From Anaerococcus sp. Marseille-Q5996 (GTDB taxonomy: Bacteria; Bacillota; Clostridia; Tissierellales; Peptoniphilaceae): 64,000 nucleotides of DNA. Numbering within the stretch: the stretch's first letter is position 1; the number at the start of each line of letters is the position of its first letter. The stretch spans positions 186,001 to 250,000 of the forward strand of contig NZ_CAMPPE010000002.1 in the NCBI RefSeq assembly GCF_946893725.1, in the 5' to 3' direction. The translations under genes and the position numbers were made by a program. Below the pieces are notes generated by a model, which was not told where the DNA came from, ran no database searches, and was given only the letters and a program-made list of their open reading frames with translations. Shown here piece after piece: positions 1 to 64,000 of the stretch.

Positions 1-1
1 T

Positions 2-904
2 CTAGGTTCCATTTTACTAATCTTTTTTTGGAGATATTTTAAGCAAAATTATCTGCTAGCCATAGCTATAATTTTGCCAATTATGATGATTGCTATTGAT
101 AAAAAAGATGCAAATCTTTCAGATAGTGATGATAAAAAGTATAATGATCAGAGATACATCGAATATTTAAGATTGGTTAACGAAAAGGAAAAAATCCAAG
201 AAGTTCTAAGAGTCCTAGAAAATCAAGATAAAACTAGGGATAGGTCAAGTATTAAAGAGATTCAAAAGCTTGATATTAAGGATACTGAAGCTAAGATAAA
301 AAAACTAGAAAATGACCTAGAAGACTTAAGAAATAATAATATTTACTTGGAAAGAAAACTAGCAAGTGCTGAAAATGAGCTAAACAATGAGGTGGACTTG
401 GTAGATAGGCTAAATACTTTAGAGAAAAATCTAAATGATATGGAAAATCAAATAAAAGCCATAAATCTTGCCAAAGATAAGATTATAGAAATAAGCCAAA
501 GTTCTAATACCGACAGGAAAGAATTTGATAGAAAAATATCAGATTTAATTTCTACTATAAGCAAGGATAGATATAGGAATATTTCTTATGATACTGAACT
601 TAATCCAAGTATCATAACAAACACTGGCGAATCTCTAAGTATAGATAAACTTTCAACTGGATTTTATGATCAAATTAACTTTGCCCTTAAATTTTTGATA
701 AATGAAAATAAACTAGATAATTTTATTATTTTCGATGATGCATTTATAAACTATGATTTAGAAAGACTGAGATCAGCCTTGTTCTTTTTGCTTGATTTAG
801 CAAATGATAGGCAAATTATATATCTTACTTGCCATAATCGAGAAGAAGAGGTTTTAAAAAATGAAAACATCGAATTTAATATGATTGATTTGGAGGAAAT
901 ATGA
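2..904 (+). CDS. YhaN-like SMC/Rad50-type ATPase, C-terminal part (5' end outside window)
   Basis: The frame is open from base 2, so the gene starts upstream. The visible part begins with a hydrophobic hairpin (about residues 3-29, rich in Leu/Ile), followed by a long charged coiled coil, then the C-terminal half of an ABC-type ATPase head. The head has a signature-like stretch LSTGFYDQINFALK, a Walker B FIIFDDAFINYD with the D-loop, and a switch His in TCHNRE. A membrane hairpin in the coiled coil with a C-terminal FDDAF Walker B is typical of YhaN proteins, which usually pair with a nuclease or phosphoesterase. The last 4 bp overlap the next gene (ATGA), so the two are translationally coupled. 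The N-terminal Walker A lies outside the window; the role in DNA metabolism is inferred. Confidence 0.75.
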   Translation, partial: LGSILLIFFWRYFKQNYLLAIAIILPIMMIAIDKKDANLSDSDDKKYNDQRYIEYLRLVNEKEKIQEVLRVLENQDKTRDRSSIKEIQKLDIKDTEAKIKKLENDLEDLRNNNIYLERKLASAENELNNEVDLVDRLNTLEKNLNDMENQIKAINLAKDKIIEISQSSNTDRKEFDRKISDLISTISKDRYRNISYDTELNPSIITNTGESLSIDKLSTGFYDQINFALKFLINENKLDNFIIFDDAFINYDLERLRSALFFLLDLANDRQIIYLTCHNREEEVLKNENIEFNMIDLEEI

Positions 905-1578
905 TTTTTGCCCTAGCTGACTTGCATCTTGATTATACAGGGGAAAAGAGCATGGAAGTCTTCGGTTTAAATTGGGAAAATTATCAGGACCGTATTTTTA
1001 ATAATTGGAACGATGTTGTAGGATCTGGTGATACAGTTCTAATTCCAGGGGATATTTCCTGGGCCATGGACTTAGATCATGCAGCCATTGATCTAAAAAA
1101 AATAGATGAGCTAAATGGCAGAAAAATCCTAATGAAAGGCAACCACGATTATTGGTGGACCTCTTTAAATAAAATCAATAATTTGGGTCTAGATTCCGTG
1201 GATTTTTTACAAAACAATTCTTTTAATATTGATGGATACGATATCTGCGGGACACGAGGATGGATACCAAGAGACCATAAGGATTTTACTGACCATGATG
1301 AAAAAATTTTCACCCGTGAACTAATGAGATTAGGTAATTCATTAAGGGCAAGCGGGGATAATAAAAAAATTATCATGCTTCATTATCCGCCAATTAACCA
1401 GGATAAAACATTTAATGAGTTTTATGATATTTGCTTAGATAATAATGTAGAATATTTAATCTATGGTCACCTACATGGTATTGGCCATAATCTTATTAAA
1501 GAAGGAAAATTTGAAGGCATAGACATCAAATGCGTAGCAGGTGATTATATAAATTTTACACCGGTGAGGATAGTATAA
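901..1578 (+). CDS. Metallophosphoesterase, calcineurin-like
   Basis: 225 aa with the full binuclear-metal motif set of the calcineurin-like superfamily: D7-x-H9 in LADLHLD, PGDISW with D51, GNHDYWW with N81-H82-D83, and GHLHG near the C-terminus. No signal peptide, so it is cytoplasmic. The start overlaps the upstream YhaN-like gene by 4 bp and the stop abuts the CYTH gene directly, so the three are one transcription unit. In Bacillus a YhaN relative sits beside the phosphoesterase YhaO, but this protein is shorter and resembles the predicted phosphohydrolase family COG1768. The substrate cannot be read from the sequence. Confidence 0.8.
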   Translation: MIFALADLHLDYTGEKSMEVFGLNWENYQDRIFNNWNDVVGSGDTVLIPGDISWAMDLDHAAIDLKKIDELNGRKILMKGNHDYWWTSLNKINNLGLDSVDFLQNNSFNIDGYDICGTRGWIPRDHKDFTDHDEKIFTRELMRLGNSLRASGDNKKIIMLHYPPINQDKTFNEFYDICLDNNVEYLIYGHLHGIGHNLIKEGKFEGIDIKCVAGDYINFTPVRIV

Positions 1579-2109
1579 ATGCAAAGAGAAATTGAAGTAA
1601 AAGTATTAAATATAAATCCAAAAGAAATTGAAGAAAAATTAAATAATTTAGGTGGGAAAAAAATCTCCCATGAGTTCCAAAAAAATTACACTTTTGCCCC
1701 AAAAGAAGGAGAATTTGAACACGGATATTTAAGAATTCGTGAAACAGAAATTGATGGAGAAAAACAATATATAGAGCTTACCTTTAAACGAGTTGAAAGT
1801 GATAATGACTTTAGGGTAAATAACGAATACACAGTTAATATTGATTCTGTATCTATGATGATTAAAATTCTGGAAGAAATTGGTATAAATTTAGAATACG
1901 AGGGAGAGAAAGAACGTATTTCTTACTCATATAAGGGCCAAAGATTTGATATCGATATTTGGGATAAAAAAACTTATCCAGACCCATATATGGAGATAGA
2001 ATTTACAAATGGGGATATGATGGATGAGATATTAGCTGATCTAAATATTGACAAAAAAAACGTAAGTACTGAATCTATTACAGAACTTAGGTCAAAATTA
2101 AATATGTAA
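1579..2109 (+). CDS. CYTH domain protein (class IV adenylate cyclase / triphosphatase type)
   Basis: 176 aa starting with the diagnostic ExExK motif (E4-I-E6-V-K8), followed by the acidic and basic strands expected of the triphosphate tunnel fold (RIRETE, IELTFKR, then EIEF near residue 150). CYTH proteins hydrolyse inorganic triphosphate or thiamine triphosphate, or make cAMP. The family annotation CyaB is common but activity must be tested; in Firmicutes a triphosphatase role is more likely. The start codon follows the previous stop directly (taa atg). The last gene before the pyr promoter. Confidence 0.8.
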   Translation: MQREIEVKVLNINPKEIEEKLNNLGGKKISHEFQKNYTFAPKEGEFEHGYLRIRETEIDGEKQYIELTFKRVESDNDFRVNNEYTVNIDSVSMMIKILEEIGINLEYEGEKERISYSYKGQRFDIDIWDKKTYPDPYMEIEFTNGDMMDEILADLNIDKKNVSTESITELRSKLNM

Positions 2110-2113
2110 AAAC

Positions 2114-2142
2114 TTGACTAAAAGAAATATTTCGTGTAATAT
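2114..2142 (+). promoter_or_regulatory. Sigma-A promoter of the pyr operon
   Basis: TTGACT (2114-2119), a 17-bp spacer, then TAATAT (2137-2142). Transcription would start near 2149, leaving a leader of about 20 nt with the AAAGGAG ribosome binding site. The leader is too short for a PyrR attenuator, so control must act at initiation or elsewhere. Confidence 0.75.
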
Positions 2143-2167
2143 CTTTAAGGATTAAAGGAGAGTATAA

Positions 2168-3094
2168 ATGATTAGCATTAAAAATTTATTGACATCAGAA
2201 GAACTTTTTAAAGACGATATATACGAAATAGTTGATTTAGCAAATGAAATTATTAAGAGTCCACTAGATTTTTCTCATATGTGTGAGGGGAAAATTTTAG
2301 GGACTCTTTTTTTTGAACCTTCAACTAGGACTAGACTTTCATTTGAATCAGCTATGATTAGGCTTGGTGGATCTGTGGTTGGATTTTCCGATGCAAATGT
2401 ATCTTCATCTACAAAAGGTGAGAGTTTGCAAGATACGGTGAGAACAGTTAGCCAATATGCAGATATCATTGCCATGCGCCATCCGCAAGAAGGTGCGGCA
2501 TACTTAGCATCATTAACTGCAGATTGTCCTATAATAAATGCTGGTGATGGGGGACACCAACATCCTACACAAACTCTAACAGATGTATTAACCATTAGCC
2601 AATACAAGGACTCTTTAGAAAATCATACTATTGGTCTAGTAGGAGATTTAAAATACGGAAGAACTGTGCATTCGCTTTTAAAGGTTATGAATTTATTTGA
2701 TAATAATAACTTTATTCTAATCTCCCCAGAAGAATTAAAATTACCTCAATATGTAAAGGAAGATGTATTTAAAGATAAGCAAAACTATATCGAAACAACC
2801 AACCTAGATGAGGTTATGGATAAAGTTGATATTCTTTATATGACTCGTATCCAAAAGGAAAGATTCTTTTCAATGAGCCAATACACAAGACTTAAAGATT
2901 CGTATATCCTAGATAAGGCAAAACTTAAAAGAGCTAAAGAATATATGATTATTATGCACCCACTTCCAAGGGTAAATGAAATTGCAACAGAAGTAGACAA
3001 AGATCCAAGAGCTGTTTACTTCAATCAAGTAAAATACGGCATGTATATAAGAATGGCTCTTATTGTGAAATTATTGGAGGCGAATAATGCTTGA
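2168..3094 (+). CDS. pyrB: Aspartate carbamoyltransferase catalytic subunit PyrB
   Basis: 308 aa, the usual length. Condenses carbamoyl phosphate with aspartate, the first committed step of UMP synthesis. The carbamoyl-phosphate loop [13 protein letters not shown] (S52-T-R-T-R56) and the C-terminal HPLPR motif are intact. A strong AAAGGAG lies 7 bp upstream of the ATG. It overlaps pyrI by 8 bp, so catalytic and regulatory chains are made in coupled fashion, as in the E. coli-type dodecameric enzyme. First gene of a seven-gene pyr operon. Confidence 0.96.
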
Positions 3095-3515
3095 GATTAC
3101 AAGTTTAAAAAACGGAATAGTTATTGACCACGTTAAGCCAGGAAATGGAATAAAAATATTTGAACTACTAGGACTCGCTGATCTTGATGATCAAGTAGCC
3201 TTAATATTAAATGCTGAGTCATCAAATATGGGCAGAAAAGACATAATCAAAGTGGAAAACCACCAAGATTTAGACCTAGATATAGTATCTATTATAGATC
3301 CTACTGCTACTGTAAATATTATCGAAAACGAAGAAGTAGTAGAAAAAAAGGTCTTGGAATTACCAGAAGTTATAGAAAATATTCTTACCTGCCAAAATCC
3401 AAAATGTATTTCAACCTCAGAAAGATCAGTAACATCAAAATTCATCCTTATTAACCCTGAAGAAACAAAATACAAATGTGCCTACTGTGATCACATTTAT
3501 GATGTGGAAGAATAA
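3087..3515 (+). CDS. pyrI: Aspartate carbamoyltransferase regulatory subunit PyrI
   Basis: 142 aa. N-terminal allosteric nucleotide-binding domain and C-terminal zinc domain with four cysteines C102, C107, C131 and C134 (CQNPKC and CAYC), the set that holds zinc at the interface to PyrB. Its presence means this ATCase should show CTP/ATP allostery, unlike the Bacillus enzyme, which has PyrB only. Overlaps pyrB by 8 bp and shares one base with pyrC (TAATG). Confidence 0.95.
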
Positions 3516-4708
3516 TGAAACAGATATTTAAAAATTGCTATGCCTTTGATGATGTAAAGATTTCAAAAAAACCAATCTATGTTGAAGATGGAATAATTGT
3601 TGAGGCATTTAAAGAAAATGAAGCTGATCAAGTAATTGATTGTGAAAACTTAACCCTAGTCCCATCCTTTGTAGATATGCACGTACATTTTAGAGATCCA
3701 GGATTTACTTACAAAGAAGACTTAGAAACAGGATCTCACTCAGCCCTTGCAGGTGGCTATACTTCTGTACTTTTAATGGGAAATACAAAACCAACTGTAT
3801 CTAGTCCAGATATTTATAATGACATTATAAAGCGTGGAAAAGAATTAGATTTAATTGATATTGACCAAGTATATACTATTACTGAAAATTTTGATGGTAA
3901 AACACTAGACCACCTAGATTATATGCCAGAATCTGTAAAATATATTTCAGATGATGGGCATGGAGTAAATGATGATATGGTTATGTATAAGGCTATGGAA
4001 AAAGCAAAAGAACTAGGCGTTGTTATGACCCTACATGAAGAAGTTGATGAAGTTTCTGATGTGGATTATGAAATTGCAGAAGATGCTATGACCCTTCGTG
4101 ATTGTTACTATGCTTATAAATTAAATTGCCCTGTACATTTTTCTCACGTTTCAACCAAGGGTGCTATCACGGCTATAAAATACTTTAAAGATTTAGGTGC
4201 ACCAATTACTTGCGAAGTTACTCCTCACCACTTATTATTAGCTGATAAAGGACGCGAAGAAGTAAAAGTAAATCCACCTATAAGAAAAGAAGAGGATAGA
4301 AAAACTTTAATAGAAATGATTAAAAATGGTACTGTAGATGCAATATCCACAGACCATGCTCCTCATAGTAAGGAAGATAAGGGAAAAGGTGCACCAGGTT
4401 TTATTGGTATAGAAACTGCTTTTTCAACTTGCTATGAAGTTTTAGTAAAATCGGGTGAAATTTCTTTAAACGATTTGATAAAAATAATGGCAACAAATCC
4501 TTCAAAATTATTGGGGTTAAATAAAGGAAAACTTGAAGTAGGATATGAAGCAGACTTTACCTTAATAGACCTAGATGAATCTTATATTTATAAAGAAGAA
4601 GATATAAAATCAAAATCAAAAAATTCTTTATTTATAGATCAAGAACTTTTTGGCAAGGTTAAAAAAGTTTATAAGAAAGGTGTCCTAAAATATGCAGATA
4701 ATAGATAG
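3515..4708 (+). CDS. pyrC: Dihydroorotase PyrC (class I)
   Basis: 397 aa amidohydrolase that cyclises carbamoyl aspartate to dihydroorotate. Metal ligands appear in MHVHFRD (H56, H58), in HFSHVST and in STDHAPHS with the catalytic Asp; the substrate loop APGFIGIET follows. Length and motifs fit the class I enzyme of Firmicutes. The start shares one base with the pyrI stop, and the 3' end overlaps pyrF by 17 bp. Confidence 0.95.
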
Positions 4709-5555
4709 ATTATATAAAGAAGTGGAAGAAAAGGGATTTGTCTGTGTAGGCCTTGACACTTCCCTCGATTACATACCAGAAAAAAATAAGGAAAGTAAAA
4801 GCATTCATGAGGCTATCTTTGATTTCAATAAAGAAATTATAGATGCTACTTGTGACATAACAGCCATCTATAAGCTTCAAATAGCCTATTATGAGTCTTA
4901 CGGTATTGAAGGAATGCTTGCTTATAGGGATACTCTAGCATATCTAAAAGAAGAAGATTTATTATCCATAGGTGATATTAAAAGATCAGATATAGCAGCA
5001 TCTGCAAGTCAATATGCCAAAGCCCACTTTGAGGGAGATTTTGAAACAGAATTTATAACCCTAAATCCATATATGGGAATGGACTCAATTGAGCCTTATG
5101 AAGAATATTTAGCAAGTGGTAAAAAAGGAGTTTTTGTCTTACTAAGAACATCAAATCCTGGGGCAAACGACTTTGAAGTCTTAAAAACAGATGGAGAAGA
5201 ATTGTTCTTTAAAGTAGGAGATAAATTACAAGAGCTAAATGAAAAATATATAGGAGAATCCGGTTATGGTCCAGTAGGCTTTGTAGTAGGAGCAACCCAT
5301 ACCAAAGAAGTTGAAGAAATTAGAGAAAGATATAAAAATAATTTCTTTTTAATTCCAGGTTTTGGTGCCCAAGGAGCAGATAGCTTAAATGTTTATAAAC
5401 TTTTAAATGACAATAACGGTGGAGTGGTTAATAATTCCCGTGGCGTATTAAAAGCTTATATGAACTACGAAGATGGGGCAGATAATATTGGTAAATACGC
5501 TAGAGAAGCTGTTTTAAAAACCAGAGAGGATATTTTAAAAAATGAAGACCTATAA
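4692..5555 (+). CDS. pyrF: Orotidine 5'-phosphate decarboxylase PyrF (group 2)
   Basis: 287 aa, the longer group 2 form. Decarboxylates OMP to UMP, the last step. The catalytic D-x-K-x-x-D tetrad is in [14 protein letters not shown], and the phosphate loop GFGAQG lies near residue 225. The start inside the last codons of pyrC (17-bp overlap) is supported by the conserved beginning of the protein, [16 protein letters not shown]. Overlaps pyrK by 14 bp. Confidence 0.95.
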
Positions 5556-6267
5556 AAATGGTGTGATTACAGAAAATATTGAAATAGCTCCTAGTATTTG
5601 GAAAATGAAAGTCGATATAGGTTTAAAGGCAAAATCTGGCCAATTTTTTATGTTTAGAACAGAAAGTTTTAGAAACGAGCCACTTTTATCTCGTCCTTTT
5701 GGAGTTTGCGATCAAGACGATGAAGAGCTTACATTTTTATACCAAGTGGTAGGTGCAGGCACTGAAATTATGGCAGGACTCACTCCAGGCCATAAGGTAA
5801 AGCTTTTAGGTCCTTTAGGCAGAGGATTTGATATTGACCTTGCTAAGGATAAAAAAGTTGCTGTAGTAGCTGGAGGAATAGGTATAGCACCACTTTTAGA
5901 TTTAGTAAAAAATTTACCTCATAAACCAGATTTTTACGCAGGATTTACCTTTGACCCTTACTTTGTAGATGACTTTAGACCCTATGTAAAATCAGTAACT
6001 ACTACCTCATTTAAAAATGATAAAAAGTTTATCACAGAATATTTAAATCCAGATGACTATGACGTAATTTATGCTTGTGGTCCAAATGGTTTGCTTAAGG
6101 CAATTCATGACAAAAATATCAAAGCACACCTACAAGTATCCATGGAAGCGCATATGGCTTGTGGGATTGGAGCATGCCTTGGTTGTACAGTGCCAAGTGC
6201 TGATGGAGAATTTTTAAGAGTCTGCAAGGACGGCCCAGTTTTTGATGCAAGGGAGGTTTTTGAATGA
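5542..6267 (+). CDS. pyrK: Dihydroorotate dehydrogenase B electron transfer subunit PyrK
   Basis: 241 aa flavoprotein of the ferredoxin-reductase family. FAD-binding RPFGVCD near residue 52, NAD-binding [13 protein letters not shown] near residue 115, and a C-terminal cysteine cluster [10 protein letters not shown] with a later VCKDGPVF that binds the 2Fe-2S cluster. It passes electrons from PyrD to NAD+. The start lies in the last codons of pyrF and the end overlaps pyrD by 4 bp (ATGA), so the two subunits are coupled. Confidence 0.95.
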
Positions 6268-7163
6268 ATATAGGAGTAGATATTTGTGGTATCCACTTTA
6301 AAAACCCAGTTATAGCTGCAAGTGGAACTTTTGGTTTTGGAAAAGAATTTGCAGATTATATAGACTTAAATAAGCTAGGTGGTATTTGTTCTAAAGGCCT
6401 TACATTAAATAAAAACTTGGGCAATGCCGGTATAAGAATCCACGAAACCCCATCAGGTATTATGAACTCAATTGGACTTCAAAACCCAGGTATAGAATAT
6501 TTTGTAAATGAAGAACTTCCATTTTTACTTAGCAAGGATACAGTTACAATTGCAAACCTAGGCGGCCATTCAATAGAAGACTATGTAAAAGGCGCAAGCA
6601 TCCTAGAAAAAACTGATGTGCCTATGATAGAACTAAATATTTCTTGCCCAAATGTCAAAGAGGGTGGTATGGCCTTTGGTACAAATCCAATTAAGGCCAG
6701 TGAAGTCATATCAAAAGTAAAAAAAGAAACTAAAAAACCACTTATAGTAAAACTTTCTCCAAATGTAGGATCTATTTCAGATTTTTCAAAGCTTGCTGAG
6801 GATAATGGGGCAGATGCAATTTCATTAGTAAATACCTTTAACGCTATGGCCATAGATATAAATACAAAAGCTCCAGTTTTTGTAAACAAAACTGCAGGTC
6901 TATCGGGACCAGCCATAAAACCAATAGCTTTAAGAATGGTTTATGAAGCAGCTCATGCAGTAGATATTCCAGTTATTGGCATGGGTGGAATAATGGATTA
7001 CAAAGATGCCCTAGAATTTATAATGGCAGGAGCATCTGCTATCCAAGTAGGGACTGCAAATTTTGTAGACTACAATACCATGCTAGATGTTGCTCTAGGT
7101 ATAGAAAATTACTTACTGGAAAATAATATAGAAGATATAAAAGAAATCACAGGAATTATTTAG
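6264..7163 (+). CDS. pyrD: Dihydroorotate dehydrogenase B catalytic subunit PyrD
   Basis: 299 aa TIM barrel with FMN. NISCPNVKEGG holds the active-site cysteine typical of class 1B, and VKLSPNV the flavin-contacting lysine. GMGGIMDYKDALEFIMAGA is the C-terminal phosphate-binding region. Being NAD-dependent (with PyrK), it suits an anaerobe without a quinone chain. ATGA overlap with pyrK. Confidence 0.96.
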   Translation: MNIGVDICGIHFKNPVIAASGTFGFGKEFADYIDLNKLGGICSKGLTLNKNLGNAGIRIHETPSGIMNSIGLQNPGIEYFVNEELPFLLSKDTVTIANLGGHSIEDYVKGASILEKTDVPMIELNISCPNVKEGGMAFGTNPIKASEVISKVKKETKKPLIVKLSPNVGSISDFSKLAEDNGADAISLVNTFNAMAIDINTKAPVFVNKTAGLSGPAIKPIALRMVYEAAHAVDIPVIGMGGIMDYKDALEFIMAGASAIQVGTANFVDYNTMLDVALGIENYLLENNIEDIKEITGII

Positions 7164-7171
7164 GAGAGAAT

Positions 7172-7750
7172 ATGGATAAGACTATAGAATTATTAAAAAA
7201 ATCAGATGCTCTTTTAGAAGGTCACTTCTTACTTTCAAGCGGAAAACACTCTGATAGATACATCCAGTGTGCAAAATTAATCCAACACCCAGAATACTGT
7301 AAGGAAGTTTCTGAAATAATTGCAGAAAAATTAAAAGAAGCTAATATTGATGTTGATTTATGTGTAGGACCTGCCATGGGTGGAGTTATTATCTCTTATG
7401 AAGTAGCAAAAGTTCTTGGAACAAATGCAATTTTTACAGAAAGAGTAGATAATGAAATGACCTTGCGACGTGGATTTGAAATCACAGAAGGGGCAAGGGT
7501 AATTGTAGTAGAAGATGTAATTACCACAGGCAAATCTTCGTTTGAAACTGTAGATGTAATTAGATCATATGGGGCTGAAGTTGTTGCTCTTGCATCTATA
7601 GTAAATAGATCAAATAAAGATGAAATAAATGGATTGCCAATAATTTCTGCAAGCAAAATAGACGTAAATACTTATGACGCAGATGACTTACCAGAACACT
7701 TAAAAAATACAGAAGCTGTAAAACCTGGGTCAAGAAAAATCATACAATAA
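7172..7750 (+). CDS. pyrE: Orotate phosphoribosyltransferase PyrE
   Basis: 192 aa. PRPP-binding signature VIVVEDVITTGKS near residue 110, plus the N-terminal FLLSSGKHSDRYIQC substrate loop. Makes OMP from orotate and PRPP for PyrF. GGAGAG lies just upstream of the ATG, with an 8-bp gap from pyrD. Last gene of the operon; carbamoyl phosphate synthetase (carAB), pyrR and uracil transport are not in the window. Confidence 0.96.
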   Translation: MDKTIELLKKSDALLEGHFLLSSGKHSDRYIQCAKLIQHPEYCKEVSEIIAEKLKEANIDVDLCVGPAMGGVIISYEVAKVLGTNAIFTERVDNEMTLRRGFEITEGARVIVVEDVITTGKSSFETVDVIRSYGAEVVALASIVNRSNKDEINGLPIISASKIDVNTYDADDLPEHLKNTEAVKPGSRKIIQ

Positions 7751-7751
7751 T

Positions 7752-7780
7752 TTGCGTATTTATTTCCTAGCTAATATAAT
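7752..7780 (+). promoter_or_regulatory. Promoter of the glucosaminidase gene
   Basis: TTGCGT (7752-7757), a 17-bp spacer and a perfect TATAAT (7775-7780), starting directly after the pyrE stop codon. There is no clear terminator between pyrE and this promoter, so pyr read-through is possible. Confidence 0.7.
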
Positions 7781-7809
7781 TTATAAAAAAGCAAGGATTT
7801 AATTTATAT

Positions 7810-8520
7810 ATGAAAAATAAAAAAATGACGTCATCAATTTTAAGACTTATTTCCATAACATTTTGCCTAATTATATTAAGTGCAAAAACTGTATTAGCGT
7901 CAAAAGATCAAACAAAATCAAATTTATTGAATGGGATAAATAAAATAGATTACGAATCAAGTCTGCTCAAAAAAACTAGGGCAGAAAAATTTTCTAAATT
8001 AGAAGATGATTTAAATATTTTTTACGACAAAGGTTCAAGTAAAATTGACTCTAAAAATATGTTTTATGCTCTAAATGTACCAGAATTTACCGAAGAAGAG
8101 TATGAAACTGCCTTAGATGGTACTGGTTTAGCTGGACTTGGCAAAGATTTTAAAAATGCGGGAGATACTTATGGAGTAAATCCAATATTGCTAATGGCAA
8201 TGGCAAAACATGAAACTGGCAATGGAACAAGTGAATTATTTATAAATAAGAATAATTTATTTGGATTTAATGCAGTTGACCATGATCCTTACAATATGGC
8301 CACAGATTTTAATACTCCTGCTGATTCCATAAATACAGTAGCAAAACACTTAAAGGAAAATTATTTATCAAGTGAAGGGCCATATTATAATGGTATTTCG
8401 ACAGATGCCATTGGTATAAATTATGCAACAGACCCAGATTGGTCAAAAAAAGTAAATTGGATGATGATAGAAGTTGCAAACGCAATGATTGAAAATTTTA
8501 AAGATGATACAGGAATGTAA
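7810..8520 (+). CDS. Secreted glucosaminidase-domain peptidoglycan hydrolase
   Basis: 236 aa. Residues 1-31 form a signal peptide: lysine-rich start, hydrophobic core, and a probable cleavage after TVLA. Residues about 115-230 are a glucosaminidase domain (GH73-like): ILLMAMAKHETGNG carries the likely catalytic E135, followed by KNNLFGFNA and a terminal W-rich stretch typical of these lytic enzymes. No cell-wall binding repeat, LPXTG or SH3 domain is seen, so it may act as a small free hydrolase. It stands alone between the pyr operon and the GlgB-like gene, with its own promoter and a weak terminator. Confidence 0.82.
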   Translation: MKNKKMTSSILRLISITFCLIILSAKTVLASKDQTKSNLLNGINKIDYESSLLKKTRAEKFSKLEDDLNIFYDKGSSKIDSKNMFYALNVPEFTEEEYETALDGTGLAGLGKDFKNAGDTYGVNPILLMAMAKHETGNGTSELFINKNNLFGFNAVDHDPYNMATDFNTPADSINTVAKHLKENYLSSEGPYYNGISTDAIGINYATDPDWSKKVNWMMIEVANAMIENFKDDTGM

Positions 8521-8534
8521 CCTGTCTTTTTTTA
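8509..8534 (+). terminator. Weak intrinsic terminator overlapping the stop codon
   Basis: ACAGG (8509-8513) pairs with CCTGT (8521-8525) around a 7-nt loop that contains the stop codon; a run of T follows. The short stem suggests partial termination, leaving some read-through into the GlgB-like gene. Confidence 0.45.
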
Positions 8535-8552
8535 AAATAATAGTGAGGAATT

Positions 8553-10190
8553 ATGGATACAAAATCATTTTTAAAAGGAAGATCAACTAATGCCTATACA
8601 TTTTTTGGCAACCATAAGAAAAATCAAGGATATATCTTTAGAGTCTATGCGCCAAATGCAAGTAAGGTTGAAATTATTGGAGACTTTAATGATTGGCAGG
8701 GACAAAATTTAAGAAGATATAGTAGCGGAGTGTTTTCGACAACTATTAAAAATGCAAAAGAAAATGATAGGTATCAGCATAAAATTTATAATCAATACGG
8801 CACAGAAATCATAAAGATAGATCCATTTGCAAGAAAGATTTCACTTGATGAAAATTGTGCTCTTGTTGGCGATAGCGAATATATATTTAAAAATAAAAAA
8901 GTAAAAACAAAAGTTAAAAACATCTACCAAGTTCACTTAGGGTCACTTTTTAAGGATGAGGAATTTTCTTTTGATAAATTAATCAATCATTGTAAATCAA
9001 ATAACTTTGACTGGATTTCTTTCTTACCCTTAGCAGAATACGAAAACTATAAGTCTTATGGATATAAAAACTTGAGTCTTTTTGCTTTTTCTCAAAGATA
9101 CGGACAAGCAGATAAATTTAAAGAGTTTATAGACCTGGCCCATAAAAATAATATTGGTGTAATAGCAGAATTAGATATTTATGAGTTTGACAATAATAAA
9201 TTTAGTTTAGACAACTTTGATGGGTCAAATATTTTCGGATATGATTATGAGGATATAAAGTACAATTATTATGGTGGAGTAAATTTTGACCCAAGCAAAA
9301 ATATAAGTAAATCTTATCTTTTATCTGTAATAAATTATTGGTTAAATGAATTTAATCTTGATGGAATTATGCTAGCTAATATTGAAAATGCAATTTATTG
9401 GCAGGGAGATAAAAATAGGGGACTTAATGAGAATTGGATTTTACTACTAAAAGATATTATAGACTTGATTCATAAAAATGATGCTTATGTTCTAGCTAGT
9501 TTTAATGGGGTTTATGATTTAGATGTAAATTTTGATTATATATATGACTTAAGTTTTAGAGAAATAATAAGAATAATGCAGAAAGCACCGTTTGATAGGG
9601 ATAATTATAAAAATATAGTGCAAAAATTAATAATGGCTGATAATAGTAATAAAATACTGGGTTTTACATATGTAGATTCTTACCTTGATGAGGCTAGCCT
9701 TGCTATGAAAATGTATGGAGAAGATAAAATCAGTCAATTAAAAAGTCTTTTTACACTTTTATATAGCTTAAATTCTTCTAAAATGCTATTTATGGGGGAT
9801 GAGCTTGCAGATTTTGAAATTTTTTCAGTATTTAAGCCTAAGAATATAAATTCGGATAATAAGCAGAATCAGGCCTTTAATAAGTTCTATAATGATTTGG
9901 TAGATTTTTATAACAATGAATTAAATTTAAATCTATCAAATACCAAGATCTTAGATATTGGCGGATATAGTATTTTCTCCTTTATTAGGGAATTTGAGAA
10001 CAAGAAATACTTAGTCATTATAAATCTTACTGATATAGAATACAAAATTCAAAGTCCATTTGATTTAGAAGAAACCATTAATTCAGAAAATCTTGATTAT
10101 GGAGGAAATGGCAATATAAATGGGACAACAATTAAGGGTGATTTTATAAATATAATGCCATTTGCTTCGGCAATTTTTAAAATAAAATAG
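8553..10190 (+). CDS. Catalytically degenerate 1,4-alpha-glucan branching enzyme homologue (GlgB-like pseudoenzyme)
   Basis: 545 aa. Residues about 20-95 are a CBM48/E-set domain (FRVYAPNASKVEIIGDFNDW), followed by a GH13_9-like barrel aligning along its length with GlgB and a C-terminal beta domain. The active site is broken. Where GlgB has DGLRVDAV, this has DGIMLANI (270-277), so the nucleophile Asp is Ala275 and its Arg partner is Met273. Where GlgB has the acid/base AEES, this has ASFN, so Glu is Ser316. The region I His of DWVPxHF is Glu. The third Asp (D375) is kept. About 80 residues shorter than typical GlgB. The frame is intact and GAGG precedes the ATG, so it is probably expressed. 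Likely binds glucan without branching it. A true GlgB would have to lie elsewhere. Confidence 0.8.
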   Translation: MDTKSFLKGRSTNAYTFFGNHKKNQGYIFRVYAPNASKVEIIGDFNDWQGQNLRRYSSGVFSTTIKNAKENDRYQHKIYNQYGTEIIKIDPFARKISLDENCALVGDSEYIFKNKKVKTKVKNIYQVHLGSLFKDEEFSFDKLINHCKSNNFDWISFLPLAEYENYKSYGYKNLSLFAFSQRYGQADKFKEFIDLAHKNNIGVIAELDIYEFDNNKFSLDNFDGSNIFGYDYEDIKYNYYGGVNFDPSKNISKSYLLSVINYWLNEFNLDGIMLANIENAIYWQGDKNRGLNENWILLLKDIIDLIHKNDAYVLASFNGVYDLDVNFDYIYDLSFREIIRIMQKAPFDRDNYKNIVQKLIMADNSNKILGFTYVDSYLDEASLAMKMYGEDKISQLKSLFTLLYSLNSSKMLFMGDELADFEIFSVFKPKNINSDNKQNQAFNKFYNDLVDFYNNELNLNLSNTKILDIGGYSIFSFIREFENKKYLVIINLTDIEYKIQSPFDLEETINSENLDYGGNGNINGTTIKGDFINIMPFASAIFKIK

Positions 10191-10216
10191 GATGAGAATT
10201 ATTTCTCATCCTATTT
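10185..10216. terminator. Strong bidirectional terminator between convergent genes
   Basis: A perfect 14-bp stem AAATAGGATGAGAA (10185-10198) with TTCTCATCCTATTT (10203-10216) and a 4-nt loop. T-runs follow on the + strand and an A-rich stretch precedes it, so it can end both the GlgB-like gene and the CBS gene. Confidence 0.85.
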
Positions 10217-10217
10217 T

Positions 10218-10682
10218 TTATTTTTTTGTTAATGTATATTGATTTTCCAAGTTATGTGCTATATTTGTAAATCTTTCTAATATAATTTTTCTAGGAATGA
10301 TACCAACAAAATATCCGTTTTTGTGGGTAACACATATAAAGTTATGGTTAACAAGCAACCTTAAAACATCTTCCAGATTGTAGTTATCAAATAGAATTGG
10401 CACAACTTGGTTCATTACCTTTTTTACTTTGATCTGAGCAAGTCTATCTTCATCAAAAATAGATAAGTCTTCAGTGCTAGTAACTATATATGAAATAGAA
10501 ATTAGTCCTCTCACCCTGTTTTCTTTATCAAGAACAGGTATAGTTTGGTATCCAGATGAAGATAAAACAAGGATGGCATGGACTAGCGAATCATCTTCGC
10601 GAACAATTGCTACATCACTTGCAGGAATCATTATATTTTCGGTAGGTTCTTTAAACATTTTTTCTATATTTTTACCAATCAT
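10218..10682 (-). CDS. CBS-domain protein (CbpB-like, possible c-di-AMP binder)
   Basis: 154 aa from the ATG at 10682 (MIGKNIEKMFKEPTEN). This start is chosen because AAGGAG lies 6 bp before it, and the longer open frame upstream runs back through the terminator and into the SRP RNA. Two CBS domains: about residues 12-72 (TENIMIPASDVAIV to VRGLISISYIV) and 85-145 (VKKVMNQVVPILF to VGIIPRKIIL). Such stand-alone CBS pairs in Firmicutes (CbpB/DarB) bind c-di-AMP and regulate RSH or pyruvate carboxylase; that role is inferred. An RSH enzyme is encoded at 56.1 kb. A TATAAT-like -10 (10701-10706) gives its own short transcript. Confidence 0.8.
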   Translation of the reverse strand: MIGKNIEKMFKEPTENIMIPASDVAIVREDDSLVHAILVLSSSGYQTIPVLDKENRVRGLISISYIVTSTEDLSIFDEDRLAQIKVKKVMNQVVPILFDNYNLEDVLRLLVNHNFICVTHKNGYFVGIIPRKIILERFTNIAHNLENQYTLTKK

Positions 10683-10730
10683 ATTTAGCTCCTTACTAAG
10701 ATTATAAACTAGTTTTAGATAAAAATAAAG

Positions 10731-10761
10731 TAAAAAAATACCCCGAGGATAAACCTCGAGG
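10731..10761 (-). terminator. Intrinsic terminator of the tRNA-Ser/SRP RNA transcript
   Basis: Read on the minus strand: CCTCGAGG, 5-nt loop, CCTCGGGG (8-bp stem with one G-U pair) and then seven T. It lies 5 nt beyond the predicted 3' end of SRP RNA and before the CBS gene promoter. Confidence 0.85.
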
Positions 10762-10765
10762 TTAT

Positions 10766-11033
10766 GTAAGCACACCCAGCTTCGAAATAAAAACTCACTA
10801 GAGTATCTATATAAATCTAGCTCGTGATAGGTGACCTTGCGGCACACAGAAAGATCTACTTAATGCTGCTACGTTCCCGTCCTGACATGGTTCATAGTTT
10901 CCTGTTGCGCAAGACCCAGCAGTCTACACTAGTTTATATAGGCTTGTAGTAAGAAAATATCCCTCGGCTGGGAATTCGACCCTGCTATAGCGATTGCAGG
11001 TTACAAGGCATCGCTAGTTCCCCGTCTAGTGCA
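10766..11033 (-). ncRNA. ffs: Signal recognition particle RNA (long, Firmicutes type)
   Basis: The minus strand carries the universally conserved domain IV loop (AUGUCAGGACGGGAACG then AGCAGC, about 10865-10893) that binds Ffh. The 5' part, GCACTAGACGGGG followed by GTAACC and TATAGCAGGGTCGAATTC, matches the Alu-like domain of Firmicutes 6S-sized SRP RNA. The 3' segment GGGTGTGC can pair with the 5' GCAC. About 268 nt, close to the usual length of the long form. It begins directly at the tRNA-Ser 3' end, so both are likely cut from one precursor. Exact ends are estimates. Confidence 0.92.
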
Positions 11034-11124
11034 TGGCGGAGAGCATGGGATTTGAACCCATGATACATGAAATATGTATACACGATTTCCAATCGTGCTC
11101 CTTCAACCACTCGGACAGCTCTCC
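11034..11124 (-). tRNA. tRNA-Ser (anticodon GGA), CCA encoded
   Basis: 91 nt. Acceptor GGAGAGC/GCTCTCC with discriminator G and genomic CCA at 11034-11036. The anticodon arm CGATTGGAAATCG gives GGA (codons UCC/UCU), a long variable arm is present as in class II tRNAs, and the T-loop is GGGTTCAAATCCC. It is followed without gap by SRP RNA. Confidence 0.96.
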
Positions 11125-11142
11125 ATATGATTACATTATTAG

Positions 11143-11170
11143 ACTATACTATGAATTTTTATAAATGCAA
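11143..11170 (-). promoter_or_regulatory. Promoter of tRNA-Ser/SRP RNA
   Basis: On the minus strand: TTGCAT (11165-11170), a 16-bp spacer and TATAGT (11143-11148), about 18 bp before the tRNA 5' end. It lies back to back with the dnaX promoter. Confidence 0.65.
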
Positions 11171-11182
11171 AAATATTTGATA

Positions 11183-11191
11183 TGGTATAAT
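11183..11191 (+). promoter_or_regulatory. Extended -10 promoter of dnaX
   Basis: TGGTATAAT, a perfect -10 (11186-11191) with the TGn extension; no good -35. The predicted start near 11198 would leave only about 12 nt of leader, just enough for the AAAGGA site. Confidence 0.6.
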
Positions 11192-11209
11192 AAACTAGAA
11201 AGGAATATT

Positions 11210-12889
11210 ATGGCAAGAGCATTATATAGAGAATATAGGCCCAAAACTTTTGACCAAGTTTTAGGCCAAGATAGGGTCACAAATGTCCTTAAAAACCAAG
11301 TAAAAACTGGCAAAATTAGCCACGCATACATATTTTCTGGTGAGCGAGGTACGGGGAAAACCTCTTGTGCAAAGATATTTGCAAAGGCAATAAATTGTTT
11401 AAATCCTAAAGATGGTTCACCTTGTTTAGAATGTGAAAATTGCAAGGCAATTGAGGAAGAATCTACAATTGATGTTGTGGAAATGGATGCTGCCAGCAAT
11501 CGTAGGATAGATGACATCAGAAGCTTAAAAGATAATGTCATTTATCCACCAAATAAACTAAAATATAAGGTTTATATTATAGATGAGGCCCACATGATTA
11601 CTCGCGAAGCATTTAATGCCTTACTTAAAATCATGGAAGAGCCACCAAGCCATCTAGTTTTTATACTGGCAACAACTGAGATAGAAAAAGTGCCACGTAC
11701 AATCCTATCTCGTGTCCAAAAATTTGAATTTAATAAAATAGATGATTCAAATATCAAAAGTCAAATCAATCAAATCCTAACAGATAGAGAAATATCTATT
11801 GATAATGAAGCTATCGATTTGATTATCAAAAAAGCAAATGGAGCTATGCGTGATGCCCTAAGCATACTTGACCAGGTTGTTTCATATGGCGAAAAGTCCT
11901 ACGACTTATCAAAAGTTGAGAGTTTGCTGGGTGTAGTTGATTTTTATGATGTAGATGGCCTAGCAGGATCAATTATTAATAAAGATGCCAAGGCTAGCTT
12001 GAATATTGTATTTAAACTTAGAGAAAATAATAAGAGCAATAAAGATATAATCGATAGTCTGATTTCTTATTTTAATGATATTTTAATTTTAAAATTGACA
12101 GCTGATGATACTTACTTTGATAATGGTGAGTACTTAGACTTTCTTACAAAGAGAGTTGAAGAGATAACAGATGTCGAGCTAGGAGATTATTTAGATGTTT
12201 TAATAGAATATTCTAATAAGTTAAAACTTACAGAAAATACCGACGTCCTTACAGAAGTTTGTATATTAAGACTTCTAAATTTAAAAAATATAAATAACAT
12301 AGAATCTAGAATTTCTTATTTAGAAAAAAACACTGGTGATGATATAGTAGATTTGGTTACAAAGATAGTTGATAGTAAACTAGCTAATTTTAATCTAAAT
12401 TCCACAGATAGGATAACACAAACTAGCAAAGAAATCGAAAAACCAATAGATCCAGAATTAAATCAAAAAGTAGAAAATAAAAATATAGAAGTAGAATATG
12501 AAAAAGAAGAAGTTTTTGATAAGGCAAATGATAAAAATGAATTATCATCAGTAGATGAAGAAAAAATCAAAACTATGCTCACAAAAACAGCAGGTGGTGT
12601 AATGAATGGACTATTTGCTGATGAAGGATTTAACTATAATATAAATCAGAATAACTTTATTTTCTATATCAAAGATGATTTTTATAAAATCTTTATAGAA
12701 ACTAAAATAAATGAAATAGAAGCTAATTTAAAAGAAATACTAGCAGCTGATTATAGTTTTACTATTGATTCATTTGATAATATGAATAATAATATAAGTA
12801 AAACTGAAAATCAAATAGAGGAAAAAAAAACTGAAGATCACTCAGAAAAACTGATGGAAATCTTTGGTAATGAATTAATTATAGAATAG
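11210..12889 (+). CDS. dnaX: DNA polymerase III subunit gamma/tau
   Basis: 559 aa from the ATG at 11210 (MARALYREYRPKTF), which has AAAGGA 6 bp upstream and is the conserved family start; an earlier in-frame ATG precedes the promoter. AAA+ clamp-loader subunit: Walker A GERGTGKT (K50), zinc cysteines C63, C72, C75 and C78, Walker B YIIDEAHM, sensor ATTEIEKVP, SRVQKFEF. The C-terminal third is charged and divergent, as expected of tau regions. First gene of dnaX-ybaB-recR, the classic Firmicutes order. Confidence 0.96.
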   Translation: MARALYREYRPKTFDQVLGQDRVTNVLKNQVKTGKISHAYIFSGERGTGKTSCAKIFAKAINCLNPKDGSPCLECENCKAIEEESTIDVVEMDAASNRRIDDIRSLKDNVIYPPNKLKYKVYIIDEAHMITREAFNALLKIMEEPPSHLVFILATTEIEKVPRTILSRVQKFEFNKIDDSNIKSQINQILTDREISIDNEAIDLIIKKANGAMRDALSILDQVVSYGEKSYDLSKVESLLGVVDFYDVDGLAGSIINKDAKASLNIVFKLRENNKSNKDIIDSLISYFNDILILKLTADDTYFDNGEYLDFLTKRVEEITDVELGDYLDVLIEYSNKLKLTENTDVLTEVCILRLLNLKNINNIESRISYLEKNTGDDIVDLVTKIVDSKLANFNLNSTDRITQTSKEIEKPIDPELNQKVENKNIEVEYEKEEVFDKANDKNELSSVDEEKIKTMLTKTAGGVMNGLFADEGFNYNINQNNFIFYIKDDFYKIFIETKINEIEANLKEILAADYSFTIDSFDNMNNNISKTENQIEEKKTEDHSEKLMEIFGNELIIE

Positions 12890-12898
12890 GAGAAAATT

Positions 12899-13234
12899 AT
12901 GGCAAGAGGCGGATTCCCAGGTGGGGGAAATATGAACAATATGATGAAACAAGTTAAAAAGATGCAAGCAGAGATGGAAAAAGCTCAGCAAGACATCGAA
13001 GAAAAAGAATTTGATTCAACTTCAGGTGGTGGAGTTGTCACTGCAACTGTAAATGGAAAAAAAGAGCTAGTTGGACTAAAAATTGATGAAGATGTAATAG
13101 ACCCAGAAGATAGCGAAATGCTAGAAGATTTAATAATTGCAGCAGTAAATGATGCACTTAAAAAAGCTGATGAATACAGTGGAGAAAAAATGGGCAAACT
13201 TACAGGTGGGCTAAACATCCCTGGATTTATGTAA
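12899..13234 (+). CDS. YbaB/EbfC family nucleoid-associated protein
   Basis: 111 aa, family length. Glycine-rich N-terminus [13 protein letters not shown], a helix [16 protein letters not shown], then the central sheet [23 protein letters not shown] in pieces, and a C-terminal helix with MGKLTGG. Dimeric DNA-binding protein that is almost always placed between dnaX and recR. TAGGAG lies 8 bp before the ATG. Shares one base with recR (TAATG). Confidence 0.94.
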
Positions 13235-13839
13235 TGGCAATTTTTCCAGAATCTTTAAATAACCTAATAGGAGAATTTCAAAAACTTCCTACTATTGGCC
13301 GAAAATCTGCCGAAAGACTTGCAATGAATATTGTAGAACGTGATGAAGTTGATATAAATGATTTTTCTAAGGCCTTGATGGAAGTAAAAGAAAAGATTCA
13401 TAAATGTGAGATTTGTGGAAATCTTACAGAGCAAGAGATTTGTGATGTCTGCAAAGATATTACCCGTGATGAAGATTTTATATGTGTAGTTGAGGATGTA
13501 AAGGACCTAATAGCTATAGAAAAATCTGGGGCCTTTCATGGTAAATATCATGTACTTGGTGGATTAATAGCTCCATCAGAAGGCATAGGACCAGATGAGC
13601 TCAACATCGATAAACTCCTAAAAAGAATAGATGATGAAGGTATAAATGAAATAATCCTAGCAATTTCTTCAACTATAGAAGGAGAAACTACCACACTATT
13701 TTTAACCAGTCTTTTAAATGAAAAAGACGTGAGAGTATCAAAAATAGCCCAAGGAATTCCTGTCGGATCAAATCTAGAATACTTTGATCAGCTTACCCTA
13801 GAGCGAGCAATAGAGGATAGGAGGGAAATCCGTGACTAA
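13234..13839 (+). CDS. recR: Recombination mediator RecR
   Basis: 201 aa. Helix-hairpin-helix LPTIGRKSAERLA at residues 19-30, C4 zinc finger C58-x2-C61-x8-C70-x2-C73, then a TOPRIM domain (CVVEDVKDL and YHVLGG), ending in the Walker-like tail. Works with RecO and RecF to load RecA on gaps. The last 8 bp overlap the GTG start of a lipoprotein gene. Confidence 0.96.
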   Translation: MAIFPESLNNLIGEFQKLPTIGRKSAERLAMNIVERDEVDINDFSKALMEVKEKIHKCEICGNLTEQEICDVCKDITRDEDFICVVEDVKDLIAIEKSGAFHGKYHVLGGLIAPSEGIGPDELNIDKLLKRIDDEGINEIILAISSTIEGETTTLFLTSLLNEKDVRVSKIAQGIPVGSNLEYFDQLTLERAIEDRREIRD

Positions 13840-14803
13840 ATTTAGTAAATTTATGTTGGCACTATCCATTTTTGCCCTTGTAACAAGTTGTGGCAAAAAG
13901 GAAGAAGTAATTGAATATGATACACAAGTAGTTGAAGTAGAGCAAGAAAAAACAGTAAAAAAAGAACTAAACATCAAAGCTACAAGCTTTGCATCAAAAA
14001 ATGTATTAGAAAATATCAAAAACTCTTCTGATATATCCTATATCATTGCTTCAAACCCAAACTATGCACAGATTGAGCAAGGAGAATTTGACATTGCTGT
14101 AGTTCCAGGCTATCTCGGACCATATTTTTATGAGAAAACAAATCAAAATATAGAAATTGCAGCTATTACACTTCTTGATAATATCCATATAGTAGCAGAT
14201 AAAAATATTACAAATCAAAATGATTTAAGGGGCAAAACTCTATTAATACCAGATCCAGCTGGTAACCTATCAAAAGCTATAGACAAGAAAATAGGACCAC
14301 TAAATTTCGTTTTAAGATTAAAACTAGAATATTATAAAAATATGGATGATATAGTTGAAAAAATGTCAAAAAGTTCAAACTTCATGACATTATTAACAGA
14401 TCCTTATTTTTCTAAAGTTACAGATAAAAGATACTATGATTCAGATCTCGCAAGTATACTTCCAATTTCAAAAGGGGAATTTGTTAGCGAAATAATTATA
14501 GCAAATAAAGATTATCTAAAAAACAATAGAGACGAGTTTGATAAGTTTTTAGAAGACTATAAAGAAGCTACACAAAAACTAGAAGAAACTGACTTTGATA
14601 TAGAAATATCTGATGAGATTTTAAAAGAATATGACATCTCAGAAGAAAAAGCACAAATGGCATTAAAAAAATCCCATCCAGTATTTATAGATGGAGACAA
14701 GATGGAAGATACTTATAAAATGTTCCTTGAAAAATTAAAAGAAATTGATCAATCACTAGTTGGAGAAAATATACCATCCGACGATTTGTATTATCAAAAG
14801 TAA
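13832..14803 (+). CDS. Substrate-binding lipoprotein, SsuA/ThiY (NMT1)-like
   Basis: 323 aa from a GTG start at 13832, supported by AGGAGGG 6 bp upstream. Signal peptide with lipobox LVTSC (lipid Cys20). The body is a type 2 periplasmic-binding fold resembling nitrate/sulfonate/thiamine-precursor receptors: DIAVVPGYLGPY, then DLRGKTLLIPD, and a C-terminal hinge with NRDEFDKFLEDY. No permease or ATPase gene is beside it, so it must use a transporter encoded elsewhere or act as an orphan receptor. Ligand unknown. The 8-bp overlap with recR makes it part of the dnaX unit. Confidence 0.78.
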   Translation: MTKFSKFMLALSIFALVTSCGKKEEVIEYDTQVVEVEQEKTVKKELNIKATSFASKNVLENIKNSSDISYIIASNPNYAQIEQGEFDIAVVPGYLGPYFYEKTNQNIEIAAITLLDNIHIVADKNITNQNDLRGKTLLIPDPAGNLSKAIDKKIGPLNFVLRLKLEYYKNMDDIVEKMSKSSNFMTLLTDPYFSKVTDKRYYDSDLASILPISKGEFVSEIIIANKDYLKNNRDEFDKFLEDYKEATQKLEETDFDIEISDEILKEYDISEEKAQMALKKSHPVFIDGDKMEDTYKMFLEKLKEIDQSLVGENIPSDDLYYQK

Positions 14804-14813
14804 GGAAAAAATT

Positions 14814-14837
14814 AAGAGCCCAAAGGGCTCTTTTTTT
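14814..14837 (+). terminator. Intrinsic terminator of the dnaX unit
   Basis: AAGAGCCC, 3-nt loop, GGGCTCTT, then a T run; 8-bp stem placed 10 bp after the lipoprotein stop. Confidence 0.88.
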
Positions 14838-14926
14838 ATACCAAATTTTATACATACTAATTTGTTATAAAATTTGTAACTTTATATGTTTTAAACACTA
14901 AGTTTTTAACGCTTAAAACTTTATTA

Positions 14927-15282
14927 TGGTGGAGATGATGGGAGTCGAACCCATGTCCGTGGAAGTCTCCTTATTAACCTCTACAAGCTTAGTAAGTTTA
15001 GAAAATTCGCATAAAAACCAGTAAACTTACAAATAATTTTTATGCTAGCTTCATCTTACTGAATATACCTCAAAGCTTTGGTATATTAGTTGCCACTAAA
15101 ATTATGAAACAAATTGTAAGTTCGTGGCAAACCTACAATTCATTGCTACCAGATTCTTAGGCAGCTAGTGCGAAGTTAGCTTCGCTATTGTTGTTTGCGT
15201 TTATATTTAAACTGTAGATTTACGTTCCACACTCGACTTGCTATTAATAATTCCTCGACCACGTCGAAACCATGGCATCCCC
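14927..15282 (-). ncRNA. ssrA: Transfer-messenger RNA (tmRNA)
   Basis: 356 nt on the minus strand. 5' GGGGAUG pairs with 3' CAUCUCC followed by A and encoded CCA. The conserved 5' stretch GGTTTCGACGTGG and the T-arm GGGTTCGACTCCC are present, and the tag frame lies in between. With SmpB it rescues stalled ribosomes. The 630-bp stretch between the lipoprotein gene and glgC is filled by this RNA and its promoter. An AT-only hairpin follows the 3' end, without a good T run. Confidence 0.95.
15157..15198 (-). other. tmRNA proteolysis tag reading frame
   Basis: Resume codon GCA at 15198-15196 and stop TAA at 15159-15157. The encoded tag is ANNNSEANFALAA (13 residues, plus the Ala carried by tmRNA). 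The C-terminal ALAA is the usual ClpXP degron. Confidence 0.88.
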
Positions 15283-15293
15283 AGGTAACTTAT

Positions 15294-15322
15294 ACTATAC
15301 TTGTCCATTATCATATTGTCAA
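15294..15322 (-). promoter_or_regulatory. Consensus promoter of tmRNA
   Basis: Minus strand TTGACA (15317-15322, perfect -35), a 17-bp spacer and TATAGT (15294-15299), 11 bp before the mature 5' end. One of the strongest promoters in the window, as expected for an abundant RNA. Confidence 0.85.
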
Positions 15323-15434
15323 AGTAGCTAGGATTTTGTAAAATATAATTTAAGAAAAGGTTTTTTTAACATTTTATATTTTATTTAGGGTATTAATATA
15401 TTATAACAATCAAGTCTTTTGTGAAGGAGGGCAT

Positions 15435-16568
15435 ATGAGAAATTCGAACAAAACAGCAGCAATGCTTTTAGCTGGTGGACAAGGATCTAGACTAAAAGCA
15501 TTAACAAAAGATATGGCAAAACCAGTTGTTCCTTTTGGCGGAAAATACAGAATCATAGATTTTGCATTAAGTAATTCAACTAATTCAGAAATTAAAGATA
15601 TTGGTGTCTTAACTCAATATAAACCACAACTATTAAATCGCCACTTGGGTATAGGTGCGGCTTGGGATTATGATAGAAATAATGGAGGTCTTAGAATACT
15701 TTCTCCTTACTATACAGAAGAAGGTGGAAAATGGTTTGAAGGTACTGCTAGTGCCATTTATGAAAATATAAACTACCTAGACTTAGTAAATCCAGAATAC
15801 GTCTTAATATTATCTGGTGATCATATTTACAAAATGGACTATAGAGAACTACTTGATATACATAAGGCAAAGGGTGCTGATGCTACAATTGCAGTTATGG
15901 AAGTTGATTGGGATGAAGCAAGTAGATTTGGAATTATGAATACTGATGAAGATGGTAGAATAACTGAATTTGAAGAAAAACCAGATAATCCAAAATCAAA
16001 TCTTGCATCAATGGGAATTTACGTATTTAACTGGAAAGTTTTAAGAAAAACTCTTATAGAAGATAACGAAAATCCAGATTCTTCCAATGACTTTGGTAAG
16101 GACATAATCCCTAAAATGCTTGCTGAGGGTGAACCACTTTATGTCTATAAATTTGATGGATATTGGAAGGATGTTGGTACAGTAAGAAGCTATTGGCAAG
16201 CAAACCTAGATCTAATAGATCCAAATAATGAATTAGGAATATATGATGAAGATTGGAAAATTTATACAACTAGCTTAAATTTACCACCACATAGAATTGG
16301 GCCAAATGGCAAACTCAATGATGCCTTGGTAAATGAAGCCTGTGTAATCGACGGGTCAGTTAATAACTCGGTTTTATTTTCAAACGTAAGTATTGAAGAA
16401 GGGGCAGAGGTTTATAATTCAGTCTTATTAAATGGTTCAAAAGTAAAAGCTGGATGTAAAATTTATAATTGTGTAGTAGCTGAAGATATAGAAATTACAG
16501 AAGATATAGGTGATGAAAATACTGATAAAGTATATCTAGTAAGTTCTGAAGGCATTGGGGAGGAATAA
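15435..16568 (+). CDS. glgC: Glucose-1-phosphate adenylyltransferase GlgC
   Basis: 377 aa. Makes ADP-glucose, the committed step of glycogen synthesis. Nucleotide motif [15 protein letters not shown] near residues 10-24, [15 protein letters not shown], the catalytic [12 protein letters not shown], and a C-terminal left-handed helix ([19 protein letters not shown]). GAAGGAGG lies 7 bp upstream of the ATG. First gene of the glycogen operon; the AT-rich upstream region shows no convincing -35/-10 pair. GlgD begins 1 bp after its stop. Confidence 0.95.
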
Positions 16569-16569
16569 T

Positions 16570-17694
16570 ATGGATAGTGTTTTAGCATTAGTATACAGCT
16601 CAGAATTTAATCCAGCGGCTTATGGTGAATTATGTAAGGTTAGGCCTGATTATATGCTACCATATGCTGGTAGATATAGGATTATAGACTTTACTTTATC
16701 AAATTTAACAAATTACGACATTAGCAATGTAATTTTATATGCAGGAAACAGGATGCGTTCTACCCTAGATCACATTGGCGATGGTAGAAGCTGGGAGCTT
16801 AATAGAAGACGAGGTGGACTTACAATTAATCCTCCTAATTTCGATGTTAAAAATGCTTCGGAAATAGAAAGATATTTTGATACCCTAAGGGCATTTGAAG
16901 AAAGTAATGCCGATTATATATTTGTTACAAATCCTATGTATATCAATAAAGTTGATATAGGAGATGCAAAAGAGCAACTTAAAAATCAAGGCAACGATGT
17001 TCTGATATTTACAAAAAAAACAGAAGATAAGGATGGTTTTTTCCTAAACCGTAAAATAATTAATTCAAACGAAGAAGGAAAGCCAGATAATGCAGGCTTA
17101 AATCTAGGCACAAGTGATGAATTTGATTTATTTGCTGGATCTATTCTAATTAAGCGTGAATTATTTATAAAAGTATTAAGATATGCTGAAGAAAAAAATT
17201 CTGTTTCTAATTTACTAAATGCAATTTTTGAATACCCTGAAAATTTAGACATAGACTTTTATAGGGTTAATAATCAACTAGAAATCGTAATGGATACCAA
17301 TTCATTTTTTGATTCCAATATTAAACTACTAGACAGAGAATATTTTGACAATTTATTTTACAACGACGGTTTGGTTTATACAAAATCAAAAGATGAGCCT
17401 TCCACTTCCTATACTAAAGAAAGTAAAGTAAAGAATTCATTGATAGCTAATGGCGCAATTATAGAAGGCGAGGTAGAAAATTCGATAATATTTAGGGGAG
17501 TTCAAGTAAAAAAAGGTGCTGTAATTAAAAACTCAATTATTTTCCAAGATAGTATTATTGGCGAAGACTCTATATTAAATTTTGTAATTACTGAGAAGGG
17601 CACCCATGTAGGAAAAAATGTGAAATTATTTGGAAATAGATCTCATCCTTTCGTATCAAGTAAAAATGAAGTTTTAGAAGATTGGAGTTACTAA
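16570..17694 (+). CDS. glgD: GlgD-type ADP-glucose pyrophosphorylase subunit
   Basis: 374 aa from the ATG at 16570, which has GGGGAGG upstream; an earlier in-frame TTG would put that site inside the gene. Same two-domain plan as GlgC (LPYAGRYRIIDFTLSNLTNY, C-terminal helix repeats), but the GGxGxRL nucleotide loop is replaced by VYSSEFNPAAYG, so it cannot act as the catalytic subunit. In Bacillus, GlgD is the partner that raises GlgC activity. The stop overlaps the glgA start by 1 bp. Confidence 0.92.
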   Translation: MDSVLALVYSSEFNPAAYGELCKVRPDYMLPYAGRYRIIDFTLSNLTNYDISNVILYAGNRMRSTLDHIGDGRSWELNRRRGGLTINPPNFDVKNASEIERYFDTLRAFEESNADYIFVTNPMYINKVDIGDAKEQLKNQGNDVLIFTKKTEDKDGFFLNRKIINSNEEGKPDNAGLNLGTSDEFDLFAGSILIKRELFIKVLRYAEEKNSVSNLLNAIFEYPENLDIDFYRVNNQLEIVMDTNSFFDSNIKLLDREYFDNLFYNDGLVYTKSKDEPSTSYTKESKVKNSLIANGAIIEGEVENSIIFRGVQVKKGAVIKNSIIFQDSIIGEDSILNFVITEKGTHVGKNVKLFGNRSHPFVSSKNEVLEDWSY

Positions 17695-19124
17695 TGAATG
17701 TTCTATTTCTGACAGCTGAAGCTGTACCTTTTGTAAAAACAGGGGGACTTGCAGATGTTGCAGGTTCCCTTCCAAAAGAACTTGTTAATCTTGGAGCAGA
17801 TGTCAGAGTTGTATTGCCACTTTATAGCACAATTGATGAATCATATAAATCAAAGATGGAAAAGATTACGGAATTTTATGTCGATCTTGATTGGAAACAC
17901 CAGTATGCTGGAGTATACGGTCTTGAATTTAATGGTGTGAAATATTATTTTATTGATAACATGGAATATTTTGACCGTGACCATCCATATGGATTTGATG
18001 ATGATGCAGAAAGATTTATATTCTATTCTAAAGCTTGCACACTATTAGGTAAAGAAATTAATTTTAAACCAGATATTATCCACACAAACGACTGGCATAC
18101 AGCTATGGTAAATGTTTTAGTAAATGATTATAGGCGTGGAGATAGTTACTATGATGATATTAGAACCTTATTTACTATTCACAATTTAAAGTATCAAGGA
18201 GTATTTGACCCTGAGAATTTAAGATTAGCAGGGCTTGATGGTTCATATTTTAACGAAAATGATTTAAAATTTTATGATGCCATTAACTTTATGAAAGCTG
18301 GAATAATTCATGCGACAGCTGTAAATACAGTTTCAGAAAATTATGCTAGAGAGATTCATTATCCATTTTATGGAGAAGGCCTAGATGGTATTATCCGCCA
18401 ATATGACTACAAGCTTTCTGGTATTGTTAATGGTATTGATTATAAAGAATGGAATCCAAAAACTGATAAAATGATAGATCAAAACTTTGATGTAGATAGT
18501 ATTGATAAAAAAGTTTTAAATAAGCTTGCCCTTCAAGAAGCCTATGGATTACCAAAAAGGGAAGATGTTCCTATGATAGGACTTGTTTCTAGACTAAATG
18601 AAATGAAGGGTATGGATTTAATAAGATATATTTTGGATGAATTATTGCAAGAGGATATTCAATTTGTTTTACTTGGAACAGGTGATTATACTTATGAAGA
18701 AATGTTTAATTACTTTGCATGGAAATATCCAGAAAAAATGTCTAGTAGAATTTATTTTGGTGGAGCAGAAGCCCACAAAATATATGCAGCTAGTGATTTT
18801 TATCTTATGCCATCTATATCTGAACCATGTGGTATTAGCCAATTAATTGCTATGCGTTACGGTACATTACCAATAGTTCGTGAGGCTGGTGGACTAAAGG
18901 ATACTGTTATTCCTTATAACGAATATACTGTGGAAGGTACTGGATATTCATTTTCAAATATTAATGCCCATGAGCTTTTATTTACAATAAAAAATGCTAT
19001 AAACATCTATAATACTCAAAAAGAAAATCATAATAGATTAATAAAAAATGCAATGATCCAAGACATCGACTGGAAAATGTCAGCTACTAAATACTTAGAC
19101 TTATATGAGGATATAAAAGCTTAG
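17694..19124 (+). CDS. glgA: Glycogen synthase GlgA (GT5)
   Basis: 476 aa from the ATG at 17694 (MNVLFLTAEAVPF), the conserved family start; upstream in-frame TTG ignored. Uses ADP-glucose to extend alpha-1,4-glucan. The KxGGL motif (VKTGGLADVAGSLP) and the catalytic E-x7-E region (SEPCGISQLIAMRYG) are intact, with GIDYKEWNP and GGLKDTV as in active GT5 enzymes. TAATG overlap with glgD. Confidence 0.95.
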   Translation: MNVLFLTAEAVPFVKTGGLADVAGSLPKELVNLGADVRVVLPLYSTIDESYKSKMEKITEFYVDLDWKHQYAGVYGLEFNGVKYYFIDNMEYFDRDHPYGFDDDAERFIFYSKACTLLGKEINFKPDIIHTNDWHTAMVNVLVNDYRRGDSYYDDIRTLFTIHNLKYQGVFDPENLRLAGLDGSYFNENDLKFYDAINFMKAGIIHATAVNTVSENYAREIHYPFYGEGLDGIIRQYDYKLSGIVNGIDYKEWNPKTDKMIDQNFDVDSIDKKVLNKLALQEAYGLPKREDVPMIGLVSRLNEMKGMDLIRYILDELLQEDIQFVLLGTGDYTYEEMFNYFAWKYPEKMSSRIYFGGAEAHKIYAASDFYLMPSISEPCGISQLIAMRYGTLPIVREAGGLKDTVIPYNEYTVEGTGYSFSNINAHELLFTIKNAINIYNTQKENHNRLIKNAMIQDIDWKMSATKYLDLYEDIKA

Positions 19125-19125
19125 G

Positions 19126-21384
19126 ATGATTACAAATAAAGAAATAATTATAGAAAGAATACAAAATTATTTGTATTCTTTTTATGCTAAAGACATAAAA
19201 ACGGCTAGGGAAAATGAGATTTATGATTGTCTTTGTAGATACCTTATGGAGATAGTTGGCAAAAAATGGGTTGATACAAAGAAAATAAAAGAAGGTTATG
19301 AAGTTTACATTTTAAGCTTTGAATACCTACCTGGTAGATTTTTAGGAAATGTAATATATAAATTAGATTTAGAATCTGAAATTAGATCAGCTCTCGATGA
19401 AATGGGATTTTCTTATGAAAATATTTTGAAACATGATCCAGAACCAGATCTAGGAATTGCAGATATGGGCATAGGCTCATCTTATTTGATAAATGAACTT
19501 TCAAACAAAAAAATAAAAGCAACTGCTTATGCCTTACGTTATGAATCTGGCAACTTCAAGCAAGTGATAAAAGATGGAATGCAAAGGGCAGAAACATCAT
19601 CATGGCTTAAAAATGGATCTAATTGGGAACATAGAAAATCTTTCACAAATGAAATAGAAATCTATGGAAAAAAGCATAAAACTATAACCTATGATATGCC
19701 AGTAATCTCTGATGATGCAAGTTTTATAAATACCCTTAGATTATTTAAGTCAGAACCAAGTAAAAGTATTAGTTTAAGCAAATTTTCAAAAGGTGATATT
19801 ATAGATGCATATGATGATTACATCAATAATAGCGCAATTACAGAATTTTTATATGTAGATGATTCTTCTTATGAAGGTAAGATTTTAAGGCTTAAACAAG
19901 AATATTTTTTCTCAGCATCTGCTATGAGAGATTTCATTCGTCGATATATCTTATATTATAAAGACATAAAAAATATTAATAAGCAAACAAATGTAATTAT
20001 AAATGATATTCATCCAACCCTTGCCCTTATAGAATTTATAAGAATATTAAAATCTGACTATAATTTTTCTACAAAACTAGCTATTCAATACACTAGAGAT
20101 ATTTTTTATCATTTGGTATTTTCAATAACTGATGATTCTTTGGAACGTTATCCAGTTGATGAAATTAGGAAAATGAATCCTGATATATTAACAACCATAA
20201 CTGATGTTCAAAACGAGTTAATAGCTGAAGAAAATTTCAATCCATTTATTAAAGATGGCTTTGTGATCTTTAGAAATATAAATATAGCCCTAAGTAAGGA
20301 TTACTTTTTTTTATCAAAATCATTATCTGATAATAGAAAAAGTAATAGGAGTTACTCCTATGTTAATCTTGGTACAGACAGGCTAATGTATGCTAAAAGT
20401 GCTAATTCTAATCTGACTGAGTATTTGAAAAACTATGATATAGATATTACAAAAACTGATGATTTTAATAAATTCAAATTATTTGTTAAGGATAAGGATT
20501 TTTTAGATGGACTTGAGAAAATTAAATTTAAGAATAAAAAATCATTTGTAGAATCATTAAATGATAAAGAAAAAAATATAAATCCTTACTCAATATTTGA
20601 TATGCAATTATCTATTATGCATGAAAGCAAAAGACAGATATTAAATGCAATGGCTATCGCTTATGAATTTTACTTTTTAAGAGATAACAGAAATGCATAT
20701 GCAATTCCAAAAACTTATATATTTTCCGGGAAGGCCAATGAAGGCTATTTTATGGCAAAAGAAACTATTAAATTTATAATTGCTTTAAAAAATCTATTAG
20801 AATCTGATAAGGTAATTAGAGAAAAATTAAAAATAGTATATGTAGAAAATTTATCAGTTGGAGATTTAAGAAAATTATATCCAGCTTGTGATGTCTACTC
20901 CAATTTGACTTATCCACTTTACGATAACCAAAATTTTGATATTTTAAATTCTATATTCAATATGTCAAATATAATATCAACTAGAGGAGGCATTGTGGAT
21001 AATATAGAAAAAGATAATGAATTTTATCTCTTAGATGATAGCTACAAAACTTATGAAAAGAGACGAGAAAATAAATCTCATAAATTAGACGATGTTATTA
21101 GTCAGAATAGAAAAGTTAAATATACTATAGAAAATTTACTAAAAGAATCTCGAGAAAACTTTCCTTATGATTTCAAAAGCTTATATGAAGAAATAATTTT
21201 GTATAATGATTCTTTTGAAATATTTTTAGACTTGGAAAATTTAGTCAATATTAGAAGGAAAGTATCCAATGATTATCTTCATCAAGAAATTTGGACTCAA
21301 AAACAGATTGAAAATATTTTATGGGCCAATGAATTTAATTTAAATCACATAAAAAAGGATATGAGTTTTGATAAAAAATTATAG
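19126..21384 (+). CDS. Glycogen phosphorylase homologue lacking the PLP lysine (GlgP-like pseudoenzyme)
   Basis: 752 aa, GT35 fold along the whole length: VYILSFEYLPGRFLGN, ALRYESGNFKQ, RLKQEYFF, DIHPTLALIEFIRIL, HESKRQILNAMAIAYEF, SGKANEGYFMAKETIKF, LKIVYVENL and a W-rich end all match phosphorylase blocks. Catalytic positions are lost. In the block that is EASGTGNMKF in enzymes, an ungapped alignment places Asn608 at the PLP-Schiff-base lysine. GNGGLGRLA is replaced by ADMGIGSSY, YTNHT by FYHLVF, and the KR pair before HEYK by SI. It starts 1 bp after glgA and overlaps pulA by 17 bp, so it is translated with the operon. It cannot degrade glycogen by the known mechanism. Scaffold or regulatory role is inferred. 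Confidence 0.82.
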   Translation: MITNKEIIIERIQNYLYSFYAKDIKTARENEIYDCLCRYLMEIVGKKWVDTKKIKEGYEVYILSFEYLPGRFLGNVIYKLDLESEIRSALDEMGFSYENILKHDPEPDLGIADMGIGSSYLINELSNKKIKATAYALRYESGNFKQVIKDGMQRAETSSWLKNGSNWEHRKSFTNEIEIYGKKHKTITYDMPVISDDASFINTLRLFKSEPSKSISLSKFSKGDIIDAYDDYINNSAITEFLYVDDSSYEGKILRLKQEYFFSASAMRDFIRRYILYYKDIKNINKQTNVIINDIHPTLALIEFIRILKSDYNFSTKLAIQYTRDIFYHLVFSITDDSLERYPVDEIRKMNPDILTTITDVQNELIAEENFNPFIKDGFVIFRNINIALSKDYFFLSKSLSDNRKSNRSYSYVNLGTDRLMYAKSANSNLTEYLKNYDIDITKTDDFNKFKLFVKDKDFLDGLEKIKFKNKKSFVESLNDKEKNINPYSIFDMQLSIMHESKRQILNAMAIAYEFYFLRDNRNAYAIPKTYIFSGKANEGYFMAKETIKFIIALKNLLESDKVIREKLKIVYVENLSVGDLRKLYPACDVYSNLTYPLYDNQNFDILNSIFNMSNIISTRGGIVDNIEKDNEFYLLDDSYKTYEKRRENKSHKLDDVISQNRKVKYTIENLLKESRENFPYDFKSLYEEIILYNDSFEIFLDLENLVNIRRKVSNDYLHQEIWTQKQIENILWANEFNLNHIKKDMSFDKKL

Positions 21385-23248
21385 AAAACTTACCTATGAA
21401 GAAATAAAAGACTATGAATTAGGAGCCATTTACTCTAAAGAAAAAACTATCTTTAGAGTCTTTGCTCCGGAAAAAAGTGTAAAGCTTACATTAACTACTG
21501 ATTATAATAATCCCCGAAAAGATATTTTTCCTATGAAGCAAAATGAATTGGGAGTTTGGGAGATAGAAGTTAGTGGAGATTTGGATGGATATTATTATTC
21601 TTATATTGTAGATGATAAATTTGAAGTAACTGATCCTTATTCATTTACAAGTTCTATAAACTCAATGTATTCAGTGGTTTGCGATATGGGAGAAACTGAT
21701 CCTAAGGGGTTTAGAAAAAGTATAGTGCCACAAATACCCGAAGAAGAAGCAATTATTTATGAAATGTCAGTTAAAAACTACACAGCCGATAAAAGCAGCG
21801 GAGTTATAAACAGAGGAAAATTCTTAGGACTTAGCGAAAAAAATACTAGTTACCATGGATTTAAAACAGGTCTTTCACATTTGAAAGAACTTGGCATAAC
21901 ACATTTGCAATTATTACCAATCTATGACTTTATAAGTGTAGATGAATCTAGCGATAGATTTTTTGATGATGATAATTACAATTGGGGTTATGATCCTGAA
22001 CTTTACTTTGCTCCTGAAGGATCATATTCAACTGACCCACAAGATTCAAAATCAAGGGTCTATGAGCTCAAAAAGATGATTCAAGCTATACATGAAGCAA
22101 ATATTGCTGTAATCATGGATGTAGTTTACAACCATACTTTTAAGTCATATGATTCCAATTTAAATACTTTGGGGCCAAATTATTATTACAGAATGAATAA
22201 TGATGGAACATTTTCAAATGGATCTGGTGTTGGAAATGAAATTGCAAGTGAAAGACCCTTTGTTAGAAAGCTAATAATAGACTCCTTAAAACATTGGGTC
22301 AAGGAGTATAAGATTGATGGATTTCGCTTTGATTTGATGGCCTTAATTGACATAGACACTATAAAAATTGCATTAGAGGAATTAAAGGAAATAAATCCAA
22401 ATTTAATCATCTATGGAGAGCCATGGATGGCCCTTGGTACAACATTGCCTTATGAAAAGCAAATTGTGAAGGGATCCCAAAAATCAAATGATTTTGGAGT
22501 TTTTAATGATATATATAGGGATGCTATAAAGGGTGATACGAATTCATTTGGCATAGGCTATATTCAAGGTAATCACTTTCTTAAACCGACTATAGAAGAG
22601 GCAATTGCTGGATCAATACATTTTGATAAAAAAAGATGGGGATTTACTGACTTTGCATCTGAAACAGTAAACTATTTTAATTGCCATGACAATTTAATTT
22701 TATATGATAAATTACAAATTTCATTGAATAATTTAGACAATATAAATGATTATGTAAAGCTTGCTATTGGACTAATTATGCTATCCTTTGGTAAACCGTT
22801 TTTATATGAAGGAAATGAATTTAACCATAGCAAAAATAATGACAGAAATTCCTACAATTCACCCTTGTTTATAAATGCTATTAATTGGAATGATAAGCAG
22901 GAAAACATAGACGTATTTAATTATACAAAAGACATAATTGCTCTTAGAAAAAATATAAAAGTATTTAATAAAATAGACCCTAATCATATTAGAAAATCTT
23001 TAAGTTTTATGGATAATTTAGAAAATTCTCTTATAATTTATAAAATAAAAGCTAAAAAAGGATTTATTTTGGTTGCTATTAATGCAGGACTTGAAGAAAA
23101 GTTTATTAGTACTAAAAGATTAAATTCTTTTATAGGATATAATGATTTTATAATAGAGAAAATTTTTGATAAAGAGGGTAAATATAATAATATAGAAGAG
23201 GATATAAGCCTCGATAAGTTATCAGTAAATGTATATAAAATATATTAG
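21368..23248 (+). CDS. pulA: Type I pullulanase (GH13_14 debranching enzyme)
   Basis: 626 aa from a TTG start at 21368, with AAAGGA 8 bp upstream; no in-frame ATG gives a full domain. N-terminal CBM48 (FRVFAPEKSVKLTL), then the barrel: VMDVVYNHTF (region I), GFRFDLMALIDID with nucleophile Asp (region II), IIYGEPW with the acid/base Glu (region III) and FNCHDNLILYDKL (region IV). YNWGYDPELYFAPEGSYS is the type I signature. No signal peptide, so it removes alpha-1,6 branches of internal glycogen. The start lies inside the GlgP-like gene. Confidence 0.92.
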   Translation: MIKNYRKLTYEEIKDYELGAIYSKEKTIFRVFAPEKSVKLTLTTDYNNPRKDIFPMKQNELGVWEIEVSGDLDGYYYSYIVDDKFEVTDPYSFTSSINSMYSVVCDMGETDPKGFRKSIVPQIPEEEAIIYEMSVKNYTADKSSGVINRGKFLGLSEKNTSYHGFKTGLSHLKELGITHLQLLPIYDFISVDESSDRFFDDDNYNWGYDPELYFAPEGSYSTDPQDSKSRVYELKKMIQAIHEANIAVIMDVVYNHTFKSYDSNLNTLGPNYYYRMNNDGTFSNGSGVGNEIASERPFVRKLIIDSLKHWVKEYKIDGFRFDLMALIDIDTIKIALEELKEINPNLIIYGEPWMALGTTLPYEKQIVKGSQKSNDFGVFNDIYRDAIKGDTNSFGIGYIQGNHFLKPTIEEAIAGSIHFDKKRWGFTDFASETVNYFNCHDNLILYDKLQISLNNLDNINDYVKLAIGLIMLSFGKPFLYEGNEFNHSKNNDRNSYNSPLFINAINWNDKQENIDVFNYTKDIIALRKNIKVFNKIDPNHIRKSLSFMDNLENSLIIYKIKAKKGFILVAINAGLEEKFISTKRLNSFIGYNDFIIEKIFDKEGKYNNIEEDISLDKLSVNVYKIY

Positions 23249-23257
23249 GAGAAAAAA

Positions 23258-24952
23258 ATGGATTATATAAAAAATTATGAATCTTGGTTAAATAATGAAA
23301 AATTTGATGATTTGACCCGTAAAGAATTAGAAGAAATTAGAGGAAATGATGAAGAAATAAAAGATAGGTTTTATAATTCACTGGAATTTGGAACAGCAGG
23401 TCTTCGTGGAAAACTAGGTGCTGGAACAAACCGTATGAATGAGTATATGGTAGCTCAGGCTAGCCAAGGATTTGCTGATACAATTGCTGAAATGGGAGAA
23501 GATGCAAAAAAAGCTGGTGTTGCTATTTCCTATGATGTACGTCACAAGTCAGAAGAATTTGCAAAAATAACTGCAGAAGTGTTTGCAGCTAATGGCATAA
23601 AAGTTTATATCCATAAAGAAATACAACCTACACCTGTTTTATCTTATACAGTCAGACAATTAAAAACATCAGCAGGAGTAATGATAACAGCTAGCCACAA
23701 TCCTATGGAATATAATGGATATAAGGCTTATAATGCAGAAGGAAGCCAAATTCTAGATGAAACTGCTAATAAAATTTTAGGCCATATTGCCGAACACCCT
23801 GATTTTTTTGAAATTCCACGTTTAGATTTTGAAAAAGGTATTGATGATGGAATTATTGAATGGGTAGATCAAAGTGTGGTTGAAGATTATGTAAAAAAAG
23901 TCTTAGATTGTACTATAAATGAAGATATTGACAAAGATATAAATATTGTATATACACCTCTTAATGGAACTGGAAATAAACTAGTTAGAAGAATCCTTGA
24001 TGAAAGAGGATTCAAAAATATCCACATTGTTCCAGAACAAGAAAACCCAGACCCAAACTTTACTACTGTGGGTTATCCAAACCCAGAAATGCCAGCAGCC
24101 TTTGAATATTCAGAAAAATTAGGAAAAGAGGTTGGAGCAGACTTACTACTTGCAACCGATCCTGATGCTGATAGATGTGCAGTAGAAATAAATGATGGAA
24201 ATGGAAATTTTGTATTTTTAACTGGAAATAAAATTGGTGCCCTACTTACAAACTACATTTTAGAAGCTCTTGATAAAAATGGAGAACTTCCTGAAAATGG
24301 AGCAGTTGTTAAGTCGATTGTAACTGGTGATTTGATAGCTCCGGTTACTAAAAAGTATGGTGTCAAAAAATATGATGTACTAACTGGATTTAAAAACATC
24401 TATGCCGTAGCAAATGAACTTGAGAAAAATAACGACGGAAAATTTATCTTTGGTTTTGAAGAATCAATTGGTTACAATTATAAAGACTTTGTTAGAGATA
24501 AAGATGCTGTAAACTCTGCAATGATGATTGCAGAAATGGCGGCATATTATAAAAAACAAGGAAAATCATTACTAGATGTACTAGATGATATGTATAAAGA
24601 ACACGGATACTACTCAAACGATGTTATCTCTATTACCCTACAAGGGCTCGATGGAAAAGCTCGCATAGGTAGAATCATGGAAGAATTTAGAAACAATCCT
24701 ATAGAATCTCTAGCGGATTTAAAAACTAGAAAAATTATAGATTATAAATTAGATGAAACAGGTCTTCCAAAATCAAATGTACTTAAATACTACTTTGAAG
24801 ATGAATCTTGGGTAGCTATTAGACCATCGGGTACAGAACCAAAAATAAAACTATATATCAACGCAGTTTCTAAGGATAATGAAAAAGCAGCAAACGATAA
24901 AAAAGAACAATTAGAAGATCAAATGCAAAAAATAATTGACAGTGTAGAATAA
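23258..24952 (+). CDS. pgcA: Alpha-phosphoglucomutase / phosphomannomutase
   Basis: 564 aa of the alpha-D-phosphohexomutase family: GTAGLRGKLG, catalytic serine loop TASHNPMEYNGYK, metal loop LLATDPDADRCAVE, sugar loop GFEESIGYN, phosphate loop IRPSGTEPKIKLY. Interconverts glucose-6-P and glucose-1-P, so it supplies GlgC and uses the products of glycogen breakdown. TAGGAG precedes the ATG by 7 bp; a terminator follows at once, ending the operon. Confidence 0.93.
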   Translation: MDYIKNYESWLNNEKFDDLTRKELEEIRGNDEEIKDRFYNSLEFGTAGLRGKLGAGTNRMNEYMVAQASQGFADTIAEMGEDAKKAGVAISYDVRHKSEEFAKITAEVFAANGIKVYIHKEIQPTPVLSYTVRQLKTSAGVMITASHNPMEYNGYKAYNAEGSQILDETANKILGHIAEHPDFFEIPRLDFEKGIDDGIIEWVDQSVVEDYVKKVLDCTINEDIDKDINIVYTPLNGTGNKLVRRILDERGFKNIHIVPEQENPDPNFTTVGYPNPEMPAAFEYSEKLGKEVGADLLLATDPDADRCAVEINDGNGNFVFLTGNKIGALLTNYILEALDKNGELPENGAVVKSIVTGDLIAPVTKKYGVKKYDVLTGFKNIYAVANELEKNNDGKFIFGFEESIGYNYKDFVRDKDAVNSAMMIAEMAAYYKKQGKSLLDVLDDMYKEHGYYSNDVISITLQGLDGKARIGRIMEEFRNNPIESLADLKTRKIIDYKLDETGLPKSNVLKYYFEDESWVAIRPSGTEPKIKLYINAVSKDNEKAANDKKEQLEDQMQKIIDSVE

Positions 24953-24956
24953 ATTA

Positions 24957-24985
24957 AAGCTAGGGTATTAGCCCTAGTTTTTTTG
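24957..24985 (+). terminator. Terminator of the glycogen operon
   Basis: CTAGGG (24960-24965), 6-nt loop, CCCTAG (24972-24977), flanked by A on one side and seven T on the other. Confidence 0.85.
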
Positions 24986-25002
24986 TTTAAACATTTATCA
25001 AG

Positions 25003-25030
25003 TTCAAAAATAAATCATATGTGGTAAAAT
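25003..25030 (+). promoter_or_regulatory. Probable promoter of the FHA-rodA-PBP operon
   Basis: TTCAAA (25003-25008), a 16-bp spacer and TAAAAT (25025-25030) with a TGG extended -10 element. Confidence 0.5.
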
Positions 25031-25057
25031 ATATACAAATCGTAAAGGATGGTTTAT

Positions 25058-25561
25058 ATGGAAAAATTTTTGAAAGCTATTGATGATGTTTTTTCAGTAC
25101 AGGTTATAGGAAATTTAACCCTATACCAATTATTTTCAACAATATTAAAATATATTTTTGTCATAGTAGTTTTTTATTTTATATATTCTATTATTAGAAT
25201 TATTTACTATGATGTAAGAACAACATTGAAAAAAGAACAAGAATCAGATACTTATTTAAAATTACTAAATAGAAATGACGGATTTAGATTTATTGTCCAA
25301 GAATATTATTTTATAGGTGAGGACAACACTATTGGCCGTGACGATAGAAATACTATTTGTATCAAGGATAAGTATTTATCCAAGTTTCACGCCCGCATTA
25401 TCCAAGATGAGGATATTTATTTCCTAGAAGATCTAGAATCTGCAAATGGAACATTTTTAAATGATGAAAAAATAGAAGATGCGATTGAACTAAAGACAAA
25501 TGACATTATCCATATAGGACAAATGCAATTTTTGTTTATCCAAGGTGAAGAAAATGCTTAA
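25058..25561 (+). CDS. Membrane-anchored FHA-domain protein
   Basis: 167 aa from the ATG at 25058; AAAGGATGG overlaps the first in-frame ATG (25049) and fits the second better. One membrane segment (about residues 19-43, YLFST to IIRIIYY), then a cytosolic FHA domain with the phosphothreonine-binding pattern GRDDRN, SKFHARI and NGTFLN. FHA domains read Thr phosphorylation by Ser/Thr kinases. In actinobacteria FHA-RodA-PbpA form one operon, and the same order here suggests kinase control of wall synthesis. Overlaps rodA by 8 bp. Confidence 0.88.
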   Translation: MEKFLKAIDDVFSVQVIGNLTLYQLFSTILKYIFVIVVFYFIYSIIRIIYYDVRTTLKKEQESDTYLKLLNRNDGFRFIVQEYYFIGEDNTIGRDDRNTICIKDKYLSKFHARIIQDEDIYFLEDLESANGTFLNDEKIEDAIELKTNDIIHIGQMQFLFIQGEENA

Positions 25562-26813
25562 AACTTTAGATGTAGAACAAAAAGAAAAAAAATATATAAG
25601 AAAATCAATTTTTCTACTGTTTATTTTCTCATTTTTAGCCTTATCCTTAGCCTTAATTTTTAATATTTCAAATGTAAGTACAACTGATATTTACACTTAC
25701 ATAGCTATTCTGGTTGTAATAGTTTTATCAACTATTCTTACACCCAAGATTACCAAGGCAGATAACATATTGCTGCTTATAGTAAATATGCTTTTTGCTA
25801 TTGGGGTAGCCATGATTTATAGATTAAATCCATCTTATGGGAAAAGACAATTGCAATTTTACTTGGTAGGTATAGTTCTATTTTTCTTAACTTTTTTTAT
25901 TCTAAAGTCATTTAAGTTTTGGAATAAGATAAGTTTATTTTATGTAACTATTTCAGTAGCTCTGTTTATGGCTACCCTTGTTTTTGGTTCTTATATTGGA
26001 GGAGCCAAAAACTGGATTATTTTAGGACCAATAACTGTACAACCATCTGAATTTATTAAAATACCATTGGCATTTTTTGTGGCAAGCTTTTATTCAAGAT
26101 ATAATGAAGTTTCTATGAAGCCTTTTGGTAGATACTATATGAATATTTTAATATATATTTTTATTGGTTTTCTATTCTTACAAAAAGACTTGGGAACTGC
26201 CCTTATATTTTTTGGACTTATGATATTAAGTCAATTTGTTTATGAAAAAGATAGGGTTTTAATAACATTAAATATTGTAGCAATGATTTTTGGATCTATC
26301 CTAGCTTACTTTATGTTCGGACACGTGAGAGTAAGAGTTGCAACATGGTTAGATCCATGGTCAGATATTGATGTGACAGGCTATCAAATAACTCAAGCAC
26401 TATTTGCAACTGCTAGCGGAGGACTTTTTGGTACTGGAATTGGATTAGGTCATCCAGATTATGTTCCTGTTGCAGAATCAGATTTTATATTTTCTGCAAT
26501 TTCTGAGGAAATGGGCATTTTTATGGGACTTGCAGTTATACTATTATTTATGATTTTGGTATACAGATCATTTAAAATTTCCCTAATTCAACAAGATAAA
26601 TTTTTATCTATACTTGCATTTTGTATTGGAGTATTATTTGCTTTCCAAACTTTTATAATTCTTGGGGGCGTGTTAAAAATTATTCCTCTTACAGGTGTAA
26701 CCTTGCCATTCATTTCCCAAGGTGGGTCATCAATGCTTTCAGGTTTTATCCTCCTAGGATGCCTACAATATTGTGCAAGTGATATAAAATATGGAGATGA
26801 GACAGATGAGTGA
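25554..26813 (+). CDS. rodA: FtsW/RodA/SpoVE family glycosyltransferase
   Basis: 419 aa from the ATG at 25554 (AAGGTG upstream). About ten membrane segments. SEDS signature: a conserved loop GGAKNWIILGPITVQPSEFIK in parts, LQKDLGTALIFF, and a C-terminal TLPFISQGGSSML. Polymerises lipid II into glycan chains with the class B PBP encoded next. RodA rather than FtsW is chosen from the FHA-PBP context. Overlaps the PBP gene by 8 bp. Confidence 0.9.
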   Translation: MLKTLDVEQKEKKYIRKSIFLLFIFSFLALSLALIFNISNVSTTDIYTYIAILVVIVLSTILTPKITKADNILLLIVNMLFAIGVAMIYRLNPSYGKRQLQFYLVGIVLFFLTFFILKSFKFWNKISLFYVTISVALFMATLVFGSYIGGAKNWIILGPITVQPSEFIKIPLAFFVASFYSRYNEVSMKPFGRYYMNILIYIFIGFLFLQKDLGTALIFFGLMILSQFVYEKDRVLITLNIVAMIFGSILAYFMFGHVRVRVATWLDPWSDIDVTGYQITQALFATASGGLFGTGIGLGHPDYVPVAESDFIFSAISEEMGIFMGLAVILLFMILVYRSFKISLIQQDKFLSILAFCIGVLFAFQTFIILGGVLKIIPLTGVTLPFISQGGSSMLSGFILLGCLQYCASDIKYGDETDE

Positions 26814-28335
26814 AAATAATAATAGAAAGGCAAATAAAAAACGTACATCAAATGAGAGTTTTTTAGACAAAATTAAAAGAAAAGAAGAAAACCAAAGATT
26901 GAAAAATAGTAGAGAGTTAAAGGTTCTATCAAAATCAACTTTAAACAAAAGACTACTTTTTGTAATGATTTTCTTTGTGTTACTTTTTATGGGGCTTGCC
27001 TTATATCTAGTTTACTTTCAACTTTTTAAAGCAAAATCAATAGCGAGCAATGAAAATAACCGTAGAAATTGGATAAATGAAGATACAATTGCTCGCGGCA
27101 AAATTTTAGATAGAAATGACAATGTTTTAGCATATAGTGACTACGATCAAAATGGTAATCAATATCGATATTATAACTATGGAAAAGCATCATCAACCGT
27201 TACTGGATATAATTCAAAAACCTATGGTAAAACTGGCATTGAAAAAACATTTAATAAATGGCTACTTAATCTAAAAGATGAAAATATGAGTAATTTTAGA
27301 AAAATGGTGGTGACAAATGATGTGGGCAATGATTTACATTTGACAATTGACCAAAACATACAAAATTTGACTTATAATTATATGAGTGATCACGTTGGTG
27401 CAGCAGTGGTTATGAATCCAAAAACAGGTGAAATACTTGCTATGGTTTCAAATCCAACCTTTGATCCAAATAACATCGATGCAAATTGGGATAATCTAAT
27501 TGCAAATAATAATGGACCCCTTGTTAATAGAACTACAACTGGACTATATAGACCTGGATCAACTTTTAAAATTGTAACAGCAAATGCAATGTTAGAAAGT
27601 AATATTGATGAAAATTATGAAGATACAGGTTCAGAATTAATACAAAATTTTGAGATTAAAAACTTTGATGGATTGACATTTGGAAATCTTGACTTAAGAA
27701 AAGCCTTTATGTATTCTTCAAATACTTATTTTGCAGCTAAAACGAATGAAATGGGCAAGGAAACTTTAGCAAATATGACAGATCGTTATATGTTTAATAA
27801 AACTTATCCATTTGATTTAGAAAAATACGATTCCATAATTCCTTATAAAGAGTTAAATCAAGTAGATCTTGCGATGACAGGATTTGGTTATGGTAAAAGT
27901 CAGGTAACTCCACTGCATATGGCAATGGTAACTTCTACGATTGCAAATGGTGGAGTTATGATGCAACCGAGACTTGTAAAAACAATTACTGACAAAGAAG
28001 GAAAAGAATTATATGAGGCCAAGGAAGAAAAATTATCAATTGTAACAAGTCAAAGACGAGCAAACAATATTAGGGATATGATGGTTGATGTAGTAAATGA
28101 AGGAACTGGGAAGGCTGCTTATATTGATGGCATCCAAGTAGCAGGAAAAACTGGTACCACCGATAAATCAAATGGATTTATCGATGCCTGGTTTGTTGGT
28201 TTTGCACCAGCCTATGATCCACAAATTGCTATTGCAATAGTTGTCGAAGATGCAGCAGATACTGGTGGTGTCACTGTAGCACCGATAGCGAGAAATCTTA
28301 TGAGAGACATATTTAATCAAGTGAGATTAGATTAA
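26806..28335 (+). CDS. Class B penicillin-binding protein (PbpA-like transpeptidase)
   Basis: 509 aa from the ATG at 26806 (MSENNNRKANKK). Very basic cytosolic tail (about 48 residues), one membrane anchor (about 50-72), a dimerisation region, then the transpeptidase domain with S252-T-F-K (active serine), S304-S-N and K448-T-G-T. No PASTA repeats. Cross-links peptidoglycan made by RodA. The upstream gene overlaps by 8 bp. The stop abuts the stop of the convergent NAD kinase gene, with no space for a terminator. Confidence 0.92.
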   Translation: MSENNNRKANKKRTSNESFLDKIKRKEENQRLKNSRELKVLSKSTLNKRLLFVMIFFVLLFMGLALYLVYFQLFKAKSIASNENNRRNWINEDTIARGKILDRNDNVLAYSDYDQNGNQYRYYNYGKASSTVTGYNSKTYGKTGIEKTFNKWLLNLKDENMSNFRKMVVTNDVGNDLHLTIDQNIQNLTYNYMSDHVGAAVVMNPKTGEILAMVSNPTFDPNNIDANWDNLIANNNGPLVNRTTTGLYRPGSTFKIVTANAMLESNIDENYEDTGSELIQNFEIKNFDGLTFGNLDLRKAFMYSSNTYFAAKTNEMGKETLANMTDRYMFNKTYPFDLEKYDSIIPYKELNQVDLAMTGFGYGKSQVTPLHMAMVTSTIANGGVMMQPRLVKTITDKEGKELYEAKEEKLSIVTSQRRANNIRDMMVDVVNEGTGKAAYIDGIQVAGKTGTTDKSNGFIDAWFVGFAPAYDPQIAIAIVVEDAADTGGVTVAPIARNLMRDIFNQVRLD

Positions 28336-29121
28336 TTATATAAGCTTATTTTTGATATTTGACCAATAATGGTTTTTATCGAGAATAAGTTTTTTTATTG
28401 TCTTATTTGAAACTTTTATAGTAATTTTATAATCCTTGCTGCTATACTCCTTGCCATCAAATATAAATACAGTGTGGTAGTTATCTCTTTTAGAAACTAA
28501 AATCTCCACAGTAGCATCTTCTGGCAAGACAATAGGGCTAATTATTGCATTATTTAAGTTAGAATAAATAGGAGCAATAGGTGTTAGAGAATAACCCTTC
28601 AAAGACTGATGAAGAATTGAACCCCCACAAGAAAGGTTATAAGCTGTAGATCCATGAGGAGTTGAAATAATTAATCCATCACCAGAGAAATTTTCTATAA
28701 AATTGCCATCTATAAAAACTTTTAATCTTAGAATTTGATTTTTGTTACTTTTTACAACAACTTCATTTAAAGAATCGAATCTTTTCTTATTTACCGTAGA
28801 TTGTAATATAGTAAGCTCCTGAGTTTGATATTGGCCATTTTTAAAAGCAAGTATAAAGTCTTCTATTTCATTTGCTTCAACCTCTTGGTAAAAACCTAGA
28901 TGCCCGGTATTAATGCCTATGAAAGGAATGGATGTAAAATCCGTATCATGGACTGCCTTTAAAAAAGTACCATCGCCTCCAATAACTAGGTTTAAAATAG
29001 CCTCAGTATCATAAGAATTACTTACAACAAAGCCGTGTTTTTCAAGTGCTTCTTTTGTTTTATAAAATACACTTTTACTAAATTTTGATCTATTTTTAAA
29101 AACATTGATAATATTTGTCAT
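28336..29121 (-). CDS. nadK: NAD kinase
   Basis: 261 aa. Phosphorylates NAD to NADP. G48-G-D-G (ATP/polyphosphate loop), GINTGHLGF, and DGLIISTPHGSTAYNLSCGG (NAD-binding, substrate Asp) are all present. GAGAGG lies before the ATG. Single-gene unit with its own extended -10 promoter, reading toward the PBP gene. Confidence 0.94.
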   Translation of the reverse strand: MTNIINVFKNRSKFSKSVFYKTKEALEKHGFVVSNSYDTEAILNLVIGGDGTFLKAVHDTDFTSIPFIGINTGHLGFYQEVEANEIEDFILAFKNGQYQTQELTILQSTVNKKRFDSLNEVVVKSNKNQILRLKVFIDGNFIENFSGDGLIISTPHGSTAYNLSCGGSILHQSLKGYSLTPIAPIYSNLNNAIISPIVLPEDATVEILVSKRDNYHTVFIFDGKEYSSKDYKITIKVSNKTIKKLILDKNHYWSNIKNKLI

Positions 29122-29142
29122 TTATCTATACCTCTCACAAAT

Positions 29143-29151
29143 ATTATATCA
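29143..29151 (-). promoter_or_regulatory. Extended -10 promoter of nadK
   Basis: On the minus strand TGATATAAT: a perfect TATAAT with the TGn extension, about 20 bp before the start codon; no good -35. Confidence 0.55.
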
Positions 29152-29271
29152 TAGTCAGGAAAATCATAAATATAAATATAACTAAAATAAATTTTGAAAT
29201 TTGGAAATACTTTTCTAAGCTATTAATGTTGTAATTTAGATAAAAAGTCAACATTAATGAAAAAGTTTTTG

Positions 29272-29300
29272 TTGCAAATATTTTAACGATATATTATAAT
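29272..29300 (+). promoter_or_regulatory. Promoter of the 6S-like RNA
   Basis: TTGCAA (29272-29277), a 17-bp spacer and a perfect TATAAT (29295-29300). The predicted start, about 7 bp on, falls on the first base of the closing stem of the RNA. Confidence 0.8.
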
Positions 29301-29307
29301 TAACTTA

Positions 29308-29467
29308 TCCTAAGGCAAACAGGTCCGAATTTAAACCTACAACTTTTATAAGGGATTGCGTAGTCCTAGCTTGGATGACATGCCTCCGTAGAGTGGACTT
29401 CAGAAATGCTAGGCAGCTTGCCCACCTTCACACAAACGAAGGTATTAAAGTAAGGGCCACCTTAGGA
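29308..29467 (+). ncRNA. ssrS: 6S RNA candidate (RNA polymerase regulator)
   Basis: No reading frame here. The ends pair perfectly (TCCTAAGG at 29308-29315 with CCTTAGGA at 29460-29467), giving a closed rod about 160 nt long. Inside are GTCCTAGC pairing with GCTAGG, and a right-hand hairpin ACCTTC/GAAGGT around 29434-29453. A long irregular hairpin closed at its ends, with T-rich sequence at the 3' end and a strong promoter, is the form of 6S RNA, and the segment GCCACCTTAGG resembles 6S 3' ends of Firmicutes from memory. The existence of an RNA is more certain than its name. It fills most of the 440-bp gap between nadK and ytxH. Confidence 0.65.
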
Positions 29468-29562
29468 TTTTTTATATACTTTGTTATTTTTTATATATTA
29501 ATGTTATATTGGAATTTATCTGGGTATATAATAATTAGTACAATTTAAAGGAGTGAATATAT

Positions 29563-30225
29563 ATGTCAATAGCAGATTATATTGAAGACAGAGCAAGAGC
29601 TAAACAAAGAGAAATCAAATATGAAATTTGGAAAGCTAAAAATCACGATAGCAGAATGAGAACTCAAGGTGCTTTACTTGGAGCATTAATCGGTGTATCA
29701 GCAGGTATTTTATTAGCACCAAAATCTGGTAAAGAAACTAGAGAAGACATCGGTGAAGCTTTTGATGAAACAGTAAGAACTGTAAAAGAAACTTCAGCTG
29801 ATTTAGTTGATAATGCTAAAGATACTTATGAAGATATCAAATACAGAGCTTACACAGATTTAGAACCAGTTAGAGAAGGATTTGACTACGGAAAAGAAAT
29901 CGCTAGACAAACTGGAGATCAAATTGCACAAACAGCTGGAAACGTAAAAGACAATCTTTCTGAAGGTGCTTCTGAAGTATCAAAAATCGTTTCTAACACA
30001 GCAAGTAATGTAGCAGATGATGTTAAAGCTGGTGCTGAAGATGTTAAAGATGTAGCTGATGAAAAAGGTGAAAAAATCACTATCGAAGCTAACAAAGGCA
30101 AAGAAGAAATAAAAGAAAATGCTGACAAAGCTATCGATAAAACAAAAGATGAAGCTGAAGAAGCTAAAGAAAATCTTAAACAAGTAAAAAAAGATATCGA
30201 AAATAAAAAAAATAAAAATAACTAG
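29563..30225 (+). CDS. YtxH-domain protein with amphipathic helical repeats
   Basis: 220 aa. Basic N-terminus, one short glycine-rich membrane segment (about 36-52, GALLGALIGVSAGILLAPK in part), then a YtxH motif SGKETREDI and about 150 residues of charged alpha-helix rich in Ala, Glu, Lys and Asp. The spacing (DNAKDTYEDIKY, DKAIDKTKDEAEEAKEN) resembles apolipoprotein- or LEA-like repeats. Related Firmicutes proteins are stress-induced membrane-surface proteins. AAAGGAG lies 9 bp before the ATG. Probably cotranscribed with the next gene, 10 bp away. A TATAAT at 29527-29532 may be its -10. Confidence 0.8.
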   Translation: MSIADYIEDRARAKQREIKYEIWKAKNHDSRMRTQGALLGALIGVSAGILLAPKSGKETREDIGEAFDETVRTVKETSADLVDNAKDTYEDIKYRAYTDLEPVREGFDYGKEIARQTGDQIAQTAGNVKDNLSEGASEVSKIVSNTASNVADDVKAGAEDVKDVADEKGEKITIEANKGKEEIKENADKAIDKTKDEAEEAKENLKQVKKDIENKKNKNN

Positions 30226-30235
30226 GGAGTTTTAA

Positions 30236-30679
30236 ATGCTAACAATTAACTTTAATCTTCTTGGAAACATTATTTTAACTATTGTTGGAATTGTTGCACT
30301 TGTTTACTTAATATTGACACTAAAAAGTGCAAATGAACTAGTTAAAAAAATCCATGGGGTACTAGACAAAAACGAAGATAATATTGATCAAGTAATTGAC
30401 AAACTTCCTGGTGTTGTTGATCAAGCCAATATGTTAGTTAACAACGTAAATACAGTTGTTCAAGATCCTAACTTGAGAATGGCTATAGCAAAAGCAAATG
30501 ACACTATGACTAATGTTAATAGTATCACTGATGATATTAGAGACACAGTAAACTATGTTGGTGAAACAGCTATAGATAGTATTGATACAGTTGGTGCAGG
30601 AATTGCATCAGTAGGTGATTATTCAAGCTTAGTTATAGATGTTGTTGATATAGTTAAAAACGTAATATCAGGTAGATAA
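30236..30679 (+). CDS. Small membrane protein, DUF948-like
   Basis: 147 aa. One N-terminal membrane segment (residues 8-28, LLGNIILTIVGIVALVYLIL) and a long helical tail with regularly spaced Val, Asn and Asp (DQVIDKLPGVVDQANMLVNN). DUF948 proteins are often encoded beside YtxH in Firmicutes, as here. Function unknown; a cell-surface helical bundle or partner of YtxH is the most that can be said. Followed by a terminator. Confidence 0.7.
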   Translation: MLTINFNLLGNIILTIVGIVALVYLILTLKSANELVKKIHGVLDKNEDNIDQVIDKLPGVVDQANMLVNNVNTVVQDPNLRMAIAKANDTMTNVNSITDDIRDTVNYVGETAIDSIDTVGAGIASVGDYSSLVIDVVDIVKNVISGR

Positions 30680-30688
30680 TTATAAATT

Positions 30689-30716
30689 AAGGTCATCATG
30701 AGATGACCTTTTTTTT
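30689..30716 (+). terminator. Terminator after the YtxH pair
   Basis: AAGGTCATC and GATGACCTT around a 4-nt loop, then eight T. It lies only 14 bp before the start of the LacI-family gene. Confidence 0.88.
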
Positions 30717-30730
30717 GAAAAGAGGTAAAT

Positions 30731-31732
30731 ATGGGGCAACCAACAATTAAAGATGTAGCCAAACTTGCCGGAGTTTCAATATCTACAGTTTCTAGAGTTA
30801 TGAATAACTCAAAACCAGTGAGTCCTGAAGCTAGGCAAAAAGTTTTAGATGCTATAGCAAAGCTAGATTTTAAGCCAAATGAACTTGCAAGATCTCTAGT
30901 AATGAGAAGATCTAATTTAGTAGGTGTCATAGTTGAAGATATTGGAATCGAATATATGGCTCAGCTTATTAGAGGAATTGAAGAGATAGGAAGAGTTTAC
31001 AATTACGATATTCTACTTCAAAGTTCATACGGTATCGAAGAAGCACTTAACAATTCTATTGATTTCTTAGCTACAAAACAAGTTGAGGGATTGATAATTA
31101 TTACAGAAAATCTTACAGATGAAACTTTAATAAAGCTTCGTGAAACAAGAGTTCCTTTTATATTGCTAGATAAATATCATGCATATAAAAATCTTAACAC
31201 TGTCAAAATTGATTATAGCAAGGAACAGTATAAACTTATAAAATATCTTTATGACTTAGGTCATGATAATGTATTATATATTGGAAATAGCGAAGATAAT
31301 GTACTTAATAATGCAAAATTTGCGGGATACAACAAAGCTGCTGATGAATTAAACAAAGAAAATTTTGTACTAAAAATTGATGGATTATCAAGCAATGATG
31401 GGTATAACATAGGCAAGGAAGCTATAAAAATTTGCAAGGATAACAATATTACTGCAGTTTCACTTATGAATGATGAGATGGCAATAGGATTAATTGACTA
31501 TTGTGCTGATAATGGAATAAAAGTTCCAGATGATTTATCCGTAGTTGGATTTGGAGATTCTTCTATTGCAAATATTTATAGGCCGAACTTAACTACTGTT
31601 TCGATTCCATATTATGATATAGGAGCTATTGCTATAAGAGCACTTATAAAAAGAATAAAAGATGAAGAAGAAATATTACTTGATGATTGGGTAATAGAAT
31701 GTACTGTTGTAGCAAGGGAATCTAGTAAATAA
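30731..31732 (+). CDS. LacI/GalR family regulator, CcpA-like
   Basis: 333 aa, CcpA length. N-terminal HTH with hinge: TIKDVAKLAGVSISTVSRVM (residues 4-23) and KLDFKPNELARSL (hinge with the Ala-Arg-x-Leu pattern). Then a periplasmic-binding-like core: GVIVEDIGIEYMAQLIRGIEE, DGYNIGKEA, DDLSVVGFGDSSIA. Placement beside ptsH, whose Ser46 is the corepressor site for CcpA, favours CcpA, but a sugar-specific repressor is possible. A LacI-type palindrome lies in the ptsH promoter just downstream. Confidence 0.75.
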   Translation: MGQPTIKDVAKLAGVSISTVSRVMNNSKPVSPEARQKVLDAIAKLDFKPNELARSLVMRRSNLVGVIVEDIGIEYMAQLIRGIEEIGRVYNYDILLQSSYGIEEALNNSIDFLATKQVEGLIIITENLTDETLIKLRETRVPFILLDKYHAYKNLNTVKIDYSKEQYKLIKYLYDLGHDNVLYIGNSEDNVLNNAKFAGYNKAADELNKENFVLKIDGLSSNDGYNIGKEAIKICKDNNITAVSLMNDEMAIGLIDYCADNGIKVPDDLSVVGFGDSSIANIYRPNLTTVSIPYYDIGAIAIRALIKRIKDEEEILLDDWVIECTVVARESSK

Positions 31733-31737
31733 GTTAG

Positions 31738-31766
31738 TTGAAAAAACGTTTATAAAACACTATAAT
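31738..31766 (+). promoter_or_regulatory. Promoter of ptsH
   Basis: TTGAAA (31738-31743), a 17-bp spacer and TATAAT (31761-31766), about 28 bp before the ptsH ATG. Confidence 0.8.
31744..31751 (+). promoter_or_regulatory. Possible LacI-family operator in the ptsH promoter spacer
   Basis: The palindrome AAACGTTT with the central CG typical of LacI/CcpA operators, in the sequence TGAAAAAACGTTTATA, sits between -35 and -10. Only loosely matches the cre consensus (TGWNANCGNTNWCA). Confidence 0.35.
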
Positions 31767-31794
31767 ATATTTATAGATATAAGAGGAGGAAATT

Positions 31795-32055
31795 ATGGCT
31801 GAAAGAAATGTTGTTATAAAAAATGAAACTGGTTTACACGCAAGACCTGCTGCATCTCTAGTTCAATTTGTTAAAAATTATCCAGGGGAAGTAAAAATTA
31901 TTAAAGATGGTAAAGAAGCAAATGCAAAATCAATCTTTAATGTTATGAGCCTTGGAATTGCTAAAGGAACTGATATTACTTTAGTAGTTGAAGGAGAAGA
32001 TGAAGATAAATTTGCAGATGAATTAGTTGATTTTATTAATAACTTATCAGAATAA
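31795..32055 (+). CDS. ptsH: Phosphocarrier protein HPr
   Basis: 86 aa. The active-site GLHARPA (His15, phosphorylated by enzyme I) and the regulatory KSIFNVMSLGIAKG with Ser46 (site of HPr kinase) are both present. So HPr serves sugar transport and, as HPr-Ser-P, catabolite control by CcpA. GAGGAGG lies 6 bp before the ATG. A terminator separates it from ptsI. Confidence 0.97.
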   Translation: MAERNVVIKNETGLHARPAASLVQFVKNYPGEVKIIKDGKEANAKSIFNVMSLGIAKGTDITLVVEGEDEDKFADELVDFINNLSE

Positions 32056-32068
32056 TATTTAACATTTT

Positions 32069-32095
32069 AGGATACTGATTAGTATCCTTTTTTTT
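32069..32095 (+). terminator. Terminator between ptsH and ptsI
   Basis: AGGATAC, 6-nt loop, GTATCCT, then a run of T. It would make ptsH mRNA more abundant than ptsI mRNA by partial termination; no separate ptsI promoter is evident. Confidence 0.8.
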
Positions 32096-32119
32096 ATAAA
32101 TAATTAGGAAAGGATAAAT

Positions 32120-33823
32120 ATGAATACAAGGTACGAGGGTATAAAAGCAAGCAATGGAATAGCAATTGGGACTATTTACCTGTTTAATAGGGAAGAATTA
32201 ACAATTGATGAGTCAAAGATAGAAGAAAACATGATTGAAAATGAAAAAAATCGTGTTGAAACATCTATTAATGATTACATTAGCGAGCTAGATAATACTG
32301 AAGGTGCAAATGAAGCTCAAATTAATATTGCAAACGCCCACAAAGAATTATTACAAGATCCTTACTTTTCAGATACAATAAATTCAAAAATTGAAAATGA
32401 ATTGAAAAACTCTGAGATGGCTTTAAATGAAACTGTTAATGAAATGGTGGAAATTATGAGCCAAATTGATGATGAATACCTAAAAGAGCGAGCTAGTGAC
32501 TATAAAGATATAGGCTATCAATTAATGTATAAATTAAAGGGCATCAAACCTAAGGATCTATCTTTAATTGAAAAAAACTCTATAGTAATTTCTAAAGAAT
32601 TAACACCATCAGATACTTCTAATATGAATAAGGAAAATGTAGCAGGATTTGCTACAGATCTTGGTGGTAAAACAAGCCATACTTCTATTATCGCACAAAC
32701 TTTAGATATTCCCGCTTTAGTTGGTATGCAAGATATTTCAACAAAAGTACAGGGGGGAGAAAAAGCAATAATAGATGGAGATGAGGGAGTAATTATCCTA
32801 AATCCTTCAGAAGATTTAATAGCTGACTATGAATCAAAAATCAAAGTACAAAAAGAAAAACAAGAGAGATTAAAGGAAGTTAAAGATAAAGAAGCTATCA
32901 CAAAAGATGGTAAAAAAGTTGAGGTTGCTGCTAATATAGGAAACATTGAAGACTTAAAAATCGCCATTGAAAATGGATGTGATGGTGTAGGATTGTTTAG
33001 AACAGAGTTTTTATATATGGAAAATGATCATTTTCCAACTGAAGAAGAACAATTTGAAGTTTATAAAGAAGCTACAGAAATGCTTGAAAAAAAACCACTT
33101 ATTATTAGAACCTTGGATATAGGTGGTGATAAAGGCTTAGATTATTTTACATTCCCAGTTGAAGAAAATCCATTTTTAGGATATAGAGCAATTAGGCTTT
33201 GTTTAGATAGAGAAGATATATTTAGAACTCAACTAAAGGCCTTAGTTAGAGCTTCAGCATTTGGTAATCTAAAAATAATGATTCCTATGGTCATCAATAT
33301 TTCTGAATTTAAAAGAACTTTAGAAATTATTGAAGAAATTAAAAGTGAGTTAGATCAAAATGGGGTTGAATACAACAAAAATCTTGAAGTAGGTATTATG
33401 ATAGAAACTCCTGCATCAGTGTTTATGGCTGATCAATTTATAAAATATGTTGATTTCTTCTCAATTGGTACAAATGACCTTTCACAATATACCCTAGCAG
33501 TAGATAGAGGTAATGAAAATATATCTGAATTATATTCTAACTACAATCCAGCCGTATTAAAAGCAATAAAACATGTAATTGATGCATCTCATAGTGCTTA
33601 CAAATGGACAGGTATGTGCGGTCAATTTGCATCTGATCCAGAAGCAACAAAATTACTTTTAGGTTTAGGCTTAGATGAATTTTCAGCATCCTCATCAAAA
33701 ATTGCAGAAGTTAAAGATACAATTATAAAATCAAACCTTAAAGAAGAAGAAGAGTTTGCAAATGGACTATTAGATTTAGAAACTCCAGAAGAAGTTGAAG
33801 AAAAGGTAAAAGAACATAATTAG
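32120..33823 (+). CDS. ptsI: Phosphoenolpyruvate-protein phosphotransferase (enzyme I)
   Basis: 567 aa. Starts the PTS by passing phosphate from PEP to HPr. Active-site His187 in GGKTSHTSIIA, the PEP-binding CDGVGLFRTEFLYM, TLDIGGDKGLDYF, and the C-terminal FSIGTNDLSQYTLAVDR and MCGQFA cysteine loop are intact. AGGAAAGGAT precedes the ATG. Four bases separate it from the APH-like gene. Confidence 0.96.
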   Translation: MNTRYEGIKASNGIAIGTIYLFNREELTIDESKIEENMIENEKNRVETSINDYISELDNTEGANEAQINIANAHKELLQDPYFSDTINSKIENELKNSEMALNETVNEMVEIMSQIDDEYLKERASDYKDIGYQLMYKLKGIKPKDLSLIEKNSIVISKELTPSDTSNMNKENVAGFATDLGGKTSHTSIIAQTLDIPALVGMQDISTKVQGGEKAIIDGDEGVIILNPSEDLIADYESKIKVQKEKQERLKEVKDKEAITKDGKKVEVAANIGNIEDLKIAIENGCDGVGLFRTEFLYMENDHFPTEEEQFEVYKEATEMLEKKPLIIRTLDIGGDKGLDYFTFPVEENPFLGYRAIRLCLDREDIFRTQLKALVRASAFGNLKIMIPMVINISEFKRTLEIIEEIKSELDQNGVEYNKNLEVGIMIETPASVFMADQFIKYVDFFSIGTNDLSQYTLAVDRGNENISELYSNYNPAVLKAIKHVIDASHSAYKWTGMCGQFASDPEATKLLLGLGLDEFSASSSKIAEVKDTIIKSNLKEEEEFANGLLDLETPEEVEEKVKEHN

Positions 33824-33827
33824 ACAA

Positions 33828-34703
33828 ATGCCTGCTAATATAAAAAATCAAATTCAAGAAATAAATTATTTTAAAAACAATAATTTAAATATCAAGGATA
33901 TAATTTTTTTAAATGATGAAATGTATAAAATCGTCACGGATGATGATGATTTTATACTTCATATTTTTCATGAAAATAGCTTGGATAAGCTTAAAAAATT
34001 ATCTATTCATAATCAATCTGCTATCAAGACCGGTTCTTTTGATAAAAATCACTATTTTGAAATAAGTAAATCTGATAATCTAACTAATTTAGAAGAATAT
34101 TTAAAAAACCACAATGAAAAAGAAAATTATAAACTAGGATTAAGATTTGGGAACTTACTTAAAGAAATTCACACAATTGTTCCAGAGGAAAAAGTAGTAT
34201 GGTTTGATTTTTTTAATACTAAAGTAAATTATCTTTTCTATATGCATGGAATACATGAAAATATAGGTGATGATGACTATATATTAATTGATTACATTAA
34301 TCATAATCGTCATTTAACTAAAAGCATCCGCCAATCATATATTTTTAATAATCTTGATTTTAATCATATTTTTGTTGATAAAAATGAAAATATAATTATT
34401 TCTGGAATAAATTTCACAAAGATTGGTGATGGTGTATATGACTTTGTAAAAATAAATAATATGGCATTAGAATCTAAAGACTTTGCCCTAGGTTGCTTTG
34501 AGGGATATTTTCAACATCAAAAGGCACCCATAAAGTTTTTTAGACTCTTGGCATTATATGAAGCATATAATATTTTAGATAATATTGTCGCTCATAGGCA
34601 AGAAAAACCTAGTATTTATACTAAGGATGATTTACAGAATTTACTAAAAATGTATGATAATTTTAATACAGATGTTCCGAAGTGGATAAAAGAAGGTGAA
34701 TAG
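33828..34703 (+). CDS. APH-fold protein lacking kinase catalytic residues (pseudokinase)
   Basis: 291 aa. The C-lobe order matches Firmicutes aminoglycoside-phosphotransferase-like proteins: YILIDYINHNRHL, then the catalytic loop, FFRLLALYEAYNIL and the tail VPKWIKEGE. But the HGD-x-H-x-x-N loop is replaced by FNNLDFNH (173-180), so the catalytic base Asp is Asn175, and the metal-binding Asp of the IDF motif is Asn195 (GINF). The N-lobe has no clear lysine. Probably a non-catalytic member. It is almost joined to ptsI, so it is likely cotranscribed. Not to be read as drug resistance. Confidence 0.68.
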   Translation: MPANIKNQIQEINYFKNNNLNIKDIIFLNDEMYKIVTDDDDFILHIFHENSLDKLKKLSIHNQSAIKTGSFDKNHYFEISKSDNLTNLEEYLKNHNEKENYKLGLRFGNLLKEIHTIVPEEKVVWFDFFNTKVNYLFYMHGIHENIGDDDYILIDYINHNRHLTKSIRQSYIFNNLDFNHIFVDKNENIIISGINFTKIGDGVYDFVKINNMALESKDFALGCFEGYFQHQKAPIKFFRLLALYEAYNILDNIVAHRQEKPSIYTKDDLQNLLKMYDNFNTDVPKWIKEGE

Positions 34704-34716
34704 CCTTCTTTTTATT
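34688..34716 (+). terminator. Terminator of the ptsI unit
   Basis: AAAAGAAGG and CCTTCTTTT around a 7-nt loop that holds the stop codon, followed by T. Confidence 0.75.
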
Positions 34717-34781
34717 TTCTGCAATTGTACAAATATATTTTTTGTGATAGACTTTTAATAGAAAATTACGGAGGGCCTAAT

Positions 34782-35618
34782 ATGAGAAAAAATGCTTATA
34801 TAGTTACCGGATCAGTACTTGTTGCTGTTGGTCTATACTTTTTTTTACTTCAAAATAATATAGCAGCTGGAGGTATTTCAGGAATATCACTTGTACTATC
34901 TCGACTTTTAGGACTACCTATTGGTCCTATAAACTTAGTTTTAAATATAGTCATACTTTTGTTAGGTTCTATTTTTATTAGTAAAGATTTTGCAAAAAGA
35001 TCGATACTATCAGCAGCCACAGTATCTTTTACAATTATATTATTAGAAAGATTTTTGCCTGATATTATCCTAACTAAAGACTTAATCTTAAATGTAATAT
35101 TTGGACCTTTAATAGTTGCTGTGGGATTAGGACTCATTTTTTATAATGGAGGATCTTCTGGAGGGACAGATGTTATCGCAACTATTATAAATAAATATTC
35201 TGAGATCCCCATCCATATTTGTTTATTTCTTACAGACTTTACTATTATAATTATGGCTATGTTTATATTAGGATTTGAACCATCATTGTATGCAGTATTA
35301 GCCATAATTATCCAATCTATGTGCCTTGATTATGTCAGCCAAGGTTTGGGTAGAAAAATTGCAGTATTTATTATTAGTGATAAGTATGCTGAAATAAACG
35401 ACTTATTGGTAAATAAATACAAAAGAGGAGTTACATTGCTTCATGCTGAAGGTGGTTATACAGGTAGAGAGAAAAAATTAGTTCTAACTATTACAAGTGT
35501 GCGTAGATTTCCAGTTATTAGGGAAGAAATATTAAAAATGGATGATAAGGCATTCATCTTCTCATATACAATCTCAGAAGTTTTCGGGGAAGGCTTCTCT
35601 ATAAAAGAGTTACGTTAG
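34782..35618 (+). CDS. YitT family membrane protein
   Basis: 278 aa from the ATG at 34782, with GGAGGG 7 bp upstream; the longer frame would begin in the terminator region. About five to six membrane segments (residues 5-200; FLLQNNIAAGGISGISLVLS, IFYNGGSSGGTDVIATII) followed by a cytosolic DUF2179 domain (LLHAEGGYTGREKKLVL). Family role is poorly defined; some members are linked to transport. Stop is 7 bp before the next coding start. Confidence 0.88.
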   Translation: MRKNAYIVTGSVLVAVGLYFFLLQNNIAAGGISGISLVLSRLLGLPIGPINLVLNIVILLLGSIFISKDFAKRSILSAATVSFTIILLERFLPDIILTKDLILNVIFGPLIVAVGLGLIFYNGGSSGGTDVIATIINKYSEIPIHICLFLTDFTIIIMAMFILGFEPSLYAVLAIIIQSMCLDYVSQGLGRKIAVFIISDKYAEINDLLVNKYKRGVTLLHAEGGYTGREKKLVLTITSVRRFPVIREEILKMDDKAFIFSYTISEVFGEGFSIKELR

Positions 35619-35625
35619 GAGTTAG

Positions 35626-36438
35626 ATTATTAAAGAGTATAGAATTAAAAGATTTAATAAAAACAAGGCATATCTTGCTACAAAGTTTGGGGACGCCATA
35701 ATAGATAAAAAAGAAGTTAAGGATCTTAATCAAGGGGATAATGTTAAAGTTTATCTATATCAAGATTTAAATAATGTACTAAAAGCTACAAAAGAATTCC
35801 CTTATGAATTTGAAAGGGTCTACGATTTAAGAGCAGTAAAAATTGACAAAAAAGGTGTCTATTTTGAAATGCCAAATAAAAATCATATTTTTATGCCTTT
35901 TTCAGAAAGAACCTATAGGATAATAGTAGATATGATTTATCCAGTAGCCTTTAAAGTTGATAGTAATGGAGAAGTATTTCTTACTTCTAAGATAAGGGAT
36001 TTGCTAACTACTGACCATAATTTTGAAGAAAATGATGAAGTTAGCGGTAGGATTTATTCAATTAATAAATCCATAGGTGCATTTATTGCTATTGATGATA
36101 AATATGATTCCTTATTAAGGATTGATGAATTAAAAGGGGTATTTGTAGAAGGAGAGCTAGTTAATGCCAGAGTTAAAGAAATAAAATCTGATGGCAAAAT
36201 TGAGCTTTCCCTTAGACAAAGGGCACATTTAGAAATAGATAATGATAGTGATAAAATTCTAGACTATCTTTACGATAATGATGGGATTGTCTATCTATCT
36301 GATAAATCTAGCCCAGATAAAATAAATAAAACTTTTGGAATGAGTAAGGCTAGTTTCAAAAGAGCAATTGGAAGACTTTATAAGAACAACGATATTAAAA
36401 TATTTGATAACAAAATTGAATTGATAAAGAGGATATAA
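35626..36438 (+). CDS. CvfB-type S1 RNA-binding protein, probable AUU start
   Basis: Coding similarity extends upstream of the first ATG (35869). The in-frame stretch from 35626 reads as an S1-like first domain (YRIKRFNKNKAYLATKFGD, KEVKDLNQGDNVKVYLYQD) that continues without stop. An in-frame TAG lies at 35623-35625, and no ATG, GTG or TTG lies between it and 35869. The best start is ATT at 35626 or 35629, with AGGAG at 35617-35621. 270 aa from 35626, near the usual CvfB length (about 280). Domains: S1 repeats, then S1 3 (GRIYSINKSIGAFIAID) and a C-terminal winged helix (MSKASFKRAIGRLYKNNDI). It shares a base with the PpiC gene. Confidence 0.72.
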   Translation: MIKEYRIKRFNKNKAYLATKFGDAIIDKKEVKDLNQGDNVKVYLYQDLNNVLKATKEFPYEFERVYDLRAVKIDKKGVYFEMPNKNHIFMPFSERTYRIIVDMIYPVAFKVDSNGEVFLTSKIRDLLTTDHNFEENDEVSGRIYSINKSIGAFIAIDDKYDSLLRIDELKGVFVEGELVNARVKEIKSDGKIELSLRQRAHLEIDNDSDKILDYLYDNDGIVYLSDKSSPDKINKTFGMSKASFKRAIGRLYKNNDIKIFDNKIELIKRI

Positions 36439-37178
36439 TGACTGAAAATAAACTATTAGCGGAAGTAAACGGAAAAGAAATCTATCTTAGCGATGTATAT
36501 GAACTTATGCAAGGAATGCCAGATAAAGATAGATTTAATAATGAGCAAGGAATAAATGTTCTTGCTGATGAATTAGTAAATCAAGAATTAATACTTAAAG
36601 ATGCAAAAGAGAAAAATTATGACCAAGACAAAGAATTCATCGATGAACTTGAAATTGTTAAGGATAATATGCTAAAAAATTATGCTATGCATAAGGTCTT
36701 TGAATCTGTAAGTATTAGTGATGAAGAATTAGAAAATTATTATAATGAAAACAAAGATACCTTATTTTCGCCAGTTACCTATACTGCAAGTCATATTTTA
36801 GTAGATGATGAAAATAAAGCAAATAAAATTTATGATGAAATAAAAAATGGACTAGACTTTGCAAAAGCTGCCGAAAAATACTCTAAAGATCCATCAGCAA
36901 TGAATGGTGGGGCACTAGGATCATTTCCAAAAGGTGTAATGGTAAAAGAATTCCAAGAAGGCCTTGATTCGATTGAAATTGGTGAAATTTCAAAACCAGT
37001 TAAGACAGATTTTGGTTATCATTTAATTAAATTAGATGATAAAAGTGAAACACAAAGTTCATTTGAGCAATCAAAAGAGCAAGTACAATCAACCTATGAA
37101 ATGTTAAAAAGACAAGAAAAATATCTAGATTTAGTAAATGAACTTTCAAAAGAGGCTGAGGTTAAAAAGTATTATTAG
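36438..37178 (+). CDS. Cytosolic parvulin-type peptidyl-prolyl isomerase
   Basis: 246 aa with an N-terminal SurA/PrsA-like helical part (VLADELVNQELILKDA) and a PpiC domain at about 112-205: ASHILVDDENKA, AEKYSKDPSAMNGGALGSF, FGYHLIKLD. No signal peptide or lipobox, so unlike PrsA it stays inside the cell. Starts on the last base of the CvfB-like gene. Confidence 0.9.
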   Translation: MTENKLLAEVNGKEIYLSDVYELMQGMPDKDRFNNEQGINVLADELVNQELILKDAKEKNYDQDKEFIDELEIVKDNMLKNYAMHKVFESVSISDEELENYYNENKDTLFSPVTYTASHILVDDENKANKIYDEIKNGLDFAKAAEKYSKDPSAMNGGALGSFPKGVMVKEFQEGLDSIEIGEISKPVKTDFGYHLIKLDDKSETQSSFEQSKEQVQSTYEMLKRQEKYLDLVNELSKEAEVKKYY

Positions 37179-37187
37179 GCAAACTTT

Positions 37188-38558
37188 ATGGATTATGAAA
37201 ATTTAACCAATAATCTAAAATTAAATATCGACCATACTATGGCCTATGATGATGTAGAAACAGCTGCAGATGTTGTAAATAAATTTATATTAGAAAAAGC
37301 TAGATCACATCAATACGAGATAGTAGAATTAAATGATTCTTACTACATCAAAAAAGGCGTATCTCCAAAAGCTATTTTACATCTAAATGCAGACGCTAGA
37401 TTTTTGTACAGAAATTTAGAATTTGAACAAACAGATAAAGAAAGAATTATAGCAGGGAAAAATATTTACTTGTTTAATGCTATATTTGTATTAGCAAACT
37501 TACTTGATTTATCAACCAATGATTTTGATGTTCTAATTACAAATAACTATATACAAAATGACATAAAAAATTATAGTAGTCTTAAAGATGTTATTAGAAG
37601 TGATAAGGTAATCAACTTAAATCTTCGTCAGGCAAAATGTATTGCTGATGAATTTAGTGCACTTAATTTATTAAATATAAAATTACCGATTATAAGAAAC
37701 GAGATAAATAATTCCTATAAAACTTTTAGATTGTCTTTATCTAATCTAATTGGTGGCCATACAGGAGAAGATTTAGATAAAGTAAGACTTAACTCCATAA
37801 AAGCTTGTTTGGGTTTGATTAGAAAAATTAAATCAAAGGTAGACCTAGATATTGTAAAATTACAAGGTGGGGATAGATATGACTATATACCAAATTTTGC
37901 AAGTATTGATTTTATTATAAATTCTAATTTTGAAAATGAATTAATTAATACATTTGAATTGTTCAAAAATCAATATATTGAAAAAAATTTGAAATATGAA
38001 CCAGAAATGGATATAGAACTTAAAGAAATTGAATCAGATGCTAATAGTTTAATTTCAGATAAGTCATTTAGTCATCTATCATCTTTTGTAGAGTTAATAC
38101 CGACTGGTGCTTATTCAGTAAATTCAAATAATAATCAACTAATAAGCTCTATAAATTTATCAACCGCTAGAACTTTTGAGGATTATATTAACTTTATAAT
38201 TGTATGCAGATCATTATCTGATGAAAGCATGAATGAAATGCTAGAGAAGATGCAAACTGCTGCAAGTATTAGTGAAAGCAAAATTAAAATTGGATTGAGC
38301 CTACCAAGGTGGAAAAATTCGGATGATTTATTAACAGAAGCTTTTTCTAAAGTTTATCGTGAATTGGTGGGTGAAGACTTGGAAATAGTTAAAACTCAAT
38401 ATTCTTTAGATTCTAGTATGATTTTTTCTAACCTAGATGTTAAGATTGTGTCAATAGGGGTAGAATATAAACAAAGAGAAGATAACATGTTTTTTACTGA
38501 TTTATCAGAGATAATTAATGTGACAAATCTTATAGATGATGTGTTATCGTACATTTAA
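37188..38558 (+). CDS. M20C (PepD) family homologue without metal ligands (pseudopeptidase)
   Basis: 456 aa. Matches PepD along the length: the lid region FRLSLSNLIGGHTGEDLDK, LQGGDRYDYIPNFASIDF, ELIPTGAYSVNS, ISSINLSTARTFEDYINFIIVCRS and VSIGVEY. Metal and catalytic residues are mostly gone: AHLDM is LNADA (His to Asn, Asp kept), the GADN motif is absent, the TEEAG catalytic Glu pair is NNYIQ, the INTDSEE Asp is INLNLRQ, and the GPHSPDE His region is YKQREDN. The dimer-lid His (GGHTG) remains. Unlikely to cleave dipeptides. The 9-bp gap to ppiC suggests cotranscription. Confidence 0.75.
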   Translation: MDYENLTNNLKLNIDHTMAYDDVETAADVVNKFILEKARSHQYEIVELNDSYYIKKGVSPKAILHLNADARFLYRNLEFEQTDKERIIAGKNIYLFNAIFVLANLLDLSTNDFDVLITNNYIQNDIKNYSSLKDVIRSDKVINLNLRQAKCIADEFSALNLLNIKLPIIRNEINNSYKTFRLSLSNLIGGHTGEDLDKVRLNSIKACLGLIRKIKSKVDLDIVKLQGGDRYDYIPNFASIDFIINSNFENELINTFELFKNQYIEKNLKYEPEMDIELKEIESDANSLISDKSFSHLSSFVELIPTGAYSVNSNNNQLISSINLSTARTFEDYINFIIVCRSLSDESMNEMLEKMQTAASISESKIKIGLSLPRWKNSDDLLTEAFSKVYRELVGEDLEIVKTQYSLDSSMIFSNLDVKIVSIGVEYKQREDNMFFTDLSEIINVTNLIDDVLSYI

Positions 38559-38572
38559 AATAAGGAGCTAAT

Positions 38573-38995
38573 ATGACAGAAAAAATTGAACTTCATGGAC
38601 ATGAGCTAGAATTTTTAAAAAACAACGGCAAGGCTGTAATAGAAATAGATCTAGGCGAAAGAACTGATGAATGTTATTTAATAGATATTTTTACAGTTGA
38701 TCAAATAGATTATGTAGCTCTAATTTCTAGTGAAACTAATGAAATTTATATTTTCTATTATGAAGACTCATTTGAAAATGATGAGATAGATTTGAAAGTA
38801 GTTGAAGATGAGGAAGAATTAGAAGAAGTGTTCCACTTATTTACTCATTATTGGGATGATGAAGCACTTGATAACCTTGTAGAAGAGTACAATTCTGACA
38901 TCGAACACTTTGATGGATTTGAAGATGAGGATGACTTTGAATATGGAATTGACGAAGAAGATATCCTTGAGGATTCTGATTCTATAGATGAGTAA
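38573..38995 (+). CDS. DUF1292 family acidic protein
   Basis: 140 aa. N-terminal DUF1292-type sheet (VDQIDYVALISSETNEIYIFYYED), then an Asp/Glu-rich tail (about residues 110-140). Related genes in Firmicutes stand near ruvX and replication-repair genes and have unknown role. AAGGAG lies before the ATG. Overlaps the radical SAM gene by 8 bp. Confidence 0.78.
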   Translation: MTEKIELHGHELEFLKNNGKAVIEIDLGERTDECYLIDIFTVDQIDYVALISSETNEIYIFYYEDSFENDEIDLKVVEDEEELEEVFHLFTHYWDDEALDNLVEEYNSDIEHFDGFEDEDDFEYGIDEEDILEDSDSIDE

Positions 38996-39938
38996 TCCAT
39001 ACTATTCCATTAGTGAATATTACAAAGATACCTACGGAGAAAAAATTTATAAGTTACCTATAAAACTTTCTCTAACTTGCCCTAACAGGGATGGAGCAGC
39101 TTGTTATGGAGGTTGCATATTTTGTGGAGAAAGTGGTGGGAGTTTTGAAAATCTACCTTCTTATATGACAGTAGATGAACAACTTGAAGAAAATAAAGAT
39201 TATATAGGTAGTAGGTATAAGGCAAATATGTTTATTGCATATTTTCAAAATTTCACAAATACTTACATGTCCTTAGAAGAATTTAAGGAAATAATTAAAG
39301 CTTGTGATAAAGATTATATTGTTGCGGTTTCTATATCAACTAGGTCTGATTCTGTAACAGAAGATAAATTAATTTTTTTAGACCAATGGTCAAAAGAAAC
39401 TGGAAAAGACATCATATTTGAACTTGGACTTCAAACAGCAAATTATAAAACCCTAGAAATATTAAATAGGGGAGAGGATTTAGCTGATTTTATATACGCT
39501 TGCAATCTATTAAATAAATTTAATTTTAGAATTTGCACTCACGTTATATTATCCCTACCATGGGATGATACTAGAGATGTTAGACAAACAGCTAGAATTA
39601 TAAATGCACTTAATGTAAAAGAAGTTAAGATTCATTCTTTGTTTATAACTAAAGATACAAAACTATATGAAATGTATCGAAACAATGAATTTGAAATGCC
39701 AAGTAAAGACGAATATGAAGATAATGTAATCGATTTTTTAAGATTAATAAAACCAGATATAGCTATTCAAAGACTTGTAGGTAGGGCTCCAAAAGAAGAT
39801 ACAGTTTTTTGTAATCGGGATACTTCATGGTGGCTTATAAGAGATGAAATAATTGAAACTATGAATAATAAAGGATATATCCAAGGTGATAGATCCAAAA
39901 GAATTATTTTTGATAAAATAAAGGGGGATAAATCATGA
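38988..39938 (+). CDS. Radical SAM protein, TIGR01212/YhcC family
   Basis: 316 aa. Iron-sulfur motif C39-x3-C43-x2-C46 within CYGGCIFCGE, preceded by LPIKLSLTCPNRDG with C31, the signature of this family. Later ELGLQTANYKTLEILNRGE and a barrel region. Cytosolic SAM radical enzyme with unknown substrate; it is related to tRNA-modifying Elp3-like enzymes by fold. The last 4 bp overlap the P-loop gene (ATGA). Confidence 0.88.
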   Translation: MSNPYYSISEYYKDTYGEKIYKLPIKLSLTCPNRDGAACYGGCIFCGESGGSFENLPSYMTVDEQLEENKDYIGSRYKANMFIAYFQNFTNTYMSLEEFKEIIKACDKDYIVAVSISTRSDSVTEDKLIFLDQWSKETGKDIIFELGLQTANYKTLEILNRGEDLADFIYACNLLNKFNFRICTHVILSLPWDDTRDVRQTARIINALNVKEVKIHSLFITKDTKLYEMYRNNEFEMPSKDEYEDNVIDFLRLIKPDIAIQRLVGRAPKEDTVFCNRDTSWWLIRDEIIETMNNKGYIQGDRSKRIIFDKIKGDKS

Positions 39939-40354
39939 TTTATTATGTACTAGGACAATCAGGAACAGGTAAAACTCAATATCTAATTGAAGAGGCTAAT
40001 AAAGAAAGAGAAAAAAATCTAAATAACATCGTATTTATTAATACAGATGACGATAAAACAAGAATCTTAGATCACCAAGTTAGGGTAATCAATGCGAAAT
40101 CTTACGGAATCTGCTGCATTTGCTCTTTAAAAGGATTTATTGCAGGTATCCTTGCTCGTGATTATGATATCGGAAAAGTTTATGTTGATGGTATATATGA
40201 CATACTTGATTTAGAAACTGAAGATTTAGAAAAATTAACTAATGAGTTAAATGAGCTTTCTGAATATGCTAAAGCTGATATCTATCTTGGTTTAGATTGG
40301 TCAAAAGATGATATCCCTGAATCAACCAAAGCTAACATTATTGAAGTTAAATAA
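39935..40354 (+). CDS. Small P-loop protein
   Basis: 139 aa. Walker A GQSGTGKT at residues 7-14, then FINTDDDKTRILDHQ and a cysteine-rich turn YGICCICSLKGF. A hydrophobic VYVDGIYDILD could serve as Walker B. Too small for a full helicase or kinase; may bind nucleotide only. Overlaps the radical SAM gene by 4 bp, which suggests a linked job. Unknown function. Confidence 0.65.
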   Translation: MIYYVLGQSGTGKTQYLIEEANKEREKNLNNIVFINTDDDKTRILDHQVRVINAKSYGICCICSLKGFIAGILARDYDIGKVYVDGIYDILDLETEDLEKLTNELNELSEYAKADIYLGLDWSKDDIPESTKANIIEVK

Positions 40355-40369
40355 TAACTAAATATTTGG

Positions 40370-40392
40370 CCGTCTCTATGAGACGGTTTTTT
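40370..40392 (+). terminator. Intrinsic terminator directly before a start codon
   Basis: CCGTCTC, 3-nt loop, GAGACGG and six T; the ATG of the next gene follows 4 bp later with no ribosome binding site in between. Confidence 0.85.
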
Positions 40393-40396
40393 AATT

Positions 40397-40942
40397 ATGA
40401 TTAAAGAAATAGAAAAACTTAAACAATTTGAAACATTCAGAAAGGAATCCATAGATTTATTAGAAGAATCAAAAGTTGATAAAGAAACTTTTTTGTCAAA
40501 AAATCTATCTTTTCTAGAAAAACTTAATTTAAAACCATTTACTACAATAAATACAGTAAATGAGGCCTTGTATAATTATCATTATTACAATCTTTTAGCA
40601 AAGAAATCTAACCTAGATGCCCAAAAAGTGATTCATAATGTTAGAAAAAAGAAAATTTATATCAAACATATAAATCAAAGAGAAAATTATTATCACTTAA
40701 AGGATATGGCTACCTTAAGATTGATTGAGATTTTAAGATATGAAAATATGGAAAGCTACTACATAATTTTAAAATCAAATAGATTAAAGGGTGAAATATT
40801 TGAAATATATGTGAAAAACATGGACCAAGCCATATTACATTCTAAAAGTAAATTAATTTTAGAAAAGCTAAAAGAACATGAAGTTTTTGTAGATGAAGAA
40901 AGGCAATCACTTATTGATTCTTATGTAAATAAAACCTATTAG
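40397..40942 (+). CDS. Unknown basic protein
   Basis: 181 aa, rich in Lys, Tyr and Leu, predicted all-helical in the first two thirds; no signal peptide, membrane segment or known motif. VNEALYNYHYYNLLAKKSN and a later MATLRLIEILRYENMESYY suggest a compact globular domain. The start is set by the only in-frame ATG near the terminator; no Shine-Dalgarno site. The rluA gene follows 1 bp later, so the two are probably one unit. I do not recognise it; a Firmicutes DUF is likely. Confidence 0.6.
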   Translation: MIKEIEKLKQFETFRKESIDLLEESKVDKETFLSKNLSFLEKLNLKPFTTINTVNEALYNYHYYNLLAKKSNLDAQKVIHNVRKKKIYIKHINQRENYYHLKDMATLRLIEILRYENMESYYIILKSNRLKGEIFEIYVKNMDQAILHSKSKLILEKLKEHEVFVDEERQSLIDSYVNKTY

Positions 40943-40943
40943 T

Positions 40944-41900
40944 ATGATTGAAATTACAATATCAAAAAATGATGCTAATCAAAGATTTGATAGATTTTTA
41001 AGAAAATATTTTGAAAATGCTCCCTTATCTGTTATACAAAAAAATATTAGAAAAAAGAATTTTAAGATAAATGATAAAAGAGCCAAGGCTGACACTTTTG
41101 TCTATGAAAATGATAAAATAAAAATGTATATTTCTGATGAAAATTATGAGAAATGGATTACAAAAACTGATTTTAAACCAATTGATTTTAATTTTGATAT
41201 AGTTTTTGAAGATGAAAATATTATTTTAATGGATAAGGATAGTGGGGTTTTAACCCATTCAACAAATAAAAATGATTATGGAAATAATCTGGTTGACTTT
41301 ATGCTCTCATATCTTTATAAAACTCAACAAGTTGACAAAAGTGATAAAACTTTTAACCCTGCTGTTGTAAATAGACTTGATAGAAATACCGCTGGTATTG
41401 TGATTGGTGCAAAAAATGCAGATTCACTTAGAGCTTTAAATGAAGCTATTAGAGAAAATAATATAGAGAAATATTATCTAACATTAGTAAAGGGCGAAAT
41501 AACCAAAAACTTCACAGTAGTTACAAATATTTCGAAAAATGAAAATAAGAATAAAATAAAAAGCTCTAAAGATGGATCTAGAATAATAACACATTTTAGA
41601 CCTATTGAAAGCAATGGAGAATACACACTTTTAGAATGCCAGTTAGTTACGGGAAAAACTCATCAAATTAGATTTTCACTAGCTCAAAATAAGACTCCTA
41701 TTATTGGAGATAGAAAATACGGAGATAAGAATACTAATAAGTTTTTAAATCAAAAATTTAAAATCAATAACCAAATTTTATTAGCATATAAGATTGTTTT
41801 TAATGAGATAGAAAATTTAGAATATTTAAAAAATAAATCTTTTGAGTCTAAGAAAACAAATGATATACTAAAATTAAAAGAAAGAATATTTAGTTTATAG
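40944..41900 (+). CDS. RluA-family pseudouridine synthase
   Basis: 318 aa. N-terminal S4 RNA-binding domain (residues 10-60: RFDRFLRKYFENAPLSVIQKN), then the catalytic domain with NRLDRNTAGIVI (Asp146; usual form HRLDRDTSG, with a His to Asn change), and THQIRFSLA plus PIIGDRKYG. Makes pseudouridine in rRNA. GxCH and other motifs agree with RluC-type enzymes. No good ribosome binding site, suggesting coupling with the preceding gene. Confidence 0.88.
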   Translation: MIEITISKNDANQRFDRFLRKYFENAPLSVIQKNIRKKNFKINDKRAKADTFVYENDKIKMYISDENYEKWITKTDFKPIDFNFDIVFEDENIILMDKDSGVLTHSTNKNDYGNNLVDFMLSYLYKTQQVDKSDKTFNPAVVNRLDRNTAGIVIGAKNADSLRALNEAIRENNIEKYYLTLVKGEITKNFTVVTNISKNENKNKIKSSKDGSRIITHFRPIESNGEYTLLECQLVTGKTHQIRFSLAQNKTPIIGDRKYGDKNTNKFLNQKFKINNQILLAYKIVFNEIENLEYLKNKSFESKKTNDILKLKERIFSL

Positions 41901-41908
41901 GTGGGATT

Positions 41909-42811
41909 ATGAAAAAAGTTATTGGTATAGATTTAGGTGGGACTAAGATAAATGCTTGTTTGATAGAAGAAAATGGAGAAGTCCTTCAAAGAAGTAATGT
42001 AGTTACTGAGGCGAGCAAGGGAAGAGATATAGTCTTACAAAATATTAGAAAAGCAATAGAAAAACTGGATTACAAAGATGCTTTAGCAATAGGCATAGGT
42101 ACACCAGGATTTATTGATGCGGAAAATGGAATAGTTACCTTTGCTGGAAATATAGAAGGTTGGACTGGTCTTAACTTAAAGAAAGCTGTAGAAGAATTTG
42201 TAGATGTCCCTGTATTTGTAGAAAATGATGCAAATATTGCTTTACTTGCTGAAAAGTGGATTGGATCTGCTAAAAATTATAAAGATATTGTAATGATTAC
42301 ACTAGGAACAGGTGTAGGTGGGGCAGTTTATAATGAAAAATCAGGTCTACTTTCTGGTTCTCATTTTCAAGGAGCAGAGCTTGGCCATATAATCTTACAT
42401 CCAGATGGGGATTATTGTACTTGCGGTCAACATGGATGTGTTGAAGCCTATTGTGCAGGTAGTTCTATAAGCAAACACTATGAAAAACTTACTGGAGAAG
42501 TTCTTTCAGGAGAAGAAATATTAAAATTATGTCATAAAGATCTAGCAGCAGAAAAAGTTTTAAATCAATATCAAAAAGATTTGGCATATTTTTTGACAAG
42601 TTTAAGAAATATTTTTGATCCAGAAGCTATTGTAATTGGTGGTGGAGTAATCCATTCTAAAGACATTTGGTGGAATGGTATGATAGAAAAGTTTAATCAA
42701 GTTTGCAATAAAACTGAAAGTATAAACATTATACCAGCAAGATTTTTAAATGATGCAGGTGTTATAGGTGCTGGAAAAATTGCTTTTGAAAGGATAAGAA
42801 ATGGAAAATAA
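41909..42811 (+). CDS. glcK: ROK family glucokinase
   Basis: 300 aa. ATP loop GIDLGGTKINACLIEE, FVENDANIALLAE with catalytic Asp, TLGTGVGGAV, and the ROK zinc motif GxDYCTCGQHGCVEAYCAG (His upstream in ELGHI). Phosphorylates glucose, feeding glycolysis and the glycogen pathway. Overlaps the response regulator by 11 bp. Confidence 0.9.
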   Translation: MKKVIGIDLGGTKINACLIEENGEVLQRSNVVTEASKGRDIVLQNIRKAIEKLDYKDALAIGIGTPGFIDAENGIVTFAGNIEGWTGLNLKKAVEEFVDVPVFVENDANIALLAEKWIGSAKNYKDIVMITLGTGVGGAVYNEKSGLLSGSHFQGAELGHIILHPDGDYCTCGQHGCVEAYCAGSSISKHYEKLTGEVLSGEEILKLCHKDLAAEKVLNQYQKDLAYFLTSLRNIFDPEAIVIGGGVIHSKDIWWNGMIEKFNQVCNKTESINIIPARFLNDAGVIGAGKIAFERIRNGK

Positions 42812-43499
42812 TAAGGTTTTGATTCTAGATGATGAAGATTCTATAAGACAGTTTATGAAAATAAACCTTGAATATCAAGGCTACCAGACAGTTGAGGCTG
42901 CTAGTGGGGAAGAAGCAATAAGAGTTTTTGAAGAAGAAAACCCAGCAGTAGCTATATTAGATGTTATGCTTCCTGGCATAAGTGGATATGAAGTTTGCCA
43001 AGCTATCAGAGAAAAATCTCCCAGAACTGGAATTATAATGGTTTCTGCAAAATCACAAGACATAGATAAAATTTTAGGGCTTGAAAGAGGGGCAGATGAC
43101 TATATAATTAAACCATTTAACCCCCAAGAATTGATTTTAAGAGTTAGGTCTCTTATGAGAAGGGTAAACCTTAGCTCGGCAGAACCAGAAAATAAAAATA
43201 CAAATACACTTTCCGATGGTCCATTTACCTTAGATTTGTACTCAAAATCATTTTATAAAAATCAGACAGAGATAGATGTTACTCCAACTGAGTTTGCAAT
43301 ACTTAAAAACTTTATACAAAATAAAGGAAAGGCAATGACTCGAGATGAAATAATGGAGCAAACTTGGGGAGAAAATTATAGCAATGATACCAAAATTGTT
43401 GATGTAAACATCAGAAGAATAAGATCAAAAATTGAAGAGGATCCAGCAAAACCTCAATTTATTGAAACCGTGTGGGGCACAGGCTATAGATGGAAGTAG
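42801..43499 (+). CDS. OmpR/PhoB-family response regulator
   Basis: 232 aa. Receiver with phosphoacceptor Asp54 (AILDVMLPG), acidic pair DDED near residue 10, and Lys in IIKPF. C-terminal winged helix (TPTEFAILKNF, VDVNIRRIRSKIEED, VWGTGYRW). Partner of the following histidine kinase, overlapping by 10 bp. Signal and target genes unknown. Confidence 0.93.
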   Translation: MENNKVLILDDEDSIRQFMKINLEYQGYQTVEAASGEEAIRVFEEENPAVAILDVMLPGISGYEVCQAIREKSPRTGIIMVSAKSQDIDKILGLERGADDYIIKPFNPQELILRVRSLMRRVNLSSAEPENKNTNTLSDGPFTLDLYSKSFYKNQTEIDVTPTEFAILKNFIQNKGKAMTRDEIMEQTWGENYSNDTKIVDVNIRRIRSKIEEDPAKPQFIETVWGTGYRWK

Positions 43500-44938
43500 A
43501 ATCAAAAAATACCAGCATATTAAAATCAAATAATTCCTACAGGCAAACTATTATTAGAATTATAATGCTTTTTGTAATTACTGTTGTTATAGGTTTTGAG
43601 ATTTTTGCTTACAATAGTATAAGAAACTACTATGAGTCAGCCCTAATTGGATCAATGCTTAATCAAGCCAGAATAAACCAATTGCAATTTAACAACTATA
43701 TGAATAGATATGATTTATCAGATATAATAATCGGGGATAAAAATGCTTTTTACAGAAATAATGAAACCCAGGTTCAAATATTGGATAATTCTGGAACTGT
43801 TCTTTTCGATTCTCAAGCTAGCAATTTAGTAGGTGTTGAGCTTTCTACTTTAGATGTTAATAATGCAAAAGAAGGTCAGCAAGGCACATTTAAAAGTATA
43901 AATAATCAAACAAATGAAGAAGTATTATCACTTTCATATCCACTAAGCTCTAATGAGAATCAATCGGGAATTCTCAGATTAACTTCATCTATGAGTAAAG
44001 TCAATCAGAGAATAAAAAATGATATGATTTTTTACATAATATTTGGAATTTCCGTTATTATTATAACATTTTTAGTAGCCTTATTAGCTTCCAAACGTGT
44101 TATTGCACCAATTTTAGATTTGATTGGAGTATCTGAAAAGCTGGCAGCAGGCGATTTTAAACAAAGAGCCAAAGTAGAAGGTAATGATGAATTATCTGAA
44201 TTAGCTTCTACTTTAAACTTTATGAGCGATAATATTGTAAAAAGAGAGGATATGAAAAATGAGTTTATATCTTCTGTTTCACACGAGCTTAGAACACCTT
44301 TAACTTCAATAAAAGGATGGGCTATAACCCTTCAATCAAAAGATATACAAGAAAATCATGATATGCTCAATCAAGGACTATCAATTATTGAAAGTGAAGG
44401 CGATAGATTATCAATGATGGTAGAGGATTTACTAGATTTTTCAAGACTACAATCAAGTAATTTTAAATACAATAAAGATAGGCTCGATATTGTAGAGCTT
44501 GTAAAACAGGTCCACACTCAACTTACACCACGTGCTACAAATGAAAATATAGAATTTACCATAACAAGTATTTACAAATCCGTAATGGTTTATGCTGATA
44601 AAAACCGTATGAAAGAAGTGTTTATCAATATAATTGACAACGCTATAAAATTTACAGATGATGGTGGGAAGATAGAGATCCTAATAGATCAGATCGATGA
44701 TAATGTTTCGGTAACTATTAAGGATAATGGTGAAGGCATAAAAGAAGATGAAATTGCCTTTGTTTCAAGTAAATTTTACAAGGGTAGCTCATCAAAGTCT
44801 CAGACAGGTTTGGGACTTTCAATTTGTGAAGAGATCATAAAGGCTCATGATGGAAAACTAACAATAAAAAGTAAGTATGGGTCAGGAACATCTGTCATAG
44901 TAGAAATACCGAGGTTAGAAGATGACAAAGAGAATTAA
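43490..44938 (+). CDS. Sensor histidine kinase
   Basis: 482 aa. Membrane segment at about 20-42, an extracellular sensor of about 135 residues, a second membrane segment at about 180-203, HAMP, then the dimerisation domain with His265 in SVSHELRTPLTSIKGW and the ATPase domain (N box INIIDNAIKF, G1 DNGEGI, GLGLSI). A PAS domain is absent. The start is inside the response regulator (10-bp overlap). Confidence 0.92.
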   Translation: MEVESKNTSILKSNNSYRQTIIRIIMLFVITVVIGFEIFAYNSIRNYYESALIGSMLNQARINQLQFNNYMNRYDLSDIIIGDKNAFYRNNETQVQILDNSGTVLFDSQASNLVGVELSTLDVNNAKEGQQGTFKSINNQTNEEVLSLSYPLSSNENQSGILRLTSSMSKVNQRIKNDMIFYIIFGISVIIITFLVALLASKRVIAPILDLIGVSEKLAAGDFKQRAKVEGNDELSELASTLNFMSDNIVKREDMKNEFISSVSHELRTPLTSIKGWAITLQSKDIQENHDMLNQGLSIIESEGDRLSMMVEDLLDFSRLQSSNFKYNKDRLDIVELVKQVHTQLTPRATNENIEFTITSIYKSVMVYADKNRMKEVFINIIDNAIKFTDDGGKIEILIDQIDDNVSVTIKDNGEGIKEDEIAFVSSKFYKGSSSKSQTGLGLSICEEIIKAHDGKLTIKSKYGSGTSVIVEIPRLEDDKEN

Positions 44939-46403
44939 ATTTATATTAGGGTTAATAATAGCAATTTTTCTTACATCTTGTACCAATTCAAATCCTGAAG
45001 AATTAAGTGATTTAATAAAAGCACCAGAAACTTCTAGTCCTATTTTAGAGGGGACTTGGCAAGTAAGTAAAATTGAGGATATAACAAATAATAATCCAAT
45101 TTCAGATATACAAATTGGTGAAAAACTATATATAGATAAAAATCTAGTGGCCATGAATGATGAATATGCTTTTCCTCCCACATTTACTTCAAAATATGTA
45201 AATTTATATGATTATTTAGCTAATAGAGGTTATGATTTTGAAAAAATAGAAAAAGAAGAATCAGCAATAGTAGTCAATGCATCTGAAGGGCAATTTTTTG
45301 CAAGAGATTTTATACAAAGAAGTGAAGATGAAATATTTTTTATTGCTGATGATAAAATTGTATACCTATCTAGATTTTCAAAAACTGTTGACCCAGAGAT
45401 AATAGACAAATATACAACACTTGCTAATAAGGAACGTGTTAATTTAAAATCCGATCAAAATGCAGTTGAAGATACAAGTTTGCTATTAGGGGTAAGGGAA
45501 CGAATAGATTTATCTGATGGAAAACAGGATTACGACTATTACACTTATTATGTAAACATAAACCCAAATGGAAAAGTACATTATAAAAAAGCTTATGATA
45601 TTTTTTTACGCGGACAAAACGAATATTGGAAAGTTAGGTCACCTAAAAGTAGTGTAACTGAATTATTTGATAAAATTGAAGCTTTTCCTGCTAGACTAGA
45701 AAATGAAATGGACGAGCAAGATAATATTAATCGTTACAGCTTTAAAGACTTTGATATGGATATAAGATTAAATTATGTTGATATGAATTTTATTTCTTTT
45801 TCATATACAACACCCTTATTTGACAATACCATTACACAGTATGGAGTTTTAGGAACTAACGAGCTTGAGGATAATAAATTAGTATCTATAGAAGAATTTA
45901 CTGGTGAGCAGGATGCCTACGATCAGTTTAAGAACATGGTTATAAATGAAGCAACAAATAAGGACTCAAAAATAGATCCCAACGATTTAATAATAGAAAA
46001 TACGAATTTTGGCTTGGTAAGAGATAATGGAGAATGGAGTATCCAAACTTCAATTTATACTGAGGAAAGTCAAAAAACAGCTTCTAGTCAAATTCCTGTA
46101 AGAAACTATATCGAAGAAAATACATCTTCAGATTTATTCGTTAGCCGAGATCAAGTTAGAAATATAAATCCACAAGAAAAAGATTATAAGCTGATTCCTA
46201 ATACAAAATATTTAATTATACAAACAGCTGATGAAATTTTATTTCATAGGATAAATGATGGAAATATTGAAAAGAATCCATTTTTCTCAATACCAACACC
46301 AAATCCTACTAGCTTTATTTCCTTTGACCAACAAATCGGAACCAATGCTAAAAGTCTAGAGCAGACCTTTGTTAACTCAAATACAATAATTGGTGGAAAT
46401 TAA
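44922..46403 (+). CDS. Lipoprotein of unknown function linked to a two-component system
   Basis: 493 aa. Signal peptide with lipobox FLTSC (lipid Cys20). The rest is one large extracellular domain, beta-rich and acidic, with no known motif; regions YDYYTYYVNINPNGK and WKVRSPKSSV stand out. The start overlaps the kinase by 17 bp, so it is translated with the sensor. It may modulate or serve as target of the kinase. The sequence gives no enzyme signature. Confidence 0.7.
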   Translation: MTKRIKFILGLIIAIFLTSCTNSNPEELSDLIKAPETSSPILEGTWQVSKIEDITNNNPISDIQIGEKLYIDKNLVAMNDEYAFPPTFTSKYVNLYDYLANRGYDFEKIEKEESAIVVNASEGQFFARDFIQRSEDEIFFIADDKIVYLSRFSKTVDPEIIDKYTTLANKERVNLKSDQNAVEDTSLLLGVRERIDLSDGKQDYDYYTYYVNINPNGKVHYKKAYDIFLRGQNEYWKVRSPKSSVTELFDKIEAFPARLENEMDEQDNINRYSFKDFDMDIRLNYVDMNFISFSYTTPLFDNTITQYGVLGTNELEDNKLVSIEEFTGEQDAYDQFKNMVINEATNKDSKIDPNDLIIENTNFGLVRDNGEWSIQTSIYTEESQKTASSQIPVRNYIEENTSSDLFVSRDQVRNINPQEKDYKLIPNTKYLIIQTADEILFHRINDGNIEKNPFFSIPTPNPTSFISFDQQIGTNAKSLEQTFVNSNTIIGGN

Positions 46404-46407
46404 TTTA

Positions 46408-46436
46408 TTGAAAGTGTTTTTTTAAAATGTTATCAT
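46408..46436 (+). promoter_or_regulatory. Promoter of rdgB-yfcE unit
   Basis: TTGAAA (46408-46413), a 17-bp spacer and TATCAT (46431-46436), 16 bp before the ATG. Confidence 0.7.
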
Positions 46437-46452
46437 ATTTCTAGGAGAAATT

Positions 46453-47034
46453 ATGGAAATAGTATTCGCAAGCGGTAATATCGATAAAGTTAATCAAGTA
46501 AAACTCATCTTAGATGAAGTAGATTTAAAGACCCCAGTGGATTTTGGAATAGAAAACTACGAGGTTGAAGAAAATGGCAAAACCTTAAAAGAAAATGCCT
46601 ATAAAAAAGCAAAAGCACTTTTTGATTTGATAAATAAAGCAACAATAGCAGATGATACTGGATTATTTGTAAAATCATTAGACGGTAGACCAGGGGTATA
46701 TTCCCACAGATATGCAAATCAAAATCCCACTTATAAAGAAAATCGAGATAAATTATTAAGTGAATTAGAAGAAAAAATCGATCGTAGAGCATATTTTGAA
46801 ACTTGTCTTTGCTTTATAGATGAAAACGGGGATGACCACTACTTTTTTGGTAAACTTCCGGGTACCATTACAAGTCAAGAAAGTGGAGATTATGATTTTG
46901 GCTATGATCAAATCTTCATGCCGGATAATTTTGATATTACTCTTGGAGAGATGACTAAAGAAGAAATAAACAAAATTTCTCATAGGTCAAAGGCCTTTAG
47001 CCAATTTAAAGAATATTTAAGAAAGAAACAATAA
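46453..47034 (+). CDS. rdgB: Non-canonical purine NTP pyrophosphatase (RdgB/HAM1)
   Basis: 193 aa. Removes dITP, XTP and ITP from the nucleotide pool. FASGNIDKVNQV (substrate loop), VEENGKTLKENAYKKA, ADDTGLFV with the catalytic Asp, GRPGVYSHRYA and ISHRSKAF are conserved. Overlaps the phosphodiesterase gene by 1 bp. Confidence 0.94.
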   Translation: MEIVFASGNIDKVNQVKLILDEVDLKTPVDFGIENYEVEENGKTLKENAYKKAKALFDLINKATIADDTGLFVKSLDGRPGVYSHRYANQNPTYKENRDKLLSELEEKIDRRAYFETCLCFIDENGDDHYFFGKLPGTITSQESGDYDFGYDQIFMPDNFDITLGEMTKEEINKISHRSKAFSQFKEYLRKKQ

Positions 47035-47516
47035 TGAAAGTATTAGTAACAAGTGACACTCATGGGATTTATAGCCAAATAAGCGATTACATTTTAAGCC
47101 ACGATGACATCGATTTGTTAATACATGCAGGAGATGGAGTTGGTGATGTTGAAAGTATTGGCTATGAAACGGGTATAAATTATGAAGTTGTTACAGGAAA
47201 TAATGATTACTCTTCAAATGAAGCTTTTGATAAGGTGATTGAAGTTTATGACTTAAGAATTTTTCTCACACATGGTCATAGATATGATGTTTATTATGGA
47301 GAAGACAAAATCATAGAAAAAGCAAAAGAACTAGATTGTGATATAGCAATCCATGGCCATACCCACGAATGCATAACTACTTTAAAAGATGGAGTTACTA
47401 TACTTAATCCAGGGTCAGTAAGTATGCCAAGAGATGATAATCCTGGGTTTTTCATCTTAGATATAAACAAAAGCTCTTTTGAAGTAACAAGAGTAAAGAC
47501 AAATAAGGAGTTCTAA
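47034..47516 (+). CDS. YfcE/MJ0936-type phosphodiesterase
   Basis: 160 aa metallophosphoesterase: SDTHG near residue 7, HAGDGVGD, TGNNDYS, THGHRYDV and IHGHTHE. All metal ligands are present. Small stand-alone enzyme that is often beside rdgB in Firmicutes; substrate unknown. Confidence 0.9.
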   Translation: MKVLVTSDTHGIYSQISDYILSHDDIDLLIHAGDGVGDVESIGYETGINYEVVTGNNDYSSNEAFDKVIEVYDLRIFLTHGHRYDVYYGEDKIIEKAKELDCDIAIHGHTHECITTLKDGVTILNPGSVSMPRDDNPGFFILDINKSSFEVTRVKTNKEF

Positions 47517-48067
47517 TGACAGGTTTGATTAATCTTATCACTCAGTATTCATCAAAATTAAATATCTTACCTATAGTTGTTGTGATGAATATTATAATAA
47601 CCGTCCTTATTCATTTTTTAACAAAAAAGAAATTTCCAAAATTTTTACCATCTTTGATATTAGGTATTGGAGCATTGGCTTTATTAATTTATTCTTTAAA
47701 AATATTTACATCACCAAGAGGTTTAGACATAACTTGGATAGCAGTATTTTTAGGAACTAGTGCCTTAGTTGGATTATTTACATGCTTTATAATTGATTTA
47801 ACTAATTCTATAAGAAAAACTAGCGCAAGCATGGAGAAAAATGAAGTATATGTAGCTCAAAAACCAAGAAATATTAGAAAGAAAAAGTCTAATAATATAG
47901 AAAAAGCGAGAGTGGCTAAAAAAACTAAGACTAATAACAATTCAAAGGATGAGCTTAGTAAGTTTAATACAAAAAAGATAAAAGCCAATCCAGATGGAAA
48001 AGTAAAAGCTAATAGGAAAAATAAATTAAAAGACAAAGATATAATTACATTTGAATCTGAAGACTAA
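47516..48067 (+). CDS. Membrane protein with basic cytosolic tail
   Basis: 183 aa. Three membrane segments (about residues 17-36, 43-63 and 69-97, ending LVGLFTCFIIDL), then a strongly Lys/Arg/Asn-rich tail of about 75 residues (RNIRKKKSNN, KARVAKKTKTNN, KANRKNKLKDK). The tail may bind RNA, DNA or anionic lipid. AAGGAG lies before the ATG, and it abuts yfcE (TAATG overlap). Unknown family. Confidence 0.65.
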   Translation: MTGLINLITQYSSKLNILPIVVVMNIIITVLIHFLTKKKFPKFLPSLILGIGALALLIYSLKIFTSPRGLDITWIAVFLGTSALVGLFTCFIIDLTNSIRKTSASMEKNEVYVAQKPRNIRKKKSNNIEKARVAKKTKTNNNSKDELSKFNTKKIKANPDGKVKANRKNKLKDKDIITFESED

Positions 48068-48081
48068 GTCAAGGAGTACGT

Positions 48082-48819
48082 ATGGATAAAGCAGCATTTT
48101 TTGATATAGATGGTACACTTTTTAGAAATAGCTTACTGATAGAACATTTTTTACTTTTAACTGCTGATGGCATTATCGACAAAAAAGCATGGACAGAAGA
48201 AATTGGACCTTTATTTGACAAATATCAAAATAGACTTGGTGCATACGAAGATTATCTAGATAAGGCTTCCCTTGTATATCAGCAAACTCTTGCAGGAATT
48301 GATAGGGCAACTATTGATAAGTATTCAGATATTGTTATAGAACAGAACAAAAATAAGGTTTATAGAATAACAAAAAATGCAGTGAAGTTTCATAAAGAAA
48401 ATGGATATAAAATATTTTTTATATCAGGATCTCCCATGTTTTTAGTAGAGCATTTTGGAGAAATTTATGGGGCAGACGAAAGTATTTCAACCCTATATGA
48501 ATTTGATCAAAACAGTACCTTTACAGGAAAAGTGACTCCTATGTGGGATAATAGAAGTAAACTAGGTGCTGTGATGGAACTTTCAAAGAAGTATAATCTA
48601 GATTTAGATGCTTCATATGCTTATGGGGACACAAATGGTGACTTAACCATGTTTCAAATGGTAGGAAATCCTCACGCTATAAACCCTTCTTTTGAATTAA
48701 TCAATAAGCTTTACACCGATAATGAACTACGTGAAAAAACAGTTATTGATATAGAAAGAAAAGATGTGAATTATAGTTTTAAACTGAGTGATATGAAGGC
48801 AAGTTTTAAAAAGTTTTAA
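48082..48819 (+). CDS. HAD-IB family hydrolase (SerB-like)
   Basis: 245 aa. Motif I FFDIDGTLF with Asp8 and Asp10, motif II FFISGSPMF, motif III Lys before LGAVMELSK, motif IV YAYGDTNGDLTMFQM. An insert in the cap region and DDGKVTPMW-like segment match the IB group acting on phosphoserine or lysophospholipid phosphates. AAGGAG precedes it. No downstream terminator; the 180-bp AT-rich gap holds a dyad. Confidence 0.85.
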   Translation: MDKAAFFDIDGTLFRNSLLIEHFLLLTADGIIDKKAWTEEIGPLFDKYQNRLGAYEDYLDKASLVYQQTLAGIDRATIDKYSDIVIEQNKNKVYRITKNAVKFHKENGYKIFFISGSPMFLVEHFGEIYGADESISTLYEFDQNSTFTGKVTPMWDNRSKLGAVMELSKKYNLDLDASYAYGDTNGDLTMFQMVGNPHAINPSFELINKLYTDNELREKTVIDIERKDVNYSFKLSDMKASFKKF

Positions 48820-48875
48820 AAATTTTGATGAATAAAATTTTATTTTAAAAATCTTATAAGCTAAATTGTAAGTTT

Positions 48876-48906
48876 AATATACATTAATAAACACTTACTG
48901 TATATT
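48876..48906. repeat. Inverted repeat, possible operator or hairpin
   Basis: AATATACA (48876-48883) and TGTATATT (48899-48906), perfect 8-bp arms 15 bp apart, with partly matching flanks (GTAAG/TTTAC). It lies in the gap before the gene of unknown function. Confidence 0.4.
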
Positions 48907-49001
48907 TTTACGAATAATTTAGTTTTTTTTATTCTGTGGATAAATATATCTAAATAAATTTATTGTCATATATGTTAGAATAGTTACACGAGGTATAAGG
49001 A

Positions 49002-49715
49002 ATGAAGGCAGAAGTAAATGAACAATATCCTATAATTGAAAAACTTGAATACAATTTTTTAATAAATGAAGATATATACTCATTTAACACACTTATGTCT
49101 TTATTATATGATAAAAACTTTGTAAAGTTCTCCAAAAATGATTACTATGTAAAAGATTATGTGATGAAAAATCTTAAAAAATATTTTTGGAATCTAAGCG
49201 ATATTGACCAAATAATTTCAACATTAGAAAATTTAATAAAAGACGATCTTAATAGATATGAATTTTGGATATGTGTAAAGGCTCAGTATAGGGCCTTTAA
49301 AGACAAAAAAATGATTGATGATTTGGAATGTGATTTGATAAATGATTTGGGCGTTAGTTTTTTGATGGATAATATATATCCAACATTAAACAAATCTGAT
49401 GCAAAAATTCTTGATTTGGGAGATAAATACAAATCAAATATTTATAATGATAAAAACTTAGTATCAAAATTAAAGGAAAATATGGGCATATACTGTGATT
49501 TGAAAATAAAATCTAAAATATACACCCTAGATCATACTACACACAAACAACTTAGATTTGATACTAGTAGCATTTATACAGAAGATATAACCATAAGTCA
49601 AACAAAGAAAATTTATGAAAAATCCCAATCTTATTTATATAAATCAATTGTAGATATTTATGCGGAATATTATTATAGAGGATTGTTAAGAGAAGTATTA
49701 GAAAGATATCAATAG
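49002..49715 (+). CDS. Unknown Tyr/Asp-rich protein
   Basis: 237 aa. No signal peptide, membrane segment or known motif. Helical with regions LNRYEFWICVKAQYRAFKDK and YLYKSIVDIYAEYYYRGLL; two cysteines. It has its own extended -10 (TGTTAGAAT, 48973-48981) and ACGAGG 8 bp before the ATG, and a terminator overlaps its stop. It stands alone before ruvC. I do not recognise it. Confidence 0.55.
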   Translation: MKAEVNEQYPIIEKLEYNFLINEDIYSFNTLMSLLYDKNFVKFSKNDYYVKDYVMKNLKKYFWNLSDIDQIISTLENLIKDDLNRYEFWICVKAQYRAFKDKKMIDDLECDLINDLGVSFLMDNIYPTLNKSDAKILDLGDKYKSNIYNDKNLVSKLKENMGIYCDLKIKSKIYTLDHTTHKQLRFDTSSIYTEDITISQTKKIYEKSQSYLYKSIVDIYAEYYYRGLLREVLERYQ

Positions 49716-49740
49716 AGCTTATTTAAGCTCTTTTTATTTT
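49714..49740 (+). terminator. Intrinsic terminator directly before ruvC
   Basis: AGAGCTT, 4-nt loop, AAGCTCT and then a T-rich run. The ruvC ATG begins 7 bp later. Confidence 0.8.
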
Positions 49741-49747
49741 TAAAATT

Positions 49748-50242
49748 ATGAGAATATTAGGAATAGATCCAGGAATTGCAATCATGGGTTATGGCGTGGT
49801 TGATTTTGATGGAAATAAGGTTAAAGTAATAGAAAACGGTGTAATTACAACATCTAGCAAGACAAAAACCCCAGAAAGATTAGAAATTTTGTATGACAAT
49901 CTGGATGAAATCATAAAAGAATTTCAGCCAGATGAATTTGCAATTGAGGAATTATTTTTCAATCAAAATGTAAAAACAGCCATAACAGTTGGTCATGCTA
50001 GGGGTATCCAAGTTTTATGTGCCCAACAAAATAAACTACCAATTTACGAATACACACCACTGCAAATAAAGCAAGCTATAACTGGGTATGGTAGGGCTAC
50101 AAAAAGCCAAATGCAAAAAACTGTAACTACTCTTTTGAATTTAAAGCAAATACCAAAGCCAGATGATGCAGCAGATGCACTTTCTGTTGCTCTTTGTCAT
50201 GCTTTAAGTCAGAGATTTAAAGAAAACTTTAGGATGAATTAA
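49748..50242 (+). CDS. ruvC: Holliday junction resolvase RuvC
   Basis: 164 aa. Metal-binding Asp7 (GIDPG), Glu in AIEELFF, and the C-terminal DDAADALSVALCHA with two Asp. Cuts four-way junctions. The start matches the family (MRILGIDPGIAIMGYG), yet no Shine-Dalgarno site exists and an intrinsic terminator ends 7 bp upstream. First of ruvC-ruvA-ruvB; shares one base with ruvA. Confidence 0.95.
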   Translation: MRILGIDPGIAIMGYGVVDFDGNKVKVIENGVITTSSKTKTPERLEILYDNLDEIIKEFQPDEFAIEELFFNQNVKTAITVGHARGIQVLCAQQNKLPIYEYTPLQIKQAITGYGRATKSQMQKTVTTLLNLKQIPKPDDAADALSVALCHALSQRFKENFRMN

Positions 50243-50829
50243 TGATTTCATATATTATCGGTGATGTAAGGACGATAAATGAAGAAGATTTTATAATAGA
50301 AAATAATAATATGGGTTATCAAATCAAAACTTCTTTATCAACTCTTGCGCTAATTGAATTAAATAATGAATATAAAATATATACATCTCTTCAAGTAAGG
50401 GAAGATGATATGAGCCTATATGGTTTTTACTCAAAAGAAGAATTAGAAATGTTTTTACTTTTAACATCTGTTTCTTCAATAGGCCCAAAAAATGCCATAA
50501 CAATATTATCTTCCCTAGGAGTAGAAGATATTAAGCTTGCTATTGCAAACAATGATATAGATGCACTTACAAGAGCAAAGGGTGTTGGCAAAAAAACTGC
50601 CAGTAGGATTATTTTAGAATTAATGGATAAGGTAAAACTTATGCCATTAGCTAAAAAATCAGATAAATCTGTTAATCTTCCTGCAAACGAAGATTTAGAT
50701 GTAGCAAAAGAAGCGCTAATAAATTTAGGTTATGCTCAAAATGATATTTCTAATGTATTGTTAGAATTAAAAGATATGGACCTATCACTTGAAGAATTGA
50801 TAAAAGAAAGCTTAAAAAGACTTATTTAG
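50242..50829 (+). CDS. ruvA: Holliday junction branch migration protein RuvA
   Basis: 195 aa. N-terminal OB fold (YIIGDVRTINEEDF, LYGFYSKEELEMF), two helix-hairpin-helix repeats (SSIGPKNAITIL and KGVGKKTASRIILEL) and a C-terminal UBA-like domain (AKEALINLGY). Tetramer holds the junction for RuvB. Follows ruvC by TAATG overlap. Confidence 0.95.
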   Translation: MISYIIGDVRTINEEDFIIENNNMGYQIKTSLSTLALIELNNEYKIYTSLQVREDDMSLYGFYSKEELEMFLLLTSVSSIGPKNAITILSSLGVEDIKLAIANNDIDALTRAKGVGKKTASRIILELMDKVKLMPLAKKSDKSVNLPANEDLDVAKEALINLGYAQNDISNVLLELKDMDLSLEELIKESLKRLI

Positions 50830-50838
50830 GGGCAAATC

Positions 50839-51846
50839 ATGTATGATGAAAATGAAAGAATAGTTGGGTCTAACGAATTAAAAGAGGATTTAACTAACGA
50901 AAATTCAATAAGACCTAAATGGCTAAAAGATTATATTGGACAGGATAAGGTAAAAGAAAAACTAGATATTTTTATAAAATCTTCTCTATCAAGAAAAGAA
51001 CCATTAGACCACGTTTTGCTCCAAGGACCACCTGGGCTTGGTAAGACTACACTTTCATCAATTATTGCTAATGAACTTGGTGTAAATTTAAGAGTGACAA
51101 GTGGTCCGGCCATAGAGCGTCCTTCAGATCTTGCAAGTATTCTTACAAATCTTCAACATGGCGATGTTTTATTCATAGATGAAATCCACAGAATAAACAG
51201 ATCTGTTGAAGAAATTTTGTACTCTGCTATGGAAGATTTTGTTTTGGATATAATAGTAGGAAAAGGACCAAATGCCCAATCAATTAGGATTGACTTAGAA
51301 AAATTCACTTTGGTAGGTGCAACAACAAGGGCTGGTCAATTATCAGCACCCTTAAGAGATAGGTTTGGAGTATTACTTTCATTAAGCTTATATGATGCAG
51401 ATGACTTAACAACTATTATTAAACGTTCTGCAGGTATCCTAGATATTGAAATAGATGATGAGGGTGCCTATGAGATTGCAAAAAGATCTAGAGGTACACC
51501 AAGAATTGCAAATAGACTTTTAAAAAGAGTTCGCGACTATGCTATTGTTAGAAAAGAAAGCAAGATAGACTGGCAAACAAGTAAAGAAGGTTTAAATTTA
51601 CTTGAAATAGATGACATGGGTCTAGATACAATGGATAAAAAAATTGTAATGACCATGTATGATAACTTTAATGGAGGCCCTGTAGGAATAGATACTATAG
51701 CAGCTTCTACAGGTATTGAAAATGTTACTATAGAAGATGTTTACGAACCATATTTGTTGCAAATAGGTTTTTTATCAAGAACTCCTAGAGGTCGTGTTTT
51801 GACACGAAATGCCTATGACCACTATGGATTAGTATATGAGGATTAA
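50839..51846 (+). CDS. ruvB: Holliday junction helicase motor RuvB
   Basis: 335 aa AAA+ ATPase: Walker A GPPGLGKT (63-70), Walker [10 protein letters not shown], sensor GATTRAG, arginine finger APLRDRFG, C-terminal winged helix. Drives branch migration with RuvA. QueA starts directly after the stop. Confidence 0.96.
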
Positions 51847-52869
51847 ATGAAAACAGACGATTTTGATTATTATTTACCAGAAGAACTAATAGCCCAACAT
51901 CCAGCTGAAAAAAGAGACCATGCAAGACTTTTAGTACTCGATAAACAAACTGGGGAAAAAGAAGATAAATTTTTTTATGATATTATCGACTATTTAAATC
52001 CTGGTGATGTTTTAGTAATGAATGATACTAGGGTTATACCCGCTAGACTGTTTGGTCACAGAGTAGATAAGGAAGAGTCTATAGAAGTATTTTTACTCCA
52101 TAATATAGAAGGAAAAACTTGGGAATGTTTAGTGCGTCCTGGCAAAAAAATGAAAATAGGGACTAAAATTATTTTTTCTGAAGAATTATCAGCAGAAGTT
52201 AGGGATATAAAAGAAGATGGTAACAGGATAATTGAGTTTTTCTATGAAGGGATTTTTAATGAAATTTTAGATAAACTTGGAAATATGCCGCTCCCACCTT
52301 ATATAAAAGAAGACCTAGATGAGCCAGAAGAATACCAAACTGTTTATTCAAAGAATCCAGGTTCAGTAGCAGCACCAACTGCAGGCCTACATTTTACTAA
52401 AGAACTTCTAAAACAAATAGAAAAAAAAGGAATTAAATTAGCCTATCTTACATTAAATGTAGGATTGGGTACTTTTAGACCTGTAAGTGTTGATGATGTA
52501 AACGACCACAAGATGCATAGTGAATTTTATAGTATTAGCCAAGAAACTGCAGATATAATTAATGAAGCTCATTCAAATGGCAAAAGAGTGATTGCCACAG
52601 GGACTACAACAATTAGAACTTTAGAAACAGTTTATAAAAACAAAGGTGAAATTACAAAAGATTCTGGCTGGACTGATATATTTATCTATCCGGGATTTGA
52701 ATATAAGGTTGTTGATGCTCTTATTACTAATTTCCACTTACCAAAGTCAACTTTAGTTATGCTTGTAGCAGCATTTACATCACAAGATATGATTTTAGAT
52801 ACTTATAACTATGCCGTTAAGGAAAAATATAGGTTTTTTAGCTTTGGCGATGCCATGTTTATTCATTAA
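51847..52869 (+). CDS. queA: S-adenosylmethionine:tRNA ribosyltransferase-isomerase QueA
   Basis: 340 aa. Adds the epoxycyclopentane group to preQ1 in t[39 protein letters not shown] and [13 protein letters not shown] are family blocks. Starts right at the ruvB stop (taa atg) and precedes tgt, the enzyme that makes its substrate. The ruvCAB-queA-tgt order is common in Firmicutes. Confidence 0.96.
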
Positions 52870-53997
<1,128 letters not shown>

Positions 53998-54255
53998 ATG
54001 AGACTTGAATATATAATATTAATTATCCTATTATTTGGATTTTATGAGACATCTATAAAAGATGATATAAAGCGAAAGAAAAATAGAGAATATGTATATG
54101 ATAATCTAGAAATAGGTTCAAAAATTGTTACTTATACAGGAATAATTGGTGAAGTTACTGATATAGATGGAGAAGTAGTGACAATTTTGTCTGGTACATT
54201 TGATAGTATAAGTAAAATTAAGATAAAAAAATCTGAAGTTGAAAATATCATTTAA
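53998..54255 (+). CDS. yajC: YajC-like Sec translocon accessory protein
   Basis: 85 aa. One N-terminal membrane segment (LEYIILIILLFGFYE) and a small beta domain (VYDNLEIGSKIVTYTGIIGEV) typical of YajC, which binds SecDF-SecYEG. Starts directly after the tgt stop (taa atg). The usual partners secD/secF are not in the window. Confidence 0.82.
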   Translation: MRLEYIILIILLFGFYETSIKDDIKRKKNREYVYDNLEIGSKIVTYTGIIGEVTDIDGEVVTILSGTFDSISKIKIKKSEVENII

Positions 54256-54283
54256 AAAGGGGCAGAAATGCCTCTTTTATTTT
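54255..54283 (+). terminator. Terminator of the ruv-tgt-yajC unit
   Basis: AGGGGCA, 4-nt GAAA loop, TGCCTCT then TTTT; one G-U pair in the 7-bp stem. Confidence 0.65.
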
Positions 54284-54299
54284 ATAAAAAGTTAAAAAA

Positions 54300-54308
54300 T
54301 GGTATAAT
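54300..54308 (+). promoter_or_regulatory. Extended -10 promoter of recJ
   Basis: TGGTATAAT with the perfect -10 at 54303-54308, same sequence as the dnaX promoter core. No clear -35. Confidence 0.6.
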
Positions 54309-54332
54309 TTTCCTATTAGGGATGGTGAAGCA

Positions 54333-56063
54333 ATGAGCAATTGGTTTATATATAACAAAAAAGAAAATTATATAAATAACTTAAAACATAATAATATTAC
54401 CAAACTTGAAGCTTTAATTTTAGCAAATAGGGACATAGTGGGTGAACAAACGTTAGAAATGTTTTTAAATCCAAGTTTGGATAAATTACATGATCCATTT
54501 TTGCTAAGAGATATGGACAAAGCTGTAAGTGTAATTATTGAAACTATGAAAGTAGGGGGAGAAATTAGAATTTTTGGTGACTATGACCAAGATGGTATAG
54601 CTTCTGTAATGACTCTCCTTGACGGTCTACTTTTTTATTATGACAACATTAGCTATGACATCCCGCAAAGAGTAAAAGAAGGGTATGGAATATCATCTGG
54701 CATGGTGGAAAAAGCTATAGCAGACAATGTTAGCTTAATCATAACATGTGATAATGGTATCACTGGATTTGATCAAGTAAAAGAATTAAAAAAGGCTGGA
54801 TTAAATGTAATTGTCACCGACCACCATGAGATAGAAACTTCAAATAATGGTGAATGGGCCAGCCAGCTTTTACCAGAAGCAGATGCTGTTATCAATCCTA
54901 AAAGAATAGACCAGGATTATCCGTTCAAAGATTTATGTGGAGCTGCGGTTTGTTTTAAATTAATGACTGCTCTATTTCAAAAACTTGACGGAGATTTTGA
55001 TTATCTTTACGGACTTTTAGAATATGTAGCCATGGGAACTGTTTGTGATATAGTTTCTCTTACTGATGAAAATAGAATATTCGTAATAGAAGGACTTAAA
55101 AGATTAAATTATACTGAGAAGCTTGGAATTAAAGCGGTTCTTGAAGAAAGTTCTTGGTCTAAAGAAATTGATGTCTACACCTTAGGTTTTATATTGGGTC
55201 CAACTATGAATGCAACAGGTAGACTATCATCTGCAAAAATGGCTATAGAATTATTGATGGAAGAAGATATTGATAGGATCTATGAGCTTGCTAAAGAATT
55301 AGTCGAACTTAATAACGAAAGAAAAAATCTAACTCAAGAAGGGCTAGATAAGTGCCTCGCAACCATAGAAGAAAATAAATATTTTGAAGATGATGTGATA
55401 GTAGTCTATGAACCATCTATAAACGAATCAATATGTGGGATTGTTGCAGGACGTATAAAAGAAAAATATTATAGACCAACTATCATTCTTACAAATTCTA
55501 ATACTGAAGGTCTTGCAAAGGGATCTGGAAGATCTATTGAAACTTATAATATCTACCAAGAAGTTTTAAATTTTAAGGAAAATTTGGAATCATTTGGTGG
55601 TCATCCAATGGCTTGTGGACTTTCTATAAATATAGATAGAATTAATGATTTAAGAAAATTTTTAAATGATAATTCATCATTGACTGATACACAAAAACAA
55701 AAAATAATAAACATTGATAAGGCAATTGATATTTCTAAACTTTCATTAGAATTTGCAGAGAGCTTAGAAAAACTTCAGCCATTTGGCAAAGACTTTGAAA
55801 AACCTATTTTTGCTGATAAGAGCGTAGATATAACTCAAATCGCAATGATAGGCAAAGATAAGAAAACTATGAAAGTCTCCCTCCACAAGAATGGCGTATA
55901 TGTAAATGCTATTAAATTTAATGCAGTAGATGATTATGAATATTTGCGAGACAAATTTAATGGTCAAATAGAAGGAAAAAAAATTGATGTAGTCTATTAC
56001 CCAGATATAAATGAGTTTAGAGGCAATAGAAATCTTCAGTTAAAGCTTATTGATATTAGATGA
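54333..56063 (+). CDS. recJ: Single-stranded DNA exonuclease RecJ
   Basis: 576 aa. DHH phosphoesterase motifs GDYDQDGIASVM, CDNGITG and VTDHHE, later the DHHA1 motif GRSIETYN with FGGHPMACG and a C-terminal OB fold. 5'-3' exonuclease of recombination and mismatch repair. RSH follows with a 7-bp gap. Confidence 0.93.
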   Translation: MSNWFIYNKKENYINNLKHNNITKLEALILANRDIVGEQTLEMFLNPSLDKLHDPFLLRDMDKAVSVIIETMKVGGEIRIFGDYDQDGIASVMTLLDGLLFYYDNISYDIPQRVKEGYGISSGMVEKAIADNVSLIITCDNGITGFDQVKELKKAGLNVIVTDHHEIETSNNGEWASQLLPEADAVINPKRIDQDYPFKDLCGAAVCFKLMTALFQKLDGDFDYLYGLLEYVAMGTVCDIVSLTDENRIFVIEGLKRLNYTEKLGIKAVLEESSWSKEIDVYTLGFILGPTMNATGRLSSAKMAIELLMEEDIDRIYELAKELVELNNERKNLTQEGLDKCLATIEENKYFEDDVIVVYEPSINESICGIVAGRIKEKYYRPTIILTNSNTEGLAKGSGRSIETYNIYQEVLNFKENLESFGGHPMACGLSINIDRINDLRKFLNDNSSLTDTQKQKIINIDKAIDISKLSLEFAESLEKLQPFGKDFEKPIFADKSVDITQIAMIGKDKKTMKVSLHKNGVYVNAIKFNAVDDYEYLRDKFNGQIEGKKIDVVYYPDINEFRGNRNLQLKLIDIR

Positions 56064-56070
56064 GGTAAAT

Positions 56071-58260
56071 ATGGCAACAGATTTTGATTTAGAATTTGAA
56101 AAACTCAAGGAAGTAATCCTAGAAAATAATCCAAACGCTGATTTGGAATTAATAAAAAAAGCATATTATTTTGGGGAACTCAATCATAGAGGGCAAAAAA
56201 GAAACTCTGGTGAAGATTACTTCATCCACCCAATAGCAGTAGCAAAAACCATTTCAAATATGAAACTTGATGATCAAACTATTTGTGCTGGACTTATGCA
56301 TGATGTTTTGGAAGATACATCCATAACATATGAAGAAATGGAAGAAGAATTTGGTCAAGAAATAACTTTTCTTGTAGATGGGGTTACCAAGCTTAAAAAT
56401 TTAAATTATAGTTCTAGAGAGGAAAAACAAGCTGAAAACATCAGAAAAATGGTTATGGCCATGTCCAATGATGTTAGGGTAGTTTTGATAAAACTTGCTG
56501 ATAGACTTCACAACATGCGTACTTTGGAATATAAGACCCGCGAAAAACAAGTTCAAACAGCAACAGAAACTCTAGAAATCTACGTTCCATTAGCACACAG
56601 ACTTGGAATATATTCTGTAAAATGGGAATTAGAAGACTTATGCTTTAGATACCAGGAGCCGGAAAGATACTATGAGCTAGCCGAAATGGTTTCACAAAAA
56701 AGACGTGAAAGAGAAGCCTATATCAATGAAATAATTGAAAACTTAACATCAGAACTAGAGGATAGCAAAATTAATTTTGAAATCAGTGGTCGACCTAAGT
56801 CTCTATATTCAATATATAAAAAAATGAAGAGAAATGATATTGAATTTGAGGAGATATACGATTTGACCGCTGTTAGAGTCTTGGTAGATACAATAGCAGA
56901 ATGCTATGAAGTATTAGGAAAAGTACACTCCTTATGGAGACCTATTCCAAATAGGATAAAGGACTATATTGGTCAGCCAAAACCAAATGGATATAGGTCA
57001 CTTCATACTACAGTTTTTGGAGAAGATTCTAGGCCTTTTGAGGTACAAATTCGTACCCGTCAAATGCATAAAGAATGTGAGTATGGGGTAGCTGCCCACT
57101 GGAGATATAAGGAAAATAATTCAAAGGGATCTGATTTTGATGATGCAATGGAGTTTTTGCGACGTATTATGGAATGGCAAAATGAAGGCGGGGCAGACTC
57201 AGATAGCAAAGAGTTTATGGAAACTCTAAAAACAGACTTCTTCTCAAGGGAAATTTATGTTTATTCTCCAGCCGGGGAAATATATTCTCTTCCATTAGGC
57301 TCTTGTGCAATAGATTTTGCTTATAAAGTGCACACAGAAGTTGGAAATAAGTGTATAGGAGCAAAGGTAAATGGCTCAATAGTACCAATAACTCAAAAAT
57401 TAAAAACAGGTGATGTTATTGAAATACTTACTAGTAAAAATTCAGCAGGACCAAGCAAAGATTGGTTAAATATAGTAAAAAGTAATCAAGCAAAAACTAA
57501 GATTAAACAATTCTTTAAGAAAAATGGTAAAGAAGAAAATATCGAAATTGGTAAAACTCAGATTATCCGAGATATTAAAAAACATAGGGAAGGTTATAAG
57601 TCTCTTCTAAAAGACGAATGGGTTGATGAAATTGCAAATGAGTTAGGATTTCCTACCCAAGATGAGATGTATGCGGCCGTAGGTTACGGTAGAATTACTA
57701 GTGAGCAAATTATTCAAAAGCTCATAAAAAAAGAGAAAGAATTAGAAGAAAAGCAACAAGCTATAAGCACTCCAGTCGAGATAAAAAATGAGGATAAAAA
57801 ACCAGTAGCTTCCAAAGGAGAAGTTAGGGTTAGTGACTTTGACGATGATATAGAAGTAAAATTTGCAAAATGCTGCACACCAGTTCCTGGCGATCCAATT
57901 ATTGGATTTATCACAAAAGGAAATGGAATTTCAGTTCATACCAAAACTTGCCCAAATATTATAAATAGTCACGCTCCAGAAAGACTGATCGATGTTTACT
58001 GGCAAAATGAAGCAACTGATAAATTCCCTGTAAAAATACAACTAATAGCAGCAAATTCACCGTCTGTAATTTATGATATTACAAAGATGATTTCTACAGT
58101 TAATGTAAATATAGCTGGAATGAATGCAAGACTTAGTGAAGGCGAAGAGGGAATAATTGATTTAACAGTTGAAGTTAAGAGTTTGGAACAGTTAGATGAT
58201 GTTATGGCGAAATTAAAATCGCTAAATACAGTTTATAGCGTATATAGGGTTAATAATTAA
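56071..58260 (+). CDS. relA: Bifunctional (p)ppGpp synthetase/hydrolase (RSH)
   Basis: 729 aa from the ATG at 56071 (GAGG upstream); an earlier TTG has no site. Hydrolase HD domain intact (HPIAVAKTI, GLMHDVLEDT, KLADRLHNMRTL), synthetase (YDLTAVRVLVDT, GYRSLHTTVFG), TGS (about 390-450), conserved-cysteine KCCTPVPGDPIIGF and a C-terminal ACT domain. Both activities are likely. Firmicutes-type long RSH; it could be a partner of the c-di-AMP-binding CBS protein seen at 10.2 kb. Shares one base with dtd. Confidence 0.94.
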   Translation: MATDFDLEFEKLKEVILENNPNADLELIKKAYYFGELNHRGQKRNSGEDYFIHPIAVAKTISNMKLDDQTICAGLMHDVLEDTSITYEEMEEEFGQEITFLVDGVTKLKNLNYSSREEKQAENIRKMVMAMSNDVRVVLIKLADRLHNMRTLEYKTREKQVQTATETLEIYVPLAHRLGIYSVKWELEDLCFRYQEPERYYELAEMVSQKRREREAYINEIIENLTSELEDSKINFEISGRPKSLYSIYKKMKRNDIEFEEIYDLTAVRVLVDTIAECYEVLGKVHSLWRPIPNRIKDYIGQPKPNGYRSLHTTVFGEDSRPFEVQIRTRQMHKECEYGVAAHWRYKENNSKGSDFDDAMEFLRRIMEWQNEGGADSDSKEFMETLKTDFFSREIYVYSPAGEIYSLPLGSCAIDFAYKVHTEVGNKCIGAKVNGSIVPITQKLKTGDVIEILTSKNSAGPSKDWLNIVKSNQAKTKIKQFFKKNGKEENIEIGKTQIIRDIKKHREGYKSLLKDEWVDEIANELGFPTQDEMYAAVGYGRITSEQIIQKLIKKEKELEEKQQAISTPVEIKNEDKKPVASKGEVRVSDFDDDIEVKFAKCCTPVPGDPIIGFITKGNGISVHTKTCPNIINSHAPERLIDVYWQNEATDKFPVKIQLIAANSPSVIYDITKMISTVNVNIAGMNARLSEGEEGIIDLTVEVKSLEQLDDVMAKLKSLNTVYSVYRVNN

Positions 58261-58709
58261 TGAGAGCAGTAATACAACAAGTAAAAAATGCAAATGTAAA
58301 AGTAGATAACGAAGAAATTTCAAAAATTGATAAGGGTTTTTTGGTTTTCCTAGGCGTAAAAGATACTGATACTATGGATGATCTTGCCTACGTAAAGAAA
58401 AAAATTGAAAAACTTAGAATTTTTGAAGATAAAGATGGGAAAATGAATTTATCAATAAGCGATGTAGGGGGAAAAATACTCCTAGTTTCACAATTTACTC
58501 TATTTGGAGATGTGAGAAAAGGAAACAGACCATCCTTCATAGAGGCAGCTAGGCCAGAAAAAGCTAATGAATTCTATGAAATAATGAAAAATGAGCTTAT
58601 AGCAGATGGTTTTGAAGTAGAAACTGGTAAGTTTCAAACCCATATGGAAGTTGGTCTTGTAAATGATGGTCCTACAACAATTCTTATTGACAGTGAAAGG
58701 ATTCTATAA
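58260..58709 (+). CDS. dtd: D-aminoacyl-tRNA deacylase
   Basis: 149 aa. Removes D-amino acids from tRNA. The two DTD motifs are present: SQFTLFGDVRKGNRPSF and NDGPTTILIDS (usual GPVT). The rsh-dtd neighbourhood is standard for Firmicutes. Overlaps RSH by 1 bp (TAATG). Confidence 0.94.
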   Translation: MRAVIQQVKNANVKVDNEEISKIDKGFLVFLGVKDTDTMDDLAYVKKKIEKLRIFEDKDGKMNLSISDVGGKILLVSQFTLFGDVRKGNRPSFIEAARPEKANEFYEIMKNELIADGFEVETGKFQTHMEVGLVNDGPTTILIDSERIL

Positions 58710-59312
58710 ATGGAAATTATGAGATTTCCCCTTGGACCTGTTCTAACAAATTTATATGTCGTTAGTGAAAATGGACATGGATTTATAGTAGATGCAGTAA
58801 TAAAAAATGATTTGGTTACAAAATATATAAAAGATAATAACATTATAATTGATTCTATATTACAGACTCATACTCACTTTGATCATGTTTTAGGTTTAGA
58901 ATATTATAAAAATTTATATAATGTAGATGTATTTGCATCTAGTGAATCCAGAGATATTGCAAATGACAAATATTACAATCTGGCATATGACTATGATGAT
59001 TTAAATGTGCCTATAGATAATTTTTTAACCGACAATGAAATATTTACAGATTTTAAAATAAAGGCTTTAAAAACTCCTGGACATAGCCTAGACTCAATAA
59101 GTTATTTAATTGGTGATTATTTATTTTCAGGGGATACCTTATTTAGGGGAAACATTGGAAGGACAGATTTTCCAGGCGGAGATTATGAAACTTTGATTGA
59201 CTCCATAAATGAAAAATATAGGGTATTAAATCAAAACATAGTAGTTTACCCAGGACACGGTGAGCAAACAAGTTTGGATTATGAATTTAATAATAATCCA
59301 TTCTTAATATAA
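58710..59312 (+). CDS. MBL-fold hydrolase (glyoxalase II-like)
   Basis: 200 aa. Metal motif THTHFDHVLG, TPGHSLDSISYLIG, SGDTLFRGNIGRTDFPGG and GHGEQT give the full metallo-beta-lactamase set. No rhodanese or ETHE1-specific extension. Often encoded after dtd in Firmicutes. Starts directly after the dtd stop. Substrate unknown. Confidence 0.88.
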   Translation: MEIMRFPLGPVLTNLYVVSENGHGFIVDAVIKNDLVTKYIKDNNIIIDSILQTHTHFDHVLGLEYYKNLYNVDVFASSESRDIANDKYYNLAYDYDDLNVPIDNFLTDNEIFTDFKIKALKTPGHSLDSISYLIGDYLFSGDTLFRGNIGRTDFPGGDYETLIDSINEKYRVLNQNIVVYPGHGEQTSLDYEFNNNPFLI

Positions 59313-59321
59313 GGAGAGTAT

Positions 59322-61094
59322 ATGGAATTTAAAAGAAGCCATATGTGTGGCGAATTAAGAAGTGAAAATATAGGTCAAGAAGTAGTCCTTATGGGCTGGG
59401 TAGCCAAAAAAAGAAATTTAGGTTCTCTAGTATTTTTCGATTTAAGAGATAAAACTGGTATTACTCAAATAGTAGTTCGTGAAGAAGATAAAGAAAATCA
59501 CGACCTAGCCAGCCACTTAGGTCAAGAATATGTAGTTGAGGTAAAAGGGTCAGTAAGGGAGAGAGAATCCAAAAACCCAGATATGCCGACAGGTGATATA
59601 GAAATTGTAGCAGAAAAAATCAATATCCTAGATAAGGCAAATACCCCACCTATATACATAAAAGACGATGATGATGTAGCTGAAAATCTAAAATTAAAAT
59701 ATAGGTACCTTGATATGAGAAAGGCTTCTGTTCAAAAAAATCTAAAGCTTAGATCTGATATTGTGCGTACTATAAGAGAGTATATGTATGAAAATGACTT
59801 TACAGAAGTAGAAACTCCATTTTTAACAAAACCGACTCCAGAAGGAGCAAGGGACTATCTTGTACCATCTAGAATTAACCAAGGTGAATTCTATGCCCTT
59901 CCTCAATCACCACAACTTCTAAAACAAATTTTAATGATTGGTTCATTAGATAGATATTTCCAAGTAGTAAAATGCTTTAGAGATGAGGATTTAAGGGCTA
60001 ACCGCCAACCAGAGTTTACTCAACTAGATATGGAATTATCTTTTGCTAGCCAAGATGATGTAATTGCGGTAAATGAAGGACTTATCAAAGAATTATTTGA
60101 TAAATATACAAACTATGAGTTAACACTTCCTATTCCAAGAATGGATTATAGTGAAGCTATGGAGTCATATGGGTCTGATAAACCGGACTTAAGATTTGGT
60201 TACAAAATTCAAAATATTTCTGAAATCTGGAAAGATAGCGATTTTAAAGTATTTGCTAACAATACATCTGCAGGCAAATCAGTAAGAGCAATTAACTTTA
60301 AAAATCTAGCAGATAAATATTCTAGAAAACAATTAGACAAATTAACAGACTTCGTTAAACACTATGGTCTAGGTGGGCTTTCTTATATTAAATACAGCGA
60401 AGAAGTAAATTCATCAATTAGTAAATTCTTATCAGATGATATTCTAAATAATATGGTAGAAAAATTAGAAATTGAAGATAATGACCTAATTTTAATTGCA
60501 GCTGATAAAGATAAAAAAGTTTTAGAAGGTCTAGGGGCTTTAAGAAACAAAGTTGCTAAAGACAATGATCTATATGAAAAAGAATATGCCCTAACCTGGG
60601 TAGTAAACTTCCCTATGTTTGAGTATAACGAAGAGGAAGATAGATACGTTTCCCAACACCATCCTTTTACTATGCCAAATGAAGATGATATTGAACTTTT
60701 AAAAACACATCCAGAAAAGGTTAGAACACAAGCTTATGATATTGTAATAAATGGTGATGAAATGGGTGGGGGATCAGTTAGAATAAATAACTCAGACCTA
60801 CAAAAAGAAATTTTTGAAGCCCTAAACTTAAGTGAGGAAGATATCCAAAATAAATTTGGTTTCTTTATTGAAGCCTTATCATATGGTACACCACCACATG
60901 CAGGGCTTGCTTATGGTCTAGATAGATTATTAATGCTATTTGCTAAAACAGATAATATTAAAGATGTAATAGCCTTCCCAAAAACTCAATCTGCAACATG
61001 TCCACTTACTGAAGCACCTACAATTGTCGATGATAAAGCCTTAGATGAGCTTGGAATCAGTGTAAGGAGTGATATAAATGACAATGATGATTAA
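59322..61094 (+). CDS. aspS: Aspartyl-tRNA synthetase
   Basis: 590 aa, bacterial type. N-terminal OB fold (GWVAKKRNLGSLVFFDLRD), class II motif 1 (EVETPFLTKPTPEGARD), motif 2 (CFRDEDLRANRQPEFTQLD), GAD insert, motif 3 (GLAYGLDRLLMLF). AAGGAG lies before the ATG. Overlaps the next gene by 17 bp. Confidence 0.96.
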   Translation: MEFKRSHMCGELRSENIGQEVVLMGWVAKKRNLGSLVFFDLRDKTGITQIVVREEDKENHDLASHLGQEYVVEVKGSVRERESKNPDMPTGDIEIVAEKINILDKANTPPIYIKDDDDVAENLKLKYRYLDMRKASVQKNLKLRSDIVRTIREYMYENDFTEVETPFLTKPTPEGARDYLVPSRINQGEFYALPQSPQLLKQILMIGSLDRYFQVVKCFRDEDLRANRQPEFTQLDMELSFASQDDVIAVNEGLIKELFDKYTNYELTLPIPRMDYSEAMESYGSDKPDLRFGYKIQNISEIWKDSDFKVFANNTSAGKSVRAINFKNLADKYSRKQLDKLTDFVKHYGLGGLSYIKYSEEVNSSISKFLSDDILNNMVEKLEIEDNDLILIAADKDKKVLEGLGALRNKVAKDNDLYEKEYALTWVVNFPMFEYNEEEDRYVSQHHPFTMPNEDDIELLKTHPEKVRTQAYDIVINGDEMGGGSVRINNSDLQKEIFEALNLSEEDIQNKFGFFIEALSYGTPPHAGLAYGLDRLLMLFAKTDNIKDVIAFPKTQSATCPLTEAPTIVDDKALDELGISVRSDINDNDD

Positions 61095-61494
61095 GCAAGG
61101 AACAGTCCTAGAAAATAATAAGGGAAAATTATTAATAAGTGTAACTCGTAATGAAGCCTGCGGCTCTTGTCAAGCCAAAGGTACCTGCGGGCAAAAAGAA
61201 GAAACTATAATAGAAGTTTATTCCACAGATAACATTGATAAGGGAGATAAGGTTATATTAGAATCACATTCTTCTGATATTACAAAATACTCAATATATG
61301 TTTATTTATTACCAGTTTTTATGATGGTTGTTGGGGCCCTATTACCAAACATTTTTCTTAAAAATACTGGATATGACATAAATTTACTTACTCTTATATC
61401 AGTTGTTATATTTTTTGCCATATCATTTATGATTATTAAAGGAATTGATAAAAACCTTTCTAATAATAATGTGATGAAAGTGAGGAAAATCTAA
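61078..61494 (+). CDS. RseC/MucC family membrane protein
   Basis: 138 aa. N-terminal cysteine motif ACGSCQAKGTCG (C28, C31, C37), a small beta domain and two membrane segments (about 68-88 and 96-115). RseC proteins are linked to the SoxR-reducing Rnf complex. The start at 61078 has AAGGAG 8 bp upstream, inside aspS. Shares one base with glyA. Rnf itself is not in the window. Confidence 0.85.
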   Translation: MTMMIKQGTVLENNKGKLLISVTRNEACGSCQAKGTCGQKEETIIEVYSTDNIDKGDKVILESHSSDITKYSIYVYLLPVFMMVVGALLPNIFLKNTGYDINLLTLISVVIFFAISFMIIKGIDKNLSNNNVMKVRKI

Positions 61495-62729
61495 TGGATT
61501 ATTCATTAATCAAAGAATTTGATATTGATTTATACCAAGCCTTAGAAAAAGAAGTTCACAGACAAGAAGATAATATAGAGCTTATTGCTTCAGAAAACTA
61601 TGTTAAACCATATATATTAGAAGCAGCAGGAAGTGTTTTAACTAATAAATATGCTGAAGGTTATCCAGAAAAAAGATATTATGGTGGATGTGAAAATATA
61701 GATACTATCGAGCAAATTGCTATCGATCGAGCAAAAGAATTATTCAATTGCGATCATGCAAATGTTCAACCACATTCAGGATCAAACGCAAACTTTGCAG
61801 CTTATTCTGCTCTTATAAAGCCAGGCAATAAAGTTTTGGCTATGAATCTTACAGAAGGTGGTCACTTGACACATGGTTCTAAAGTGAATTTTTCTGGTAA
61901 AATTTATGATTTCTATCATTATGGTGTTGATAACCAAACCGGTAGAATTAATTATGAAGAAGTACTAGAAAAAGCACGTCAAATACGACCACAGCTAATA
62001 GTTTGTGGTGCAAGTGCTTATCCTCGCGAAATCGATTTTAGCAAATTTAGAGAAATAGCTGATGAGGTTGGCGCAATTTTAATGGCTGATATCGCACATA
62101 TTGCAGGACTAATAGTGGCTGGTGAACATCCAGATCCATTTCCATATTGTGATGTAGTCACATCTACAACTCATAAAACTTTAAGAGGGCCTAGGTCAGG
62201 CATCATTCTCTGTAAAGAAGAATTTGCAAAAGCTATTGACAAATCAGTTTTTCCAGGATCACAAGGTGGACCTTTAGAGCACATCATTTTAGCAAAAGCT
62301 TTAGGATTTAAACAAAATTTAGATCCATCATGGAAAGAATATGCTAAAAATATAAAATTAAATGCAAAGGCTATGGAAGAAGCTTTAAGAGATTATGGTT
62401 TCAAAATGATTTCAGATGGTACAGACAACCATTTAATATTAATTGACCTTACAAATAAAAACATTACAGGTGCTGAAGCCCAAGACTTGCTGGATCAAGT
62501 AAACATCACTACAAATAAAAATACAATACCAAATGAGCAATTATCACCACAAGTTACGAGTGGTCTAAGAATCGGTACTGCTGCAATCACATCCAGAGGT
62601 ATGGGTGTAAATGAATCTAGAAAAATAATCGAACTTATTTCAAGAACTATTGATAAAAGTGAAGATTTAGAACAAATTAAAAGGGAAGTTTTAGACCTAA
62701 CAAACAAATTTCCCGTATATGGTAATTAA
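61494..62729 (+). CDS. glyA: Serine hydroxymethyltransferase
   Basis: 411 aa PLP enzyme: conserved YAEGYPEKRYYGG, Schiff-base Lys228 in TTTHKTLRGPR, and the substrate segment LQPHSG-like VQPHSGSNAN. Converts serine and THF to glycine and methylene-THF. TAATG overlap with the RseC-like gene. Confidence 0.96.
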   Translation: MDYSLIKEFDIDLYQALEKEVHRQEDNIELIASENYVKPYILEAAGSVLTNKYAEGYPEKRYYGGCENIDTIEQIAIDRAKELFNCDHANVQPHSGSNANFAAYSALIKPGNKVLAMNLTEGGHLTHGSKVNFSGKIYDFYHYGVDNQTGRINYEEVLEKARQIRPQLIVCGASAYPREIDFSKFREIADEVGAILMADIAHIAGLIVAGEHPDPFPYCDVVTSTTHKTLRGPRSGIILCKEEFAKAIDKSVFPGSQGGPLEHIILAKALGFKQNLDPSWKEYAKNIKLNAKAMEEALRDYGFKMISDGTDNHLILIDLTNKNITGAEAQDLLDQVNITTNKNTIPNEQLSPQVTSGLRIGTAAITSRGMGVNESRKIIELISRTIDKSEDLEQIKREVLDLTNKFPVYGN

Positions 62730-62731
62730 TT

Positions 62732-64000
62732 ATGCCAATGCCAATAGTAACTTTAGTCGGAAGAACTAATGTAGGAAAATCAACATTATTTAATAGACTT
62801 GTCGGTAAGAAAAAATCGATAACAGAAGACATTAGTGGTGTTACCCGTGATAGAATAGTCGATAAAGTAGAGTGGCAAGGCGATGAATTCATGCTAGTAG
62901 ACACTGGTGGTCTTGATATTTCTAATAAGGAAATGATGAATCAAGAAATTAAATCCCAAGTCGAAAAAGCCTTACTAGAAACAAATTTAATTCTTTTTGT
63001 AGTAGACGGTAAAGAGGGTTTAAGTCCACATGATGCAGAAATAGCAGATGTAATACGCCGCTATCACAAAAAAGTAATAATTGTTGCAAACAAAGTTGAC
63101 AGCCACAAAACCCCAGATCATATATATGATTTCTACTCTTTGGGTTTTGATGATTTAGCAATTATATCTGCTGAACAAAGCAAGGGGCTGGGTGATCTAC
63201 TAGATAAAGTTGTAGAAAATATAGATTTTGAAGCTTTTGAGCAAATAGAAGATGAAACAAGAATTGCAATAATAGGTAAACCTAATGCTGGTAAGTCTTC
63301 ATTAGTAAATCTCCTCCTAGAAGATGAGAGAATGATTGTTACTGATGTTGCTGGTACTACACGTGATGCAGTGGATTCTTACTGGACCTACAATGATAAG
63401 AATTATGTTTTAATTGATACAGCAGGACTTCGTAGAAAATCAAAAGTAAAAGAAAATATAGAATATTATGCAAACCAACGTACATTTGATGCTGTAGATA
63501 GTGCGGAAATAGTTTTATTTTTAATAGATGCAACAGTTGGAGTTACAGAACAAGATACCAAAATCGCTGGCTATGCCCATAACCAAAGAAAAGCTATAAT
63601 AATAGCAGTAAATAAGTGGGATATAGTTGAAAAAGATACCAATACCATGAAAAACATGGAAGCAGATATTAGAAATAAATTAGGATTTGCTTTATATGCA
63701 CCAATAGTGTTTATATCAGTACTCAAAAATCAAAGAATTGATACACTTTTAGATATGATTGAAATAGTGGATAATAACTATCATACTAGAATATCTACTG
63801 GAGTTTTAAATAATATTTTACAAGATGCAATCATGCTAAACCAACCTCCTCAAGATAAGGGTAAGAGACTAAAAATATATTATATGTCTCAAGTTGGAAC
63901 AGCGCCTCCTAAATTTATGCTTTCAATAAATGATAGAGAAATAATGCACTTTTCATATATGAGATATTTAGAAAATCAGATTAGAAAAAACTATAATCTG
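62732..64000 (+). CDS. der: Ribosome-associated GTPase Der (EngA), 3' end outside window
   Basis: 423 codons without stop; the gene runs off the window edge, a few residues short of the usual length. Two G domains: G1 GRTNVGKST (10-18), DTGGLD, NKVD; and second GKPNAGKSS, DTAGLRRK, NKWD, followed by the KH-like domain. Essential for 50S assembly. The start MPMPIVTLVG agrees with the family MPKPIVA. No Shine-Dalgarno site is visible 2 bp after the glyA stop, so coupling is likely. Confidence 0.93.
   Translation, partial: MPMPIVTLVGRTNVGKSTLFNRLVGKKKSITEDISGVTRDRIVDKVEWQGDEFMLVDTGGLDISNKEMMNQEIKSQVEKALLETNLILFVVDGKEGLSPHDAEIADVIRRYHKKVIIVANKVDSHKTPDHIYDFYSLGFDDLAIISAEQSKGLGDLLDKVVENIDFEAFEQIEDETRIAIIGKPNAGKSSLVNLLLEDERMIVTDVAGTTRDAVDSYWTYNDKNYVLIDTAGLRRKSKVKENIEYYANQRTFDAVDSAEIVLFLIDATVGVTEQDTKIAGYAHNQRKAIIIAVNKWDIVEKDTNTMKNMEADIRNKLGFALYAPIVFISVLKNQRIDTLLDMIEIVDNNYHTRISTGVLNNILQDAIMLNQPPQDKGKRLKIYYMSQVGTAPPKFMLSINDREIMHFSYMRYLENQIRKNYNL

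Follow-up and report, generated by a model that had tools for sequence, protein, structure and literature searches.

Gene organization of the locus

The window, that is, the whole 64,000-nucleotide stretch of Anaerococcus sp. Marseille-Q5996 DNA that was analysed, carries on its forward strand a group of glycogen genes in the order glgC-glgD-glgA-glgP-like-pulA-pgm, with glgB not among them. The first gene, glgC (15435..16568), encodes ADP-glucose pyrophosphorylase and scores over the cut-offs of NF003670 and TIGR02091; it is followed by glgD (16555..17694; over the cut-off of TIGR02092), which, judged by its family, is an inactive GlgC paralogue with a modulatory role described in passages of PMC9093745, and by the glycogen synthase gene glgA (17682..19124). 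The gene studied here (19126..21384) encodes a glgP-like pseudophosphorylase of 752 residues with a predicted GT35 fold and without the PLP lysine. Downstream lie pulA for a type I pullulanase (21368..23248, from the putative TTG start as listed) and pgm for phosphoglucomutase (23258..24952), after which a terminator-like hairpin (24956..24981) is placed by consensus match only. Terminator-like sites numbered 12 as against 3.6 in shuffles, and promoter-like sites 70 as against 67.3, the promoter count being uninformative. An earlier sequence-only reading had described the glgP-like gene as tightly joined to its neighbours, which is borne out on the glgA side, where a single base separates the two reading frames, and on the pulA side by an apparent 17-nt overlap that depends on the putative TTG start. 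The gene is probably co-transcribed with the genes of the ADP-glucose glycogen pathway.

The same reading called the glycogen operon otherwise intact, a description that has to be given up: glgB lies elsewhere, a GlgB over the curated cut-off being encoded at another place in the same genome, and a GlgB-like paralogue without the GH13 catalytic triad lies upstream. This homologue (8553..10190, forward strand; 545 aa), about 5 kb upstream of glgC, gave no match to the Pfam amylase domain at E 0.001. Proteins of its type were identified in all 31 Anaerococcus genomes and in G069, the one in G002 being split in two. At the three columns of the GH13 catalytic triad, the Asp, Glu and Asp were absent from their respective positions in 30/30 proteins examined of the 32 (G002 and G004 left out). 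A third GlgB-like GH13 protein of 666 aa (G000:C5:2748-3869, L097) still has two elements of the catalytic motifs, the Glu and the HD. Inactive GlgB-type domains have already been reported for the chlamydial glgA-glgB fusion in passages of PMC11046441; whereas that case is a fusion in Chlamydiae, the Anaerococcus homologue is a free protein.

Replacement of the active site

The frame at 19126..21384 is free of stops and frameshifts over its whole length, as had been read earlier. Its product matches Pfam PF00343 with 338 bits, above the gathering score of 27, but with 355.4 bits it stays below the cut-off of 552.9 bits for TIGR02093 (catalytic alpha-glucan phosphorylase, EC 2.4.1.1), against which the canonical GlgP of the same genome scores 1075 bits. 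A two-domain GT-B phosphorylase fold is predicted to span the full length of the protein, in agreement with the earlier view that the fold was retained.

Residues were mapped on a MAFFT alignment that combined the glgP-like protein with GlgP and MalP of E. coli and with 18 canonical copies from the family. In this alignment the loss of the PLP lysine first proposed from the letters is recovered: Asn608 stands at the PLP-lysine column, and no Lys is present within residues 599-612, the conserved N612 and G622 anchoring the alignment. In MalP of E. coli the PLP-carrying lysine is K646 (passages of PMC11046441). The segment that ends in Asn608, DNQNFDILN (codons 600-608, 20923..20949), replaces EASGT[GS]NMK, and VFS (codons 331-333, 20116..20124) replaces NHT, a loop also correctly reported as lost. 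The Gly-rich loop GNGGLGRLA was rightly said to be replaced, but the segment aligned with it is GIADMGIGS (codons 110-118, 19453..19479), two residues off the ADMGIGSSY named before. Similarly, SIMHESKR (codons 496-503, 20611..20634) stands for KRIHEYKR, so that the proposed change of KR to SI holds while the HEYK said to follow it does not, the window reading HESKR against the canonical HEYKR (Tyr to Ser) with K502 kept; all four segments are on the forward strand.

In rabbit numbering, K568 and R569 correspond to S496 and I497, H377 to F332, T676 to F604 and E672 to D600, and K574 corresponds to the retained K502. The columns of H377, W491 and T676 now hold F, Y and F, and that of E672 holds Asp. 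The canonical consensus is matched at 7/27 active-site columns, and the residues that serve phosphate and substrate (Gly loop, K568, R569, H377, SGTGN) are not retained. GT35 enzymes are generally regarded as PLP-dependent throughout. Compared with the GT35 phosphorylases E. coli GlgP and MalP and C. callunae 2c4m, the glgP-like protein lacks the PLP lysine, and other sequences stand where they have the Gly loop, the KR pair and the NHT and SGTGN loops. With its active site replaced in this way, we infer that the protein belongs to the GT35 fold family but is catalytically dead.

Canonical phosphorylases in the same genomes

A search for a second glgP, proposed with the earlier reading, located one on a different contig, next to malQ (G000:C4:123326); it encodes a canonical GlgP whose motifs are intact. 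It is homologous to the glgP-like protein (31-32% identity in matched pieces), but it retains the catalytic motifs and falls in a clade separate from the glgP-like copies. GNGGLGRLA, EASGTGNMK and KRIHEYKR are intact in 21/21 canonical copies of Anaerococcus, namely 20 and that of the window genome itself. Among the matches listed, a canonical-type copy accompanies the operon copy in 57/59 carrier genomes, and the two carriers with none among those matches have assemblies that are 86% and 91% complete. This co-occurrence is uninformative, because canonical GlgP is also common without the operon copy.

The canonical gene occupies different places in different families of the order, each represented by 1 to 7 genomes: directly after glgA in f3, f8, f9 and f14, elsewhere within the glg cluster in f6 and f7, and adjoining malQ in f11, f13, f15, f16 and f18. 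One Anaerococcus genome (G002:C21, L064) has an extra canonical GlgP beside a malQ homologue, and this GlgP groups with a Ruminococcus sequence; transfer or contamination is possible, the assembly being 84% complete with 4% contamination.

Taxonomic distribution of the operon copy

All 31 Anaerococcus genomes carry the operon glgP-like copy, with identities of 43-81% in the 30 relatives, and by coordinates glgA directly adjoins it in 31/31. In the 22 neighbourhoods that were mapped, the next genes downstream are pulA and pgm, the same arrangement as that of the window. By alignment, the PLP-lysine column holds Asn in 29 of these proteins, Ala in one and His in one, and Lys in none. The presence of the copy, without the lysine, in every genome of the genus excludes chance.

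Degenerate GT35 genes adjoining glgA were identified in at least 59 genomes from at least 16 genera and two families. In the family of Anaerococcus an operon-type copy is present in 52/130 genomes of 14 genera, and in a second family of the same order, f18, in at least 7 genomes of two genera (scan of 249 genomes of the order). Outside Anaerococcus, glgA and pulA flank 28/28 copies found. Of 81 family genomes with glgA, 29 are without an operon-type copy; in the 18 of these that were read, no GT35 was found in the slot beside glgA (blastp, E 1e-3), and in 14 of the 18 pulA directly follows glgA. A contig scan with two peptide patterns, which recovered nothing resembling the f18 copies, gave 57 loci, the degenerate ones being confined to L149-L177 from Anaerococcus and genera close to it; the remaining 28 (L178-L205) all have the Gly loop intact, and 23 of them fit the strict SGT.N.K pattern.

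As exact strings, neither the Gly-rich nor the SGTGN motif occurs in any of the 59 operon copies, and a Lys is still aligned at the PLP column in 12/59, all outside Anaerococcus; in the copies that diverge most (G053, G054, G062 and f18) this column is not securely aligned. The stress that had been laid on the lysine thus stands as far as its absence from the window protein is concerned, but its loss cannot be taken as the root event, since those 12 copies keep Lys without the exact motifs. Two of the operon copies (L052 in G053 and L053 in G054) are 697-698 aa long, very divergent and on a long branch.

Selection and conservation

The dN/dS ratio of the glgP-like gene was 0.054-0.138 in 11/11 genome pairs, compared with 0.050-0.157 for pulA and 0.024-0.063 for glgA, with the glgP-like value exceeding that of glgA in every pair; some of these values are rough, because dS is above 1 in several pairs. 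On these ratios and on the breadth of distribution decay is rejected as a general account, and the earlier opinion that the gene is not a decaying copy is sustained by these ratios and by its presence throughout the genus. The gene nevertheless evolves faster than canonical glgP, mean column identity over 21 genomes being 0.55 as against 0.80.

The replacements are largely re-fixed in Anaerococcus: F332 in 29/30, Y422, D600 and F604 in 30/30 each, and N608 in 28/30 sequences. Conservation at the 17 active-site columns that have changed is higher than at changed columns overall (0.61 vs 0.48; resampling P 0.03), and the pocket therefore looks refitted within Anaerococcus rather than randomised. 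Random divergence of these sites among orthologues, which had been named as the observation that would speak against a non-catalytic role, is thus not seen within the genus, but between genera these same positions vary freely. Candidate dimer-interface segments are unevenly conserved, residues 241-260 being high (0.84) and residues 221-240 average (0.57).

Evolutionary history

The sampled operon copies form one clade, with SH-aLRT of 100 in two quick trees and support of 100/99 in a careful 28-row tree, and long branches may have drawn degenerate copies together in such trees. A sister-group placement with the operon-type canonical copies has a support of 34/6.7, and one with the malQ-linked copies is not rejected (p-AU 0.085). 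When presence of the operon copy is mapped on a GlgA+GlgC tree (45 genomes of the family), three changes are needed, and a single gain with two losses would fit; taking in f18 calls for either a gain further back with additional losses, or transfer. Two lineages nested among carriers have kept glgA but not the operon copy, which can therefore be dispensed with. This copy may have been the original enzyme of the glg operon, its catalysis having been lost once a malQ-linked GlgP did the work.

Possible function

It is likely, by analogy with known systems, that this protein is a conserved, catalytically dead GT35 member that acts as a non-catalytic subunit modulating or positioning active glycogen enzymes. 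Such a role is favoured because the closest working precedents are GlgD and ISA2. GlgD is inactive and modulates GlgC, the ADP-glucose pyrophosphorylase (passages of PMC9093745). It resembles the glgP-like protein in that both are degenerate, paralogous to an active glycogen enzyme, encoded in the same operon and under selection, and here too an inactive paralogue, judged by residues only, stands alongside an active homologue in the genome; however, the fold families differ, and the modulatory likeness is one of analogy. The plant ISA2 is noncatalytic and binds ISA1 and is, in the same manner, a noncatalytic paralogue conserved in glucan metabolism (PMC12510319), but it is a paralogue of a GH13 debranching enzyme, the isoamylase ISA1, whereas the glgP-like protein belongs to GT35. 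Dead paralogues are thus already known in glucan metabolism, and GT35 is a new enzyme family among them; searches of the open-access literature listed no dead GT35. For annotation, a glgP in such operons need not encode a phosphorylase, and if the subunit reading is true, bacterial glycogen would be partly governed by dead paralogues, as is plant starch.

The canonical malQ-linked GlgP would be the single most likely partner, if a tentative one, through the homodimer mode of GT35, and a dead subunit synthesised alongside GlgA could dampen phosphorolysis, or direct it elsewhere, during glycogen build-up. Docking of GlgA and PulA on glucan would be nearly as likely as the GlgP partnership, and a form of the non-catalytic explanation that dispenses with GlgP pairing is possible at lower probability: a retained N-domain surface would bind glucan and recruit GlgA and PulA to the growing particle. 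Consistent with it are the close joins to glgA and pulA in the window and their constant flanking of the copies outside Anaerococcus; the N-domain, which keeps many canonical residues, is also where GT35 enzymes mainly bind their glucan substrate (passages of PMC11046441). Against it, the equivalents of H377, N484 and Y573 are replaced in the glgP-like protein. In active phosphorylase these three residues contact glucan. A wider and rather unlikely arrangement is that in Anaerococcus the dead GlgB, GlgD and the dead GlgP, each with an active counterpart in the genome, jointly shape the glycogen particle as an architectural or regulatory complex, in parallel with the noncatalytic ISA assemblies of starch.

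It is improbable that the non-catalytic subunit favoured above is instead a new enzyme, in which a PLP-free GT-B cleft has returned to a nucleotide sugar or some other donor. K502 and D600, which stand at two GT-B catalytic positions, are invariant in 30/30 rows, several replaced pocket residues have been re-fixed, and the GT-B fold is predicted to be kept. Retaining GT-B transferases share an Arg, Lys, Glu and His in the cleft. Of this NDP-sugar set the glgP-like proteins keep the Lys, have Asp for Glu, and are without the Arg (I, M, L, N or V) and the His (F or I) in 30/30 rows, and F332, F604 and Y422 may fill the pocket. Such a change would reverse the origin of GT35 from an NDP-sugar enzyme that is proposed in passages of PMC11046441.

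That the gene is a slowly decaying relic of the operon glgP, kept by chance or by polar operon effects, is very improbable. Its absence from the two nested lineages and the splitting of 4/59 copies (G028, G029, G068, G095) agree with a relic, but dN/dS is in a range similar to that of pulA, 55/59 copies across the two families are in one piece, and in G029 pulA is also split, so that a sequence error is possible there. The copy of G095 (L054), split in two, comes from a genus whose sister clade lacks the gene, and may be in the middle of being lost.

Least credible of all is a phosphorylase that holds PLP without a Schiff-base lysine. In its favour, Lys is aligned at the PLP column in 12/59 operon copies, none of them from Anaerococcus; against it, the equivalents of K568, R569, H377, Y573, T676 and the lysine, and the Gly loop, are all changed in Anaerococcus. 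The copies with altered loops but Lys at the PLP column are intermediates in an unusually clear, graded natural series from enzyme to pseudoenzyme.
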